DNA of 64,000 nucleotides from Natronohydrobacter sp. (GTDB taxonomy: Bacteria; Pseudomonadota; Alphaproteobacteria; Rhodobacterales; Rhodobacteraceae). The notes beneath the pieces are model-generated. The model was not told the origin of the DNA, did no database searches, and saw only the letters and a program-made list of their open reading frames with translations. The position numbers and the translations under genes are program-made. Positions 1-64,000 of the stretch are shown here, one piece after another. Position 1 is the stretch's first letter. Each line of letters begins with the position of its first letter. Where the stretch lies: assembly GCA_020832555.1 (NCBI GenBank), contig JAFIEM010000004.1:18845-82844 (forward strand). Reading direction: 5' to 3'.

Positions 1-123
1 GTGCTGTATGAAGTGCTTCTGGGCGCAGAGCAGGGGCCGCGCTGGGGCAGTTTCATCGCGCTTTATGGTGTGCCGGAAACTGTCGCGCTGATCGAAAAGG
101 GTCTGGCAGGCGAATTGCGCTAG
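1..123 (+). CDS. lysK: Lysine--tRNA ligase, class I (3' end only, truncated by window edge)
   Basis: Frame 1 reads [40 protein letters not shown], resembling the C-terminus of alphaproteobacterial class I LysRS. Confidence 0.75.
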
Positions 124-1020
124 GATTTGCGCCAGCGACGCCACCAGCCCTGCCATTGCCGGACAAGGGCTTTGTCGGGCCTGTCCATGATCGGACGGGC
201 CTGATCGAGAGCAGAGCGCGCCAGCTTGTCGCGGCGCGCTGCGGCATGGCGTCGAAACAGGGTGCGGGCGTATTCATCTTCTGACGACAGGTCCGGCAGG
301 GCATCAAGGAAGCAGATCAGCACGTCCAGATCATTGTGATCCCCCAGAGTTTCGGCAAGCGCGTCGATCCGGGCAATGTGGCGGGACATGCGTCTGGGCT
401 TGATCTGCGCCAGAAATCTTGCCTGATACCAGTGGCGCTTGAGCGCCTTGCGCCAGTCGTGGAAGGGTTGCGCATCGCGCTCTGGCGTATATCCGGTCCT
501 GGCGTCTTGCCATGACTTGCGCGCCCGATCCCATGTGCGTTGCAGGCCATTCCAGACAATGTGATTGGCCTTGTCGGACAGGGAAAGTTGCGCAACTTCG
601 CGTTGCAGGGTGCAAAGCGCATCAGCCATCTGCGGCAAGGCCACCTCGCTGATCTCGGTGCTGCGTTGTCTGTGCTCCTCGATCAGATACGCGCGAAGGC
701 CGTAGAAGCGTGAGGGATCGCGCAGCAGTGCAGTAATGGCGTCGAACTGCTCCAGCATCACCTCGGCGTCGCGGGCAGGCGCCAGGCTTTGTGCCGCATC
801 GCGCAGGACAGAGTTGAACGCGTGGAACGCAGGCAAACCGGGGCGTAGCATCTGAATCAGTCCGCGCAATTCCTTGGTGCGTTTGCGCAGGTCATGCAGC
901 GAGGCGTCGGAACCCTTCTCGGTAACCTCTGTCAGCCCGTCTTGCAGACAGTCGTGGAGAACGCGTTCGAGCGCGGCTTTGGTGGACCGGTCAGTGCGGC
1001 GCGCGGCGAGATCTGTCATG
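120..1020 (-). CDS. CHAD domain-containing protein
   Basis: ORF 120..1250(-); likely start [12 protein letters not shown] at 1020. His/Arg-rich helical sequence ([49 protein letters not shown]) typical of CHAD. Confidence 0.85.
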
Positions 1021-1113
1021 GCAGAAAGATATGGGGGGCGAGACAGACACACAAGCCGGTTGCAAATGATCCGATGCGCAACATGTTTCGTAGAGACAGA
1101 GGGAGGACTGAAC

Positions 1114-1515
1114 ATGCGACCTGCAATCCTGTCTTTCATTCTTGCTTTCGGTCTGGCCTTGCCCGCTCTTGCGCAGGACAACCCCATTGCGAAGGTCATT
1201 TCCGACCAGATTGCCGCCTTGCAGGCGGATGATTTCGAGACAGCGTTCACCTATGCCAGCCCCAAGATAAAGCGCATCTTCGGAACGCCCGAGCGCTTTG
1301 GCCAGATGGTGCGCGAAGGTTATCCGATGGTGCATCGTCCCGCTGAGGTCACTATGCTCGACCAGACCCCCAGCGGTTCGCAGATCATCCAGCGCGTGAT
1401 GATGCGCGATGCAAGCGGTCGTTTGCATATTCTGGCCTATGCCATGGTCGAAACCGAAGAGGGCTGGCAAATCAACGGCGTGCAGATTTTGCGCGCGCCC
1501 GAGGTCGGAGCATAG
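1114..1515 (+). CDS. DUF4864-type secreted protein
   Basis: Signal peptide MRPAILSFILAFGLALPALAQ followed by a DUF4864-like sequence (ISDQIAALQADDFETAFTYASPKIKRIFGTPERFGQMV). Confidence 0.75.
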   Translation: MRPAILSFILAFGLALPALAQDNPIAKVISDQIAALQADDFETAFTYASPKIKRIFGTPERFGQMVREGYPMVHRPAEVTMLDQTPSGSQIIQRVMMRDASGRLHILAYAMVETEEGWQINGVQILRAPEVGA

Positions 1516-1647
1516 GGGCAGCGTGCGCTGACCTCAGCCGGGTTTAACGGCTCATTGCTAAATCTTGTCCGATCCGGAAGACCGGGGCGTTTGGCGCTGT
1601 CTGGTCCTTCCGCAAGGCTCAGATCGAAGGACAAGAGGGTTTTCTCC

Positions 1648-3936
1648 ATGAACATGGCCGTTACTCAGGGGCTGGCGATCATGCCACCACCTTTCTCTGC
1701 CGGGCTGGATGTCTGGTCGCAATCGACAGGCCGTCCGGGCACACCGACCTATGACAGCGCCGGATTTGCGGCTTTTGTTCCAACTGACCCCGATTTCGGC
1801 GGGGCTCTTGAAATCCAGAAAATCTCGGCCACGACCCGTCTGCGCTGGATGGGCGAGGTTCCGATCATGCCGGGCTGCTATCTGCGTATCCGCGCCCGGA
1901 TCAAGGCGATGGGCGGCGTCCTGCCCAATGTTTCTGTCGCGGCTTGGGCGGGCACGGCTGCTGGCGTGCAGGTCGGCGGGATCACGACCACTGGTCCTGT
2001 CACCAGCCTGACCAGCTATGGCTCGATTGTCGAGGTCTCGGCGATTGTGGGCACGGGCGCGCGTCCCGGTGTGGATATGGTCTGGCCCACAAACGTCGCG
2101 ATTGCGCATTTCGGGATTGACCTGACGGGCCCGACAGGCGGCGTTGTGCGGGTCGATGACATCATCATCGAGGACGTGACAAGCTTCTATGCTTCGGATT
2201 TGATTGGTGTGGTCGATGTGCGCGATTACGGCGCTGTGGGCAATGGCAGCACGGATGATCGCCCGGCCTTTGTGGCAGCCATGGCAGCCGCCGGCGGGCG
2301 TCGTCTGATGGTGCCCGAGGGCACATATCTGATCGGGTCTGATCTGACGATCACAACGCCTGTGATTTTTCGCGGCACGCTAAGCATGGCTGAAAGTGTC
2401 GTGTTGATCCTGCGCGAGAATTTCGATTATCCCAGCTATCTTGCGGCTTTCGGCAATTCCGAGACCGGGTTTCGCAAGGGTCTGCAAGCGCTTTTCCATT
2501 CGTCGCAGCATGTGAATTTCGATCTGAAGGGCCGTCGCGTCACGCTGAGCGCACCAGTCGATGTGCGCGCGCTGGTGGGATTTGACGATATCACGACGCG
2601 CAGGATGCTGAGCAATGGTGTGCTTGATGCCCAAGAGTCGACAGACTGGAATACGGTCACGGTGACGCGGACAGCGACCTACAATGTTTCCAATCAGACG
2701 CGCCTCGAGGGGATCTCCAATGTTTCAGGCGTACCGGTCGGTGCGCGTGTGTCCGGCGTCGGTGTCGGGCGCGAAGTGTATGTGCGTAGCCGCAGCATCT
2801 CGAACAGCCGTGTAACTCTGAGCCAGCCTTTGTTTGGCGGGTCTGGCACCCAGAGCTATACTTTCGAGCGTTATCAGTACATGCTTGATTTTTCCGGATT
2901 TTCAAGCTTTCGCAATTTCGAGATGCGCAATGTTGAATTGCGCTGCCGGGGGCGGTGTTCTGCGGTCATGCTGCCCGAGGACGGGCGCATCTTCCGTTTC
3001 CTTGGGTGTCAGTTTGAGCGCCCCCGCGACAGGGCCATCACATCTATCGGGGGGGGCTGTCAGGGCATGTGGATCGAATCCTGCCAGTTTGAAAGCTCGC
3101 AGCAACCTCTGAATGCGCAGGATCGAACGGTGATTGCCTTCAACGTCAACAGCAACGACGCGAAGATCCGCAACAACCGGGCTGTGCTCTGGGCGCATTT
3201 CGGGATTCTTGCGGGTTCTGGCCACCTGATTTCGGGCAATCATTTCTTTCAGGGGGATACACAGAACCTCGGGGTTCGGCAGGCCGGGCTGATCCTGACA
3301 AACAAGAATTGCACGACCAGCTTCTCGGGCAACTATGTAGACAACTGTTTTCTGGAACTGACCAACGAGTATGATGCCCAGCCAGCACATAGTAGCGGGT
3401 TTTCATTCGGTGGGCTGACAGTCGACGGGAATATCTTCTTTGCGATCAATGTCGCGAGTTCATTCAATTTCATTGTTGTCCGACCGTTTGGGCCGGGTCA
3501 TTTCCTGCAGGGGCTGCATGTCAATGGCAACGTCTTCCGCACGGTCGGGTCGCGCATCGCAAGGGCCGAAAGGGTCGACACGACCTTTGCCTCGCTTGCC
3601 TCCAATCGTTTCCGCAATGTCATTTTCGAGAACAATGCCTATAACGGGATTGATTTCCCTGCGGAAAGCCCCGCTGTCATAGTTCATGACCAGAATACAG
3701 AGGCGACGAACTGGACAGTGGGCACAGGGGGCAAGTTACCCTTTGGTGGCTTTGCTCGGACTGTGACATCTGTGGTTATGGAAGGTCCGGCGCGCGACAG
3801 CGGCAATTCAACCCGCTATGACATGCCCTTCGCCGAGGTCCAGCAGGGGGCTAATAACAATCAGGTCCGATTGCGCTGGCCGCAGGCCATGCGGGGTCGG
3901 GCGCTGGTCACTGTCAGGGTTGACCGACCGATCTGA
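1648..3936 (+). CDS. Right-handed parallel beta-helix protein (pectate_lyase_3 / GH28-related, tailspike-like)
   Basis: VRDYGAVGNGSTDDRPAFVAAMAAAGGRRLMVPEGTYLIGSDLTI motif followed by many G/N-rich beta-helix turns; internal start MNMAVTQGLAIMPPPF at 1648. Confidence 0.8.
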   Translation: MNMAVTQGLAIMPPPFSAGLDVWSQSTGRPGTPTYDSAGFAAFVPTDPDFGGALEIQKISATTRLRWMGEVPIMPGCYLRIRARIKAMGGVLPNVSVAAWAGTAAGVQVGGITTTGPVTSLTSYGSIVEVSAIVGTGARPGVDMVWPTNVAIAHFGIDLTGPTGGVVRVDDIIIEDVTSFYASDLIGVVDVRDYGAVGNGSTDDRPAFVAAMAAAGGRRLMVPEGTYLIGSDLTITTPVIFRGTLSMAESVVLILRENFDYPSYLAAFGNSETGFRKGLQALFHSSQHVNFDLKGRRVTLSAPVDVRALVGFDDITTRRMLSNGVLDAQESTDWNTVTVTRTATYNVSNQTRLEGISNVSGVPVGARVSGVGVGREVYVRSRSISNSRVTLSQPLFGGSGTQSYTFERYQYMLDFSGFSSFRNFEMRNVELRCRGRCSAVMLPEDGRIFRFLGCQFERPRDRAITSIGGGCQGMWIESCQFESSQQPLNAQDRTVIAFNVNSNDAKIRNNRAVLWAHFGILAGSGHLISGNHFFQGDTQNLGVRQAGLILTNKNCTTSFSGNYVDNCFLELTNEYDAQPAHSSGFSFGGLTVDGNIFFAINVASSFNFIVVRPFGPGHFLQGLHVNGNVFRTVGSRIARAERVDTTFASLASNRFRNVIFENNAYNGIDFPAESPAVIVHDQNTEATNWTVGTGGKLPFGGFARTVTSVVMEGPARDSGNSTRYDMPFAEVQQGANNNQVRLRWPQAMRGRALVTVRVDRPI

Positions 3937-3960
3937 GCATTTGCAATCCCGTGCCGCAAG

Positions 3961-3988
3961 CGCGCCATCCTTTCGGATGGCGCGTTTT
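3961..3988 (+). terminator. Intrinsic terminator
   Basis: Perfect 10-bp stem CGCGCCATCC-TTTC-GGATGGCGCG followed by TTTT, 24 nt after the beta-helix stop codon. Confidence 0.9.
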
Positions 3989-4498
3989 CGCATGCGCTCA
4001 GGTTGCAGCCCGTCGCGGCCAGCATGCTGTCACGTTTCCCTTCGATGCAAGGACGCGCATGGCACCTGTTCTTGATCAGAAATTGTACGTTGGCAGATGA
4101 GAACGGAGCCGGGTTGGAATCGCTCCGAATCAGTTTGTGTCGCTGTGCCGCGGTCAGGCTTTACGAAAGTTTCGCGGCGTGTTTGCGCTGCCATCCATTC
4201 TGGTTCCTCGGTGCCTTGTCGGCATGATCCGAATGGTCGTCACTTCGTGCTGGCTTCGAAAGTCCATGTTTTTCCACAAAATCTGCACTGCAGCGAAAAT
4301 TTATTGACCAAATTTACATATGTTTTGTGAAGTAATTTACAGAAAAATCGTTATTTTAAAAAATGTTACCCATTTCTTGACGATTGTGCTACAAGTTCGC
4401 AGGGGAAGTGTGACGCTGCGTAATTTGCGTCGGGAAATCTTTGGGGGGATGGTTGGGCGTCAGGCGTCAATGCATCCCCTGCCACTGGAGGAGTATTC

Positions 4499-6445
4499 AT
4501 GTCCGATCTTTATCCTGCATCTGATGAGTTTGTCGCCAATGCGCATGTCGACGCGGCGAAATACGAAGAGATGTACGCGGCGTCCATTGCCGACCCGGAA
4601 GCGTTCTGGGGGGAGCAGGGCAAGCGCATCGACTGGATCAAGCCCTACAGCAAGGTCAAGAACACGTCTTTTGCGCCCGGCAATATCAGCATCAACTGGT
4701 TTGAAGACGGCACCTTGAATGTCTCGGCCAATTGCATTGACCGCCATATCGCCAAGCGTGGCGATCAGACTGCGATCATCTGGGAGCCGGACGAAACCAC
4801 GACGCCTGCCAAGCACATCACTTACCGCGAATTGCTGGAGCAGACCTGCCGCATGGCCAATGTGCTGAAAGCACAGGGTGTAGGCAAGGGTGACCGGGTG
4901 GTGCTCTATCTGCCGATGATCCCCGAGGCTGCCTATGCGATGCTGGCCTGTGCGCGGATCGGCGCAATTCATTCCATCGTTTTCGCAGGCTTCTCGCCAG
5001 ATGCCTTGGCAGACCGGATCAACGGGTCCGAAGCCAAGGCGGTGATCACTGCCGATTTCGCGCCGCGTGGCGGGCGCCGCACGCCGCTCAAGAGCAACAC
5101 GGACAAGGCGCTGCAGCATTGCTCGGACAAGGTGAAATGCCTTGTGGTCAAGCATACTGGCGATCAGACAACCTGGATTGACGGGCGCGATGTGGATGTG
5201 AAGGCTGAAATGGCCGCCGCCAGCACGGATTGCGCCCCGGTCGAGATGGGCGCGGAAGATCCGTTGTTCATTCTCTATACCTCAGGCTCGACCGGCAAAC
5301 CCAAGGGCGTGGTGCACACCTCGGGCGGCTATCTGGTCTATGCCTCGATGACGCAGCAATACACGTTCGACTATCACGATGGCGATGTGTTCTGGTGCAC
5401 CGCCGATGTGGGTTGGGTGACAGGGCACAGCTACATCATCTATGGACCGCTTGCGAATGGCGCGACGACACTGATGTTCGAGGGCGTGCCGACCTATCCC
5501 GATGCAGGCCGGTTCTGGGAAGTCTGCGCCAAGCACAAGGTCAACCAGTTCTACACGGCACCCACGGCGATCCGTGCGCTGATGGGGCAGGGGACAGAGT
5601 GGGTTGAAAAGCATGACCTGTCCTCGCTGAAACTGCTGGGTTCGGTGGGTGAGCCGATCAACCCGGAGGCCTGGAACTGGTACAATACCCATGTTGGCAA
5701 AGGGAAATGCCCCATTGTCGATACGTTCTGGCAGACCGAGACCGGCGGGCACATGATCACCTCGCTGCCGGGCGCGATCCCCAACAAGCCCGGTTCGGCA
5801 ACAAAGCCGTTTTTCGGCGTGCAGCCCGTTGTTCTGGATGCGGCAACAGCCGAGGTGCAGTCTGAAACCAAGGCCGAAGGCGTGCTGTGCATCAAGGACA
5901 GCTGGCCCGGTCAGATGCGCACGCTCTGGGGGGATCACGCCCGTTTCGAGGAAGCCTATTTCAGCCAGTACAAGGGCTATTACTTCACTGGTGACGGCTG
6001 CCGTCGTGATGAGGATGGCTATTACTGGATCACGGGCCGGGTTGATGATGTGATCAACGTCTCCGGGCACCGGATGGGCACGGCAGAGGTTGAATCGGCG
6101 CTCGTCGCGCATGAAGCGGTGGCCGAGGCGGCCGTGGTGGGCTACCCGCATGACATCAAGGGGCAGGGTATCTATGCCTATGTCACGCTGATGAACGGGG
6201 TCGAGCCGTCGGATGATCTGCGCAAGGAACTGGTGAAATGGGTGCGTCAGGAAATCGGGCCGATTGCCAGCCCTGATCTGATCCAGTGGGCGCCTGGCCT
6301 GCCCAAGACCCGTTCGGGCAAGATCATGCGCCGTATCCTGCGCAAGATCGCAGAGAACGATTTCGGAGCTTTGGGCGATACTTCGACGCTGGCGGAACCG
6401 GCGGTCGTTGACGACCTGATCGAAAACCGCATGAACCGGGCCTGA
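4499..6445 (+). CDS. acs: Acetyl-CoA synthetase (AMP-forming)
   Basis: 648 aa; [26 protein letters not shown]..., AMP-binding motif [21 protein letters not shown]-terminal [15 protein letters not shown]. Confidence 0.97.
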
Positions 6446-6450
6446 ACAGG

Positions 6451-7131
6451 ATGAGCGAGACAATGACAAAATCCGCTGTTCTGATCCTGCTTGGCCCTCC
6501 GGGGGCAGGCAAGGGCACCCAAGCGCGTATGCTGGAAGAGAAATTCGGTCTGGTGCAATTGTCGACGGGCGACCTGCTGCGTGCGGCGGTCGCTGCTGGG
6601 ACAGAGGCCGGCAAAGCCGCGCAGGAGGTCATGTCCGCCGGTGGTCTGGTCAGCGACGAGATCGTTCTGGCAATCTTGAAAGACCGCATGGCCGAGCCGG
6701 ATACCGCGAAAGGTGTCATCCTTGACGGTTTTCCGCGTACGGAAGGGCAGGCCGCGGCGCTTGACGACCTGCTGGCGGCACAAGGCCAGAGCATTGGTGC
6801 TGCCATTTCGCTGGATGTCGATGACGCCGCCATGATTGAGCGTGTGTCGGGCCGCTATACCTGCGCCAACTGTGGTGAGGGCTATCACGACAGCTTCAAG
6901 CAGCCAGCGGTTGCAGGCGTGTGCGACAAGTGTGGCAGCACCGAGTTCAAGCGCCGGGCAGACGACAATGCGGAAACCGTCAGTGCGCGGCTGGAAGCCT
7001 ATCACGCGCAGACCGCACCATTGATCAGTTACTATGAGGGCAAAGGCGTGCTGAGCCGCGTTGATGCCATGGGCCAGATCGACCGCGTTGCGGCAGATCT
7101 GGCCCAAATCGTCACGCAAGTGACGAACTAG
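6451..7131 (+). CDS. adk: Adenylate kinase with Cys4 (zinc-type) LID
   Basis: LLGPPGAGKGTQA P-loop, DGFPRT motif, LID with CANC...CDKC. Starts 5 bp after the acs stop codon. Confidence 0.96.
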   Translation: MSETMTKSAVLILLGPPGAGKGTQARMLEEKFGLVQLSTGDLLRAAVAAGTEAGKAAQEVMSAGGLVSDEIVLAILKDRMAEPDTAKGVILDGFPRTEGQAAALDDLLAAQGQSIGAAISLDVDDAAMIERVSGRYTCANCGEGYHDSFKQPAVAGVCDKCGSTEFKRRADDNAETVSARLEAYHAQTAPLISYYEGKGVLSRVDAMGQIDRVAADLAQIVTQVTN

Positions 7132-7136
7132 AGTTC

Positions 7137-7168
7137 CGGGCAACCGGTTTGGCACCCACCGGTGCCCG
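7137..7168 (+). terminator. Stem-loop downstream of adk
   Basis: CGGGCAACCGGT ... ACCGGTGCCCG inverted repeat (one bulged base), no U-tract; attenuator or mRNA-end structure. Confidence 0.45.
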
Positions 7169-7284
7169 AATGCAGTTCCTGCACAGCGCAGGGCTGCAAA
7201 CACCCTCGGCTTGCGTCGTGGGTGGCAAGGAGAGGAAGCTGTTCCGCTTTGGGACAGCACAGGAGGAAAACTGGGAGACGTCAC

Positions 7285-7539
7285 ATGTCAGACAAGTCGA
7301 CAGACGCCTACTGGAAGGCCAATGTGCGCATCATCACCATCTGCATGGTGATCTGGGCGCTGGTGTCCTTCGGGTTTGGTATCGTATTTCGCCCGCTTCT
7401 GGCGGGTATTCCGATCGGAGGAACCGATCTGGGGTTCTGGTTCGCGCAGCAGGGGTCGATGCTGACCTTCATCGCTCTGATCTTTTATTACCGCTCTTAC
7501 ATGAACAAACTCGACAAAGAGTTTGGCGTGGAAGAGTGA
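7285..7539 (+). CDS. DUF4212 small membrane protein (symporter small subunit)
   Basis: 84 aa with two TM segments, MSDKSTDAYWKANVRIITICMVIWALVSFGFGIVFRPLL..., directly upstream of the SSS transporter. Confidence 0.9.
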   Translation: MSDKSTDAYWKANVRIITICMVIWALVSFGFGIVFRPLLAGIPIGGTDLGFWFAQQGSMLTFIALIFYYRSYMNKLDKEFGVEE

Positions 7540-7551
7540 GGGGGATAATCC

Positions 7552-9318
7552 ATGGATCAGTATATTCTTAACCTGATTTTCGTGGGCGGTTCATTCGCCC
7601 TCTATATCGGGATCGCGATCTGGGCCCGCGCTGGCTCGACCTCGGACTTCTACGCGGCTTCGCGTGGCGTCAACCCGGTTGTCAACGGTGCCGCAACTGC
7701 GGCTGACTGGATGTCGGCGGCCTCCTTTATCTCGATGGCCGGTCTGATTGCGGCTGTCGGCTATGGCAACTCGACCTTCCTGATGGGCTGGACGGGCGGC
7801 TATGTGCTTCTGGCCATGCTTCTTGCACCCTATCTGCGCAAGTTCGGCCGCTTCACTGTGCCTGACTTCATCGGCGACCGTTTCTACAGCCAGACCGCGC
7901 GTCTGGTGGCAGTTATCTCGCTGCTGATCATCTCGATCACCTACGTTATCGGGCAGATGACCGGGGCCGCCGTCGCCTTCTCGCGCTTCCTGGAAGTGAC
8001 GAACCAGACGGGCCTGTTCATCGCATCGGGCGTCGTGTTCTGCTATGCCGTTCTTGGCGGCATGAAGGGCATCACCTACACCCAGCTTGCACAGTATGTC
8101 GTGCTGATCATCGCCTATACCATCCCGGCGGTCTTCATCTCGTTCCAGCTGACCGGCAATCCGATCCCGCAGCTTGGCCTCTGGAGCACGCACACAGGTT
8201 CGGGTGAGCCGCTTCTTGCGACGCTGAACTCCGTCCTGATGGATCTCGGCTTCAACGACTACACCGGCAACCATGGCTCGACCTTCAACATGGTTCTGTT
8301 TACCATGTCGCTGATGGTTGGCACCGCCGGTTTGCCTCACGTCATCATCCGCTTCTTCACCGTGCCGCGCGTGGCTGATGCCCGTACTTCGGCTGGCTGG
8401 GCGCTGGTGTTCATCGCGCTGCTCTACACGGTCGCTCCGGCTGTGGGTGCCATGGCGCGCCTGAACATCATCACGACCCTCTGGCCGCAGGGCATTGAAG
8501 GCGAGCCTCTGGCATTCGACGCCAAGCCCGACTGGATGCTGAACTGGGAACGTACGGGTCTGCTGCGCTTTGAAGACAAGAACGGCGATGGCCTGATCCA
8601 GTACTACAACCAGGCGAATCCGCCCGCCCGCGCGATCGAAGAGGGCTGGGAAGGCAACGAGATGGTGCTGTTCAACAACGACATCCTCGTTCTGGCCAAT
8701 CCCGAGATTGCACAGCTTCCAGGCTGGGTGATCGGTCTGATCGCGGCAGGTGGTCTTGCGGCTGCTCTGTCCACGGCGGCTGGTCTGCTGCTGGCCATCT
8801 CTTCGGCTGTGTCGCATGACTTGCTCAAGAAGATGATCATGCCGCAGATCTCGGAAAAGGCCGAGCTGATGGCCGCGCGCGTCTCGATGGCCTTTGCCAT
8901 TGCGCTTGCGACATGGTTGGGCCTCAACCCTCCGGGCTTTGCCGCGCAGGTGGTGGCTCTGGCCTTCGGTCTGGCGGCTGCATCGCTCTTCCCGGCGATC
9001 ATGATGGGCATCTTCTCGAAGAAGATGAACTCGACGGGTGCCATCGTGGGGATGCTGGTCGGTCTGCTTTCGACCGTGCTTTACATCTTCACCTATCTGG
9101 GCTGGTTCTTCATCCCCGGCACCAACATGCTGGCCAACACGCCTGACAACTGGCTGTTTGGCATCTCGCCGCTGTCCTTCGGGACTGTGGGTGCGGCCCT
9201 GAACTTCGCAGCGGCCTACATCACGCTGTCGATGACCAAGGAAGCGCCTGCCGAAATCCAGGAACTGGTCGAGTCGATCCGTGTGCCGAAAGGTGCCGGC
9301 GCGGCGGTCGATCACTGA
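7552..9318 (+). CDS. Sodium:solute symporter family protein (VC_2705/ActP-like)
   Basis: 588 aa multi-TM; FYAASRGVNPVVNGAATAADWMSAASFISMAGLIA typical of SSS/ActP-like permeases. Confidence 0.92.
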   Translation: MDQYILNLIFVGGSFALYIGIAIWARAGSTSDFYAASRGVNPVVNGAATAADWMSAASFISMAGLIAAVGYGNSTFLMGWTGGYVLLAMLLAPYLRKFGRFTVPDFIGDRFYSQTARLVAVISLLIISITYVIGQMTGAAVAFSRFLEVTNQTGLFIASGVVFCYAVLGGMKGITYTQLAQYVVLIIAYTIPAVFISFQLTGNPIPQLGLWSTHTGSGEPLLATLNSVLMDLGFNDYTGNHGSTFNMVLFTMSLMVGTAGLPHVIIRFFTVPRVADARTSAGWALVFIALLYTVAPAVGAMARLNIITTLWPQGIEGEPLAFDAKPDWMLNWERTGLLRFEDKNGDGLIQYYNQANPPARAIEEGWEGNEMVLFNNDILVLANPEIAQLPGWVIGLIAAGGLAAALSTAAGLLLAISSAVSHDLLKKMIMPQISEKAELMAARVSMAFAIALATWLGLNPPGFAAQVVALAFGLAAASLFPAIMMGIFSKKMNSTGAIVGMLVGLLSTVLYIFTYLGWFFIPGTNMLANTPDNWLFGISPLSFGTVGAALNFAAAYITLSMTKEAPAEIQELVESIRVPKGAGAAVDH

Positions 9319-9336
9319 TCTGGCGCAAGGAAACTG

Positions 9337-9365
9337 GCCTGTCCCCGTGCTAACCGGGGGCAGGC
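9337..9365 (+). terminator. Intercistronic stem-loop (attenuator or RNA stabiliser)
   Basis: 11-bp stem GCCTGTCCCCG-TGCTAAC-CGGGGGCAGGC (one G:U), no U-tract, between symporter and DUF294 genes. Confidence 0.55.
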
Positions 9366-9402
9366 TGCCCAATCCCGGGCCGTCAGATCAGGATATCAGG
9401 AC

Positions 9403-11229
9403 ATGACTGACATCTCGCCCAAGGTTCTGGAATTTCTTCAGAACGTGCATCCTTACGATTCTCTGCCGCAGGACGAGCTGGCGCGTGTCGCCAGTTGCTT
9501 CAGCCGCAGCGAAGTGCCCGCGGGCACGGTGGTCTATTCGGCTGGTGATCCGATCACCGGGGTCTATCTGGTGAAATCCGGCACCGTTGAGGTGACTGAT
9601 ACGCATGGCGCGTTGGTTTCGATGCTCAGCCCGCGCAATTCTTTCGGCGAGCGTGGTCTGTTGCGCGACGGGCTGGCTGTGACCACTGCGACCACGACAT
9701 CGGATGCGGTGCTGTTGTGTTTGCCCGCCGATGAGTTGCGCCATCTGATCGCGAATTTCCCGGCATTCGAGCGGTTCTTCAGTCGCGGCAAGAGCGGAGC
9801 CGCCGCACGCCAGAATGATCTGGCAACGCTGAAAGTTGCGGATCTGATGGCGCGCAAACCGTTGAGCGTGACCACCACGACCACGGCGCAGCAGGCCGCG
9901 CAACTGATGCGAGAGCACCGGTTTTCCTGCGTGCCGGTGGTCGAGGGTGAAAAGCTTGTGGGCATTGTCACCACACGCGATCTGTCTGGCCGTGTTCTGG
10001 CCGAAGGGCGTCCGCCGGAAACACCCTTGGCCGAGATCATGACGCCTGATCCCCTGGCGCTCAGCCCGCAATCTTTGGGATCAGACATTCTGCATATGAT
10101 GCTGGAAAACCGCATCGGGCATTTGCCGGTGGTGCGGGATGGCAAGTTGCTGGGCATGATCACCCAGACGGATCTGACACGGTTTCAGGCGATCAGTTCC
10201 GGTCAGCTTGTGCGTGATGCCGCCGTCGCGGATACGTTCGAGGCGCTGGCAAGTGTCACCAGCCGTATTCCGCAACTGCTGGTGCAACTGGTCGGTGCAC
10301 ATAATGCACATGAGGTCGTGACCCGTCTGATCACCGATATTGCCGACACTGTGACGCGACGCCTGCTGAAACTGGGCGAAGAGAAGCTTGGCCCGCCCCC
10401 GGTGCCCTATCTCTGGGCGGCCTGTGGCAGCCAGGGTCGACAAGAGCAGACCGGGGTCAGCGATCAGGACAACTGCATCATCATTGATGACAATGTGACA
10501 CCTGACGACATGGCCTATTTCACCGATCTTGCGCGTTTCGTGTCTGACGGGCTGAATGCGGCTGGATATTTCTACTGTCCGGGCGACATGATGGCGACCA
10601 ATCCGCGTTGGTGCCAGCCCGTGAATGTCTGGCGGCGCTATTTCAGGGGCTGGATCAACTCGCCTTCGCCCGAAGCGCAGATGCTGGCCTCTGTCATGTT
10701 CGACCTGCGCCCGATTGGCGGGCAGGTCAGCCTGTTCCGCGATTTGCAGGAAGAAACGCTGGCCGCTGCGAGCAAGAACTCGATTTTCGTGGCGCATATG
10801 GTCTCGAATTCGGTCAAGCACGCGCCGCCGTTGGGTCTGTTGCGCAGCTTTGCCACGATCCGCTCGGGCGAACACAAGAACCATGTGGATATGAAGCTCG
10901 GTGGCGTTGTGCCGGTCACTGATCTTGCGCGCGTTTATGCGCTACGGGGCCGCATTTCGGCGGCCAATACGCGCGCGCGCCTGATGGCGGCAGAAGAGCA
11001 GGGGATCATCTCTGTTTCTGGCGCGCGCGATCTGATTGAGGCTTATGATCTGATCGCCAATTTGCGACTGGAAAACCAGGCCAATCTGGTGCGCATGGGC
11101 CGCAAACCGGACAATTTTCTTGCGCCGTCCGATCTGTCGGATTTCGAGCGCAGCCATTTGCGCGACGCGTTTGTTGTCGTGCGCACCATGCAATCTGCAG
11201 TCGGCCAGCTGGCCGGCACTCTGGGCTGA
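9403..11229 (+). CDS. DUF294 nucleotidyltransferase-like protein with cNMP-binding and CBS domains
   Basis: N-terminal cNMP-binding fold (GTVVYSAGDPITGVYLVKSGTVEV), two CBS repeats, DUF294 signature (WAACGSQGRQEQTGVSDQDNCIII). Confidence 0.92.
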   Translation: MTDISPKVLEFLQNVHPYDSLPQDELARVASCFSRSEVPAGTVVYSAGDPITGVYLVKSGTVEVTDTHGALVSMLSPRNSFGERGLLRDGLAVTTATTTSDAVLLCLPADELRHLIANFPAFERFFSRGKSGAAARQNDLATLKVADLMARKPLSVTTTTTAQQAAQLMREHRFSCVPVVEGEKLVGIVTTRDLSGRVLAEGRPPETPLAEIMTPDPLALSPQSLGSDILHMMLENRIGHLPVVRDGKLLGMITQTDLTRFQAISSGQLVRDAAVADTFEALASVTSRIPQLLVQLVGAHNAHEVVTRLITDIADTVTRRLLKLGEEKLGPPPVPYLWAACGSQGRQEQTGVSDQDNCIIIDDNVTPDDMAYFTDLARFVSDGLNAAGYFYCPGDMMATNPRWCQPVNVWRRYFRGWINSPSPEAQMLASVMFDLRPIGGQVSLFRDLQEETLAAASKNSIFVAHMVSNSVKHAPPLGLLRSFATIRSGEHKNHVDMKLGGVVPVTDLARVYALRGRISAANTRARLMAAEEQGIISVSGARDLIEAYDLIANLRLENQANLVRMGRKPDNFLAPSDLSDFERSHLRDAFVVVRTMQSAVGQLAGTLG

Positions 11230-11240
11230 AAGGAACGCGC

Positions 11241-11789
11241 GTGATTCTGGAATTTCTGGCAGTCATAGTGGCAGGGTTTGGTGGTGGCGGAACCGCCATG
11301 ATCCTGCGGCGTCTGAGTGGTCGACGCCTGCCGGAATGGCTGACGCCGGCCGGAGTTGCCGCAGGCATGCTCGCCATGGTGATCTATCTCGAATATTCCT
11401 GGGCGCCGCGCTATGAGGCTGGCCTGCCGCCCGATGTCACGGTCGTCAGCAAGAACCAGCATGTTTCCTGGATGCGCCCCTGGACCTATGCGTTTCCGCT
11501 GACCAACCGGATCATCGCGGTCGATAATCGCATCCGGCAGCGCAACACGCGCAATCCCGATCTGGTTCTGACAGGGGTGATCCTGCAAGAGCGCTGGGCG
11601 CTGACCATGGGCTTTCAGTCTATGTTCGATTGCGCCAACGCCCGCCGTGCCGATCTGACCGAGGCCACTGTGCTGGATGAACTGGGGGTTCCCGTCGCCG
11701 CTGAGTGGTATGCGCTGTCCCCCGATGACCGTTTTCTGACGACTGCTTGTGAAGGAGGAGCACATGGAGGACACGTCGAGGAAGGCTGA
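11241..11789 (+). CDS. Hypothetical protein with two predicted N-terminal TM segments
   Basis: 182 aa, GTG start at 11241 after aaaGGAacgcgc RBS; overlaps the following response-regulator start. Two hydrophobic segments then a soluble tail. Confidence 0.7.
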   Translation: MILEFLAVIVAGFGGGGTAMILRRLSGRRLPEWLTPAGVAAGMLAMVIYLEYSWAPRYEAGLPPDVTVVSKNQHVSWMRPWTYAFPLTNRIIAVDNRIRQRNTRNPDLVLTGVILQERWALTMGFQSMFDCANARRADLTEATVLDELGVPVAAEWYALSPDDRFLTTACEGGAHGGHVEEG

Positions 11790-12186
11790 AATTCTGGTGG
11801 TCGAGGACGAGGATAATATCGCCATCGCCCTCAACTACCTTCTGACCCGCGAGGGCTATAACCAGACCCGTATCGCAACCGGAGAGGGGGCGGTGGAGCT
11901 GATCCGCAAGAGCAAGCCTGATCTGGTCTTACTGGATGTGATGCTGCCGGTCGTTTCGGGGTATGAGATCTGTCAATCCGTGCGCGCCGATCCCGACTGC
12001 AAGGGCGTGCGTATCCTGATGATGACGGCACGCGGTTCGGCGATGGAGCGCCGCAAGGGGCTTGCGATGGGGGCGGATGGGTTCATTTCGAAACCTTTCG
12101 AGTTGAAGGAATTGCGCGAAGAGGTGCGCAAGATCCTGGCAGGAGAAACCAGCGATTTGCCACATACAGGCGTTGCGGATGCTTGA
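11764..12186 (+). CDS. Response regulator receiver domain protein
   Basis: Stand-alone REC: ILVVEDEDNI, KPDLVLLDVMLPVVSGYEIC, MMTARGSAMERRKGLAMGADGFISKPFEL. Confidence 0.93.
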   Translation: MEDTSRKAEILVVEDEDNIAIALNYLLTREGYNQTRIATGEGAVELIRKSKPDLVLLDVMLPVVSGYEICQSVRADPDCKGVRILMMTARGSAMERRKGLAMGADGFISKPFELKELREEVRKILAGETSDLPHTGVADA

Positions 12187-14266
12187 CCGCCTGAGCCTGC
12201 GTATCCGAATCCTGTTGTTCTTCGTGGCGCTTGCCGGAGGGGCGGTGCTTGCGACGGCACTGGGGGGATGGTTGGTCCTGTCGCGCGCCGACCAGCCCGA
12301 ACTTGCAGGGCCGATGCTGCAGGCCGGGATCCTGAGTGGGTTCCTGATCCTGTTTCTTGTCACCGGTATCTGGTATCTCTTCGATGCCAATGTCGCCCGC
12401 GCGATTGAAGCGCTGGCGAATGCGATCCGCACCCGCGCTGTGACCGATGTGAATGAGGATATCGGAGCCGAGCGCGAGAAGGCGCGGTATCTGGGCGATC
12501 TTGCCCCTGCCGCAGCGGCCATCACGCGCTCGTTGTCCGAGACCCGCTCTGCGCTGGCCGAGTCGGTGGCGCGCGAGACCTCGCGCCTGTCAGCCGAGAA
12601 ATCGCGGCTGGAGAAACTGCTCGCTGATGTGCCCGTGGCCGTGCTGCTTTGCACAGCGGATTATCAGCTTGTGTTCTACAACGGGCAGGCTGTGAACGTG
12701 CTGGAAGCGGGCGGGGCGCCCGGGCTTGACCGGAACCTGCTGGACTACCTGCGCGAAGGCCCGGTGCGCCACGCCTATGAGCGTCTGAGCAAACTCAACG
12801 ACCCCGAAGCCGCGTCGGACCTGATCTGCGCAACCACCGGGACCGGACGCCTGCTCTCGGGCCGGATGCGCGTGTTGCGGCGCACCGACAGCACACGCCG
12901 CCCTGGATTCGTGCTGACGCTGCGCGATGTCACAACCGATCTCGCGGCCCATGCTGCGCGTGAAGCCTTGCTGGCGGAAGTCTTCGACCGGGTGCGCCGC
13001 CCGGCGGCCAACCTGCAAACCGTGATCGGCGTGCTGTCGGAAGACAGCGAGATGGCGCAGAATGAAGACCTGACACGCGCGATGATGGCAGAGATCCGGA
13101 TTCTGTCCGGTGCGATCACGGAACTGGGTGCGCGCTATGATGCAGGACGCAGCGACTGGCGCCCGCAAAGCCAGATCCGCGCGGCTGATCTGATGGATGC
13201 GGTCAACGCGCAGTTCGACGCTTCCGATCTGGCATTGGAGGTTGATGGTCCCGATCTGATTCTGACCTGCGACGGGTTTGAGTTGGCGCTGCTGTTCCGC
13301 TGGCTGGGCGAGAAACTGGCAGCAAGCGGTCATGCGCGCAGCTTCCGCCTGTGTTTGAGCGAAGAGGATGGCCCCGGTGCGGTGTTTGATCTGGTCTGGC
13401 AAGGTGCCACGTTGCCTGTGGGCGAGTTTGATGCCTGGCTCGGGGAGCAGATGGATCCCGATATTCCCGACCTCACCGCGCGCGCGGTCCTGAATGCGCA
13501 TGCGACCGAAGCCTGGACCGAAGCGCGCTCCGATGGCAAGGCGTCGGTACGTCTGCCAATCCCCAATGCGCGCCGCGCCACAACTCGCCCCGCGCCGATC
13601 CAGCGCGAGGTGGTTTACGACTTCGAACTCTTGTCCAAGGAACGCAATGCGGGCGTGCTGGAAAGCAGGCTGGAAGATCTGACCTATGTGGTCTTTGACA
13701 CCGAGACCACGGGCCTGATGCCCTCCAGCGACGAGATCGTGCAGATTGCCGCCGTACGTGTGGTCAATGGTCGTCGCGTACAGCGCGAGGTGTTTGACAC
13801 GCTGGTTGATCCGCAGCGACCGATCCCGCAAAGCTCGACCGAAGTGCATGGCATTACAGAGGAAATGGTCAAGGGCGCGCCCACCATTTCAAACGCCGGG
13901 AAGAAGTTCCATGAATTTGCACGCGGCGCCGTTCTTGTCGCGCATAATGCGCCTTTTGACATGGAGTTTCTGCGTCGTCATGAGAAGGATATCGGCGCAA
14001 GCTTCGATCATCCGGTGCTGGATACGGTGCTTTTGTCAGCAGTTGTCTATGGCCAGTTGGAACAGCATTCGCTTGATGCGCTTACGGCGCGTTTGGGAAT
14101 CACCATACCGGAAGAAGCGCGGCATACGGCCATTGGCGATACTGTCGCGACAGCGGATGCGTTTCTGAAGCTGATCCCGATTCTCAAATCCCGCGGCCTC
14201 GAAACCTTTGGAGATGTGCTGACGGAAGTGCGCAGACATGGACGCTTGCTCAAGGATCTGAACTGA
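12179..14266 (+). CDS. Membrane sensor (degenerate histidine kinase) fused to DnaQ-like 3'-5' exonuclease
   Basis: N-terminal TM helices, PAS-like segment and kinase-like middle without a clear phosphoacceptor His; C-terminal exonuclease motifs VFDTETTG, AHNAPFDMEFL, HTAIGDTVATADAF. Confidence 0.88.
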   Translation: MLDRLSLRIRILLFFVALAGGAVLATALGGWLVLSRADQPELAGPMLQAGILSGFLILFLVTGIWYLFDANVARAIEALANAIRTRAVTDVNEDIGAEREKARYLGDLAPAAAAITRSLSETRSALAESVARETSRLSAEKSRLEKLLADVPVAVLLCTADYQLVFYNGQAVNVLEAGGAPGLDRNLLDYLREGPVRHAYERLSKLNDPEAASDLICATTGTGRLLSGRMRVLRRTDSTRRPGFVLTLRDVTTDLAAHAAREALLAEVFDRVRRPAANLQTVIGVLSEDSEMAQNEDLTRAMMAEIRILSGAITELGARYDAGRSDWRPQSQIRAADLMDAVNAQFDASDLALEVDGPDLILTCDGFELALLFRWLGEKLAASGHARSFRLCLSEEDGPGAVFDLVWQGATLPVGEFDAWLGEQMDPDIPDLTARAVLNAHATEAWTEARSDGKASVRLPIPNARRATTRPAPIQREVVYDFELLSKERNAGVLESRLEDLTYVVFDTETTGLMPSSDEIVQIAAVRVVNGRRVQREVFDTLVDPQRPIPQSSTEVHGITEEMVKGAPTISNAGKKFHEFARGAVLVAHNAPFDMEFLRRHEKDIGASFDHPVLDTVLLSAVVYGQLEQHSLDALTARLGITIPEEARHTAIGDTVATADAFLKLIPILKSRGLETFGDVLTEVRRHGRLLKDLN

Positions 14267-14282
14267 GTTTGGCGCCCATCTC

Positions 14283-14297
14283 TTAACCCAAGCTTAA
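14283..14297 (+). promoter_or_regulatory. Candidate CtrA box (TTAA-N7-TTAA)
   Basis: ttaacccaagcttaa: exact TTAA-N7-TTAA, 52 nt upstream of the PAS-gene ATG. Confidence 0.5.
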
Positions 14298-14348
14298 CCA
14301 AAGCCTGCAAGGCTGTCGCTATGCACCATTGCGGCGAGGAGCTTGCGC

Positions 14349-16052
14349 ATGACGGACGCGATCTTGTTGAGCTTGACCATAGTGACTTCGGCAAGTCTGG
14401 TCTTGCTGGGCAGTCTGGCGATGTTCGCAGGTCTATCGCGCGGCAGATCACAGTCAGAGATCAGTTTTGGCCCCGCGGATCAGGACGCTGTGTTCATCTT
14501 TCGCGAAAAAGCCCTGGTCGATTGTTCGGAACAGGGACAGAAGCTGCTCGATATGCTGGCGGAGAAAGGGGAAGCCACCCGCAGATCCGCGATCTGGACG
14601 CGGTTGCGTGCCTATCTTGACCCTCGGTTTCCGGATCTGGAGCCGACGCTGGAGGGTCTGTTAGGAAGCGGGCAAGCGGAACTGCAATCGATCATGGGGG
14701 ACGGGCTGGTTCTCGGGCTGCGCTACTGGAATGGTCTGATTCATCTGCGGCTGACGGATACCTCTGCCGAAGGGGCACTTGTCGCGATCGACAGGCTGAG
14801 TTTCAACGCGCTGCAGAACGAACTCCGGACGCTGCGCAGCGTTGCGCGCAACGCTCCGGCCCTTGTCTGGAAGACCGATGCAGATGGGCGCGTGATCTGG
14901 GCCAATTCTGCCTATCTCAAGACCGTTCAGCAGACGACGCCGGAAGATACAGAACTGACATGGCCGTTGCCGTCTCTGTTCGGTGACGCAGGCAGTGCCG
15001 GAAAGGGACGGCTCGCGTTGCAGCAGGATGAGGTTTTGCGCTGGTTCGCTCATTCCGAGGTCGAGTGCGATGGCCAGACCCTGCATTTCGCGGTGCCAAT
15101 CGACTCGACCGTGCAGTCCGAGGTGGCAAGACGGGAAACCCTTCAGACCCTGACGCGCACCTTTGCTTGCCTGCCGATTGGGCTTGCCTTGTTCGACGCC
15201 GAGCGCAGGTTGCAAGTTTTCAACCCCGCGCTGATTGATCTTACCGGGCTGGAGCCATTGTTCCTGGCGGCGCGCCCGAGTTTCGAACAGGTTCTCTATG
15301 CGTTGCGCGAGAAACGGATGTTGCCGGAACCCAAGGATTTCCAGAACTGGCGACGTGAGATCATCGAGATGGAAAAAGCAGCCGAGACAGGGGAATATGC
15401 CGAAGAATGGTGCCTTGACGGAGGGCGCATCTTCTACGTCACCGGGCGTCCGCAGCCCAATGGCGCCATAGCGCTTTTCATCGAGGATGTAACAACCGAA
15501 GCTGCCTTGACCCGGAACTTTCGCAATGAAATCGAGACAGTGCATCATGTTCTGGATGCTCTGGGTGACGGCATTGCTGTCTTCGGCCTGTCTGGTCAGG
15601 CGCTGCTTGCCAATGCGGGATATACACGGCTCTGGAACTCCGATCCCTGTGTTGATCTGGCGGATGAGGGCTTGGCACAGGCTTTGGCACTCTGGTCGAA
15701 TGCCTGCGCGCCGACGACTTTCTGGGCGCGGCTGGCAGAATTCGTGACCAGATCCGACACACATGAGGAAATCAACGGTTCGGCAGCCTTGCGCACAGGC
15801 ATACCTCTTGCGCTGCGCGCCCGCCGGCTGTCTGGCGGTGCGGTGATGGTGGTGTTTCAGCCACTGGCGCAAGGACTCTTGTCGCAGCGCCCTGATCTTG
15901 CCCTGCAAGCCGAACTGATCGGCAGACAGGATCTTGCAGGACACTCGCAGGAACGGGCCGTGCAAAGCGCTACGACAAATGATCCGGCGCGACTGCTGCC
16001 CTCTCGCAAACCGCGCACAGCGCGTCACACGGGCACCCGAATGCGCGTCTGA
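14349..16052 (+). CDS. PAS-domain membrane protein lacking a kinase domain
   Basis: TM segment (AILLSLTIVTSASLVLLGSLAMFAGL), several PAS segments (LRSVARNAPALVWKTDADGRVIWANSAYL; LDALGDGIAVFGLSGQALLANAGYTRLW); ends with no DHp/HATPase. Confidence 0.8.
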   Translation: MTDAILLSLTIVTSASLVLLGSLAMFAGLSRGRSQSEISFGPADQDAVFIFREKALVDCSEQGQKLLDMLAEKGEATRRSAIWTRLRAYLDPRFPDLEPTLEGLLGSGQAELQSIMGDGLVLGLRYWNGLIHLRLTDTSAEGALVAIDRLSFNALQNELRTLRSVARNAPALVWKTDADGRVIWANSAYLKTVQQTTPEDTELTWPLPSLFGDAGSAGKGRLALQQDEVLRWFAHSEVECDGQTLHFAVPIDSTVQSEVARRETLQTLTRTFACLPIGLALFDAERRLQVFNPALIDLTGLEPLFLAARPSFEQVLYALREKRMLPEPKDFQNWRREIIEMEKAAETGEYAEEWCLDGGRIFYVTGRPQPNGAIALFIEDVTTEAALTRNFRNEIETVHHVLDALGDGIAVFGLSGQALLANAGYTRLWNSDPCVDLADEGLAQALALWSNACAPTTFWARLAEFVTRSDTHEEINGSAALRTGIPLALRARRLSGGAVMVVFQPLAQGLLSQRPDLALQAELIGRQDLAGHSQERAVQSATTNDPARLLPSRKPRTARHTGTRMRV

Positions 16053-16092
16053 CGGCTGTCACGGCTTCGCACTGGCGCAGCCGTGACAGTCG
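16053..16092. terminator. Stem-loop between PAS gene and tsaE
   Basis: CTGTCACGGCT-TCGCACTGGCGC-AGCCGTGACAG perfect 11-bp core, extendable outward; no U-tract. Confidence 0.5.
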
Positions 16093-16107
16093 TGGCAAAG
16101 TCTGCGC

Positions 16108-16596
16108 ATGACTGATGCTTTCCATCTGACAACCGAAACGCTTGCACCGGAACAGACCGCAGATCTCGCCATGCGCCTTGGAGCCTTGCTTGGTCCGGGC
16201 GACACTGTGCTGCTGGAGGGTCCGGTCGGGGCTGGCAAGAGCCATTTCTGCCGCGCGCTGATCCAGTCGCGACTCGCCGCTCAGGGTCGGATGGAAGATG
16301 TGCCCTCGCCAAGTTTCACGTTGGTCCAGACCTATGATGCGGGAGATGTCGAGATTTGGCATGCAGACCTCTACCGTCTCTCCGACCCGCAGGAGATTGT
16401 CGAGCTTGGTCTGGAAGACGCTTTCTCAACCGCGATTTGCCTTGTCGAATGGGCCGGGCGTCTGGGCGACATGGCACCGCCCGAAGCGCTTCAGGTGACA
16501 ATCCTTCCCGGTGTGGCCCCCGAGGCGCGGCAGATCGTCTTCAGCGGTCCCCCGTGCTGGCAGGAGCGCTTGCGCACATTTCTGGTCATGGCCTGA
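16108..16596 (+). CDS. tsaE: tRNA threonylcarbamoyladenosine biosynthesis ATPase TsaE
   Basis: LLEGPVGAGKSHFCRALI, PSPSFTLVQTYD, IWHADLYRL, ICLVEWAGRL. Confidence 0.93.
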   Translation: MTDAFHLTTETLAPEQTADLAMRLGALLGPGDTVLLEGPVGAGKSHFCRALIQSRLAAQGRMEDVPSPSFTLVQTYDAGDVEIWHADLYRLSDPQEIVELGLEDAFSTAICLVEWAGRLGDMAPPEALQVTILPGVAPEARQIVFSGPPCWQERLRTFLVMA

Positions 16597-16605
16597 GGGC
16601 ATAGG

Positions 16606-19536
16606 ATGTTCGCGCTAGACCCTGCCCCGCCCCGCCTTTTCGCCCTTCCGCCCGGTGTCGATTTTCCGCAGGCTTTCGCGCAGGGCTGCCTGGCCCGTAT
16701 GACGGACCTGCCACCGGAAGCGCGGGCGCGGGTGACGGTACTGGCCAATTCCGCCCGGATGCGCAGCCGGTTGCGCGCGGCCTTTGCGGCACAGGGGCCG
16801 GGGTTGCAGCCGCGTATCCGGTTGATCAGCGATCCGCTGCTGTTCGAAGGGGCTGCGGCGCTTCCTCCTGCGATCCCTCCGCTGCGACGCAGGCTTGAAC
16901 TGGCGCAACTTGTCGAGCGATTGTTGCAGTCCGCGCCCGATCTTGCGCCGCGCAGCGCACTTTTTGACCTGTCTGACAGTCTGGCGCGGCTTTTTGCCGA
17001 AATGCAGGCCGAGGGTGTGCCGCCGGAGCGGTTGCGCGATCTGGATGTGAGTCGCCATTCCGGACATTGGGCGCGGTCTCTCGCATTCATCTTGCTGGCC
17101 GAGCAGGTCGTTCATGCCGATACCCCTGACGCCGAGGGCCGCCTGCGCGCGCAAGCCGAAGCGCTGATCGCACGGTGGCAGGACAGACCACCGCAAGATC
17201 CGATCCTGATCGCCGGATCGACGGGCTCGCGCGGGACAACCGCGCTGCTGATGCAGGCTGTGGCGCGGTTGCCCTTGGGCGCGGTCGTTCTGCCGGGCTT
17301 CGATTTCGACATGCAAGGCGACACATGGGGCGCGCTGACAGCTGGGGCCGCGCCAGAGGATCACCCACAATTCAGGTTCTTGCGGTTGTGTCAGGCACTG
17401 GACATCGCGCCGGAACAGGTCACGCCATGGGGCGAGCGCGCGGCGCCTGAACCTGCGCGCAATGCGCTGGTCTCGCTGGCGCTACGACCGGCCCCGGTCA
17501 CTGATCAGTGGATGCAGGACGGTCCGCGCCTGTGCGATCTGGACCAGGCCTGCGCTGGTTTGACGCTGATCGAGGCGCCGTCGCCGCGCATGGAAGCGCA
17601 GGCTATCGCGTTGCGCCTGCGCCATGCTGCCGAAGCTGGCCAGAGCGCTTCGCTGATCACGCCCGACCGCGATCTGACGCGACGGGTAACGGCCACGCTG
17701 GATCAATGGCGCATTACGCCCGATGACAGCGCGGGCCGCCCGCTGGCACTGTCTGCGCCGGGGCGGTTTCTGCGTCATGTCGCGGGCTTGATGGCGCAGC
17801 GCATGGACGGACAGGCGTTGCTGACGCTTCTGAAACACCCGTTGACCCATAGCGCGGGCGACCGGGGGCCGCATCTGCTGCACACGCGCGATCTGGAATT
17901 GCGCTTGCGGCGCAGGGGTGTGGCCTATCCAGCCCCGGAATTTCTGCGCGAATTCGCGGTGCGGGCCGATTGCGCGGGCTGGGCCGAGTGGCTGTGCGCG
18001 GTCCTGCCCTTCGCGCCTGACCCGACCCCGCGCCCGCTTGCGGACCTGGTCGCGGCCCATCTGGCCTTGACCGAGGCACTGGCGGCTGGTCCTGAAGGCG
18101 GCGAAAGCGAATTGTGGAGAGCGGCAGCTGGGGCCAAGGCGCTGAGTGCCATGACGGATCTCGCGCATGAAGCCGGTCATGGTGGCGCGCTCTCGCCGCG
18201 CGATTACGAGGCTTTCGTCACCGCCTATCTGCAGGGTTTCGAGGTACGCGAACCTGTGACCGCCCATCCCGGTATCATGATCTGGGGCACGCTGGAAGCC
18301 CGCGTGCAGGGCGCGGATCTGGTCATACTTGCGGGGCTGAACGAAGGCATCTGGCCAAAATCGCCCGACCCGGACCCTTGGCTGAACCGCCGGATGCGCG
18401 CGGATGCCGGGCTTTTGCTGCCCGAACGCCAGATCGGTCTGTCTGCGCATGATTTCCAGCAGGCGATTGCTGCGCGCGAGGTGGTGCTGAGCCGCGCTGT
18501 GCGCGATTCGGAAGCGCAGACGGTGCCTTCGCGCTGGCTGAACCGGCTGACCAACCTGCTGAACGGCTTGCCCGAACAGGGGGTGCATGCGCTGGACGGG
18601 ATGCGTGCGCGCGGCGAGCACTGGCTGCGCATGGCCGAGGCATTCGATGCCCATTTCGACCATCTGCCCGATGACCCGTCCGCGCTGCGCCCGGCCCCTG
18701 CGCCGCCGATTGCTGCGCGCCCGCGCGAGTTGCCTGTAACCGCGATCAACCGGCTGATCCGCGACCCGTATGAGATTTACGCGAAATATGTACTGGGGCT
18801 GCGCAAGCTGAATTCGCTGCATCCCTCGCCCGATGCGCTATTGCGCGGGACGGTGCTGCATAAGGTTCTGGAAGTGTTCACCAAAGCCGCGCCAGAGCCG
18901 GACCCGATGGCGCAACTGATGCGGATCGGGGCAGAGGTGCTGCAAGATGAAGTGCCCTGGCCTGCGGCGCGTGCGCTGTTTCAGGCACGGCTGGCGCGGT
19001 CGGCGCAGGCGTTCTTGCAATTCCATATGGACCAGCCGGGCCGCGTGCTGATGCTGGAAGAACGCGGCGCGATGCCGTTTCGCGATCCGGCCTTCACGCT
19101 GGTCGCCAAACCCGACCGCGTGGATGAATGGCCTGACGGGCGGGTGCATATCATCGACTACAAGACCGGAAACCCGCCGACCCAGTCGCAACAAAAGCAT
19201 TTCGACAAGCAGCTTTTGCTACAGGCCATGATGGCCGAAGAGGCCGCTTTCGAGGCGCTGGGCCTGCGCGAGGTCGCGCGGATCACCTATCTGGGGCTTG
19301 GGGCGAAGCCGAAGATCGAAGCGACCGAGATCACGCCCGCGCTGCTGGCGGAAACGCGGGAGCAGTTCGAGAGGCTGATCCGCGCCTATCTGTCGCCGGA
19401 ACGCGGCTTTCCCGCGCGGCGCTATCTGCTGAAAGAACAGGATGTTTCGGATTACGATCACCTGTCGCGTTTTGGCGAATGGGTGATGCAGGACGAACCC
19501 GTGACCCTGCCGGTGGGGGATGCAGATGCAGTTTGA
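16606..19536 (+). CDS. addB: Double-strand break repair protein AddB
   Basis: 976 aa; position directly before addA, C-terminal PDDEXK nuclease features (IIDYKTGNPPTQSQQKHFDKQLLLQAMM). Confidence 0.93.
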   Translation: MFALDPAPPRLFALPPGVDFPQAFAQGCLARMTDLPPEARARVTVLANSARMRSRLRAAFAAQGPGLQPRIRLISDPLLFEGAAALPPAIPPLRRRLELAQLVERLLQSAPDLAPRSALFDLSDSLARLFAEMQAEGVPPERLRDLDVSRHSGHWARSLAFILLAEQVVHADTPDAEGRLRAQAEALIARWQDRPPQDPILIAGSTGSRGTTALLMQAVARLPLGAVVLPGFDFDMQGDTWGALTAGAAPEDHPQFRFLRLCQALDIAPEQVTPWGERAAPEPARNALVSLALRPAPVTDQWMQDGPRLCDLDQACAGLTLIEAPSPRMEAQAIALRLRHAAEAGQSASLITPDRDLTRRVTATLDQWRITPDDSAGRPLALSAPGRFLRHVAGLMAQRMDGQALLTLLKHPLTHSAGDRGPHLLHTRDLELRLRRRGVAYPAPEFLREFAVRADCAGWAEWLCAVLPFAPDPTPRPLADLVAAHLALTEALAAGPEGGESELWRAAAGAKALSAMTDLAHEAGHGGALSPRDYEAFVTAYLQGFEVREPVTAHPGIMIWGTLEARVQGADLVILAGLNEGIWPKSPDPDPWLNRRMRADAGLLLPERQIGLSAHDFQQAIAAREVVLSRAVRDSEAQTVPSRWLNRLTNLLNGLPEQGVHALDGMRARGEHWLRMAEAFDAHFDHLPDDPSALRPAPAPPIAARPRELPVTAINRLIRDPYEIYAKYVLGLRKLNSLHPSPDALLRGTVLHKVLEVFTKAAPEPDPMAQLMRIGAEVLQDEVPWPAARALFQARLARSAQAFLQFHMDQPGRVLMLEERGAMPFRDPAFTLVAKPDRVDEWPDGRVHIIDYKTGNPPTQSQQKHFDKQLLLQAMMAEEAAFEALGLREVARITYLGLGAKPKIEATEITPALLAETREQFERLIRAYLSPERGFPARRYLLKEQDVSDYDHLSRFGEWVMQDEPVTLPVGDADAV

Positions 19537-22500
19537 TGAAGCGACCCTTGCGCAGAACCGCGCCTCCAGCCCACTCGATTCGACCTGGCTTTCGGCCAAT
19601 GCGGGGTCAGGCAAGACCAAGGTTCTGACCGACCGCGTGGCGCGGCTGCTGCTGCGCGGGGTAGAGCCGCAGCGCATCCTGTGCCTGACCTATACCAAGG
19701 CGGCGGCCAGCGAGATGCAGAACCGCCTGTTCACGCTTCTGGGCAAATGGGCGATGCTGCCAGAGGCCAGTTTGCGGTCAGAGCTTGCAAAGATCGATGC
19801 GGAACCGACCGGCGGGCTGGCCGAAGCGCGGCGCCTGTTCGCCCGCGCGATCGAGGCACCGGGCGGGCTGAAAATCCAGACGATCCATTCCTTCTGCGCG
19901 GCGCTCTTGCGGCGGTTTCCTTTGGAAGCCGGATTGTCCCCGGCCTTTACCGAAATGGATGACCGCTCAGCCCGCATCCTGCGCGCGGATGTACTGGACC
20001 TTTTGGCCGAAGGGGAAGGGCGGGCGGCGCTCGACGCCTTGGCGCAGGTATTCACTGGGGCTGATCTGGACGACCTGCTGCGCGAAATTTGCGGGCAGGC
20101 GCAGGCGTTTGAGGGAGATTTGCCAGAGGCGGAGTTGCGGACGGCGCTGGATTTGCCCGAAGGGTTTGACGAACAGAGGCTTCTGGCGGATGTGTTTCTG
20201 GGTAGCGAGTTTGCGCTGTTCGACGATCTGGTGCCGGTGCTGGCCGCGGGTAGCGTGACCGATACCAAGAACGCCGAAAAACTGCGCGTGATCGCGCAGG
20301 CCGCGCCGGAAATGGCCCTGCTGGAGGCGCTGGAAGGGCTGTTTCTGACGGGCGCCGGCGCGAAGGAACCCTTCACGGCGAAAATCGGCAGCTTCCCCAC
20401 CAAAGCGACCCAGAAAGCGCTTGGCCCGCTGCTTGACCCTCTCAATCACCTGATGGCGCGGGTCGAAGGCGCCCGCGCGCGCAGGCTGGCATTGGCCTGT
20501 TTCACCCGAAGCAAGGCTCTGCACGAATTCGCCCGCAGCTTTCTGCCTGCTTATGCGCAGGCCAAATCCGCGCGCGGCTGGCTGGATTTCGACGATCTGA
20601 TCGCCCGCGCAGGCCAGTTGCTGACTGATCCATCCGTGGCGCAATGGGTGCTGTTCAAGCTTGATGGCGGGGTCGATCACATTCTGGTCGATGAGGCGCA
20701 GGACACTTCCCCCGGCCAATGGCGCGTGATCGAACATCTGGCGCAGGAATTCACCGCCGGGATCGGCGCGGTGGACGCCAGCCGCACGCTGTTTGTCGTG
20801 GGTGACAAGAAGCAGTCGATCTATTCCTTTCAAGGGGCTGATCTGCGCGTGTTTGACGCGATGCAGGCGCAGTTCCGCGAGAAACTCGCCCATGTCGATC
20901 TGCGGCTGAACGAGGCGCTTCTGGCCCATTCCTTCCGCTCTTCGGATGCGATTTTGCGTATGGTCGATGCGACCTTCCGCCCGCCGCGCGATGCGGGGCT
21001 GGGGGGCGTGCCGCAGCATATTGCCTTTTTCTCTGATCTGCCCGGACGTGTGGATTTGTGGCCTGTAATCGAGAGTGGCGAGCCCCCCAAGCCGCCCGAA
21101 TGGTATGATCCGGTCGATGTATTGCCCGAAGAGCACCATTACCGCCAGCTTGCCCGTGCGATTGCAGCCGAGTTGCGCAGGATGATCGACGCGCGCGTGA
21201 TGCTGCCCCATCGGGATGGTGCGAAACCGATGACTGAAGGCGATGTGCTGATCCTCGTGCGCCGCCGCAACGCGCTGTTTCACGAGATCATCGCGGCCTG
21301 CAAGGCCGAAGGGTTGCAGATGGCAGGAGCGGACCGGTTGCGTTTGGGCGGCGAGATGGCCGTACGTGATCTCACAGCGCTTCTCGCGTTTCTTGCCACG
21401 CCTGAAGATGACCTGTCATTGGCCGCCTGTCTGCGTTCTCCCCTTTTCGGTTGGTCCGAGGATCAGTTGTTCCGGCTTGCCCAGGGTCGGGAAAAGACGT
21501 TCCTGTGGACCCGGCTGCGTGAGAGTGGTGAGGACATGACGCTGGAGGTCATCAACGATCTGAGACGTCAGACCGATTTCCTGCGCCCCTATGATCTGAT
21601 CGAGCGGATGCTGACCCGCCATGACGGTCGCCGCCGCCTGATCGCGCGATTGGGGCCAGAGGCCGAGGACGGGATTGATGCCTTTCTGGCTCAGGCGCTG
21701 GCCTATGAGCCTTTGGAAACACCAAGCCTGACCGGGTTTCTGGCATGGCTGGAACAGGGCGATGTGCAGATCAAGCGCGAGTTGGGACGCGCGGACGGAC
21801 GGTTGCGGGTGATGACCGTGCATGGTGCGAAGGGACTGGAAGCACCAGTCGTTATCCTGCCCGATACAAGCGACCGCAGCGCGCGCGACAGCGGGCAGAT
21901 CGTGGATCTTGGGAAGCTGCCCGTCTGGCGCACCTCAAAGGACGATGCGCCGGAGCGAGTGCTGGAGAGCATGGAGGCACGCGCGATACGGAGCGCGGAA
22001 GAGGATGCGCGCCTCTTGTATGTTGCGATGACACGTGCCGAGCATTGGCTGATCATAGCGGGTGCGGGGAAGGTCAACCAACCCGAGTGCTGGTATAGGC
22101 GGATCGCCGAAGGCATGGAGCACATCGGGGCTGTGCCCTTCGACATGCCCACAGGACGCGGGATGCGGTATCAGCATCTCGATTGGCCCGAGCCGGCCGA
22201 TGCCGGACATGGACTAACGAGTGCGGTGCAAGTCGATCTGCCAGGAATGCTTTGGCAGGCTGCATCTGCCCCGGTAGTGGCCCCGCCTGATCTGTCACCA
22301 TCGTCGCTTGGTGGTGCCAAGGCGCTGCCCGGAGAGGCCGGCGAAAGCACCGAGGCAGCACTGACGCGCGGCACGCAGTTGCATCTGTTGCTCGAGCATC
22401 TGCCGCTCTGGCCTGACGCTGAATGGCAATCGCGCGCGCGCGATCTGCTGGCGAGTCACGAGGCAGGGCTGCCTGCGGACTTCGAGACGCTTCTGGCAGA

Positions 22501-22879
22501 AGCCGCGCAAGTTTTGAGCGCGCCCGGTCTTGCAGAGCTGTTCGGGCCGGAAAGCCTTGCAGAGGTCGAGATCACGGCAGAACTGTTTGAGCGTCCTCTC
22601 TCGGGGGTTATCGACCGGTTGATCGTCACGCCGGGTCGCGTCTTGGCCGTCGACTACAAGTCTAACCGCGTTGTGCCTGCGCGCGCGAGTGATGTGCCGG
22701 AAGGGTTGCTGCGGCAGATGGGGGCGTATCGCGCGGCACTGGCGCAGGTTTTTCCTGGTCGCGAGATAGGTGTCGCGCTCCTGTGGACCGCCAAGGCGGA
22801 GGTGATGCACCTGCCGGCAGCACTGGTCGATAGCGCAGTTGCGCGCGCGGCGCTTGAATCCGGCGCGGCACAGGCTTAG
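19520..22879 (+). CDS. addA: Double-strand break repair helicase AddA
   Basis: UvrD-like: SANAGSGKTKVLTDRVARLLL, VDEAQDTSPGQW, VVGDKKQSIYSFQGAD, VMTVHGAKGLEAPVVILPDT. Overlaps addB by 17 bp. Confidence 0.96.
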   Translation: MQMQFDEATLAQNRASSPLDSTWLSANAGSGKTKVLTDRVARLLLRGVEPQRILCLTYTKAAASEMQNRLFTLLGKWAMLPEASLRSELAKIDAEPTGGLAEARRLFARAIEAPGGLKIQTIHSFCAALLRRFPLEAGLSPAFTEMDDRSARILRADVLDLLAEGEGRAALDALAQVFTGADLDDLLREICGQAQAFEGDLPEAELRTALDLPEGFDEQRLLADVFLGSEFALFDDLVPVLAAGSVTDTKNAEKLRVIAQAAPEMALLEALEGLFLTGAGAKEPFTAKIGSFPTKATQKALGPLLDPLNHLMARVEGARARRLALACFTRSKALHEFARSFLPAYAQAKSARGWLDFDDLIARAGQLLTDPSVAQWVLFKLDGGVDHILVDEAQDTSPGQWRVIEHLAQEFTAGIGAVDASRTLFVVGDKKQSIYSFQGADLRVFDAMQAQFREKLAHVDLRLNEALLAHSFRSSDAILRMVDATFRPPRDAGLGGVPQHIAFFSDLPGRVDLWPVIESGEPPKPPEWYDPVDVLPEEHHYRQLARAIAAELRRMIDARVMLPHRDGAKPMTEGDVLILVRRRNALFHEIIAACKAEGLQMAGADRLRLGGEMAVRDLTALLAFLATPEDDLSLAACLRSPLFGWSEDQLFRLAQGREKTFLWTRLRESGEDMTLEVINDLRRQTDFLRPYDLIERMLTRHDGRRRLIARLGPEAEDGIDAFLAQALAYEPLETPSLTGFLAWLEQGDVQIKRELGRADGRLRVMTVHGAKGLEAPVVILPDTSDRSARDSGQIVDLGKLPVWRTSKDDAPERVLESMEARAIRSAEEDARLLYVAMTRAEHWLIIAGAGKVNQPECWYRRIAEGMEHIGAVPFDMPTGRGMRYQHLDWPEPADAGHGLTSAVQVDLPGMLWQAASAPVVAPPDLSPSSLGGAKALPGEAGESTEAALTRGTQLHLLLEHLPLWPDAEWQSRARDLLASHEAGLPADFETLLAEAAQVLSAPGLAELFGPESLAEVEITAELFERPLSGVIDRLIVTPGRVLAVDYKSNRVVPARASDVPEGLLRQMGAYRAALAQVFPGREIGVALLWTAKAEVMHLPAALVDSAVARAALESGAAQA

Positions 22880-22913
22880 GTAGGTCGCAACATAACCCAG
22901 ATTGGAGGGGCCG

Positions 22914-23234
22914 ATGCCCACTGTTGCCGTGACCGATGCCACTTTTGACGCCGAAGTGCGCCAGTCCGATATTCCCGTTGTGGTCGATTTCTGGGCCGAA
23001 TGGTGTGGCCCTTGCAAGCAGATCGGCCCAGCTCTGGAAGAGCTGTCGGCAGAGTTCGAAGGCCGGGTGAAGATCGCCAAGGTCAATGTGGATGAGAATC
23101 CGAATACTGCGGCCTCGATGGGGATTCGCGGCATTCCGGCGCTCTTCCTGTTCAAGGATGGTCAGGTCGTGTCGAACAAGGTAGGTGCCGCACCCAAATC
23201 GGCCCTGCAAAGCTGGATCAGCGAGTCCGTCTGA
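22914..23234 (+). CDS. trxA: Thioredoxin
   Basis: [24 protein letters not shown]. Confidence 0.95.
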
Positions 23235-23243
23235 TCAGAGAGA

Positions 23244-23266
23244 GGGCGCGAGCGGATCGCGCCCTT
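23244..23266 (+). terminator. Probable intrinsic terminator after trxA
   Basis: GGGCGCGA-GCGGA-TCGCGCCC followed by TTCTCC. Confidence 0.65.
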
Positions 23267-23293
23267 CTCCTATCTCACTCCGTGCCGAGAGAT

Positions 23294-23330
23294 GCGCCTC
23301 CGGCGGGAGTATTTTCGGCAAGATGAAGAG
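23294..23330. repeat. Intergenic element with GGAG(T)ATTTT..GCAAGATGAAG core (copy 1)
   Basis: gcgcctccggcgggagtattttcggcaagatgaagag; similar to 55381..55420 in this window. Confidence 0.5.
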
Positions 23331-23336
23331 GCTGCG

Positions 23337-23888
23337 ATGAGCGATTTTCCGGGCTGGCATGGCACGACGATTCTGGCCGTGCGACGTGGCGGAGAAGTGG
23401 TTGTGGCCGGAGATGGTCAGGTCTCGTTGGGCCAGACCGTGATCAAGGGCGGCGCGCGCAAGGTGCGCAGGCTGTCGCCGGGTGGCTATGAGGTGGTCGC
23501 GGGCTTCGCCGGATCGACTGCTGATGCCTTTACGCTGCTGGAGCGGCTGGAGGCGAAGCTGGAAGCGACGCCGGGACAGCTGGCGCGGGCCTCGGTGGAA
23601 CTGGCGAAGGACTGGCGCACAGACAAGTATCTTCAGAAGCTGGAAGCGATGCTCATCGTCACGGATGGGCGCGATCTGTTCGTCATCACCGGCGCGGGCG
23701 ATGTGCTGGAGCCGGAGCATGATATCGCGGCAATCGGCTCGGGTGGAAATTTCGCTTTGGCCGCCGCGCGCGGGCTGATGGCGAGTGAGCTATCAGCGGA
23801 AGAGGTGGCGCGGCGCGCGATGGCAATTGCGGCAGATATCTGCGTTTACACCAATGGCAACCTGACTGTGGAGAAGATCAGCGCATGA
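23337..23888 (+). CDS. hslV: ATP-dependent protease subunit HslV
   Basis: [38 protein letters not shown]. Confidence 0.97.
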
Positions 23889-25189
23889 CCGACCTGACCC
23901 CGCGCGAGATTGTCAGCGAACTTGACCGTTTCATCATCGGCCAGAAGGACGCGAAGCGTGCTGTGGCAGTCGCCTTGCGCAATCGCTGGCGGCGCAAGCA
24001 ACTGCCTGCGGATCTGCAGGAAGAAGTGTATCCCAAGAATATCCTGATGATCGGCCCCACAGGGGTCGGCAAGACTGAGATCAGCCGCAGGCTTGCCAAG
24101 CTTGCCCGCGCGCCGTTCCTGAAGGTTGAAGCCACGAAGTTCACCGAAGTCGGCTATGTCGGGCGCGATGTCGAGCAGATCATCCGCGATCTGGTGGACA
24201 GTGCGATCCTGATGACCCGCGAGCAGATGCGCGAGGATGTGAAGGCGCGTGCGCAGGCCGCAGCCGAGGATCGGGTGATTGCGGCGCTGGCGGGTGAGGG
24301 CGCGCGCGACGGCACGCGCGAGATGTTCCGCCGCAAGCTGCTGGCCGGTGATCTGGATGATACCGTGATCGAGATCGAGGTCGCGGATACATCAAATCCG
24401 ATGGGCGGCATGTTCGATATTCCGGGCCAGCCGGGCGGGCAGATGATGAATCTGGGCGAGTTGTTCGGCAAGGCTCTGGGCGGCAGGCGCGTGCGCAAGA
24501 AGGTGACGGTCGCGGAAAGCCATGACCTGCTGGTCGCCGAGGAAGCCGACAAGCTGCTGGATGACGAGACGGTGAAGGCCGCCGCGCTGGAAGCGGTCGA
24601 GCAGAACGGCATCGTGTTTCTGGACGAGATCGACAAGGTCTGCGCGCGTTCTGACATGCGCGGTGGAGATGTCAGCCGCGAGGGCGTTCAGCGTGACCTG
24701 TTGCCGCTGATCGAGGGCACGACGGTCAGCACCAAGCATGGGCCGGTGAAGACCGATCATATCCTGTTCATCGCTTCGGGCGCGTTTCATATCGCGAAGC
24801 CCTCGGACCTGCTGCCGGAATTGCAGGGGCGTCTGCCGATCCGGGTTGAATTACGGGCGCTCACGGAGGGTGATTTCGTGCGCATCCTGACCGAGACCGA
24901 CAATGCGCTGACGCGGCAATACACGGCGCTGATGGCGACTGAAGAAGTGACCGTCACATTCACCGAGGACGGGATTGCCGCGCTGGCCAAGATCGCCGCC
25001 GATGTGAACCAGTCGGTCGAGAATATCGGCGCGCGCAGGCTTTACACGGTGATGGAGCGGGTGTTCGAGGAGTTATCTTTCCATGCGCCGGACCGGGCAG
25101 GGCAGGGAGTGACAGTGGATGCAGCTTTCGTCGAGAAGAATCTGGGTGATCTGGCACGTTCGGCTGACCTGAGCCGCTATGTCTTGTAA
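23885..25189 (+). CDS. hslU: ATP-dependent protease ATPase subunit HslU
   Basis: [52 protein letters not shown]. Confidence 0.97.
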
Positions 25190-25262
25190 GCCTGCCACTG
25201 GACGGATGGGTTTCTTTTCTTATATAACTGCTCAGGAATAGCTGGCTCGGAGGGCGCAGGAC

Positions 25263-25619
25263 ATGAGCACGGGACAAACAGACGGAGATCTGCTGATCAA
25301 GCCGTCCACCACGGATCATACGCTTTATGAGCCTGTGGTCGAAGCCTGCAAGACCGTGTTTGATCCGGAAATCCCGGTGAATATCTACGATCTGGGGTTG
25401 ATCTACACGATCACGATCTCGGATCAGGGCGAGGTCGGGATCATCATGACCCTGACCGCACCGGGTTGCCCGGTGGCCGGTGAAATGCCTGGCTGGGTGT
25501 CAGATGCGGTTGGCGCTGTTCCGGGGGTGCAGTCCGTTGAGGTGGAAATGACCTTTGATCCGCAATGGGGCATGGACATGATGTCCGATGAGGCACGGCT
25601 TGAACTGGGCTTCATGTGA
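25263..25619 (+). CDS. sufT: SUF system Fe-S assembly protein (DUF59/MIP18 family, SufT-like)
   Basis: CKTVFDPEIPVNIYDLGLIYTI, LTAPGCPVAGEMPGWV. Confidence 0.88.
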   Translation: MSTGQTDGDLLIKPSTTDHTLYEPVVEACKTVFDPEIPVNIYDLGLIYTITISDQGEVGIIMTLTAPGCPVAGEMPGWVSDAVGAVPGVQSVEVEMTFDPQWGMDMMSDEARLELGFM

Positions 25620-25670
25620 GTGTCGCACTCTTGCAGGATAAGCTGCCGCAAAGACGCAAGGTGAATTGAA

Positions 25671-26063
25671 ATGTTCGCGATCCCTGGGAAATCTCCAGTC
25701 ACCCTGACCCCGGCTGCTGTGCGCCAGATCCGGCGGTTGATGGAGCGCGAGGGGGCTTCTGGCCTGCGCGTTGGCGTCAAGAAGGGCGGCTGCGCGGGTA
25801 TGGAATACACGATGGAAAGCGCGCAGGATATCCGCGAGCATGAAGAAGTGGTCGAGCAGGATGGCGCGCGCGTGATCATCGCGCCTATGGCGCAGATGTT
25901 CCTGTTCGGCACCGAAATTGACTATGAAACCGGACTGATTGAAAGCGCGTTCCGGTTCCGCAATCCGAATGTGACCGAAGCCTGTGGCTGTGGCGAGTCG
26001 ATCAAGTTCGATGATGTAGAGACATTGACCGCGCGACTGAGCAACGCGAGATCGACGGGCTGA
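25671..26063 (+). CDS. HesB/IscA family iron-sulfur assembly protein (SufA-like)
   Basis: LRVGVKKGGCAGMEYTM and C-terminal ACGCGES Cys motif. Confidence 0.93.
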   Translation: MFAIPGKSPVTLTPAAVRQIRRLMEREGASGLRVGVKKGGCAGMEYTMESAQDIREHEEVVEQDGARVIIAPMAQMFLFGTEIDYETGLIESAFRFRNPNVTEACGCGESIKFDDVETLTARLSNARSTG

Positions 26064-26115
26064 TTGCATCTGACGGGCAGGCCGCGTATCCCTTGCTTCT
26101 GAAAGGGAGAACGCC

Positions 26116-26850
26116 ATGACACAAGCCTGCAAACTTGCCGCCGGAAACTGGAAGATGAACGGGCTGCGCGCCGATCTGGCAGAGGCGCGGGCACTCGCAG
26201 CGGCGCTCACGGCCCCGAGTTGTGGCGTCTTGCTTTGTCCACCTGCAACGCTTGTCGCTGCGATGGCCGACGCACTGAACGGCAGTGCTGTGATGGTGGG
26301 TGGGCAGGATTGTCACGCCGGGGTGTCAGGGGCGCATACCGGTGATATCTCGGCGCAGATGCTGGCGGATAGTGGGGCAAGATATGTGATCCTTGGGCAT
26401 TCCGAGCGCCGCGCGGATCATGGGGAAGCCTCGGGCGATGTAGCGGCCAAGGCGCAAGCGGCCCAAGCGGCGGGTCTGGTCGCGATCATCTGTCTGGGAG
26501 AAACCGAAGCCGAGCGGGACGCCGGGCACACACTGGACGTGGTGCTGAAGCAACTGGCCGAGTCAGTGCCTGAAGGTGCTACTGCCGCCAATACCGTCAT
26601 CGCGTATGAACCCGTCTGGGCGATCGGCACGGGGCGCACACCGACGCTGGAGCAGATCAGCGAAGTGCATGATGCCCTGCGCGTCAACCTGCCCGACAGC
26701 GCCACTTCCTTGCTTTATGGGGGGTCAGTCAAACCCGGAAATGCTGCCAAGATTTTTGCGATTGCCAATGTCGACGGGGCGCTTGTCGGTGGGGCGTCGT
26801 TGAAAGCGGCGGATTTTGGCGCGATTGTCGCGGCACTCGACGCCGCTTAG
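26116..26850 (+). CDS. tpiA: Triosephosphate isomerase
   Basis: [45 protein letters not shown]. Confidence 0.97.
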
Positions 26851-27497
26851 GCGCGGTATCGCAGGGTCGGTGTGACGATTGCAGCGAACAGGACTCCTGC
26901 GATGAAACCACCCAGATGGGCCTCCCAGGCGACAAGACCCGATAATGCCAGCCATAGGATGACGTTCAACAAGACCAGCCCCAAGAGCGAGCGCCATAAG
27001 GGTCGCATGGAACTGCGCAGATGCTGACGCGCCTGCCATTCCCAGAATTTCCATGCCCCGATCAGCCCGAATACTGCGCCAGAGGCCCCGACCATCGGGG
27101 CTTCTGATCCTGACAGAAGGGCAAACCCGGCGCCCCCGGCAATAGCCGACAGGATATAGAGCAGCAGAAAACCCTTTTGGCCGATCCGCGCCACCGCGAT
27201 CCCACCAAGCGCCAGAACGGCGATCATGTTGCCAATCAGATGCAACAGGCCCCCGTGCAAGAAGGCGTATGTCAGGAACATTGTCTCGCGCTGTACAGGA
27301 TAGATCGGTTCCCAGCCTGACAGGAGTCCGTTCCAGAATGCGCCGTGCAGCAGCATCTGTCGCCGCAGATCGCTGCCGCCGAACAGAGCAGATTCCAGTA
27401 GTGTCAGCAAAATCTCGGGAAGGCATGTCAGACCGACAAGCCAGATCACGGCAGGTGCATTTGCGTGCGTGGGAAGTGTTATATGCTGTGGACCCAT
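26847..27497 (-). CDS. Rhomboid family intramembrane serine protease
   Basis: Multi-TM; catalytic [20 protein letters not shown]; start [15 protein letters not shown] at 27497. Confidence 0.9.
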
Positions 27498-27587
27498 GCG
27501 CGCGGAAGTGACACTCTCATCAACCCTGTGCAAGTCCTGAGCTCGACGCCCCTCCGCGCGGGAAGGGGGTCGCGTCTTTCGTGTCAC

Positions 27588-28289
27588 TCAGTACCCCGTG
27601 CTGTAGAGAACTGTTCGCAGGGTCTTCCCGACAAGGCGAAGGTCTGTCGCAAAGGAAAGATTACGCGCATATTCAATGTCCAGCTCGGCGCGACGCTGAA
27701 AATGCGAATCGTTGCGCTCGGAGACTTGCCAGACACCGGAAATGCCGGGGCGTAGCGAGGTGTAAACAGGCAGGGCAGGGCCGTAGAGATGCTTCTGCTC
27801 GGGCATCATCGGCCGCGGACCGAGAAGGCTCATCTGACCCCGCAGCACATTCCACAGTTGCGGCAACTCATCAATCGAGGTCTTGCGCAGGAACAACCCG
27901 AAGGAGGTCACACGGGGGTCGTGCTTCAGCTTCTGGGTGTCCAACCATTCCGCGCGCATTGCCGGATCGGTGTCGAGAATGTCTTGCAGCAGTCGGTCTG
28001 CATCAGGATGCATCGTGCGGAATTTCCAGATCCGGAAATGCCGACCGCCCTTGCCGATGCGCGCTTGAGAATAAAACGGAGCAACTCCCTGAACCAGAAG
28101 GACAAGGGTCACGACGATGATGATAGGCAGCACGATTGGCGCGATGAGCACTACCAGAAACAGGTCGAACAAGCGCTTTCCGAAAAGGCGGTAAAGGCCC
28201 TGACGGGCGACTTTCTCGCTTGACGGATCGCTCAGATCAGCCGAGTTTGGTATGGAGTTCTCACCGTGATACAAAGCGCGAGATGGCAT
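27588..28289 (-). CDS. ExoY-like sugar transferase (polyprenyl glycosylphosphotransferase)
   Basis: KRLFDLFLVVLIAPIVLPI, WKFRTMHPDAD, RKTSIDELPQLWNVLRGQMSLLGPRPMMPE, RPGISGVWQVSERN. Confidence 0.94.
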   Translation of the reverse strand: MPSRALYHGENSIPNSADLSDPSSEKVARQGLYRLFGKRLFDLFLVVLIAPIVLPIIIVVTLVLLVQGVAPFYSQARIGKGGRHFRIWKFRTMHPDADRLLQDILDTDPAMRAEWLDTQKLKHDPRVTSFGLFLRKTSIDELPQLWNVLRGQMSLLGPRPMMPEQKHLYGPALPVYTSLRPGISGVWQVSERNDSHFQRRAELDIEYARNLSFATDLRLVGKTLRTVLYSTGY

Positions 28290-28390
28290 AAGAAATTCCC
28301 CCGAGACGTGCGAGTTGGTTCAGCTATTGGCAACAAGAAAGCCCCTTCGGCAGTCGCGGGACACGCGGCGCACCAACTCTTCGCCGTTCT

Positions 28391-28413
28391 ATGGTTGTCA
28401 TACCTTTAACCAT
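28391..28413. promoter_or_regulatory. Inverted repeat ATGGTT-N11-AACCAT containing TTAACCAT
   Basis: atggttgtcatacctttaaccat in the divergent exoY/ExeA-like intergenic region; TTAACCAT (28406-28413) matches the CtrA half-site. Confidence 0.45.
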
Positions 28414-28709
28414 TCTGTGTCGCAGCAAAAATCAGCCCCGAGAGTTTGTGTTTCGCAATCTGCAACGGAATCTGTCTGCGAAATGTGAACAAATTGCGGT
28501 ATGGTTAGGGTTTGTTTCTGTCTGGCGTGAATCGCGATCATTCATAACTGTGAATGTGACATTTCTGCGGCCTGAACCGCGAATCACCAGAATGCGGTGA
28601 AGCATAGGATGCCACGACTTGGGCTTAATTTGGCTTGAATCCTGCCATGTCGCAGCAGTAACCACAGCGCAGCGGGTCGCAGTAGCTTCCTGTTTTGTGG
28701 AATGAGGGC

Positions 28710-29552
28710 ATGACTCAGGCATTCAGCTCATATCTGGAGCATTTCGGCTTCAAGCAGCGTCCATTCTCTCTGACGCCTGACCCGGAATTCCTGTTCTGGT
28801 CCGACGCGACGCGTGGTGCCTATACGATGTTGCAATATGGGCTGGCCACGCGCGCACCCATTACCCTGATCACAGGTGAGATCGGTGCCGGGAAAACTGT
28901 GTTGCTGCAGCATTTCATCGAAGAGATCGAGGATGACGACAGTCTCTCGATTGCTTTGGTCACGAATACACGCCCGAATACGCGCGAGATCCTGCAATGG
29001 TTGTTGCCGGAACTGACCAAGTCCGACATCAGCGAAGAAGCCAAATTTCTGCGCGTTCAGGAGTTCCTGGTGCAGGAATATAATGAAGGGCGGCGCGTGC
29101 TGCTGGTGATCGACGAGGCACAGAACCTGTCGCTTGAGGCGCTGGAAGAATTGCGGATGCTGACCAACATAAACCTGGGCAAGGAAGAGGTCTTGCAGTT
29201 GTTCCTGATTGGCCAGCCCGAGTTGCGCGACAATGTGCGTCGCCCTGAACTTGTCCAGTTCGCCCAGCGGGTCGCGGCAAACTATCATCTGCCCTATATG
29301 GAATCGGCCACGGTGCTGAAATACATCGCGCATCGGCTGAGGGTCGCGGGCGGAACGCCGGGGATATTCAGCAAACAGGCCGCAGAGCTGGTGCATGAGG
29401 CGACGGGTGGCATCCCGCGCCTGATCAACCAGCTTTGCGACATGTCCCTTACCTACGCTTTCGCCCAGCAAGAGAAGATGGTCAAACGCAGCACAGTTCA
29501 GGCCGTGATTGACGACGGCATTTTCTTCGCGCCTTTTCCGCGAAAAATGTGA
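28710..29552 (+). CDS. ExeA-like AAA ATPase (polysaccharide/secretion-associated)
   Basis: YLEHFGFKQRPFSLTPDPEFLFWSDATRGAYTMLQYGL, Walker A GEIGAGKT, Walker B LLVIDEAQNLS. Confidence 0.9.
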   Translation: MTQAFSSYLEHFGFKQRPFSLTPDPEFLFWSDATRGAYTMLQYGLATRAPITLITGEIGAGKTVLLQHFIEEIEDDDSLSIALVTNTRPNTREILQWLLPELTKSDISEEAKFLRVQEFLVQEYNEGRRVLLVIDEAQNLSLEALEELRMLTNINLGKEEVLQLFLIGQPELRDNVRRPELVQFAQRVAANYHLPYMESATVLKYIAHRLRVAGGTPGIFSKQAAELVHEATGGIPRLINQLCDMSLTYAFAQQEKMVKRSTVQAVIDDGIFFAPFPRKM

Positions 29553-29558
29553 CCGCGG

Positions 29559-29981
29559 CTACCAGTGGCCGACGCTCTCCATGCTGGCCCAGGGTTCAGC
29601 CGGGGGCAGGGCGCTGCCCTGTTGCAACAACTCGATCGAGATATTGTCGGGTGAGCGCACGAAAGCCATGCGACCGTCGCGGGGCGGGCGGTTGATCGTG
29701 ATCCCCGCAGCCTGCAACTCGGCGCATTTGGCATAGATATCCTCGACCTCATAGGCGAGATGGCCGAAATGGCGGCTGTCGGCAGGCAGACCATCGTCTC
29801 CGTCCCAGTTATAGGTCAACTCGACCGGACATTCTGGCTGACCTGGGGGGGCCATGAAGACCAAAGTGAAGCGGCCTGACTCGCTTTCATGGCGGCGGGT
29901 TTCCTCCAGTCCCAGCAATTTGTAGAAGGCGATCGAGGCGTCGAGATCCTTCACCCGGACCATTGTGTGCAGATAGCGCAT
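29559..29981 (-). CDS. gloA: Lactoylglutathione lyase (glyoxalase I)
   Basis: MRYLHTMVRVKDLDASIAFYKLLGLEETRR..., VELTYNWDG, FGHLAYEVEDIY. Confidence 0.9.
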   Translation of the reverse strand: MRYLHTMVRVKDLDASIAFYKLLGLEETRRHESESGRFTLVFMAPPGQPECPVELTYNWDGDDGLPADSRHFGHLAYEVEDIYAKCAELQAAGITINRPPRDGRMAFVRSPDNISIELLQQGSALPPAEPWASMESVGHW

Positions 29982-30105
29982 CCTGTTGCTCCTTGTTCTT
30001 CCGGTCAGAAGATAGGGACTTCTGTCGGGGCTGCAATGGGGGTTTCAGAATCAACCACATCCGTTCTAAGGTGAGCAACACAGCATGTTGTATTGCGGGC
30101 GGGGC

Positions 30106-30885
30106 ATGAAGCAGTATCTGGACGGTTTGCGCTATATCCTGGAAAACGGCATACCTTCGGATGACCGGACGGGAACCGGCACTTTGTCGGTTTTCGGGAT
30201 GCAGATGCGCTATGATCTTGCAGAGGGGTTCCCGCTGGTCACGACAAAACGCGTGCATCTGAAGTCAGTCATCCACGAGTTGCTCTGGTTTCTTTCCGGG
30301 AATACGAATGTTGGCTATCTGCAAGCGAACGGGGTCAGCATCTGGGATGAATGGGCTGATGATTCTGGGGATCTTGGGCCTGTCTATGGGCGCCAGTGGC
30401 GCGATTTCGGCGGCGTGGACCAGATCGCAACTCTGGTGGAGCAGATTAGCCAGACCCCGGACAGCCGGCGCCTGATCGTCTCGGCCTGGAACCCCGCTGA
30501 TGTGCCACAAATGGCGCTGCCGCCGTGTCATACGCTCTGGCAGGTGCGCATTCTGAGCGGCAAATTGCATCTGCAACTCTATCAGCGTTCGGCGGACATG
30601 TTTCTTGGTGTGCCTTTCAACATCGCCTCTTATGCGCTGTTGCAAATGATGCTGGCCAAGGTCACGGGGCTGGAGCCGGGGGTTTTCGTGCATACGCTGG
30701 GGGACGCGCATATCTACTCGAACCATATGGAACAAGTACAGATCCAGCTTGCGCGCGACCCGCGCCCGCTACCGCGCATGGAAATCCTGCGCAGCCCTGA
30801 GACGATTTTCGATTTTGTGTATGAGGATTTCCGCATCCATGATTATGATCCGCATCCCGCGATCAAGGCACCGGTGGCGGTCTGA
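30106..30885 (+). CDS. thyA: Thymidylate synthase
   Basis: [58 protein letters not shown]. Confidence 0.97.
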
Positions 30886-31368
30886 ATGCTGAGCCTGATC
30901 GTCGCGCGCGCGCGAAATGGTGCTATCGGGCGGGATGGTTCAATACCTTGGCACGCGCCCGAAGACCTCGCCTTTTTTCAGCGCGAAACGCTGGGTGGTG
31001 CGATCATTATGGGACGCAAGACCTGGGAGAGCCTGCCGAAACGACCTTTGCCGCGCAGGCTGAATATCGTCGTCACCTCGACCACCTGCGCGACGGAAAG
31101 CGAAGGGCTGTTTGTTTCTCTGGACAACGCCCTCGATGCGGCCCGCGCGGCGGGGCATATGCGTGTCTACGCGATTGGTGGCGCCGGGATCTACAGCGCT
31201 TTCCTGCCAAAAGCGGACCGGCTTCTGATCACAGAGGTAGATCTTGAGGTGCCGGATGCCGATACTTTCTTCCCGCAGATCAATTCGGACCAGTGGCGGT
31301 TGACGGCGCGCTTGCCATTACGGTCCGACGACCCGCGCTGCGTGTTGACCGAGTATCTTCGGATCTGA
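30886..31368 (+). CDS. folA: Dihydrofolate reductase
   Basis: NGAIGRDGSIPWHAPEDLAFFQRETLGGAIIMGRKTWESLP; abuts thyA. Confidence 0.95.
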   Translation: MLSLIVARARNGAIGRDGSIPWHAPEDLAFFQRETLGGAIIMGRKTWESLPKRPLPRRLNIVVTSTTCATESEGLFVSLDNALDAARAAGHMRVYAIGGAGIYSAFLPKADRLLITEVDLEVPDADTFFPQINSDQWRLTARLPLRSDDPRCVLTEYLRI

Positions 31369-31422
31369 GTGAAGCGCCATTGCAGAGCCTTGCGCCAGCA
31401 TCTACATCTTGTGAAACCACAG

Positions 31423-31752
31423 ATGGAGTTCCAGATGCAGATTCAGGTAAACACCGATAACACCATTTCCGGGCGCGAGGATGTCGTGTCCTTTGTCGAG
31501 GGGGTGATCGCATCGAAACTGGGGGCGGTGTCCGGTTCGATCACACGCGTCGAAGTGCATCTGCAGGACCAGAATGCAGAGAAGAAAGGTCCGGATGACA
31601 AGCGCTGCATGATCGAAGTGCGGCTCGAAGGTCGCCAGCCGGTCAGCGCGACGCATACGGCCGACAATCTGCAATCGTCAGTCACTGGTGCAGTGGACAA
31701 GATGCGCAACCTGCTTGATCGCGAACTTGGAAAGGCTCGCGCTCGTCGCTGA
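31423..31752 (+). CDS. HPF/RaiA family ribosome-associated protein
   Basis: MQIQVNTDNTISGREDVVSFVEGVIASKLG...VTRVEVHLQDQNAEKKGPDDKRCMIEVRLEGRQPV. Confidence 0.75.
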   Translation: MEFQMQIQVNTDNTISGREDVVSFVEGVIASKLGAVSGSITRVEVHLQDQNAEKKGPDDKRCMIEVRLEGRQPVSATHTADNLQSSVTGAVDKMRNLLDRELGKARARR

Positions 31753-31767
31753 ACCAGTCTGGCCCTG

Positions 31768-31797
31768 CTGCAATGTGTCTTATTGGACACATTGCAG
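31768..31797. other. Perfect 12-bp inverted repeat (hairpin/operator)
   Basis: CTGCAATGTGTC-TTATTG-GACACATTGCAG; no U-tract follows. Confidence 0.8.
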
Positions 31798-31840
31798 TAT
31801 CCCGGTGTTCGGCAGGCATCTTGCGTTCAAATCAATTTGA

Positions 31841-31848
31841 TTAACCAT
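31841..31848 (+). promoter_or_regulatory. Candidate CtrA half-site TTAACCAT
   Basis: atcaatttgaTTAACCATatg, about 325 nt upstream of the bcsN-like start. Confidence 0.35.
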
Positions 31849-32173
31849 ATGTTGTAGTTTGTTTTGATGCGTGTCTTGCAGTTCCCGTTCTGATTGATAG
31901 GCACCCGTCCATGTCGCGCTCCAGTGAGCCGTTGCCGTGTGTCATGGAGCGGCGCAATGCAGGAAAGATTGTCAAATCGCTTTAATTTAAGTAAAGTTCA
32001 GACGTTAATCCTGAAAACAGGAAACAAGTGACCCTCCGAAAAAAAAGAGAGGGCATTGAGCAGAGGCATAGGCAAGATGGGCTGGTCTTTCGACCATCGC
32101 TTGAAGGATATGTCGCGCGAAGCCATAGGCTTGGCGTGTGTTCTTCATGCGAGACATGCCCGAAGGGCAGATC

Positions 32174-32827
32174 ATGGACATTCATAACCCGATTTCTCGG
32201 AACTGCATACACCCCCGGCAAGGGCGCATCTCGACTGGCCTGCGCCTTGTCGCGGGGCTTGCTCTGGCCGTCGGGTTGAGCGCCTGTCAAATGAGCTCGC
32301 AGGGGGGGCAGACCAGCCGTACCGAATTGGCCGAAGCCCTTTCGGAATATCGGATCGTGCCAACCGGGCGCGCTTTCGTTTCTGTGCCCAACGCTCTTCT
32401 GGTGATGGAACGCGATCTGGGTGTTGCGCTTGAACAGCGCATTACCTTGCCGAACGCGACCACACTGGCCGGTGAAAACACCATTCAGCTGCGCGCGCAA
32501 ACCAGCCGGTCCTCCAGCGCGACACGGCTGCAACTGACCGAGATTCTTGCGCAATTCGGTGGCGTGCCTTCACCGTTCAGAGCTTTGGATGAGTCTTCAC
32601 TGAGTTCCAGTACGGATCAGTATGGCGACGTGACATATACAGTGACCCGCCCCGGCGGGGACGTGACCTGCGTGCTGGCTTTTCGCCGCTCGCAGATCGG
32701 GGCGCGTGCTTTGCCGCGCGGATCATCGGCGCTGGATCTGATGATGCGCAACTGCGTGACAGGATCGGTACAGGATGCGCTCGCCCCACTTGGTCCGCAG
32801 GCTTTCTCGCTTGGTGTGGCGCGATGA
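32174..32827 (+). CDS. bcsN: BcsN-like cellulose biosynthesis lipoprotein
   Basis: Lipobox-like LALAVGLSACQ; 217 aa, immediately upstream of bcsA. Assigned by operon position and general BcsN-like character. Confidence 0.6.
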   Translation: MDIHNPISRNCIHPRQGRISTGLRLVAGLALAVGLSACQMSSQGGQTSRTELAEALSEYRIVPTGRAFVSVPNALLVMERDLGVALEQRITLPNATTLAGENTIQLRAQTSRSSSATRLQLTEILAQFGGVPSPFRALDESSLSSSTDQYGDVTYTVTRPGGDVTCVLAFRRSQIGARALPRGSSALDLMMRNCVTGSVQDALAPLGPQAFSLGVAR

Positions 32828-32855
32828 CAGTGATTTTAAATAAGGGTGTGTTTCA

Positions 32856-35291
32856 ATGAGTATGCTGATTGCGACACGAAAACTGCGGGTCGGCGAGATA
32901 GGATTGTTCCTGCTCTGGACGGCTTTGGTCGTTCCCCTCGCCATTCTGGCCAGTATTCCGACATCGACCGCAGTGCAGGGGGCGTTGGGGCTGTTCGCTG
33001 TTCTGGTGGTGGCGCTGCTCAAGCCCTTTACCATGAAGAACATCATGGCGCGCTTTGCGCTCCTCTCTGTCGCAAGTGCGATCGTGATGCGGTACTGGTT
33101 CTGGCGGGCGACCGAGACACTGCCACCGCTCGACAACCCGATCTCCTTTTCCGTTGCGCTGGCACTTTTCATCGTTGAAACCTACGCGATCTGTGTCTTC
33201 TTCATCAGTTCTTTCATAACAGCGGATCCGATCAACCGGACCCTGCCGCCCAAGGTTTCCGCGGCCGCGCTTCCGACCGTCGATATTCTGGTGCCGAGCT
33301 ATAACGAACCGACCGAGATGCTTGCGGTGACTTTGTCTGCCGCGAAGAACATGCATTATCCTGCCCATAAGCGCACTGTGGTCCTGTGCGATGACGGTGG
33401 AACCGACCAGCGCTGCAATCACGAAGACCCGGCGATCTCGGAGAAGGCGCGCAAACGTCGTGCAGAGTTGCAGAATCTGTGCGCGGAACTCGGGATCGTC
33501 TATTCGACCCGTCCGAAGAATGAACATGCCAAGGCCGGGAATATGTCTGCCGCGCTGGAGCGGCTGAATGGCGATCTGGTAGTGGTCTTTGACGCAGACC
33601 ATGTGCCCAGTCGTGACTTTCTGGCGCGGACGGTCGGGTATTTCGTCGAAGACCCGAAGCTGTTTCTTGTCCAGACGCCGCATTTCTTTCTCAATCCCGA
33701 TCCGGTCGAACGCAATGTCGGGTTTCGCGCGGATTGCCCGCCCGAAAACGAGATGTTCTATCATCTGGGTCATCGCGGGCTTGACCGCTGGGGCGGGGCG
33801 TTCTTTTGCGGCTCTGCAGCCTTGCTGCGGCGCGCGGCTCTGGACGATGTGGGCGGTTTCGCGGGCGAGACCATTACCGAGGATGCCGAAACGGCACTGG
33901 AGATTCACAGCCGGGGCTGGAAGAGCCTTTATGTCGATCACGCGATGATCGCGGGCCTGCAGCCTGAAACCTTCGTGACCTTTATCGAGCAGCGTGGACG
34001 TTGGGCAGCAGGCATGATGCAGCTTCTGCGTCTGAAAAACCCGCTGCGCCGCAAGGGCATGAGCCTGACACAGCGGCTGTGTTACCTCAATTCCATGACC
34101 TTCTGGCTTTTTCCGTTGGTGCGCATGGTCTTCATCCTCGCACCATTGGCCTATCTGTTCTTCGGCATGCAGATCTTCGTGGCGACCATCGAGGAAGTGC
34201 TGGTTTATATGGGCGCCTATATGGCGGTCAGTTTCATGGTGCAGAACGCCCTTTATGCGCGGGTGCGATGGCCACTTATGTCCGAGATCTACGAGACAGC
34301 GCAGGCACCCTATCTGTCTGGCGTGGTCATCAAGACCTTGCTCAAACCGCGCGGTGCGAAATTCAATGTGACGGCCAAGGACGAGGTTCTGGAAGAAGAT
34401 TACATCTCGCCGCTGTTCAAGCCGCTTCTGGCACTCTGGGTGATTTGTGCGCTGGGTGTAGTGGCGGCAGGAATTCGCTGGGTCATGTTTCCGGGCGATC
34501 ATACGATTCTGATGATCGTCGGCGGCTGGGCCGTGTTCAATTTCATCATTCTGTCAGCAGCTTTGCGGGCGATTGCCGAACGGCAGCAACGACGGGGTGT
34601 GCCGCGGGTTGATATGAAAGTCCCGGCGGTGGCGGCTATTGGACGTGATGGCAGGTTCAGCTTCACGGCGGCAACCATCCTCAATTCGTCGACCAGCGGG
34701 GCAAAGCTCAAACTGATTGGCGGCCCTGAAACTGATCCCGCCGAGCTGGCCTCGATCGCGCCGGGCTACGTGCTCTATTTTACTCCGGAATTCCCGAAAT
34801 CACCGCATCTGGAAAACGCAGTGCGCGTACAGGTCAAGAATGTCGAGCGCACCAATTCAGGTGTCGTCGTCGGTGTACGCTACGACCCGGACCAACCCAT
34901 GCAGGCGCGTGAGACGATTGCGCATCTGATCTTTGGGGACAGCGCGAATTGGGAAATGGTCCGCGCAGGCAAGAACAAGCCCATGCCGATGATCCGGGGC
35001 ATGCTCTATGTTGTCGGTCTTGCCTGTGCCTCTGTGTATCACACCTTGCGCGCGCTGGCCGCAGAACCCGCCCGCCGACGGGCCGCAGAGGAACGCGCCC
35101 GCATGAGCGAGATCCGCGAACTGGAGCCTGCGCATATGCTGGCTTTCGGCGAGGCATTCGATCCCGATATCGCCAATCCCGATTTTTCCTTTGATCAGTT
35201 CGGGACCGGTGTGCCGGGGCTGGCAGGGGGGCGCATGGCCGCCAATCGTCAGACCCAGATCCTGGCGCGTGGATTGGAGGTCAAGCCATGA
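32856..35291 (+). CDS. bcsA: Cellulose synthase catalytic subunit (UDP-forming) with PilZ domain
   Basis: VLCDDGG, VVFDADHVPSRD, TITEDAETALEI, QRGRWAAGMMQ, PilZ RGVPR...NSSTSGAKL. Confidence 0.97.
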   Translation: MSMLIATRKLRVGEIGLFLLWTALVVPLAILASIPTSTAVQGALGLFAVLVVALLKPFTMKNIMARFALLSVASAIVMRYWFWRATETLPPLDNPISFSVALALFIVETYAICVFFISSFITADPINRTLPPKVSAAALPTVDILVPSYNEPTEMLAVTLSAAKNMHYPAHKRTVVLCDDGGTDQRCNHEDPAISEKARKRRAELQNLCAELGIVYSTRPKNEHAKAGNMSAALERLNGDLVVVFDADHVPSRDFLARTVGYFVEDPKLFLVQTPHFFLNPDPVERNVGFRADCPPENEMFYHLGHRGLDRWGGAFFCGSAALLRRAALDDVGGFAGETITEDAETALEIHSRGWKSLYVDHAMIAGLQPETFVTFIEQRGRWAAGMMQLLRLKNPLRRKGMSLTQRLCYLNSMTFWLFPLVRMVFILAPLAYLFFGMQIFVATIEEVLVYMGAYMAVSFMVQNALYARVRWPLMSEIYETAQAPYLSGVVIKTLLKPRGAKFNVTAKDEVLEEDYISPLFKPLLALWVICALGVVAAGIRWVMFPGDHTILMIVGGWAVFNFIILSAALRAIAERQQRRGVPRVDMKVPAVAAIGRDGRFSFTAATILNSSTSGAKLKLIGGPETDPAELASIAPGYVLYFTPEFPKSPHLENAVRVQVKNVERTNSGVVVGVRYDPDQPMQARETIAHLIFGDSANWEMVRAGKNKPMPMIRGMLYVVGLACASVYHTLRALAAEPARRRAAEERARMSEIRELEPAHMLAFGEAFDPDIANPDFSFDQFGTGVPGLAGGRMAANRQTQILARGLEVKP

Positions 35292-37582
35292 GCCGCGCAA
35301 CTTGGATGTTGCAGACAGGTGTTGTGCCCGCATTTGCGCATCTGCGCCGTGCGGGTATCACGCTGATTGGCTGTCTGCTTGTTGTTGCGATTCAGACCGC
35401 GCATGCTGCGGCGCAGGGTGTCTCCGACGGCCTGATCCCATTGCCGGAGAGTGCGGTTCAGGAATTGCCGAGCAGCGTTTCGCCCACGGAGATGCTGGAG
35501 CGCTTCGATCCCGCACGGCGTGTTGTAACGTCAGAGGACGTCGTCAATCCTGAATTGCAGTACTGGATTTCGCCCTTGCGCTTGCTGGATCTCGGATATC
35601 CGATGCGTGACAGCGTAACGCGAATTTCGGGCGAGCGCGAATGGGTCGCCTTCGATGTCTATGCCAGTGCCGGAGCCGACCAGCAAATTCTGCGCCTGTC
35701 GACCGTTTCGGGGATCAACAACCTGCCCGAGCGGTCATACCTGCGCGTATCCCTGAATGGCACGGATCTTGGGCGGCGCAATCTGGAGCATGTCGAGTCT
35801 TTCGGCATGATAGATTTCGCGTTGCCGCCCGATGTCCTCGTGCCGGGACGAAACCGCGTGCAGATCGAGTTCCGGCAACATCACAGGATCTATTGTGGAC
35901 CGGAAGCATCGTTTGATCTGTGGACTGATATCGACCTTTCGAAAAGTGGTCTGATAGTCCGCCGTGACCTTGATGCGGTCGGCGTCGAGACCTTTCTGAT
36001 GGCCTTGGCAGCTCAGGCAACCGGTGTGCGACCGGTCGAGATCCGCGGGCTGGATTCGCTGGGCAGCGATTCAGAAAGCTGGCGGAGGTTCCTTGTCGGT
36101 CGTCTCAATCAGGTGCTTTCTGGGGCACCGGTCGTGTTCCGTTTCGATGATTACTGGACCGCCGAGAGTGTGGGCCGTGCCCATGCGCGGATCACCGTTC
36201 TGCCCGCAGCGCAAAGTCGCATGCGATTTGTCATCGGTGGAGATGGCGCGATCGTGATGGTGCTGGACGTGGCGCAGGGGACGCGCCCCGAGGATTTACT
36301 GGCGGGAATACCGCAATTCGAACGGCGCTATGAGGATGTTCGCGCGCCATTGGTAATGCCGGAGCGAGACATTGCTTTCGCGGAGCTCGGGGCGAAGACC
36401 GAAGATTTTTCGCAGCATTATGCCATGCGCAACCATGTATTCAGGCTGCCGAATGACTGGCTGGTGCTGACAGCCGCCAAGGCCCGGATCCAGCTTGACT
36501 ATGCCTTCGCGGCCAATCTGCCCGAAGGCGCCATGCTGCTCTTGAGTGTGAATGGCACTGCGATCCGGCTGTTGCCGCTCTGGCAGGGTGGTGGAGCGCC
36601 GATCGATGCCTTTCCGATCGATTTCGAAGCACGGCTGATGCATCCGGGGACAAATGTCCTGACCTTCCAGATGTTCGTGCCGGGCAATCCCGCCGATCTG
36701 CCCTGTCCTTCGGGAGAAAGCCCGGTCCTGCAGATTTCTGAAACTTCGACGCTGCGCGTGCCCTACAGCCCCGCCATGGTCATCCCGGATATGGATCTGG
36801 CTTTTGCCACGCTCGGGGCAGACAGCCTGCGCAAGAACGAGTTGAGCGCGCGGGCTTTTTCCGACATGGATATGCTGACACTCTCGGCGGCCCTGAGCCG
36901 GTCGCGTGAGGCGCAGTATCCTTCGGTGCTGCACTTGATCGCGATTGATGATCTGGCCTCGATCCCGACCGGGCATCATCGCGCAGACCGCCGCCTGCTG
37001 GAAGATACAGTTCTGAGCGGACCCGAAGAAGGACCGCGTTCCGACGACAATACGGGCACGATGTCACAGGACCCTTTTCTGGCGCGACGTCCGGCATCTC
37101 AGCCTTTCGCGGCGTTTCTGAACGCGGGTTGGGAAAATGTCTTGGGCAGGCTGCAATGGCTGCGCGACAGGGTTTTTCCCAATAGCGGCGACCAGCTGAA
37201 TGCCTGGCTGACCGAGCAGCGAGGGCATGCCGTCCTGTTCCAGCTTGACCCTGATCGCCCGAGTGAAATCTGGATGCTGCGCAGTCCCGACAGCGATATC
37301 CACTCGATTGCACTGGCGATCGCAAGCGCGCGTGCCTTTGGCGGTGGACCAAAAGGACAGGTTTCGGTTCTGACGCATGAGGGTCACTGGATCAACTGGT
37401 TTGCGCCGGATCGCCGACCGGTTCTGCTGGAACCCTGGTCGCGGCAGAATTTCCGTGCGGCAATGGGCAATTTCGTCTCTGCCCGACCGATTTTCTATAC
37501 CATCCTGATGCTGGGGATTGCCCTGCTATCGGCGCTGGTCGCGTTGCGACTGGTAATCTCGACACGGGAGCACAAGACATGA
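35288..37582 (+). CDS. bcsB: Cellulose biosynthesis cyclic di-GMP-binding regulatory protein BcsB
   Basis: 764 aa with signal peptide and C-terminal TM (FYTILMLGIALLSALVALRLVIS), directly after bcsA with 4-bp overlap. Confidence 0.93.
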   Translation: MSRATWMLQTGVVPAFAHLRRAGITLIGCLLVVAIQTAHAAAQGVSDGLIPLPESAVQELPSSVSPTEMLERFDPARRVVTSEDVVNPELQYWISPLRLLDLGYPMRDSVTRISGEREWVAFDVYASAGADQQILRLSTVSGINNLPERSYLRVSLNGTDLGRRNLEHVESFGMIDFALPPDVLVPGRNRVQIEFRQHHRIYCGPEASFDLWTDIDLSKSGLIVRRDLDAVGVETFLMALAAQATGVRPVEIRGLDSLGSDSESWRRFLVGRLNQVLSGAPVVFRFDDYWTAESVGRAHARITVLPAAQSRMRFVIGGDGAIVMVLDVAQGTRPEDLLAGIPQFERRYEDVRAPLVMPERDIAFAELGAKTEDFSQHYAMRNHVFRLPNDWLVLTAAKARIQLDYAFAANLPEGAMLLLSVNGTAIRLLPLWQGGGAPIDAFPIDFEARLMHPGTNVLTFQMFVPGNPADLPCPSGESPVLQISETSTLRVPYSPAMVIPDMDLAFATLGADSLRKNELSARAFSDMDMLTLSAALSRSREAQYPSVLHLIAIDDLASIPTGHHRADRRLLEDTVLSGPEEGPRSDDNTGTMSQDPFLARRPASQPFAAFLNAGWENVLGRLQWLRDRVFPNSGDQLNAWLTEQRGHAVLFQLDPDRPSEIWMLRSPDSDIHSIALAIASARAFGGGPKGQVSVLTHEGHWINWFAPDRRPVLLEPWSRQNFRAAMGNFVSARPIFYTILMLGIALLSALVALRLVISTREHKT

Positions 37583-38655
37583 AACGACGAGATTTTCTGG
37601 CATGTGCGCCCGCCTTTGGCGCGATGATGCTGTCCATGCCTGCGCAGGCCGCATTGCAGGGCGATCTGGCACAAACCGGACGCGCGGTCTGGGAAAGCTG
37701 GAAATCGGCGTTCCTGTCCTCTGATGGGCGTGTGATCGATGGATTGCAGCAACAATCCAGTCATTCTGAAGGGCAGGGCTACGGCATGTTCCTGGCCACG
37801 GTCTTTGATGATGCGGCCAGTTTCCGCCAGATGTATCAATGGACCGAGCGTCACCTGGCCATTCGCCCAGACGCCTTGCTGGCCTGGCGCTGGCTGCCGG
37901 GGCAGGCCAATCCGGTGCCCGACCGCAACAATGCCACGGATGGGGATCTCTTCTATGCCTGGGCGCTTGTGCGTGCTGCTGCGCGCTTTCGGGATCGAAG
38001 CTATCTTGAGCGCGCGCAGGGTATCGCCGCAGCGCTGGCCGAGACATGCATCCTGCCCATGCCAGGACGCAGCGACCAGCTTGTTCTTTTGCCCGCGACC
38101 TTCGGGTTCCAGCATGACTCGCATCTGTCGCTGAACCCGTCCTATTACATGCCGCTTGCCATGCGCGAGGTCGCCGCAGCCACTGGAACCCCTGCGCTGG
38201 CAGCCTGCGCGCAATCCGGCGAGGCGCTGCTGCATGAGATCGCTCGCGAGGGCCTTGTTCCTGACTGGGTTGATGTCACGCCAAGCGGTCTGCGTGCCTC
38301 CGAGGCGCTTTCGGCGAATGCCGGTTATGAGGCGCTGCGCGTGCCGCTCTTCCTGATCTGGTCGCGCGTGCCCGATCACATGGCAGTGCGCCGCATGGCG
38401 GCTGTATACGAGCGCACTGTCCAGCCGGGTGTTGCTGTTCCGACCGTGATAGAACCGCTGTCCGGGGTCGTGCTCGAAAGCAGCGCGGATCCCGGCTATC
38501 AGGCCCTTGCCGGTCTGACGGTCTGTTCCAGCCAGCGAGGTCTTGGGGCCACGATCCCGCCCTTTTCGCCCGATCAGCCTTATTATCCCGCGACGCTGCA
38601 GCTTTTTGCGGTGGTCGCAGTCCATGAAACCCTGCCTGAATGTGTTCCCCTATGA
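37579..38655 (+). CDS. bcsZ: Glycosyl hydrolase family 8 endoglucanase (cellulase)
   Basis: GRVIDGLQQQSSHSEGQGYGMFLATVFDD, NNATDGDLFYAWALVRAA (GH8 signature). Confidence 0.93.
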   Translation: MKRRDFLACAPAFGAMMLSMPAQAALQGDLAQTGRAVWESWKSAFLSSDGRVIDGLQQQSSHSEGQGYGMFLATVFDDAASFRQMYQWTERHLAIRPDALLAWRWLPGQANPVPDRNNATDGDLFYAWALVRAAARFRDRSYLERAQGIAAALAETCILPMPGRSDQLVLLPATFGFQHDSHLSLNPSYYMPLAMREVAAATGTPALAACAQSGEALLHEIAREGLVPDWVDVTPSGLRASEALSANAGYEALRVPLFLIWSRVPDHMAVRRMAAVYERTVQPGVAVPTVIEPLSGVVLESSADPGYQALAGLTVCSSQRGLGATIPPFSPDQPYYPATLQLFAVVAVHETLPECVPL

Positions 38656-40064
38656 CGATTGCAACTTCCTTACCGAAAGCTTTGGGTGTCCTTCTCCTTG
38701 CCCTGACACTGGGCTCTGCCGGATCTCTGGCGCAAACCGCGTCGCATGATGACCTGCGCGCGCTGCGCTACTATTTGCAGCAGAATGATCAGGCAGCGGC
38801 ACAGGCTGAATTGCGGCGTTTGCGGGTCGCCTTTCCGGATTGGCGCCCACCTGCCAATCTGAACGACCTTCTCGCCGTCGAGGCTTCGGCAAGCGTCGAT
38901 GAAGGCGCAATCTGGCGTCTGATCGAGCGGCGCGATTACGCGGGTGCGCGCCAGCTGATCGAGCAAGGTCGTGGCCGCGTTGCAGGCTGGACCCCGCCCT
39001 CGGATATGTTGCGTGTGCTTGAGACCAATGAGGCACAGGATAATTTCAGCGCCGCCGTTTCCGCGCGCGATGCGACCCGGGCCATTGCGATTGCGCGGGG
39101 CGCGCCACAGTTGATGAGTTGTGACCGGATCAACAATGCATGGCTGCTGGCGGATATGTACATTCTGGCGGGTCAGAACAATCTTGCGCTCACGACCTAC
39201 CGCAACACGATACAGTCCTGTCCGACCTATAATCAGATGCAGACCACTCTGGAGAAATCCTCCGCCATCGCCTCGCGGTCGGAACTGCGTGATCTTTTCG
39301 TATTGGCACATCGTACCAATCCGGGCGCTAAAGGACAGCTTGATCAACTAGAAGCGCGACTTCTCGGTGGTGGTGGCGCAGCAGTCGCCACCGCTCCAAC
39401 GCCGCGAACCGCTCCGCGAGCTGCACCCGCTCCTGTGGCTGCCCCGGCCCCGGCCCCGGTCGCCGCCGCACCGACTGCCCCGCTGCGGGGCGCGTTGCCT
39501 CTGCGCGGGGATGGGCGTATCGCTGAAGTGCGCCGTTTGAAGGAACAGGAACAATACGCGCGCTGTCTGGCGGCTTCGCAATCCCCGCGCTCGCTGGATG
39601 TTCTCTATGAACGGTCCTGGTGTGCCTATGGCAACAAGCGCCCCACAGAAGCCTTGGTCGGTTTTCAGGCGGCCGCGCAGGCGGGCGATTCGCTGGGGGC
39701 GAATGTGCGCCGTGATGCCCATTTCGGCATGGCGCTTGCCTATCTGGCGATGAACATGACCGAGCAAGGCGCCACTACAGCCGCGCAAGTGCGACTCAGT
39801 GACTCGCAACACAGGGAAGTCGAGACGATCGTGCTCGATCAACGCGGGGTCAGGGCCTATCGCGCGGGTGATTATCGTCAGGCTATCGGATATTTCGACA
39901 CCCTTGAGAAGGTGAATGGGTCGCTGCGCCGCGATCTCGCGATTCTGCGGGCCTATGCCTATCTAAATACCGGCCAACGCCCGACAGCGCGCGCGGAATT
40001 CGAACGACTTCATGCACAACTGGCAACCGCAGAGACCCGTCAGGGGCTGAACGCCGCACGCTAA
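38652..40064 (+). CDS. Periplasmic TPR-repeat protein of the cellulose operon (no beta-barrel)
   Basis: Signal peptide, TPR-like helices, Ala/Pro linker (APAPVAAPAPAPVAAAPTAP); 4-bp ATGA overlap with bcsZ. Confidence 0.75.
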   Translation: MTIATSLPKALGVLLLALTLGSAGSLAQTASHDDLRALRYYLQQNDQAAAQAELRRLRVAFPDWRPPANLNDLLAVEASASVDEGAIWRLIERRDYAGARQLIEQGRGRVAGWTPPSDMLRVLETNEAQDNFSAAVSARDATRAIAIARGAPQLMSCDRINNAWLLADMYILAGQNNLALTTYRNTIQSCPTYNQMQTTLEKSSAIASRSELRDLFVLAHRTNPGAKGQLDQLEARLLGGGGAAVATAPTPRTAPRAAPAPVAAPAPAPVAAAPTAPLRGALPLRGDGRIAEVRRLKEQEQYARCLAASQSPRSLDVLYERSWCAYGNKRPTEALVGFQAAAQAGDSLGANVRRDAHFGMALAYLAMNMTEQGATTAAQVRLSDSQHREVETIVLDQRGVRAYRAGDYRQAIGYFDTLEKVNGSLRRDLAILRAYAYLNTGQRPTARAEFERLHAQLATAETRQGLNAAR

Positions 40065-40100
40065 AGGGCAGGGTTTGCAAATTCCCCCTCTGGGGTTGAT

Positions 40101-40130
40101 GGACGCGTGTCGCTGGCACGCGTCCTTTTT
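40101..40130 (+). terminator. Intrinsic terminator ending the cellulose operon
   Basis: GGACGCGTG-TCGCTGG-CACGCGTCC followed by TTTTT. Confidence 0.95.
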
Positions 40131-40206
40131 GATTGTGCGATGAAATTTTATAAATAATTGAAATTACTTATATAAAATTGGATTAGGTGGGCGCGGAACC
40201 GGGGGC

Positions 40207-40219
40207 GTTATCCGATAAC
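40207..40219. promoter_or_regulatory. Palindrome GTTATC-C-GATAAC upstream of curli genes
   Basis: Perfect 6+1+6 palindrome next to the AT-rich segment 40140-40190. Confidence 0.4.
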
Positions 40220-40380
40220 ACGCCAGCTGCAATCGCATAACGCTGCCCTGATATTGCTTGGCGGGACGGACCGGCGGCAGGTTTGGCTCAGCGGATGATC
40301 CGCAACACACCACACACAACCTACCACCTTCGGGACAGTCCCGACATCACACACCAACCAGATCAACAGGAGTTCCTGAC

Positions 40381-40824
40381 ATGACCTTTTCCTTCACCAA
40401 CACCCTGACCGGTTCCGCTCTTGCACTCGTTGTCGCTCTTGTGTCCCTGCCCGCAGATGCCGGGTCGAACCGTGTCGTCGTCGATCAATGGGGTCGTGAC
40501 AATGGGGCCGCTGTCGCCCAGACCGGCCATCGCCAGCGTGTCTCGATCACACAGAGCGGTCGCGGCAACCTGTCGCTGAACACGCAGGACGGTGCCCGCA
40601 ACCGCGTCGTCGTGGGTCAGTCGGGCTGCAATAATGTAGCCGATACGGCGCAGGGCGGACGGCGCAATATCGTCGGTGTCTCTCAGATCGGTTGCCGCAA
40701 TGACGCGACCGTGACCCAGACCGGCCATCGCAACGCTGTGGGCGTCATCCAGACCGGCAATGGCAACACGGCCAATACGACCCAGCACGGCAATGGCAAT
40801 GTGGTTCTGATCATTCAGGACTGA
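40381..40824 (+). CDS. Curlin-repeat amyloid subunit (CsgA/CsgB-like)
   Basis: Signal peptide, then five to six 22-residue repeats of form N-x-V-x-V-x-Q-x-G-x-x-N-x-A-x-x-x-Q-x-G. Confidence 0.88.
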   Translation: MTFSFTNTLTGSALALVVALVSLPADAGSNRVVVDQWGRDNGAAVAQTGHRQRVSITQSGRGNLSLNTQDGARNRVVVGQSGCNNVADTAQGGRRNIVGVSQIGCRNDATVTQTGHRNAVGVIQTGNGNTANTTQHGNGNVVLIIQD

Positions 40825-40836
40825 CCTTGCGTCCAG

Positions 40837-40858
40837 GCCGGGAGCAACCACTCCCGGC
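40837..40858 (+). terminator. Intercistronic hairpin between curlin and CsgH-like gene
   Basis: GCCGGGAG-CAACCA-CTCCCGGC perfect 8-bp stem followed by AAAAT (no U-tract). Confidence 0.55.
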
Positions 40859-40895
40859 AAAATCCCGAAAAGATACCCGAGAAAGGAATCTTCTC

Positions 40896-41276
40896 ATGTC
40901 TGCGATGCCCTATACGATTGCCGCACTTGTCATTACAGGTGCTGCCTGCACCGCCAGCCTTGCCACCTCACAAGGCGCACCCGCAAGTGAGGCACTTGTC
41001 TGCGAGTTACGCCTGACCGAGTCCAACCGTCAGGTGACGATCGCCGCGGAAGCCGAGGCGCGACAGACCCTGCGCGGCACTTATCAACTGAATATCGACC
41101 AGCGCAGCGCGGCAGGACGTTCCACCATTCGTCAGGGGGGAGAGTTTGACCTAAAGGCCGGGGAACGCACTACGCTTGGTCAGGCCAGCTTTTCTGGCCG
41201 GGCGCGTGATTTCGATGCCGAACTGACGGTAAAGGCCAATGGCCAGACCAAGACCTGCCGCTCGGCGGCTCTTTAG
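40896..41276 (+). CDS. csgH: CsgH-like curli assembly inhibitor/chaperone
   Basis: Small secreted protein with two mature Cys (VCELRL...KTCRSAAL) lying between two curlin genes; CsgC/CsgH-like size and pattern. Confidence 0.65.
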   Translation: MSAMPYTIAALVITGAACTASLATSQGAPASEALVCELRLTESNRQVTIAAEAEARQTLRGTYQLNIDQRSAAGRSTIRQGGEFDLKAGERTTLGQASFSGRARDFDAELTVKANGQTKTCRSAAL

Positions 41277-41324
41277 CAGGGCCGTCTTCACATCTACTCC
41301 AAGCTTTCAGGAAGGAATACTGCC

Positions 41325-41750
41325 ATGTTCCGATTTTCTCGCACTATCGCTGCCAAACCCGCACGTTTCCCGGTTCTCGCGGCCTTCGCGATGGCGCTCT
41401 CGCTGCCAGCCTCCGCGCTTGATGCGAAATCACTCTCGCTCGCGATCAATGCCCGCAACGCCGACGAAGCGCGCGTCCTGAATACCGCGATCACGCTTTA
41501 TTCCATCCACCGCGACATTCGTGCCGGGGCGGATGTGCGGCAAGTGGGGCGCAACCACGCTGCCCGTGTCCATCAATCGGGCGGTGGCAATCAGGGGATC
41601 ATTCGCCAGCGCGGGCAGGGGCATAGCGCCAATCTGTCCCAGCACGGGGGCAATAACGGGCAGGTGATCTTGCAATATGGTAATGGCGCTCATGCCGATG
41701 TGCACCAGACCGGTGGGCAGGCTGGGATCCTGATCCAGTTCGCGCCCTGA
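41325..41750 (+). CDS. Curlin-repeat protein (minor/nucleator-like)
   Basis: ADVRQVGRNHAARVHQSGGGNQGIIRQRGQGHSANLSQHGGNNGQVILQYGNGAHADVHQTG: curlin repeats after a signal peptide and non-repeat N-terminal domain. Confidence 0.85.
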   Translation: MFRFSRTIAAKPARFPVLAAFAMALSLPASALDAKSLSLAINARNADEARVLNTAITLYSIHRDIRAGADVRQVGRNHAARVHQSGGGNQGIIRQRGQGHSANLSQHGGNNGQVILQYGNGAHADVHQTGGQAGILIQFAP

Positions 41751-41799
41751 TTTGCAGGCTTTCACTGGCCAGCCAAACCCGGTAAGTCACGACCCCAGG

Positions 41800-43620
41800 A
41801 TGCAGGGCCAGATGGACCAGGTTTTGTCAGATAAGTTAAAGAACCTAGGCACAACCCGAACGCGCAACGACAGGATCGTTGCGCGTTGGCTTTGGGACAG
41901 TTTTGTGCGCCACAGGCTGAAATTCATTGGCGTTGCCGTGATATTGATGGTGGTCGAGGCGCTGATGCTCGGTGCTTTCAGTTATCTCGTGCAGCCGATG
42001 TTCGATCAGGTCTTCATCGAGGGCGAACACGCGCGCGTCTATCTGGTCGCGCTCGCAATGGCCGCGGTGTTTTTCGGGCGCGGTGTGGCGCGGTTGGGGC
42101 ACAAGGCGCTGATGGTTTGGCAGGCAGAGTCGGCCACTGCGGATCTGCAGACCATGCTTCTGGCGCATCTGACGCGGTTGGATCAGGGGTTTTTCAAACT
42201 CAATGCGCCGGGTGTCCTGATCGAACGGGTGCGCGGCGACTCCGAAGCCTTGCGGCGTGTCTTTACCGGGCTGATCACAGGGCTGGGCCGAGATGGGGCG
42301 GCGGTGATCGTGCTGTTCGGGGTTGCACTGTGGACGGATTGGCAATGGACGCTGATTGCGCTGGTGGCGATCCCCACGCTTGCTGTGCCGCTTCTGGCGA
42401 TTCAGCGCCTGATCCGGCGGCGCAGTCGGGACGCGCGGATTGCGGCGGCGCAAAGCTCGAACCGGCTGGATGAGGCGTTTCATGGCATCGCGACGCTGCA
42501 ACTGACCGGGACGGAGGCGCGCGAGGTAGGGCGTTTTCGCGAGATCACACGGCGCTATGTGTCCAAGGCAACGCGCGCGGCGATCGGGCAGGCAGCGGTT
42601 CCAACCGTGATGGATTTTGGCGCTGCCATCGGTTTTGCGCTGGTACTGATCTATGGCGGATTCCAGATCATCGAGGGCACGCGCACAGTTGGACAGTTCA
42701 TGTCGTTTTTCACGGCATTGGGGCTGTTGTTTGACCCGATGCGGCGCTTTACCGCCCTGACGGCGGACTGGCAGGCGGTGCTGGCCTCGCTGGAGCGCAC
42801 GCATGCGCTGCTGCAGGTGCAGGCCAAAGTGACCAATCCGGCCCCACCCCATGCCCCGATCCCTGCGCGCGATCAGACCAGTGTCGAGCTGCGCAATGTG
42901 GATTTCGCTTATGGCAGCGAGCCAGTATTGCGCGATCTGAGTTTCACTGCGCCTGCGGGCAAGACCACGGCCATTGTGGGGCCATCGGGTGCAGGCAAGA
43001 CGACGGTCTTCGGGTTGCTGACGCGACTGGCGGATGTTGACGCCGGTGCGGTGCTTGTCGGCGGGCAGGATGTGCGCGCGATGGATCTGGGCGCGCTGCG
43101 CGGCCTGTTTGCCGTGGTCAGTCAGGATACGGCGCTGTTTGATGAATCGATCCGCGACAATATCCTGATGGGGGCTGAAGATGTCACGGAAGACGCGCTG
43201 CACGCGGCGCTCGTTGCGGCCCATGTCGATGATTTCCTGCCGCTTCTGTCGGACGGATTGGACAGTCTGGCCGGGCCGCGTGGGTCGTCACTCTCGGGTG
43301 GGCAGCGCCAGAGGGTTGCGATTGCCCGCGCGCTGTTGCGCGATGCGCCGGTCCTGCTGTTGGACGAAGCGACCAGTGCGCTCGATGCAAAATCCGAAGC
43401 GGTCGTGCAGGATGCGCTTGAGAAACTTGCCAAAGGTCGCACGACGCTGGTGATTGCGCATCGGCTGTCCACTGTGCGCAATGCCGATCAGATCATCGTC
43501 ATGGATCGTGGCACGGTGGTCGAGCAAGGCACGCATGAAGCGCTGCTAGTGCAGGGGGGCGTCTATTCGCGACTGCATGCGCTGCAATTCAAGGATGGCG
43601 CTCAGTCGACTCTCTCCTGA
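41800..43620 (+). CDS. ABC transporter permease/ATPase (MsbA-like half transporter)
   Basis: TM domain then Walker A GPSGAGKT, signature LSGGQRQRVAIARALL, Walker B VLLLDEATSALD. Confidence 0.93.
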   Translation: MQGQMDQVLSDKLKNLGTTRTRNDRIVARWLWDSFVRHRLKFIGVAVILMVVEALMLGAFSYLVQPMFDQVFIEGEHARVYLVALAMAAVFFGRGVARLGHKALMVWQAESATADLQTMLLAHLTRLDQGFFKLNAPGVLIERVRGDSEALRRVFTGLITGLGRDGAAVIVLFGVALWTDWQWTLIALVAIPTLAVPLLAIQRLIRRRSRDARIAAAQSSNRLDEAFHGIATLQLTGTEAREVGRFREITRRYVSKATRAAIGQAAVPTVMDFGAAIGFALVLIYGGFQIIEGTRTVGQFMSFFTALGLLFDPMRRFTALTADWQAVLASLERTHALLQVQAKVTNPAPPHAPIPARDQTSVELRNVDFAYGSEPVLRDLSFTAPAGKTTAIVGPSGAGKTTVFGLLTRLADVDAGAVLVGGQDVRAMDLGALRGLFAVVSQDTALFDESIRDNILMGAEDVTEDALHAALVAAHVDDFLPLLSDGLDSLAGPRGSSLSGGQRQRVAIARALLRDAPVLLLDEATSALDAKSEAVVQDALEKLAKGRTTLVIAHRLSTVRNADQIIVMDRGTVVEQGTHEALLVQGGVYSRLHALQFKDGAQSTLS

Positions 43621-43755
43621 ACATATTGCCATGATGATCGGCTGGACAGTTGCGTTTCAGATGTGATGGGCCTTCAGGGCAAGGCGCAAGGGACCTGATT
43701 GCAAATTCATCCATCCTCGCGCATAAGCCCTTTCAAGCACCGAGGGAGCGCCCCG

Positions 43756-44715
43756 ATGAACTATCTCGAATTCGAAAAGCCTCTGGCCGAGATCGAAGGC
43801 AAGGCGGCAGAGTTGCGCGCGATGGGCGCAGCAAATCCGGATATGGATGTCGAAAAGGAAGCTGCGGCGCTGGATGCGAAAGCGCAGAAAATGTTGGTGG
43901 ATCTGTATCGCAATCTGACCCCGTGGCGGAAATGTCAGGTCGCCCGCCATCCCGACCGCCCGCATTGCCGCGACTACATCACGGCGCTGTTCGACGAATT
44001 CACCCCGCTGGCAGGCGATCGTGGCTTTGCCGAAGATGAAGCGGTGATCGGCGGGTTGGGGCGGCTGCGGGATCGTCCTGTCATGGTGATAGGGCAGGAA
44101 AAGGGCCATGACACGCAATCGCGCCTGCGGCGCAATTTCGGCATGGCGCGGCCCGAAGGGTATCGCAAGGCGATTCGCCTGATGGAGATGGCCGACCGCT
44201 TCCGCCTGCCAGTGATCACGCTTGTCGACACACCCGGCGCCTATCCGGGCAAGGGTGCAGAAGAGCGCGGGCAGGCCGAGGCCATCGCGCGCTGCACCCA
44301 GAAATGCCTGTCGCTGGGTGTGCCGCTGCTGTCGGTGATCATCGGCGAGGGCGGTTCGGGTGGTGCGGTGGCCTTTGCGACGGCGAACCGTATCGCGATG
44401 CTGGAACATTCGGTCTATTCGGTGATCTCGCCCGAGGGCTGCGCCTCGATCCTGTGGAAAGACTCCGAGAAGATGCGTGAAGCCGCAGAGGCATTGCGCC
44501 TAACAGCGCAGGATCTCAAGAAACTGGAAGTGATCGACCGTATCATCCCTGAACCATTGGGCGGTGCGCAGCGTGACCCGGCTGTGATGATCAAGGCGGT
44601 CGGTGCGGCGTTGGGTGCGATGCTGGCGGAACTGGACGGCAAGAGCCCGGATGCGTTGCGCAAGGCGCGACGCCAGAAATTCCTTGATATAGGCTCCAAG
44701 GGGCTTGCGGCCTGA
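43756..44715 (+). CDS. accA: Acetyl-CoA carboxylase carboxyltransferase subunit alpha
   Basis: [67 protein letters not shown]. Confidence 0.97.
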
Positions 44716-44935
44716 ACAGCGCCAGTCGGGTGGCAAGGGCGGTGCAAACCTGGGGTTGCACATCTGAATGCCTTTGTGCCGCCGGGCCTGACACATCGCC
44801 TTCGGCTATTTGTGCGAGTCCAAACCCGAGGGCGCCTTGCTCAAGCCTGGCTGACTGGGATTTCAGTGCCGTCCCGCTCGCGACCAAGCGAGTGAATACC
44901 GGAGTCAATGCATGGCCTTTGGATTTGCATGTCGG

Positions 44936-46024
44936 TCATGTTGCCTGCAACAGCTTCTCTTTCAACGGCCTTTCTTGCTCAATCGCTGCAAGCAAGTCTG
45001 CACAAATCGCCCAGGTCGGTCTGTCCGCAGACAGAATGATCGCGTCAAAATCCGGGCGTTGTTCACGGGCATTGCGGCGGAGGGCTGCGTTAAATCCGCT
45101 GGAGCCAGGCTTGTGGCCAATCGAATTGCGCGCGGCCAGTCGGTCCGCGATCACATGGTCCGGCGCAGACAGGTGAAACACCTGTCGGAAAACATCGCGA
45201 TATGGTGACACGGTCGCCCCGAACCCGCCGATGACAAAGACAGCAGCCCTCTGTCTGCGCGCAGCGGTGAAGCATGCGCGCGCCCGCGTCTCTGGCCAAA
45301 ACCAACGGATATCCGCTTCACCCTGAGGGAAGGCGCGCAGCAGGTCATATCTGACATCGCTGAACCGCCGCCCAAGGCAGAAACTGGCAATCTCGGTATC
45401 AGCGTCAATGATCGCATAGCCCATAGCCTGCAGAAAATGCCCGAGGGTGGATTTGCCAGTGCCGTTATTGCCACAGACAAGGTAGAGCCCCGCAGGCAGC
45501 GTCGTGCGAGGCTTTCGCAGCATCTGAAGACCCGCGCGGGCCATATGTTTGCGCAGTCTGTCAGCCTGCATCCCGAGAAATGCCTGTGCCGCGTCATGCT
45601 GTCCGCACAGGCGCAGGCAGGCCAGTCGGCGCAGGATTGCATAGGGCCCCTGAACCCTGTGCTGGTCAAGCAGGATTTCCCAAGCCTGTTCTGCGAAAGG
45701 GTAGTCTTTGGCCAGCATGGCGATTTCCGCCTGTATGCGTCGTAGCGCCAGGTCTTCCGGCCAACGTTCAAGCGCATCCTGCAACTGGCGCAGCGCGTCG
45801 GAATAGGCTCGACAGCGCATCTGCATCTGTGCCTGCGTAAGTGCCGTGGCCGGATCGGGCGCAATCGCCATCATGCGGCCCAGATACACTATTGCTGCGC
45901 GATAATCGCCGCGCTTGATACGCCCCCTTAGGGCCTTGTCCAGCCCCGGTTGATCCATCAGCGCCGCCTGGGTGCGGTGCCATGTCAGATCACGCTCCGG
46001 CAAGGGTCTGGCCTGATCCGGCAT
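44936..46024 (-). CDS. TPR-containing P-loop (kinase-like) protein
   Basis: N-terminal TPR-like helices; Walker A LVCGNNGTGKSTLGHFL then YAIIDADTEI, resembling small-molecule kinase folds. Confidence 0.7.
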   Translation of the reverse strand: MPDQARPLPERDLTWHRTQAALMDQPGLDKALRGRIKRGDYRAAIVYLGRMMAIAPDPATALTQAQMQMRCRAYSDALRQLQDALERWPEDLALRRIQAEIAMLAKDYPFAEQAWEILLDQHRVQGPYAILRRLACLRLCGQHDAAQAFLGMQADRLRKHMARAGLQMLRKPRTTLPAGLYLVCGNNGTGKSTLGHFLQAMGYAIIDADTEIASFCLGRRFSDVRYDLLRAFPQGEADIRWFWPETRARACFTAARRQRAAVFVIGGFGATVSPYRDVFRQVFHLSAPDHVIADRLAARNSIGHKPGSSGFNAALRRNAREQRPDFDAIILSADRPTWAICADLLAAIEQERPLKEKLLQAT

Positions 46025-46167
46025 CCATCTGCCCCTTCGTTTCCTTGTGTCACCCTAGTCCGGACAGATTGCCAAATCGCTAATGTGTCCTGACCGCCGC
46101 GATAAACCCCGCGTTAATCAAACTGCGCGACAAGAAGGACAGTTCAGCAGGCACAAGGTGCGGGGCA

Positions 46168-46857
46168 ATGTCAGATTTCGAGCATCCTGAAGAAGGCTAT
46201 GTTTTCATCGTGACCTATGGGCGTTCGGGCTCGACGCTGCTGCAGAATCTGCTGAACGCGATTCCCGGTTATCAGATTCGCGGCGAGAACAACAATGCGC
46301 TGTACGGTCTGTTCAAGAGTTGGCGGGACATCGTGACCAGCCCCGATATCGCGCGGATGCAGCGCGAGGGGCTTGTGTCGGACGCCACACATCCGTGGTT
46401 CGGGGCCGAGGAAATTGACGCCAACGCCTATCGTGCCGCTCTATGCGGGGTGTTTTCGCGCCTGATTCTGCGCCCTGCTGTCGGCATTCGGGTCAGCGGG
46501 TTCAAGGAAATCCGCACGATCGCCGATCCTGACCTGTTCGCGGCCTATCTTGAATTCATCCAGAATGGCTTTCCCAAAGCGCGGATAGTGTTCAACACAC
46601 GCAATCCTGACGCTGTGTGCCGGTCATCCTGGTGGCGCAAGCACGACCCGCATCAGGTGAAGGCGATGATCCGCTCTGCCGAATCGGTCTTTCAAACCCA
46701 TGTTGAAACGCATCCAGATCGCGCGGTGTTGCTGCACCATGACAACTATGTGGCCGATCACGCCGCGCTAGAGCCGCTCTTCACCTTGCTGAGCGCACGA
46801 CCCCGGACAGAGGCCTTGCACCGGGTGATGCAGACAAGGCTGACCCACGCGACATGA
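46168..46857 (+). CDS. Sulfotransferase family protein
   Basis: N-terminal PAPS-loop YVFIVTYGRSGSTLLQNLLN; VFNTRNPDAVCRSSWW in the 3'-phosphate-binding region. Confidence 0.85.
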   Translation: MSDFEHPEEGYVFIVTYGRSGSTLLQNLLNAIPGYQIRGENNNALYGLFKSWRDIVTSPDIARMQREGLVSDATHPWFGAEEIDANAYRAALCGVFSRLILRPAVGIRVSGFKEIRTIADPDLFAAYLEFIQNGFPKARIVFNTRNPDAVCRSSWWRKHDPHQVKAMIRSAESVFQTHVETHPDRAVLLHHDNYVADHAALEPLFTLLSARPRTEALHRVMQTRLTHAT

Positions 46858-46888
46858 CGCAATCTTCCTGCAGAAAGGTACAGCAAAT

Positions 46889-49800
46889 ATGCCGATGACC
46901 CCAAGCCCGGAGTGTCCACCTGAATTGCGCGCAGAGGCAGGCGCGCTGTCAGTCCCGGCGCCTTCGACACTCTTGCTGGAGATTGATCTGCGCGCGCAAT
47001 CCATCGTCAATCTGGATTTCCGAAATCACGCGCAGGATATGATCCCGCTGCACCTGTCCTTGCGTCGCGAAACTGGCCGGATTGTCGCGAATCGCTGGTG
47101 TGACAAAGGGTGGCGGCGCGAGGTGAGCTTCCATGCACCGCTGCGACACGGGACTCACATCCTGCAACTTGTGTTTCGCAGGGGGCTTGGGCGCGGCATC
47201 TGTGTTGATCTGTCGCTCGACGGTTCTGCGCTGGGGTCTCTCGATGCACTCCCGCGACGTGATCCAGAAGGCCGTCTTGGTCTGCGACGTGGCTTTCCTG
47301 ACCTTGGGACGATCGGTGCGATCACCTGGCCTGAGGGTGTGCGCGCTGTGCGGGTGCTACACGCCATCGGGGCAGGGGTCTTGCATCTGACGCCGCGGCT
47401 GGAAGTCGTGATGCAGGATGCGGGCATAGAGGCAATGCTCGATTCCGCCGGTGACATGCCCGCGCGTCCGTTCATTCCATTACAGTCCGAATCTGGTAGC
47501 CATAGCGCCGCGCTTGTGCCGGGTTGGGTCTGGCAGGGGCGCGAGGGGTCGGATGTGATGCTTCTTGCGCGTGACCGGACAGGCCAGGTGATCGCGCGCC
47601 ACAAACTGACCAAGGCGCAGATTCTGGGGCTGCTGGAACGGCCAGAAGTGCTCTGGCAAATCCGCCATGACACAGTGGCGCGATTGCAGATGCTGGAGCA
47701 TGTGCATTTCGCGGATCTGTGGTCCAGCCTTCCGCCTGCGGCGCGTATGTTGCTGGCGCGTGAGGCTCAACGCCACCCCGCAGCCGGTTTTTCGCCCCCG
47801 CAAGAAATTGCCCCGCCTGATCTCACCCAACATATGCGAACCCCCGCCGCCGCGGCTTGCGATGCGTTCCATCGCAGCCGGGTTTCGCTGCGCTCTCCTG
47901 ATCCTGTAGAGAAGCTTCGGTCTCTGGTTCATGCTGATCGCCTTGATCCCGAGCAGATACGCCAGCTTGGGTTGCTGCTGACGGAATGGTTTTGCCTGTA
48001 TGGTGATCCAAATGATCTGGCGAAAGCCATGCGTGATCTGGGCGTTCAGGACTGGGCGGATATTCAGGAACCCTGGGGACGGGTCGCGGCTTTGCCATTG
48101 CTCTGGGCCGCCGGTGACTGGAAGACCTGTCAGCACATCCTGAAAACAAGTTGCGCCCAACGACCCGGTTGGGTCGTTACGCCGGCGCTGGGCTGGCTTG
48201 CATCTGCTCTGGCCAGAGACATGCCAGACCTCTCGGGTAACCGGCCCGACTTGGCGCAGCGCGTTGCCATGTCGCTCGCGCTCCTCGAACTGATCGCTGC
48301 GCTAGCCCCGGCCTATATGGCGCAAATGAGCTGCCAGCGCCTGATTTCCGGCGTGCTGGAATTGCTCGCGGCACGTCACACAATGCCGGATTGGTGCCAG
48401 TCGCGTTTCGTCGAACTTGCCCTGCAAGCCTATGGGCTGAACATGAATTTCTGGCGGCGGAACCCCGAAAGATTGCCTGCGTCCCTGTTGCCCTGGCGCA
48501 CTGCCTTTGCCGGGCTGCATGCGGCGGCAATGGCCGGGGACTGGCAAGCACTGGGTCGCAGAGCCCGGCCGTTTCTGACCAGACCCATTGCCGGAAGCGA
48601 GACCTTGCGCCGACTCGCGCTTTCGTCAGAGGCGCTTGTCTGCGATGAGACGGGTCTGCCCATGATGCACGTCTTGAGCAGTGTCGCTGCACCGGCGCAG
48701 ACCGAGGAAGCTGCGCTGCGCTGGCTGGCATTTCCGCGAAGCGACGCGACCAAGGCGGCGCTTCCGCTCGACAACGAAGTTCCGGTACATCGCGCGGCCT
48801 GTGCAGCACTTGTCGCGGCAACGCCTGATGTGGGTCGTCCGGCCATGTCGCATGCGCAGCGCCATCTGGGCCACCATGTGCAGGCCGTGCTCAAAGTGCT
48901 GCGTACAGGAAGCCCCCTCGCGCGCGCGCAGTTGCTGGAGGCTGTGACCGCCACGCGCAGCCTGATCCGACCGGAAGCCGGGTTTCTGGGCGTCGCGGGC
49001 TTGCTGGCTCTGGCCGAGGCTCTGACCCGCAATGGCTATCCCATAGCCGCGCGCACCTGTATCAGCTTCGTGACCGAAGCCGCGCAGCGCCTCGCCCCGG
49101 AGCGAATTCTGTCATATCCTGCTGTCCAGCTCGCTCTTGCCCGTTTCGACGCCGCGAGCCCCGACCCGGCTTTGCGGGCTGCGCTGCGAGCGTGCCTGCC
49201 ACATGACACGCAGATGCAACCCGGCCCTGCCGAGGACCCGCAAGCATCGGCGCTGCGCATGGCGTCCAACCCTTTCGCGGATACAGTCGTGGCGTTGATT
49301 TCCTGCCATGCCAATCTGGCGACGCGCGTGCCGGAGATACAGGCGGCATGGGGGGGGCGGCTCGCGGAATGGGGGATTCCGCTGATCGTGGTGACTGGGC
49401 GCGCAGCAGGGCAGATAGCAGGCGTCGGGCCGCGCTTCGATGGGTGGCATCTGCAACTTGATGCTCCCGATGATTACGAAGGTCTGCCGCAGAAAATTCT
49501 TGCACTGTCCGAATGGGCGCTGGCGCAGACCGGGTTTTCGCGCATCTACAAGATTGATGATGATTGCTTTCTGAATGTGGAGGCGTTTTTTTCCGATCCC
49601 AGCTATCTGACATTTCCCTATTACGGGCGGCCTTTGCGCCGTGCCCCCGGCGACATGGACCGCGCCTGGCATATCGGCCGCGCACAAACACCGCGTGGGC
49701 GGCATGAACTGGACAAATCACCAGAACCTTCGCGCTATGCTGATGGCGGGTCGGGATATGTCCTTAACCGTCAGGCGCTTGCCGCGCTGTGTGCCGCGCG

Positions 49801-51181
49801 GGAAACACCGCAGGGGCGGGCACTGGAACAGGTGTCCTTCATGGAGGACAAGCTTGTGGGCGATCTGCTGGCTCAATCGGGGATCGAGGTAGCGGGGCAA
49901 AATTACGATATCGCGATCTTTCGCAAATCCGCGCCCGGACTGCCCCCATTGCCACAGTATCATTCCGGTTTCCTGCCCTTCGCAGGCGCTCAGGTGAAGC
50001 TGGCGCATCTCGATTCCGGGGGGGCACCGCAAGACGTGAGCGATGCTTTGGCTTCGCCCTGGCCCAAGCCGATGAGGATCTGGCCGTGTCACCGTCCGGC
50101 AGGATTGGGATGGGCGCAGCATGGGCTGTCGCTGGTCAGTCCGCCGGAGCGGCTTGAGCAGGCGAAATCCGCCGAAGTTGCGGTGGTCTCGGTCATGCGC
50201 AACGAGCGCTTTCTCCTGGATCATTTCCTCGCGCATTACCGCCTTCTGGGCGTCCGTGCCTTTCTGATTGTGGATAATGGTTCCGATGACGGGACATTGG
50301 AGCATCTTGTCGCGCAACCTGATGTCTCGGTCTTCACGACGGATACACCCTATCGTCAGGCGGCCTATGGTGTGATGTGGCAGGAAGCGCTGATGGCGCA
50401 TTTCCGTCTGGGCCGCTGGTCGCTGGTCGCCGATGCGGATGAACTGGCCTTCTGGACGATGCCGGATATCGCAGGTCATGTGCAGGCCGACTTGCCGCTG
50501 TTGCTGCGCGGCGACGATTTCCAGACCTGTGAGGCCGTGCGCCTGCTGATGTTCGACCTTTATCCGAAGGGTCCGCTATCGGCCGCGCAGTTCCAGCAGT
50601 CGCCCTTCATTGAGGCCAGCCATGTCGAGCGCGAACCGTTCAGCATGGAATGGCAGGGGCGTGGCCCGTGGTCGAACTGCAAGACCCTGACCAGTGCCTT
50701 GCGCCATCGTCTTTTGGCAGAAGCTGGCGCGCCTGCGCGCGCCAATCTGTTCGTGGCCCAGAAATACGCCCTGTTGCGCTATCACCCTTTCATGCAGGTT
50801 TCGACTGGGCTGCACTACATTTCCGGGGCCAAAGTCGCGGGGCGGGATCTGGCTTTTGGACATTTCAAGTATCATGCGGAATTCCATGCCAAGGCCCGGC
50901 GCGAAGCTGCGCGGGGGCAGCATTTCAACAATGCCGAGGAATACCGGAACTATCTGGCCTTGCAGGCCGAGGGGCGCGATGTGCTCTACCGACCCGGAGT
51001 GTCAGTGCCCTTGGCCGCCTGTCCACAATTGCGCCGGATATGCAGCCTGCCCGAAGCGCCGGATTTCGCAACGCTGCGCACGGGTATCCCGCAGGTGATC
51101 GTCCGGCGTATTCCGCGCCGCTCTGGCTTTCCGGTGTCGGGTATCCGACCTTCGCCGGGCGTCGAAATCAGGGTATCGTGA
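46889..51181 (+). CDS. Multidomain glycosyltransferase: galectin-like + helical + GT31-like + GT92/GT2_4-like
   Basis: 1430 aa; galectin-like residues ~25-150 (LHLSLRRETGRIVANRWCDKGWRREVSFHAPLRHG); GT31 motifs (RVPEIQAAWGG, YKIDDDCFLN, YADGGSGYVLNRQAL, MEDKLVGDLL); C-terminal VVSVMRNERFLLDHFLAHYRLLGV, DNGSDDGT, VADADEL. Confidence 0.8.
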   Translation: MPMTPSPECPPELRAEAGALSVPAPSTLLLEIDLRAQSIVNLDFRNHAQDMIPLHLSLRRETGRIVANRWCDKGWRREVSFHAPLRHGTHILQLVFRRGLGRGICVDLSLDGSALGSLDALPRRDPEGRLGLRRGFPDLGTIGAITWPEGVRAVRVLHAIGAGVLHLTPRLEVVMQDAGIEAMLDSAGDMPARPFIPLQSESGSHSAALVPGWVWQGREGSDVMLLARDRTGQVIARHKLTKAQILGLLERPEVLWQIRHDTVARLQMLEHVHFADLWSSLPPAARMLLAREAQRHPAAGFSPPQEIAPPDLTQHMRTPAAAACDAFHRSRVSLRSPDPVEKLRSLVHADRLDPEQIRQLGLLLTEWFCLYGDPNDLAKAMRDLGVQDWADIQEPWGRVAALPLLWAAGDWKTCQHILKTSCAQRPGWVVTPALGWLASALARDMPDLSGNRPDLAQRVAMSLALLELIAALAPAYMAQMSCQRLISGVLELLAARHTMPDWCQSRFVELALQAYGLNMNFWRRNPERLPASLLPWRTAFAGLHAAAMAGDWQALGRRARPFLTRPIAGSETLRRLALSSEALVCDETGLPMMHVLSSVAAPAQTEEAALRWLAFPRSDATKAALPLDNEVPVHRAACAALVAATPDVGRPAMSHAQRHLGHHVQAVLKVLRTGSPLARAQLLEAVTATRSLIRPEAGFLGVAGLLALAEALTRNGYPIAARTCISFVTEAAQRLAPERILSYPAVQLALARFDAASPDPALRAALRACLPHDTQMQPGPAEDPQASALRMASNPFADTVVALISCHANLATRVPEIQAAWGGRLAEWGIPLIVVTGRAAGQIAGVGPRFDGWHLQLDAPDDYEGLPQKILALSEWALAQTGFSRIYKIDDDCFLNVEAFFSDPSYLTFPYYGRPLRRAPGDMDRAWHIGRAQTPRGRHELDKSPEPSRYADGGSGYVLNRQALAALCAARETPQGRALEQVSFMEDKLVGDLLAQSGIEVAGQNYDIAIFRKSAPGLPPLPQYHSGFLPFAGAQVKLAHLDSGGAPQDVSDALASPWPKPMRIWPCHRPAGLGWAQHGLSLVSPPERLEQAKSAEVAVVSVMRNERFLLDHFLAHYRLLGVRAFLIVDNGSDDGTLEHLVAQPDVSVFTTDTPYRQAAYGVMWQEALMAHFRLGRWSLVADADELAFWTMPDIAGHVQADLPLLLRGDDFQTCEAVRLLMFDLYPKGPLSAAQFQQSPFIEASHVEREPFSMEWQGRGPWSNCKTLTSALRHRLLAEAGAPARANLFVAQKYALLRYHPFMQVSTGLHYISGAKVAGRDLAFGHFKYHAEFHAKARREAARGQHFNNAEEYRNYLALQAEGRDVLYRPGVSVPLAACPQLRRICSLPEAPDFATLRTGIPQVIVRRIPRRSGFPVSGIRPSPGVEIRVS

Positions 51182-52205
51182 GGCGAAAGCCTTCGGGGAT
51201 TGTGTCCTGCCCGTCCAACACCAAATCGGTCATGATCGCAGCCAGGGCAGGGGCCATGGCAAAGCCGATCTTGAAACCGCCATTGAAGACATATTGCCCT
51301 GCGCGCCCCGGCCAGGCGCCCATCAGCGGCGCGCGGCTCTTTGCGCGTGGCCGGACCCCGGCCCAGCGGTGGATCTCAGGTGCGTCATGCAGTGCGGGAC
51401 AGAGCATCCGGGCTTGCGCGACCAGAGCATCGCAGGCCGAGTCCGTACTGGACGGGTCATCGAATGCGCGCTCGGTCGTCGATCCGATGGCTACGGTCCC
51501 GTCGGCATGGGGCACGATATGCAACCCGTCGGCGAATATCTGCGGCGCATCCGGGCAGGACAAGGCAAGGGCGACCGACTGGCCCTTGACGCCCGCACCG
51601 ATATCCACGCCCAGATCACGCGACAGATCCAGCAAGCCCTCATAACCTGTGGCCCAGATGACTGTGCCATCGGGGGGTGTTTCGCCGCTCTCCACTTCCA
51701 CGCCCAGATTTTGCAGCGCACTCACCAGCGCCGCGCCTGCCTTGCGCGGGTGTAGCCGCGCGCTGAGCGTGTCATGCACCACCCAGCCCGAGGGGGTATT
51801 CAGCGGCAGCCCTGGCGCATCTGTCGCGCGCAAGACCCGCCATTCGGCGAAACCCTGCCACAAATCGCGCGCCTGCGCGGCGCGGGCATGGGCCAGATCC
51901 AGCTTGTCTGCCGGAACCGGCTGCACACGTCCAGGGCGTGCATAGCCGGGGTCACGACCGGAACGCGCGGTCACCCCGGCCCAGAACGCATCGGCCATGC
52001 GCAGCGCCTCGAACTGAAACGCTTTCTTGGTATTCCAGTTTTCCGGCACATGCGGGGCCAGAGCCCCCACAAGCCCCCCGCTCGACCCGGCGCAGGGCGC
52101 GCGTTTCTCGATCACCCGTACGCGCGCTCCGCGCTGCGCGCAGCTATAGGCCAGCGCAAGCCCGAAGATGCCTGCGCCCATGATCGTCAGATCGGCCATT
52201 GTCAT
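51168..52205 (-). CDS. FAD-dependent oxidoreductase (MnmC C-terminal-domain-like, DAO family)
   Basis: MTMADLTIMGAGIFGLALAYSCAQRGARVRVIE dinucleotide fold; divergent from mnmD. Confidence 0.82.
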   Translation of the reverse strand: MTMADLTIMGAGIFGLALAYSCAQRGARVRVIEKRAPCAGSSGGLVGALAPHVPENWNTKKAFQFEALRMADAFWAGVTARSGRDPGYARPGRVQPVPADKLDLAHARAAQARDLWQGFAEWRVLRATDAPGLPLNTPSGWVVHDTLSARLHPRKAGAALVSALQNLGVEVESGETPPDGTVIWATGYEGLLDLSRDLGVDIGAGVKGQSVALALSCPDAPQIFADGLHIVPHADGTVAIGSTTERAFDDPSSTDSACDALVAQARMLCPALHDAPEIHRWAGVRPRAKSRAPLMGAWPGRAGQYVFNGGFKIGFAMAPALAAIMTDLVLDGQDTIPEGFRLTIP

Positions 52206-52257
52206 TTCCCCTGCGCCAAGACACAACTGCTGAACATGTGACATAAAGCAGAGCACG

Positions 52258-52911
52258 ATGCAGGACCAGCTTGCAGAATTGGCGTGGCGGGACGGCGGTA
52301 TCCCGGTTTCAACCCGATTCGACGACCCATATTTTTCACTGCAAAGCGGTCTGGAGGAGACGCGCCATGTGTTTTTGCGCGGCAATGGTCTGCCAGAGCG
52401 GGCGCGTCCGGGCTTCCGGATCGCCGAGCTTGGCTTCGGCACCGGACTGAACCTGCTTGCAACCGCGGCTGCTGTGACCAAGGGGCCGGTGCATTATACC
52501 AGTTTCGAAGCCTTTCCCATGGCGTCTGAGGACATGGCGCGCGCGCTTGCGGCCTTTCCCGAACTCGATGCCTCTGCCCTGATCGCTGCCTGGGCGCGGG
52601 GCGCGCGGCACTTCACGCTTGGGGCGCTGGAGGTCGAGATCATTGTCGGAGACGCGCGCCATACCTTGCCGGAGTGGCCGTTCAGGGCAGATGCCTGGTA
52701 TCTCGACGGCTTTTCGCCAGCGAAAAACCCGGAGCTCTGGTCAGAACCGCTGATGACGCAGGTGGCCACCCATACTGCGCCGGGGGGAACATTCGCGACC
52801 TACACGGCGGCCGGCCATGTTCGTCGGGCTTTGTCGCAGGCAGGTTTCACCGTGACGCGCAGCCCCGGTTACGGGCGAAAGCGGCATATGAGCCAAGGGG
52901 TCATGGCATGA
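52258..52911 (+). CDS. mnmD: tRNA (5-methylaminomethyl-2-thiouridylate)-methyltransferase MnmD
   Basis: FRIAELGFGTGLNLLAT, WYLDGFSPAKNPELWSEPLM, YGRKRHMSQGVM. Confidence 0.9.
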   Translation: MQDQLAELAWRDGGIPVSTRFDDPYFSLQSGLEETRHVFLRGNGLPERARPGFRIAELGFGTGLNLLATAAAVTKGPVHYTSFEAFPMASEDMARALAAFPELDASALIAAWARGARHFTLGALEVEIIVGDARHTLPEWPFRADAWYLDGFSPAKNPELWSEPLMTQVATHTAPGGTFATYTAAGHVRRALSQAGFTVTRSPGYGRKRHMSQGVMA

Positions 52912-53777
52912 CACCGCAGAACAATACATTGGGCATCTGGCTTATGGTTGCCACTGCCTTTGTTTTTGCCATGCAGGATGGGTTGTCGCGCCATCTGGCG
53001 GGCGAATATAATGTCTTCATGATCATCATGATCCGCTATTGGTTCTTCGCCAGCTTCGTGATCGTGGTCGCTGCGCGCAAGGCGGGCGGGTTACGTCAGG
53101 CGGTTGCGACAAAGCAACCTGTGCTCCAGATCTTCCGGGGCGTGCTTCTGGCGCTCGAAGTCTGTGTGATGGTCACGGCATTTGTCCTGTTGGGGCTGGT
53201 CGAAAGCCATGCAGTCTTTGCCGTCTACCCGCTTCTGGTTGCGGCGCTGTCCGGCCCAATTCTGGGCGAGAAAGTCGGCTGGCGGCGCTGGGCGGCTATC
53301 GGGATCGGTTTTGTCGGTGTGATTATCATTCTGGAACCGGGCTTTGGCGTTTTCCAGCCTGCAGCCCTGCTGGCTTTGCTGGCGTCGTTCATGTTCGCGC
53401 TCTACAGTCTGTTGACCCGCTACGCTGCGCGCAAGGACAGTGCGGCGGTCAGCTTTTTCTGGACCGGCACGACGGGTGCCATAACCATGACGCTGATCGG
53501 CATCTGGTTCTGGGAGCCGATGGCGCAGGGTGACTGGCTGTGGATGATACTTCTGTGCATGACCGCAGCCTTCAGCCATTTCCTGCTGATCCGCGCCTAT
53601 GAACTGGCCGAGGCCAGTGCGGTCCAACCCTTCGCCTATCTGCAACTGCCTTTTGCAGCAGCACTGGGCGTGCTGATATTCAACGAGACGCTGCGCAGCA
53701 ATGTCGTCCTCGGAACCTGCGTGGTCGTCGCGGCAGGGCTGTTCACGCTCTGGCGGACAAGGGTGAAAGCGGGCTGA
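52908..53777 (+). CDS. EamA/DMT family transporter
   Basis: Ten-TM pattern with two EamA repeats; 4-bp overlap with mnmD. Confidence 0.9.
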   Translation: MTPQNNTLGIWLMVATAFVFAMQDGLSRHLAGEYNVFMIIMIRYWFFASFVIVVAARKAGGLRQAVATKQPVLQIFRGVLLALEVCVMVTAFVLLGLVESHAVFAVYPLLVAALSGPILGEKVGWRRWAAIGIGFVGVIIILEPGFGVFQPAALLALLASFMFALYSLLTRYAARKDSAAVSFFWTGTTGAITMTLIGIWFWEPMAQGDWLWMILLCMTAAFSHFLLIRAYELAEASAVQPFAYLQLPFAAALGVLIFNETLRSNVVLGTCVVVAAGLFTLWRTRVKAG

Positions 53778-53835
53778 GCGCATTGCACCTGCCCTTTTGC
53801 CGCCCTAGAGTGACGGCAAGCACGAGGGAGGGGAT

Positions 53836-55338
53836 ATGCACAGGCTTTGGGTTCTGGTCGCAATACAGGCCACGGTTGCGGCTGCATCGCTTGTCGTCGA
53901 GATCGTGGCGGGGCGAATGCTGGCGCCCTATGTCGGTATGTCGCTCTACACCTGGACCTCGGTCATAGCGGTGGTTCTGGCGGGATTTTCGGCGGGGCAC
54001 TGGGTTGGGGGACGACTGGCGGAATGGCCAGCAGATCGCGCGCTCAGGGCGAATGGCTGGGCCATGGTGCTGGCAGCCCTGACGACAGCGGGGGCGGTCT
54101 TCTTGCTGCGTGGTGTGGCCGGGCCGGTGATCACGGCCTTGCAAGACCCGGTGGCCGCCATCGTAGCCTTGACGATGCTGGTGTTCTTCCTGCCGTCCTT
54201 TTTCGCCGGTATCCCGGCCCCGATCCTGTCACAGATCGCCGTGACACGTCACCCGGAACATTCGGGCCGCGCGCTGGGCGCGATGTTCGCAGCCGGAGCA
54301 TGGGGCGCGATCATCGGCACCTTGGCGGCAGGGTTCCTGTTCATCTCGTGGTTGGGCTCGGTCGGAACGCTGACAGTTGTCACTGTGGTCTATATCGCGG
54401 TCGCGCTCTATAGCTTTGCGGCTGCGCGGGCGACACGTCGCTGGGTGGTCGAGGGGGCATTGGTGTCCCTGATCCCGCTGGTGCTGGCGGGCGCGGCGCT
54501 CTATCGCCCTGATCCCTGCACGCGCGAAAGCGATTATTTCTGTATCCGTGTGGTCGATATCTCGCCCAGCCCGGCGGAACCTGTGCGGCTGATGGTGCTG
54601 GATCATCTGGTGCATGGCATTTCCGACGGGCTGGACCCCACAGCCATGCTGACCCCGCATGGCATGATGCAGGACGGGCTGTCGCGGATGCGCATGGCGG
54701 GGCGCGATCATTGGGACGGGTTCATCATCGGGGGCGGCACCTATACAGTGCCGCGCGCCTGGGTCGAGATGGGGGAACCGGTCGCGGTGACTGTGGCCGA
54801 GGTCGATCCGGTCGTGACCGAGGTTGCGGCTGAAAGTTTCTGGTTCGACCCTGACAGTGTGCGGGTGATCCATACGGATGCGCGGATCGTGCTGGCGCGC
54901 GAGGACACGACCTATGATCTGATCCTTGGCGATGCGTTTACGGATATCGCGGCCCCACCGCATCTGATCACGCGCGAGTTCTTCGAACTGGCTGCATCGC
55001 GCCTGAACCCGGACGGGTCTTTCCTGATGACAATCATCGACCATATCGACCGGCTGGACGTTCTGGCATCCTTGACGGTGACGGCGCGCGAGGTTTTTGA
55101 TGTGGTCGAGATCTGGGCTGATCCGAGCCATGATATGAGCCAGTCGCGCAGGGTCTTTCTGATGGTGGCGGGCGATACGCGGTCGCCGGTCAGCCAGATC
55201 CGCCATGACGGGCCAGAGCCGCGGCAGGCGGTGCGGGTGTCGGCGGCATCCTTGCAGGCGATAATCGATGAACGCCGTGCCATTGTGCTGACAGATGATT
55301 ACGCCCCGATCGACCGGCTTCTGGGGACTGGCGGGTAA
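53836..55338 (+). CDS. Fused MFS-like membrane / spermidine-synthase-like protein
   Basis: N-terminal multi-TM (VVEIVAGRMLAPYVGMSLYTWTSVIAVVLAGFSAGHWVGGRLAE), C-terminal SAM-fold (FIIGGGTYTVPRAW, VAEVDPVVTEVA, DLILGDAFTD). Confidence 0.92.
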   Translation: MHRLWVLVAIQATVAAASLVVEIVAGRMLAPYVGMSLYTWTSVIAVVLAGFSAGHWVGGRLAEWPADRALRANGWAMVLAALTTAGAVFLLRGVAGPVITALQDPVAAIVALTMLVFFLPSFFAGIPAPILSQIAVTRHPEHSGRALGAMFAAGAWGAIIGTLAAGFLFISWLGSVGTLTVVTVVYIAVALYSFAAARATRRWVVEGALVSLIPLVLAGAALYRPDPCTRESDYFCIRVVDISPSPAEPVRLMVLDHLVHGISDGLDPTAMLTPHGMMQDGLSRMRMAGRDHWDGFIIGGGTYTVPRAWVEMGEPVAVTVAEVDPVVTEVAAESFWFDPDSVRVIHTDARIVLAREDTTYDLILGDAFTDIAAPPHLITREFFELAASRLNPDGSFLMTIIDHIDRLDVLASLTVTAREVFDVVEIWADPSHDMSQSRRVFLMVAGDTRSPVSQIRHDGPEPRQAVRVSAASLQAIIDERRAIVLTDDYAPIDRLLGTGG

Positions 55339-55339
55339 A

Positions 55340-55360
55340 GGGGGCGCTCGCGCCCCCTCT
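55340..55360. terminator. Terminator hairpin between convergent genes
   Basis: GGGGGCG-CTCG-CGCCCCC followed by TCTT. Confidence 0.65.
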
Positions 55361-55380
55361 TGGGCCTTTGGCCCAATTCA

Positions 55381-55420
55381 CCCCCTGAGGATATTTCTGC
55401 AAGAATGAAAGCAGGATAAG
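55381..55420. repeat. Intergenic element with GAGGATATTTCTGCAAGAATGAAAG core (copy 2)
   Basis: Similar to 23294..23330; also lies just after a terminator hairpin. Confidence 0.45.
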
Positions 55421-55474
55421 AAAAACGGGCGGCGCAATCTGCACCGCCCGAATGATTTTGGTCGTGATGGGATT

Positions 55475-56737
55475 TCAGCCGAAGATGTCGGCGACGATCC
55501 CGTTATACCAGCCGATGCTCTCCTCATAGGTCTGGCGGCGCAGGTCGGCATCTTCGCCGGTCTGGCTTATGAAGCTCGACACGCTTGCGATCTTCTCATC
55601 CGTCGGCTCGTAATTCGCGCCGACCTTCACCCCGTCATCGGTCGCGATCAGCGACCAGCAGGTGTTCGAATAGCGCGCCGGGAAGAGGCGGCTGCCGGTC
55701 AGTTCGTGGCGGATGACATTGGCCACGACCTTGGCCTGTGAATTGGCCGAGAAGCCCGATTTCGGCATGTCGCCCTGCGCGCTGGCATCGCCGAGAACGA
55801 ACACATTCTCGTCCATGCGCGAGCGCATATCGGCAGGCGTCACGGGTGCCCAACCCGAATCTGCGGTCAGGCCGGCGAGTTCCGCAATCTTGCCCGCTTT
55901 CTGCGCCGGGATCACGTTGCAGACATCGGCCTGCTCGACCTCGCCATCGATCACGACTTCCATCGACTCAGGGCGCACCTCGACATTCGCGCCGCCGAAA
56001 TCGGGGCCGATACGCGTGACCATGCCGGGATAGTGGCGTTCCCAACCTTCCTCGAACAGGGCCTGTTTCGAATAGTTCTCTTTCGGGTCCACGATCAGGA
56101 TCTTCGCAGTCGGGTTCGATTCCGAGAGCATATGCGCCACCATCGAGATCCGCTCGCCAGGTCCAGGCGGGCAACGGTAGGGGTTCGGCGGCGCGACCAT
56201 GACAAAAAGGCCGCCTTCGCGCATGTTCTCGATCTGGTGTTTCAGAAGCTGGACCTGCGTGCCGGATTTGTAGGCATGCGGCATGAGGCTTTGCTGGCTG
56301 ACATTCCAGCCCGGAACCGAACCTTCGACGAAATCAATGCCGGGTGCGACCACGAGGCGATCATAAGGCACGGATTCGCCCGAGGCGAGTGCGACCGTTT
56401 TTGCGTCGCGGTCCACCCCCACGGCCCAGTCATGGATCACATTGACGCCGGTACGCGCAATATTGCCATAGTCATGACCAAGCGCATCATATTCCCAGAA
56501 CCCGCCCAGATAGAGATTGGAGAAATAGCAGGTATAGTAGCGCCGCGAGGGTTCGATCAGGGTGACATCGACGGCACCATCGCTGTCCTTGGCGATGTAG
56601 CGCGCGACCGTGCCGCCGCCTGATCCGCCACCGATCACGACAACCCGCGGGCGTGTCTGGCCGAGCACTGCGGGTGCCGATAGTGCGGCTGTGGCAAGCG
56701 TCGCCGTGCCCAGAAATCTGCGTCTGTTGAGTTTCAT
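55475..56737 (-). CDS. soxF: SoxF-like flavocytochrome c sulfide dehydrogenase flavoprotein
   Basis: Tat-type leader MKLNRRRFLGTATLATAALSAPAVLG; VVVIGGGSGGGTVARYIAKDSDGAVDVTLIEP. Confidence 0.92.
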   Translation of the reverse strand: MKLNRRRFLGTATLATAALSAPAVLGQTRPRVVVIGGGSGGGTVARYIAKDSDGAVDVTLIEPSRRYYTCYFSNLYLGGFWEYDALGHDYGNIARTGVNVIHDWAVGVDRDAKTVALASGESVPYDRLVVAPGIDFVEGSVPGWNVSQQSLMPHAYKSGTQVQLLKHQIENMREGGLFVMVAPPNPYRCPPGPGERISMVAHMLSESNPTAKILIVDPKENYSKQALFEEGWERHYPGMVTRIGPDFGGANVEVRPESMEVVIDGEVEQADVCNVIPAQKAGKIAELAGLTADSGWAPVTPADMRSRMDENVFVLGDASAQGDMPKSGFSANSQAKVVANVIRHELTGSRLFPARYSNTCWSLIATDDGVKVGANYEPTDEKIASVSSFISQTGEDADLRRQTYEESIGWYNGIVADIFG

Positions 56738-56938
56738 GATGTTTTCTCTCCCATTTGCGCCTCGAAAGGCAGGTGTCGCGCCATTCCTCCCGCCTTGTCC
56801 AGATCCATGTTTGGCGACAGCTTTTTCCGGACGAAACACTGTTCCACGCGGCGCGCGTCCTGCGAAACAGAGGCAGTCTTGTCCTGGCGCAGTCGGTCGG
56901 TCTGGCTTTGCCGGAGCTTACGAGACGCGACAGGGTTC

Positions 56939-57673
56939 TTATTGACGCGCGATGGCGCGGAAATAGGCGGCAAGTGCCGCGATTTCTTCGTCATCCAGTC
57001 GCGCAGCTACGGATTGCATCACCGCATGAGGACGCAGTTTCTGCTTGTAGGCATGCATCGCGACGACGAAATCTTCTTCCGGCCAGCCGACAATGCCCGG
57101 AATGCCCGCGTCAGAGCCGGTGCGCTGGTGGCAGGTCGTGCATTCGCTGCTCAGGAATTCGCCATACTCGATGTCGCCTTCGATCGCGAGCACGGCTTCT
57201 GGCAGGTCCACTTCGCGCATGATCGCGGTCGGAGAGGCTTCGGGGATATTCTGTGGCTGATCGGAATAGACCCGCATGTAAGCGATCAGATCAGCACGGC
57301 GCTGGGCATCACTCAGGCCGCGATAGGACATGCGAGTGCCCGAAACCAGCGCGCGCGGGTTTTCGATGTAGGCGTCAAGGCGCCGCAGATCCCATTTCAA
57401 CCCGTCACGACCCTGTCGAAGGAGCGCGTCGGAATAGCGGAAATCGCTGTGACTGCCAGCACCACGGTCGAAAATTCGGTTCAGATGCGGCCCGATCCGA
57501 TGCACCGCGCCTTCGCCGATCTGATGGCAACTTGCGCATTCGCGTCGATAAACGTCTGACCCGGCAGAGGCATCCCCGATGGGTGCTGCTTGCGAGAAGG
57601 CTTGCATCGGGGTCAATGCGACCCCGATGCAGAAGGTCAGGACAAGACGCAGTTTCACTTTCACTCCCATCAA
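56939..57673 (-). CDS. soxE: SoxE-like diheme c-type cytochrome
   Basis: Two heme motifs CASCH and CTTCH; between soxD and soxF. Confidence 0.88.
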   Translation of the reverse strand: MMGVKVKLRLVLTFCIGVALTPMQAFSQAAPIGDASAGSDVYRRECASCHQIGEGAVHRIGPHLNRIFDRGAGSHSDFRYSDALLRQGRDGLKWDLRRLDAYIENPRALVSGTRMSYRGLSDAQRRADLIAYMRVYSDQPQNIPEASPTAIMREVDLPEAVLAIEGDIEYGEFLSSECTTCHQRTGSDAGIPGIVGWPEEDFVVAMHAYKQKLRPHAVMQSVAARLDDEEIAALAAYFRAIARQ

Positions 57674-58782
57674 TCTGAATGCGAGGCAAGATAGGCGATC
57701 AGCGCCGCCCGCTCATCCGCACTGCGCACGCCCCGGAAGGACATGCGGTTGCGTGGGATCTTACCTGCCGGATTTTCAAGGAAGGCGTCAAGTGCTTCTT
57801 CGGTCCAGATCAGACCAGCGGCGGCGGCTTCGGTAATGGCCGGGGAATAGCGGAACCCATCGACCTGACCAGCGGCGGCACCAACAATCCCGTTCAGTTG
57901 CGGGCCGGTGCCATTGCGTGCGCCGTCGCCAAGCTGGTGACAGGTCCGGCATTGGCGCCATGCAGTTTCGCCAGCCGCTACCAGCGCGGGATCGAGTGAC
58001 GCGAGCTGCACGTCTTCAGCAGCAGTTTCGGGCGCAGCAGCTTCCTCGACGGCCTCTGCGGCGCTGGCTTCGGTTGCCTCGATCACTGGTGCAGACCCGT
58101 CCGAATAGTGAAAGCGGATCACCGGGAATTCCGGGGTCACGTCGATATCGGTCGCACGCGCAGAAATCGACACGGCGTCACGGCAATCGCTCATGCAGGG
58201 CTCTTGCTGGAGCGTCGGGAATTCCACCTCTGCACGGTCATCGAGATAGAAGCCGCCTTCGTTTGGAAGCCGGATCTCGGTGAAATTCTCGTGGCTGAGT
58301 TCGAAATCATCATCCACCAGCCCAGCCGAATAGAGGATATAGGCGGTGATCGCATAGACCTCGTCCGTTTCGAGCGTCTGGGCCGCACCGAAAGGCATCG
58401 AGCGGTTGATGTAATCCCAGACTGTCGAGAGATAGGGCCAGTAGGATTCAACTGTCTTGAGCGGGCGTTCGGCAGTCAGCGTGCCACGCCCGCCGACAAT
58501 TGCAGGCCAGGCCCCAGCCCCTTCGGCGAAGTCGCCATGGCAGACTGCGCAATAGTCGATCCAGTAATCTTCGCCATCCAAGACGTTGCCGCGTCCTTCG
58601 GGCAGGCCACGACCGTCCGGCATGACCGCCACATCCCAGGCCGCGATTTCCTCGGGCAGGGCCAGTCGGCCAATGCCCAGAGACTCGGCCAGCACAGGGC
58701 TTGCGATGAGTGTCAGCAGGGCTGTCCCCGCGAGAAGATTACGACACTTCGACATTTTCAGCGTCCCCGTTTTCATTGACAT
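57670..58782 (-). CDS. soxD: Sulfur dehydrogenase cytochrome subunit SoxD
   Basis: Heme motifs CAVCH and CRTCH with A/E-rich linker; overlaps soxC. Exact start uncertain (58782 or 58755). Confidence 0.92.
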   Translation of the reverse strand: MSMKTGTLKMSKCRNLLAGTALLTLIASPVLAESLGIGRLALPEEIAAWDVAVMPDGRGLPEGRGNVLDGEDYWIDYCAVCHGDFAEGAGAWPAIVGGRGTLTAERPLKTVESYWPYLSTVWDYINRSMPFGAAQTLETDEVYAITAYILYSAGLVDDDFELSHENFTEIRLPNEGGFYLDDRAEVEFPTLQQEPCMSDCRDAVSISARATDIDVTPEFPVIRFHYSDGSAPVIEATEASAAEAVEEAAAPETAAEDVQLASLDPALVAAGETAWRQCRTCHQLGDGARNGTGPQLNGIVGAAAGQVDGFRYSPAITEAAAAGLIWTEEALDAFLENPAGKIPRNRMSFRGVRSADERAALIAYLASHSD

Positions 58783-60025
58783 ACCAGGTCTGGATGGCGT
58801 TGTTGTGATAGATCGAGTTCAGCCCGCGAATGGCGCGGAGTTGCTCTTTCGTAGGCTGGACATAACCGGTCTCGTCAATCGCGCGCGATTGCACGAACAT
58901 CGGCTTTCCGTCCCAGACGTGATCGAGATAGAAGCGCGTCACTGCCTTGTCGCCGGGCTCGGTCCCCAGACGCGCGGTCTGCCAGTTCACGCCCCCATCA
59001 ATCGACACATCGACACGCGCGATCTTGCCCAGACCCGACCATGCCAGCCCCGTGATGACCATCGGCCCCGGACCATGCCCGATGGGCATTTGCGGCGAGG
59101 GCGAGGTGACGACGGATTTCGCATGCATGGCCCATGTCCATTTGCGTGCGCGCCCGTCAGGCATCAGGTCGGTGTATTTCGATGTCTCTTCGCGGCTCTG
59201 GACCGGGCCATCCATCACGCCGATGCGGCGCAGCCATTTGACCCAGAGATTGCCCTCCCAGCCCGGCACGACCAGACGAACCGGATAGCCATGCTCCATG
59301 CGCAGCGCTTCGCCATTGGCAAAAAACGCGATCATGCAGTCATCAAGCGCCTTTTCCATCGGGATCGAGCGGCCATTTGAAGAGGCATCATGCCCTTCGA
59401 CATAGATCCACGACCCTTCGGGCTTCACACCGGCCTCGTTCAGCAGCGTGCGCAGGGTGACGCCGGTATATTCCATGTTGTGGATCATGCCATGGGTGAA
59501 TTGCGCGCCATTAAGCTGCGCACCGCCCCATTCCATGCCGCTATTGGCCGCACATTCGCAGAAATGCACACGGGTTTCGCGCGGCAGGCGCATCAGATCG
59601 CCGAAGGTGAAAACCAGCGGGCGCTCGACCAGCCCGTTGATCATCAGGCGGTATTCTTCCTTGCTGACTTCGATCGCGCCGGAATGATGGCGCTCGAACG
59701 CGCAGCCCTGCGGGGTGATCGTGCCGTCAAGCGCATGGATCGGGGTGAAGTTGATCGAACTGATCGGGTCAGCGGTCAGCCACTCGACATTGCGCCGCAC
59801 CACATGATCCTCGAAATGGATCGGCATCCCGTAGGGCGTGGCATCCACCCCTTCGCCGAGGAAAGAGGCGAAGGGCTGAACTTCGGTGATCAGCGGGTCC
59901 GGGGTCGAGGCTTTCGCCCCGGCCCCGACCACAGCGCCCCCGGCAGCCAGCCCTGCAGTGCGCAGGAAATCGCGGCGGGAGGGGCCGCGCGGCGTTTTCG
60001 GGGCGTCATTCGGCATATCTGACAT
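58739..60025 (-). CDS. soxC: Sulfite/sulfane dehydrogenase molybdoprotein SoxC
   Basis: Tat leader SRRDFLRTAGLAAGGAVVGAG; sulfite-oxidase fold VHFCECAANSGMEWGGAQ. Confidence 0.95.
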   Translation of the reverse strand: MSDMPNDAPKTPRGPSRRDFLRTAGLAAGGAVVGAGAKASTPDPLITEVQPFASFLGEGVDATPYGMPIHFEDHVVRRNVEWLTADPISSINFTPIHALDGTITPQGCAFERHHSGAIEVSKEEYRLMINGLVERPLVFTFGDLMRLPRETRVHFCECAANSGMEWGGAQLNGAQFTHGMIHNMEYTGVTLRTLLNEAGVKPEGSWIYVEGHDASSNGRSIPMEKALDDCMIAFFANGEALRMEHGYPVRLVVPGWEGNLWVKWLRRIGVMDGPVQSREETSKYTDLMPDGRARKWTWAMHAKSVVTSPSPQMPIGHGPGPMVITGLAWSGLGKIARVDVSIDGGVNWQTARLGTEPGDKAVTRFYLDHVWDGKPMFVQSRAIDETGYVQPTKEQLRAIRGLNSIYHNNAIQTWYVNENGDAENVEVS

Positions 60026-60053
60026 GACGACGGTTCCTCTGGTTGTTATGGTG

Positions 60054-61751
60054 TCACAGTCCGCTAACCTGAACCGAGGTATTCGGCTCAAGGCTCACGC
60101 GGCCAATCTTGCGGATATGGTTTTCGACGACATCCCAGATCTGGGGGCCCTCGGTTTCGGGGTTCACGGAAGCCCAACCTGCAACAACATAGTTGCGCGC
60201 TGGGTCAATTGCTTCGCCGGTGCTGAGCAGCGTCATGTTCGAAATGCGCTCGTTAACCGGGGCCGAGACATCGACGTGATAGCCAAGCCCGCCAATGCGC
60301 ACCATGTCGCCGCCCTGTTGGAAATAAGGATCGGGGTTGAAGATATTGTCGGCCACATCTTCCAGCACGACCTTCAGGAACTCGCCCGTCATTTCTGTCC
60401 GGTAGCACTGGCCATAGGTCATCGATGTGACGTTATGAATGTCCTCGCGGGTGATCGCGTCGCCTGGTAGCAGGCTCGCGCCCCAGCGCACGCCGGGTGA
60501 CATGGCGATTTCTGCGTCACGTTCTTCGATCATCGCCTCGCAGATCAGATCGTCCCAGGTGCCGTTGAAATTGCCACGGCGATACAGAAGCGAGTCGGTA
60601 TGCCCAATGACTTCTTCCAGTTGGTCCTTGAAGGGTGCGCGCTCGGCATCGATCAGGGCCGCCATATCGGCATCGGGGGTGATCACATCAGCAAAGATCG
60701 GGATCAGCTTGTGGCGGAAGCCCATCATACGACCGTCGCGCACATCCAGATCCAGTCGGGTGACGAACTTGCCGTGGCTGCCAGAGGCGATCAGCAGCGT
60801 TTCGCCCACGATCACGGGCTCTGGCAGGGCGTCATGCGTGTGGCCCGTCAGAACCACATCGATGCCCGTGACGCGGCTGGCCATCTGGCGATCCACGTCG
60901 AAGCCGTTATGCGACAGCACCACGACCAGATCGGCGCCCTGGCCGCGCACGTCATCGACCATTTCCTGCATGCGGCTTTCGCGGATACCGAAGCTGAAAT
61001 CGGGGAATTTCCAGCCGGGATTGGCAATCGGCATATAGGGGAAGGCCTGACCGATCACCGCGATCTTAACACCACCGCGCTCGAACCAGGTGTAGGGTTC
61101 GAATTCTTCCGACGGCTCGTTCCATTCATTGTCAAAGATGTTCTGTCCAAGGAAGGGGAAGGGCAGGTCGGCCACCACATCGCGCACGCGGTCCTGCCCG
61201 AAAGTCCATTCCCAATGCGAGGTCATCGCATCGACCCCGAGCTTGTTCATGACATTGATCACGTCCTGACCTTCGGTCAGATAGCTGGTCATCGAGCCAT
61301 GCCATGTGTCGCCACCATCGAGCAGGATCGCATCGGGACGGTCCGCGCGGATGGCATTGACCACCGTTGCCACACGGTCCATCCCGCCCATGCGACCATA
61401 AGTGCGCCCCAGCGCCTCGAAATCAACATAGGTCAGCGCATAGGCATCAGCGGAACCCGGCGTGAGATTGAACATCTCGATGAAGTCATGGCCTACCACA
61501 TGCGGGGGTTTGCCCTTCACGCCGCCCACGCCGATATTCCACTCCGGTTCACGGAACCAGATCGGCTTCAGCTGTGCGTGAATATCGGTGATGTGGATCA
61601 GCGAGACATTCCCGAACGTATCGAAACGCAGCAGGTCATCCTGTGTCAGCGCCTGTTGCGCGGCCAGTTTCGACCAGTTTCCGAAACCGGAGATACCGTA
61701 AAGCGCCGAGGCTGCGATGGACGCCTGCAGAAATTCGCGCCGGGAAATCAT
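60054..61751 (-). CDS. soxB: Thiosulfohydrolase SoxB
   Basis: MISRREFLQASIAASALYGISG, ITDIHAQLKPIWFREPEWNIG, LDGGDTWHGS, VVLSHNGFDVD, TGHTHDALPEP. Confidence 0.96.
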   Translation of the reverse strand: MISRREFLQASIAASALYGISGFGNWSKLAAQQALTQDDLLRFDTFGNVSLIHITDIHAQLKPIWFREPEWNIGVGGVKGKPPHVVGHDFIEMFNLTPGSADAYALTYVDFEALGRTYGRMGGMDRVATVVNAIRADRPDAILLDGGDTWHGSMTSYLTEGQDVINVMNKLGVDAMTSHWEWTFGQDRVRDVVADLPFPFLGQNIFDNEWNEPSEEFEPYTWFERGGVKIAVIGQAFPYMPIANPGWKFPDFSFGIRESRMQEMVDDVRGQGADLVVVLSHNGFDVDRQMASRVTGIDVVLTGHTHDALPEPVIVGETLLIASGSHGKFVTRLDLDVRDGRMMGFRHKLIPIFADVITPDADMAALIDAERAPFKDQLEEVIGHTDSLLYRRGNFNGTWDDLICEAMIEERDAEIAMSPGVRWGASLLPGDAITREDIHNVTSMTYGQCYRTEMTGEFLKVVLEDVADNIFNPDPYFQQGGDMVRIGGLGYHVDVSAPVNERISNMTLLSTGEAIDPARNYVVAGWASVNPETEGPQIWDVVENHIRKIGRVSLEPNTSVQVSGL

Positions 61752-61892
61752 GGGTCTTGCTCCTTGAGAGAGAGATGGATGGGCGCGGGAGGATGTCGCC
61801 ACATGCCAATCTGCGAAAGTTTGAATATTGCGCGGCAAAAAAAACGCCAGACCGCGATGGGGCGCCGCGTGATGCAGCGCCCCGCGATGCGG

Positions 61893-62750
61893 TTACTGAC
61901 GCACGGACACGCCTTCGATGGGCAGGCCCAGACCGCGCGAGGACACATAGAGTTCCAACGCGGTGAATTCGGGCGAGCCTTCGCGGAATGTCTCGCCGCG
62001 CGTGTCGCGGATACAGCCGCGGAAACGCTGGTGCAGCGGCACGATGGTCGCGTTCTTCAGCCGGTAGGTCGGAAAGCCGTTCGACATGCCCTGCGACAGG
62101 TGGTCCGCGCGGATCATCCGGCCCCAGTTATCCTCATGACAGTTTGCACAGGACATTTCCAACTGGCCAAAGCGCGTGTAATACATCTCTTTGCCCTGCT
62201 CCCAGAAGGGGGCATAATCGCCATCCATCTGAACAGCGACCGGCATTCCGCGTGATTGCAGCGAAATCAACGAGGACATGTCTTTCATCGGCTCGCTGTT
62301 CCAGCCCCAGGCATCAGCCTCCATCCGGGTGGTCCGGCAGTTGTTGACATAATGCTCAAGAGCCCAAAGCTCGCCATTCTCGTTGATCTTGGGCATTGCG
62401 GCGCGAACACCGGCCATGGACTCTACGTCGCCATGGCAATCCGCACAGGACTGACCTGCCGCGCCGTCTGCTGCATTCCAACGGTCCAGACCACGCTCGG
62501 CGAACAGAATGCCGGGATTGTCGAAGTCATCCATTTGCAACGCACGGGTTTCGTCCGTGCGGAACAGCCAGCCCGAGTAGATTTCGGGAAACACGCCGCC
62601 CAAATGCTCTGGTGGTGCGGCGCGGGTCGCAAGGTGCAATTCACCTTCAATGATCAGTTCAGCATCGGGATGCGGGTCCGCCTGGGCCATGCCTGTCAGC
62701 ATGGCCCCGCAAATGGCCGCACTGGCCCAAAGCTTGGTGATGGTCTTCAT
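61893..62750 (-). CDS. soxA: Sulfur oxidation c-type cytochrome SoxA
   Basis: CADCH and CANCH heme motifs, HQRFRGCIRDTRGE. Confidence 0.96.
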   Translation of the reverse strand: MKTITKLWASAAICGAMLTGMAQADPHPDAELIIEGELHLATRAAPPEHLGGVFPEIYSGWLFRTDETRALQMDDFDNPGILFAERGLDRWNAADGAAGQSCADCHGDVESMAGVRAAMPKINENGELWALEHYVNNCRTTRMEADAWGWNSEPMKDMSSLISLQSRGMPVAVQMDGDYAPFWEQGKEMYYTRFGQLEMSCANCHEDNWGRMIRADHLSQGMSNGFPTYRLKNATIVPLHQRFRGCIRDTRGETFREGSPEFTALELYVSSRGLGLPIEGVSVRQ

Positions 62751-62787
62751 GCGTGTCTCCTCCCAGACTGGCTGCGACCTTAGTGTA

Positions 62788-63114
62788 TTACCCGACTTCG
62801 AAAGCCTGGGTCTCGGAATAGACCGAGCCATCGTCATCATACCAGGTGAAGACGAAGTCTGCGGATTCCTCGACCTTTACATCGAATTCGACATAGGGAT
62901 TGGCCGAGATGGCCGGGTGCATTTCCATATCAACCACCATCTTGCCCGCATATTCGCAGGTAAAGCGATTGATGATCTGGCGCGGGATCACATTTCCCGA
63001 GCCATCACGGCGCGTGCCGGTTTCCATGTTGTGGCTGATCAGGGTTTTCACCTCGACTACGTCACCGGCTTTGGCGGAACGTGGCAGGCGGATGCGGGGT
63101 CTGACGTCAGACAT
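62788..63114 (-). CDS. soxZ: Thiosulfate oxidation carrier complex protein SoxZ
   Basis: PRIRLPRSAKAGDVVEVKTLISHNMETGTRRD. Confidence 0.96.
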   Translation of the reverse strand: MSDVRPRIRLPRSAKAGDVVEVKTLISHNMETGTRRDGSGNVIPRQIINRFTCEYAGKMVVDMEMHPAISANPYVEFDVKVEESADFVFTWYDDDGSVYSETQAFEVG

Positions 63115-63159
63115 GAGATGTCTCCTCGATTGGGTGTTGCAAGGTCAGGGCAGGCCGGA

Positions 63160-63576
63160 TCAGCCGCCGCAACCGCCGATGGTCACTTTCACTTCGACTG
63201 CGCCGCGTGCGAAACTGCCATCCGCAAGCTTGGCAATGGCGATCACGTCCTGCGTGCCGCCCAGACGAATGCGGGTCGCCGCACGCGAGGTACCCGCGCC
63301 TTCGCCGAAATTGAATGTCGCCACGCCCGGTGTCGGGTTGCCTGCAGCGAGCATCAGGATCGACACAGCGCCTGCGGCTTCGACCTCGATTGGCACCGTG
63401 TTGCCATTCTCGGCAATCTCGGGGGCATTGATGGTCACACCGCCATCGGCCACGGCGGCACCGCCAGTGAATGCGGAAATCGCGTCATCGACAGCCGAGG
63501 CGCTTGCCACGCCCGGAACCATCGCGACAGCAGCCACGCCAAGGCCAAGTGCCATGGTATCGCGTCTCGTCAGCAT
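63160..63576 (-). CDS. soxY: Thiosulfate oxidation carrier protein SoxY
   Basis: Tat-type leader and C-terminal GGCGG carrier-cysteine motif. Confidence 0.97.
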   Translation of the reverse strand: MLTRRDTMALGLGVAAVAMVPGVASASAVDDAISAFTGGAAVADGGVTINAPEIAENGNTVPIEVEAAGAVSILMLAAGNPTPGVATFNFGEGAGTSRAATRIRLGGTQDVIAIAKLADGSFARGAVEVKVTIGGCGG

Positions 63577-63635
63577 GTTGTCATCCTCTCATATGCTTGC
63601 GTTACAGGTCTCTGTCCCGTTCGTGACCTTGCGGC

Positions 63636-64000
63636 TTACCAATCGGTCAATGTCACCAGATAGGCCACGATATCTTCAATCTCTTGCGCCGACAGCAACG
63701 TGGAGAAAGTGTCGGGATCGTAGGCATTGCCGGTATAGGCATTGCCAGGTCGAATATAATCGGCCGGATTGTCATTGTAGAAGACCGGCATCATGGAATC
63801 GGGGAACACGCGTTTGGCATTCGCCACGATTCCGCGCAATTCCGCCTCGCTCCAGCGGGCGCCTGCGCCGTCAAGCGGCGGGGCAATATTACCCTGGAAA
63901 TCATGTTCGGGCTGGGCCGAATTCACATGACAGGACAGGCAGTTGCCGATGGACCGGCTGGCGAGGGCATTCGCGCCTGCGACGGGATCGCCCGGAGCGC
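63636..64000 (-). CDS. soxX: Sulfur oxidation c-type cytochrome SoxX (5' end outside window)
   Basis: Frame extends through the provided ORF to the window edge: GDPVAGANALASRSIGNCLSCHVNSAQPEHDFQGNIAPPLDGAGARWSEAELRGIVANAKRVFPDSMMPVFY; single heme motif CLSCH. Confidence 0.93.
   Translation of the reverse strand, partial: APGDPVAGANALASRSIGNCLSCHVNSAQPEHDFQGNIAPPLDGAGARWSEAELRGIVANAKRVFPDSMMPVFYNDNPADYIRPGNAYTGNAYDPDTFSTLLSAQEIEDIVAYLVTLTDW

Follow-up and report, generated by a model that had tools for sequence, protein, structure and literature searches.

A predicted galectin domain joined to glycosyltransferase domains in a multi-domain protein family of Rhodobacterales

To our knowledge, galectins have so far been described in eukaryotes and in some viruses. 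A 2026 review places them in fungi and animals (PMC13084444), and in a survey whose genomes included 52 from bacteria, land plants alone had PF00337+PF01762 fusions (PMC5225481). In the plant enzymes GALT1–GALT6 (PF00337 plus PF01762), a galectin domain lies N-terminal to a GT31 domain in a single chain (PMC4431829, PMC4687291), with one transmembrane anchor and a single glycosyltransferase domain (GALT5 has 672 aa); the function of the galectin domain in these proteins is a named open question (PMC7789275, PMC4687291). Our search of open-licence papers found no bacterial galectin and no galectin-bearing capsule synthase.

The locus analyzed here lies in a 64,000 nt stretch of Natronohydrobacter DNA (hereafter, the window; coordinates are on its plus strand unless stated). 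As an earlier note on this DNA had reported, positions 46,889–51,181 hold an ORF for a protein of 1,430 aa; it begins with ATG, contains no internal stops and is preceded by a Shine-Dalgarno-like AGAAAGG (46,872–46,878) that ends 10 bases 5′ of the start codon. The product is 78% identical, from residue 1 onward, to proteins from two Natronohydrobacter genomes and, judged from these sequence features, the ORF is a genuine, conserved gene. The predicted protein opens with a galectin domain, followed by a small beta domain and a helical solenoid, and ends with two catalytic domains, GT31 and then GT2_4; it has no transmembrane-like segment. An NCBIfam match to CcpN was noise, and a PADLOC search gave no match and hence no support for a role as a defence system.

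The N-terminal domain (46,961–47,362; residues about 25–158) was delimited by profile, fold model and structural matches. The residues that the earlier note had read as a galectin signature (H55, R59, V66, N68, W75, and E78) are all present, with S57 in place of the galectin Asn. The motif H55-x-S57-x-R59 (47,051–47,065), the counterpart of H-x-N-P-R, falls on one predicted strand and is supported by conservation (70, 69, and 70 of 72 sequences for H, S, and R, respectively) and by the alignment with the galectin of Toxascaris leonina; the remainder of the sugar-binding signature, N68 and W75-x-x-E78 (47,090–47,122), is conserved in 72, 72, and 70 of 72 sequences. A single-sequence search of the PDB gave no match. 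The window protein alone scores below the Pfam cut-off for Gal-bind_lectin (15.2–19.7 bits against 22.1, with E = 0.015 at 15.2 bits), which leaves room for a chance resemblance in a short motif. Across the family, however, 58 of 66 members match Gal-bind_lectin at E ≤ 1 (best 2.7e-9), and a profile built from the 66 members matched galectins in the PDB, among the matches listed, with E = 1.7e-18. Likewise, the predicted model is a beta-sandwich (pLDDT 91.2, pTM 0.83), as proposed in the earlier note, and the top 50 PDB matches in a structural search were galectins without exception (best E = 3.7e-6), although the query-normalised TM-scores were moderate (0.45–0.57). In this model H, S, and R alternate along one strand, N lies on the next and W and E on a third neighbouring strand, a placement that agrees with the S4–S6 sheet of galectins. 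These results rule out chance resemblance, to which we give virtually no weight, and indicate that the domain is, by sequence and predicted fold, a true galectin homologue; we have no data on beta-galactoside binding.

Whether the domain is still a lectin is a separate matter, and it could instead have become a remnant without sugar binding, with a structural or regulatory part to play in folding or docking. The Asn of the core HxNPR motif is replaced by Ser in almost all members, and in Akkermansia muciniphila the galectin-like domain of Am2136 showed no detectable carbohydrate binding (PMC9673926). Conversely, the HxSxR form also occurs in the first CRD of the T. leonina galectin, and the highest conservation among the 136 columns of the domain is at the six sugar-contact positions (H, S for N, R, N, W, and E), which would be unexpected in a remnant. 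Because these top six columns coincide with the galectin sugar-contact set, we infer selection on binding and not on the fold alone, and consider a remnant quite unlikely. Part of the signature is missing from three sequences, two from Roseibaca and one from Tateyamaria; this loss, together with the Asn to Ser replacement, suggests that ligand specificity may differ from the ordinary preference for lactose.

The lectin is separated from the GT31 domain by a second small beta domain of unassigned family, with predicted strands and a conserved PGxxW motif (47,366–47,623; residues about 160–245), and by a predicted all-helical solenoid of around 540 residues without a Pfam family (47,624–49,258; residues about 246–790; model pLDDT mostly above 90); neither part figures in the earlier note. 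The GT31 domain itself (49,271–50,068; residues 795–1,060) contains the motifs DDYEGLP, KIDDDC, DKSPEPS, GGSGY, and MEDK, and D890–D892 (a DxD-type DDD), E986, and D987 (of the ED...G motif) are invariant across 73 sequences. The GT31 assignment made in the earlier note held throughout the family, with Pfam Galactosyl_T matching all 42 members (best 2.5e-14); for the window protein, a full-length scan scored 20.2 bits, below the cut-off of 23, and the excised domain 25.7 bits, above it. Among solved enzymes, the sequence matched human B3GALT6, the nearest (2e-9), and B3GALT5 (5e-7), whereas the fold matches included B3GalT6, C1GalT1 and, ranked lower, the galactofuranosyltransferase AfGfsA. 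We conclude from sequence similarity that the middle catalytic domain belongs to GT31; in the absence of enzyme data, it most likely transfers galactose, as Galp or Galf. The outcomes that the earlier note had named as refuting its reading, an N-terminal fold other than a galectin beta-sandwich and the lack of an HMM match for GT31, did not occur. The C-terminal domain (50,141–51,073; residues about 1,085–1,395; motifs RNE, DNGSDDG, and ADADE) had been described as GT92/Glyco_tranf_2_4-like, and only the second half of that label stands: Glyco_tranf_2_4 matches the window protein with E = 3.7e-21 and was found in all 13 members, while Glyco_transf_92 matched weakly in 3 of the 13 (best E = 0.024), which leaves GT92 without support.

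A genome scan retrieved 132 relatives, and the 80 that were recovered all came from Rhodobacterales or alphaproteobacterial bins. The scan was seeded with GT31 motifs and not with the lectin; in spite of this, essentially every full-length member contains the lectin. A PF00337 search of 290 genomes of the class gave no match, but it is uninformative because it missed even the source genome. It was therefore replaced by the family's own profile, which does detect the source genome. With this profile the source genome was the sole match among 241 genomes of the class and among 299 of the phylum, and there were about nine or ten real cases in 298 genomes of the family; two further matches in the latter set (L109 and L110) appeared chance-like on inspection. 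Since these searches score limited numbers of candidates, rare further cases may have escaped. The lectin alone found no relative in viral contigs.

Some of the Rhodobacterales copies are plasmid-borne. Genes for exporters and sulfotransferases surround these, in many cases with rfbABCD as well, and three of them have repA, rfbABCD and export genes close by. The plasmid proteins are annotated merely as glycosyltransferase. Across 83 loci of relatives, the neighbours include genes for GT4 (45 loci), an ABC permease (27), a KpsE-like protein (26), an ABC ATPase (24), and UDP-galactopyranose mutase (GLF, 20), together with sulfotransferase families at 25, 22, 19, 14, and 13 loci. By a rough estimate, chance would yield about one exporter locus, compared with the 24–27 observed. 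The KpsE-like label rests on synteny, on reading of the sequences and on "sugar transporter" annotations, as Pfam gave no match. A GT2 partner is fused to the protein in 19 loci, which gives relatives with three glycosyltransferases; in about 25 others a separate gene immediately upstream encodes it, and no locus has both forms. In relatives, the gene lies within capsule loci of the ABC-exporter kind, along with genes for sulfotransferases, UDP-galactopyranose mutase, GT4 and GT2, and it also occurs on plasmids with a rhamnose operon. The earlier note had covered neither this setting nor the relatives with three glycosyltransferases. In the window, a sulfotransferase gene (Sulfotransfer_3; 46,168–46,857) ends 31 bases upstream of the galectin-glycosyltransferase gene and probably shares an operon with it. 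Members of this sulfotransferase family are present at 25 of the 83 loci and adjacent in 16. A gene for a TPR and P-loop kinase-like protein (44,936–46,024, minus strand) is a neighbour kept in 12 of the 83 loci, and its membership in the pathway is uncertain. In the source genome the gene is not adjacent to exporter genes: an exporter/GT4/GT2/RTX cluster is on another contig (C82) and GLF on a further one (C115). The window gene adjoins accA, curli-like and cellulose genes.

Our preferred reading, to which we assign a probability of roughly 0.6, is that the protein is a cytosolic multi-glycosyltransferase that builds a polysaccharide of the capsule or biofilm; this polymer would contain galactose and probably sulfate, and the galectin domain would bind the growing chain. 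There are no data on ligand, activities or product. This soluble synthase would act on a lipid-linked galactose-containing chain, with two or three glycosyltransferase sites (GT31, Glyco_tranf_2_4 and the GT2 partner) adding sugars one after another; the chain would be sulfated, and a Kps-type ABC transporter would carry it out of the cell to form capsule or the matrix of a biofilm. The galectin, which the solenoid links to the catalytic domains, may bind a beta-galactoside unit, either the acceptor or fresh product, and, by analogy with the carbohydrate-binding modules of multidomain enzymes, might raise local acceptor concentration, processivity or specificity. That the lectin domain holds the acceptor glycan is an inference.

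UDP-galactopyranose mutase often accompanies the gene, which makes Galf a possible donor sugar for GT31. A variant of the preferred reading would thus have GT31 as a galactofuranosyltransferase and the galectin bound to a neighbouring beta-galactopyranoside or sulfated galactose; the presence of the mutase gene in the source genome and the fold match to AfGfsA agree with it, but the top match in sequence and fold is the galactopyranosyltransferase B3GALT6 and GLF is absent from view at most of the 83 loci, and we judge this variant rather unlikely. RTX/M10C genes, found at 36 of the 83 loci and in the C82 cluster, bear on another possibility, that the enzyme acts in the cytosol on a secreted protein, for example one of the large RTX/M10-type proteins encoded nearby, adding sugars ahead of its type I secretion, and that the galectin reads the glycan of that protein. 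Its nearest architecture is that of plant protein O-galactosyltransferases (PMC4687291), a role in reading the glycans of arabinogalactan-proteins has been proposed for plant GALTs, and the fold match C1GalT1 is a protein O-glycan enzyme. However, RTX genes are seldom adjacent (3 of 43 lie no more than 300 bases away, and the median gap is 4 kb), RTX families are common in general, and the exporter and sulfotransferase genes indicate a polysaccharide; protein glycosylation thus seems quite unlikely.

Under the polysaccharide reading, the locus suggests that marine and soda-lake Rhodobacterales make a surface polymer which contains galactose, carries sulfate and may matter for biofilm formation. 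More speculatively, and at somewhat less than even odds, bacteria may possess true galectins within polysaccharide synthases, where the lectin would grip the nascent sulfated galactan and set its elongation, the plant pairing being an independent repeat or the result of shared descent. In any case, a galectin and GT31 fusion that the published survey had found in land plants alone is here fixed across a bacterial order, and with soluble bacterial proteins and deletable, partly plasmid-borne loci the role of the galectin domain in GALTs would become testable.

Capsule synthases of ABC-exporter systems (group 2 type) likewise carry multiple glycosyltransferase domains on a soluble chain and lie in Kps-like loci; we know of none that contains a galectin domain. 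The Roseobacter "biofilm plasmids" carry a rhamnose operon (Michael et al., 2016, cited in PMC13386836 and PMC10090131) and resemble the setting of the three copies near repA, rfbABCD and export genes, unlike that of the window copy beside accA, curli-like and cellulose genes. B3GALT6, B3GALT5 and the fungal GfsA share the GT31 catalytic family and its motifs, but are eukaryotic Golgi enzymes. Animal galectins, of which those of T. leonina (4hl0, 5glt; HISVR) are the nearest by sequence, with Caenorhabditis elegans LEC-6 (3vv1) also similar, share the fold, the H-x-S-x-R ... N-x6-W-x2-E signature and the order of beta-strands; they are stand-alone lectins with one or two CRDs, whereas in the bacterial protein the domain is attached to an enzyme. 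The GH20 hexosaminidase Am2136 is also a bacterial enzyme with a domain of galectin-like fold, but it is a hydrolase (PMC9673926). The comparison with plant GALTs drawn in the earlier note is apt, since the N-to-C order of galectin and GT31 is identical (PMC4431829, PMC4687291). The bacterial protein differs from them in lacking an N-terminal membrane anchor, or any other transmembrane segment, and in having a 540-aa solenoid, a second glycosyltransferase domain, a GT2 partner and a capsule-locus setting.

The lectin gene (46889–51181, + strand) is an uninterrupted ORF of 1430 aa, and its ATG is preceded at ten bases by the sequence AGAAAGG. Searched against Pfam as a single sequence, the deduced product matched Glyco_tranf_2_4 at 3.7e-21, while Galactosyl_T (5.5e-4) and Gal-bind_lectin (0.015) both stayed under the cut-off; relatives were therefore required to decide whether the protein contains a lectin and a GT31 domain. 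With the GT31 motifs as seeds, 85,462 species genomes were scanned, which revealed 132 relatives; 80 of these were retrieved. All the named ones are from Rhodobacterales, including Natronohydrobacter (78% identical), Roseibaca, Pararhodobacter, Shimia, Ruegeria, Salipiger, Sulfitobacter and Paracoccus, among others, and the remainder are alphaproteobacterial or proteobacterial bins. Within the family, 297 further genomes were searched with residues 1–804, and five of them gave a match. After removing duplicates, the window protein was aligned with 72 full-length relatives. The copy from Falsigemmobacter intermedius (L097, 9956–13904) is broken across several frames, and is perhaps a pseudogene or the result of sequencing errors.

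With these relatives, the galectin-like N-terminus claimed in the earlier note was borne out. The lectin region from 58 of 66 members matched Gal-bind_lectin (best value, 2.7e-9), and a profile built from the 66 regions and compared against all PDB sequences retrieved galectins, including, among the matches listed, a viral fiber protein with a galectin domain. The best match (1.7e-18) was a galectin from Toxascaris leonina, in which the six residues of the sugar-contact signature (H, S, R, N, W, E) each fell in the same alignment column as their counterparts in the profile; the first CRD of this galectin reads HISVR, with Ser replacing Asn as in the bacterial family. Likewise, the best 50 matches of an AlphaFold2 model of the domain (pLDDT 91.2) in a structural search of the PDB were all galectins. 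Conservation was not evenly distributed along the 136 columns of the domain: the six highest-ranking positions were W75, N68, E78, R59, H55 and S57, the last one tied with N41 and F44. By strand assignment, the predicted model has H, S and R alternating along a single strand, N on the following one and W plus E on a third, which is the placement known from strands S4–S6 of galectins. The N-terminal domain is thus firmly homologous to galectins, its function being untested. Three copies, two from Roseibaca and one from Tateyamaria (L028, L044 and L093), show an altered H/S/R stretch (HIEFR, SIEFR and QISLN) and retain the N and W of the signature.

The proposed GT31 domain was also confirmed, since Galactosyl_T was matched in 42 of 42 members. 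The corresponding profile retrieved human B3GALT6 (2e-9) and B3GALT5 (4.9e-7) from the PDB, and a structure search placed B3GalT6 at the top, followed by C1GalT1 and, further down, by the galactofuranosyltransferase AfGfsA. The C-terminal domain, labelled GT92/Glyco_tranf_2_4-like in the earlier note, corresponds to Glyco_tranf_2_4 in 13 of 13 members, with GT92 weakly matched in three. A model of residues 25–1085 (pLDDT 91.3, pTM 0.88) shows, in this order, the galectin, a small second beta domain, a long helical solenoid, for which we found no family match, and GT31. Stand-alone relatives of the C-terminal domain (35–36% identical) are encoded by two neighbouring genes, L002 and L003, on contig C164 of this genome, and viral contigs from IMG/VR contain tandem stand-alone GT31-like ORFs of ~235–265 aa (L016, 401–1770; L017, 2722–4900).

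Comparison of 83 lectin-gene loci revealed a recurrent GT2 partner (Glycos_transf_2, 1.5e-48). In 19 loci a GT2 region of ~650 aa is fused N-terminal to the galectin, resulting in proteins of ~2000 aa with three glycosyltransferases, and at ~25 others it is a separate gene immediately upstream on the same strand; none of the 83 loci contained both forms. A GT4 gene lies near the lectin gene in 45 loci, at no more than 300 bases in 26 of them, and other neighbours include genes for an ABC-2 permease (27 loci), a KpsE-like protein (26), an ABC ATPase (24), UDP-galactopyranose mutase (20) and several families of sulfotransferases. The genome from which the window comes contains two strong copies of the KpsE-like gene in its 3.9 Mb, so that, as a rough estimate, chance would produce around one co-location per 83 loci. 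In 12 loci the lectin gene also has as a conserved neighbour a gene that joins TPR repeats to a P-loop kinase-like domain (44936–46024, − strand, in the window).

In the window, a sulfotransferase gene ends 31 bases upstream of the lectin gene; elsewhere in this genome, contig C82 carries a cluster of exporter, GT4, GT2 and RTX genes, and contig C115 the UDP-galactopyranose mutase gene. Judged solely by inspection of the translations, the region 5–14 kb upstream of the lectin gene encodes curli-type repeat proteins and contains cellulose-synthase-like genes (32856–37582 and 40381–41750). Full-length or near-full-length copies are also carried by five plasmids from the Roseobacter group. We inspected four, all of which contain the genes for the exporter and for sulfotransferases; in three, repA and rfbABCD lie close by, and one of these three has also glf and GDP-fucose genes; their lectin-gene copies are annotated merely as "glycosyltransferase" or "glycosyltransferase family 2 protein". 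Plasmids of this kind have been termed "biofilm plasmids" (Michael et al. 2016, as cited in PMC13386836 and PMC10090131).

These results show the domain homologies, the conservation of the sugar-contact residues and the association with the partner genes, from which a mode of action can be proposed. The lack of transmembrane segments in the window protein, together with the ABC exporter, suggests that a polysaccharide would be synthesized in the cytosol and exported afterwards. There, GT31 would add galactose, as Galp or Galf, the Glyco_tranf_2_4 and GT2 domains might add further sugars, and sulfotransferases could decorate the product, while the galectin domain may bind galactose units of the growing chain; all these activities, and the binding, are inferred.

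Fusions of galectin and GT31 domains are already known from plants (PMC4431829, PMC4687291), and a survey that included 52 bacteria found them in land plants only (PMC5225481). We found no description of a bacterial fusion in the literature searched, which left subscription journals mostly out of scope. On this basis, what seems new about the protein described here is that it is a bacterial form of the galectin-GT31 pairing known from plants.
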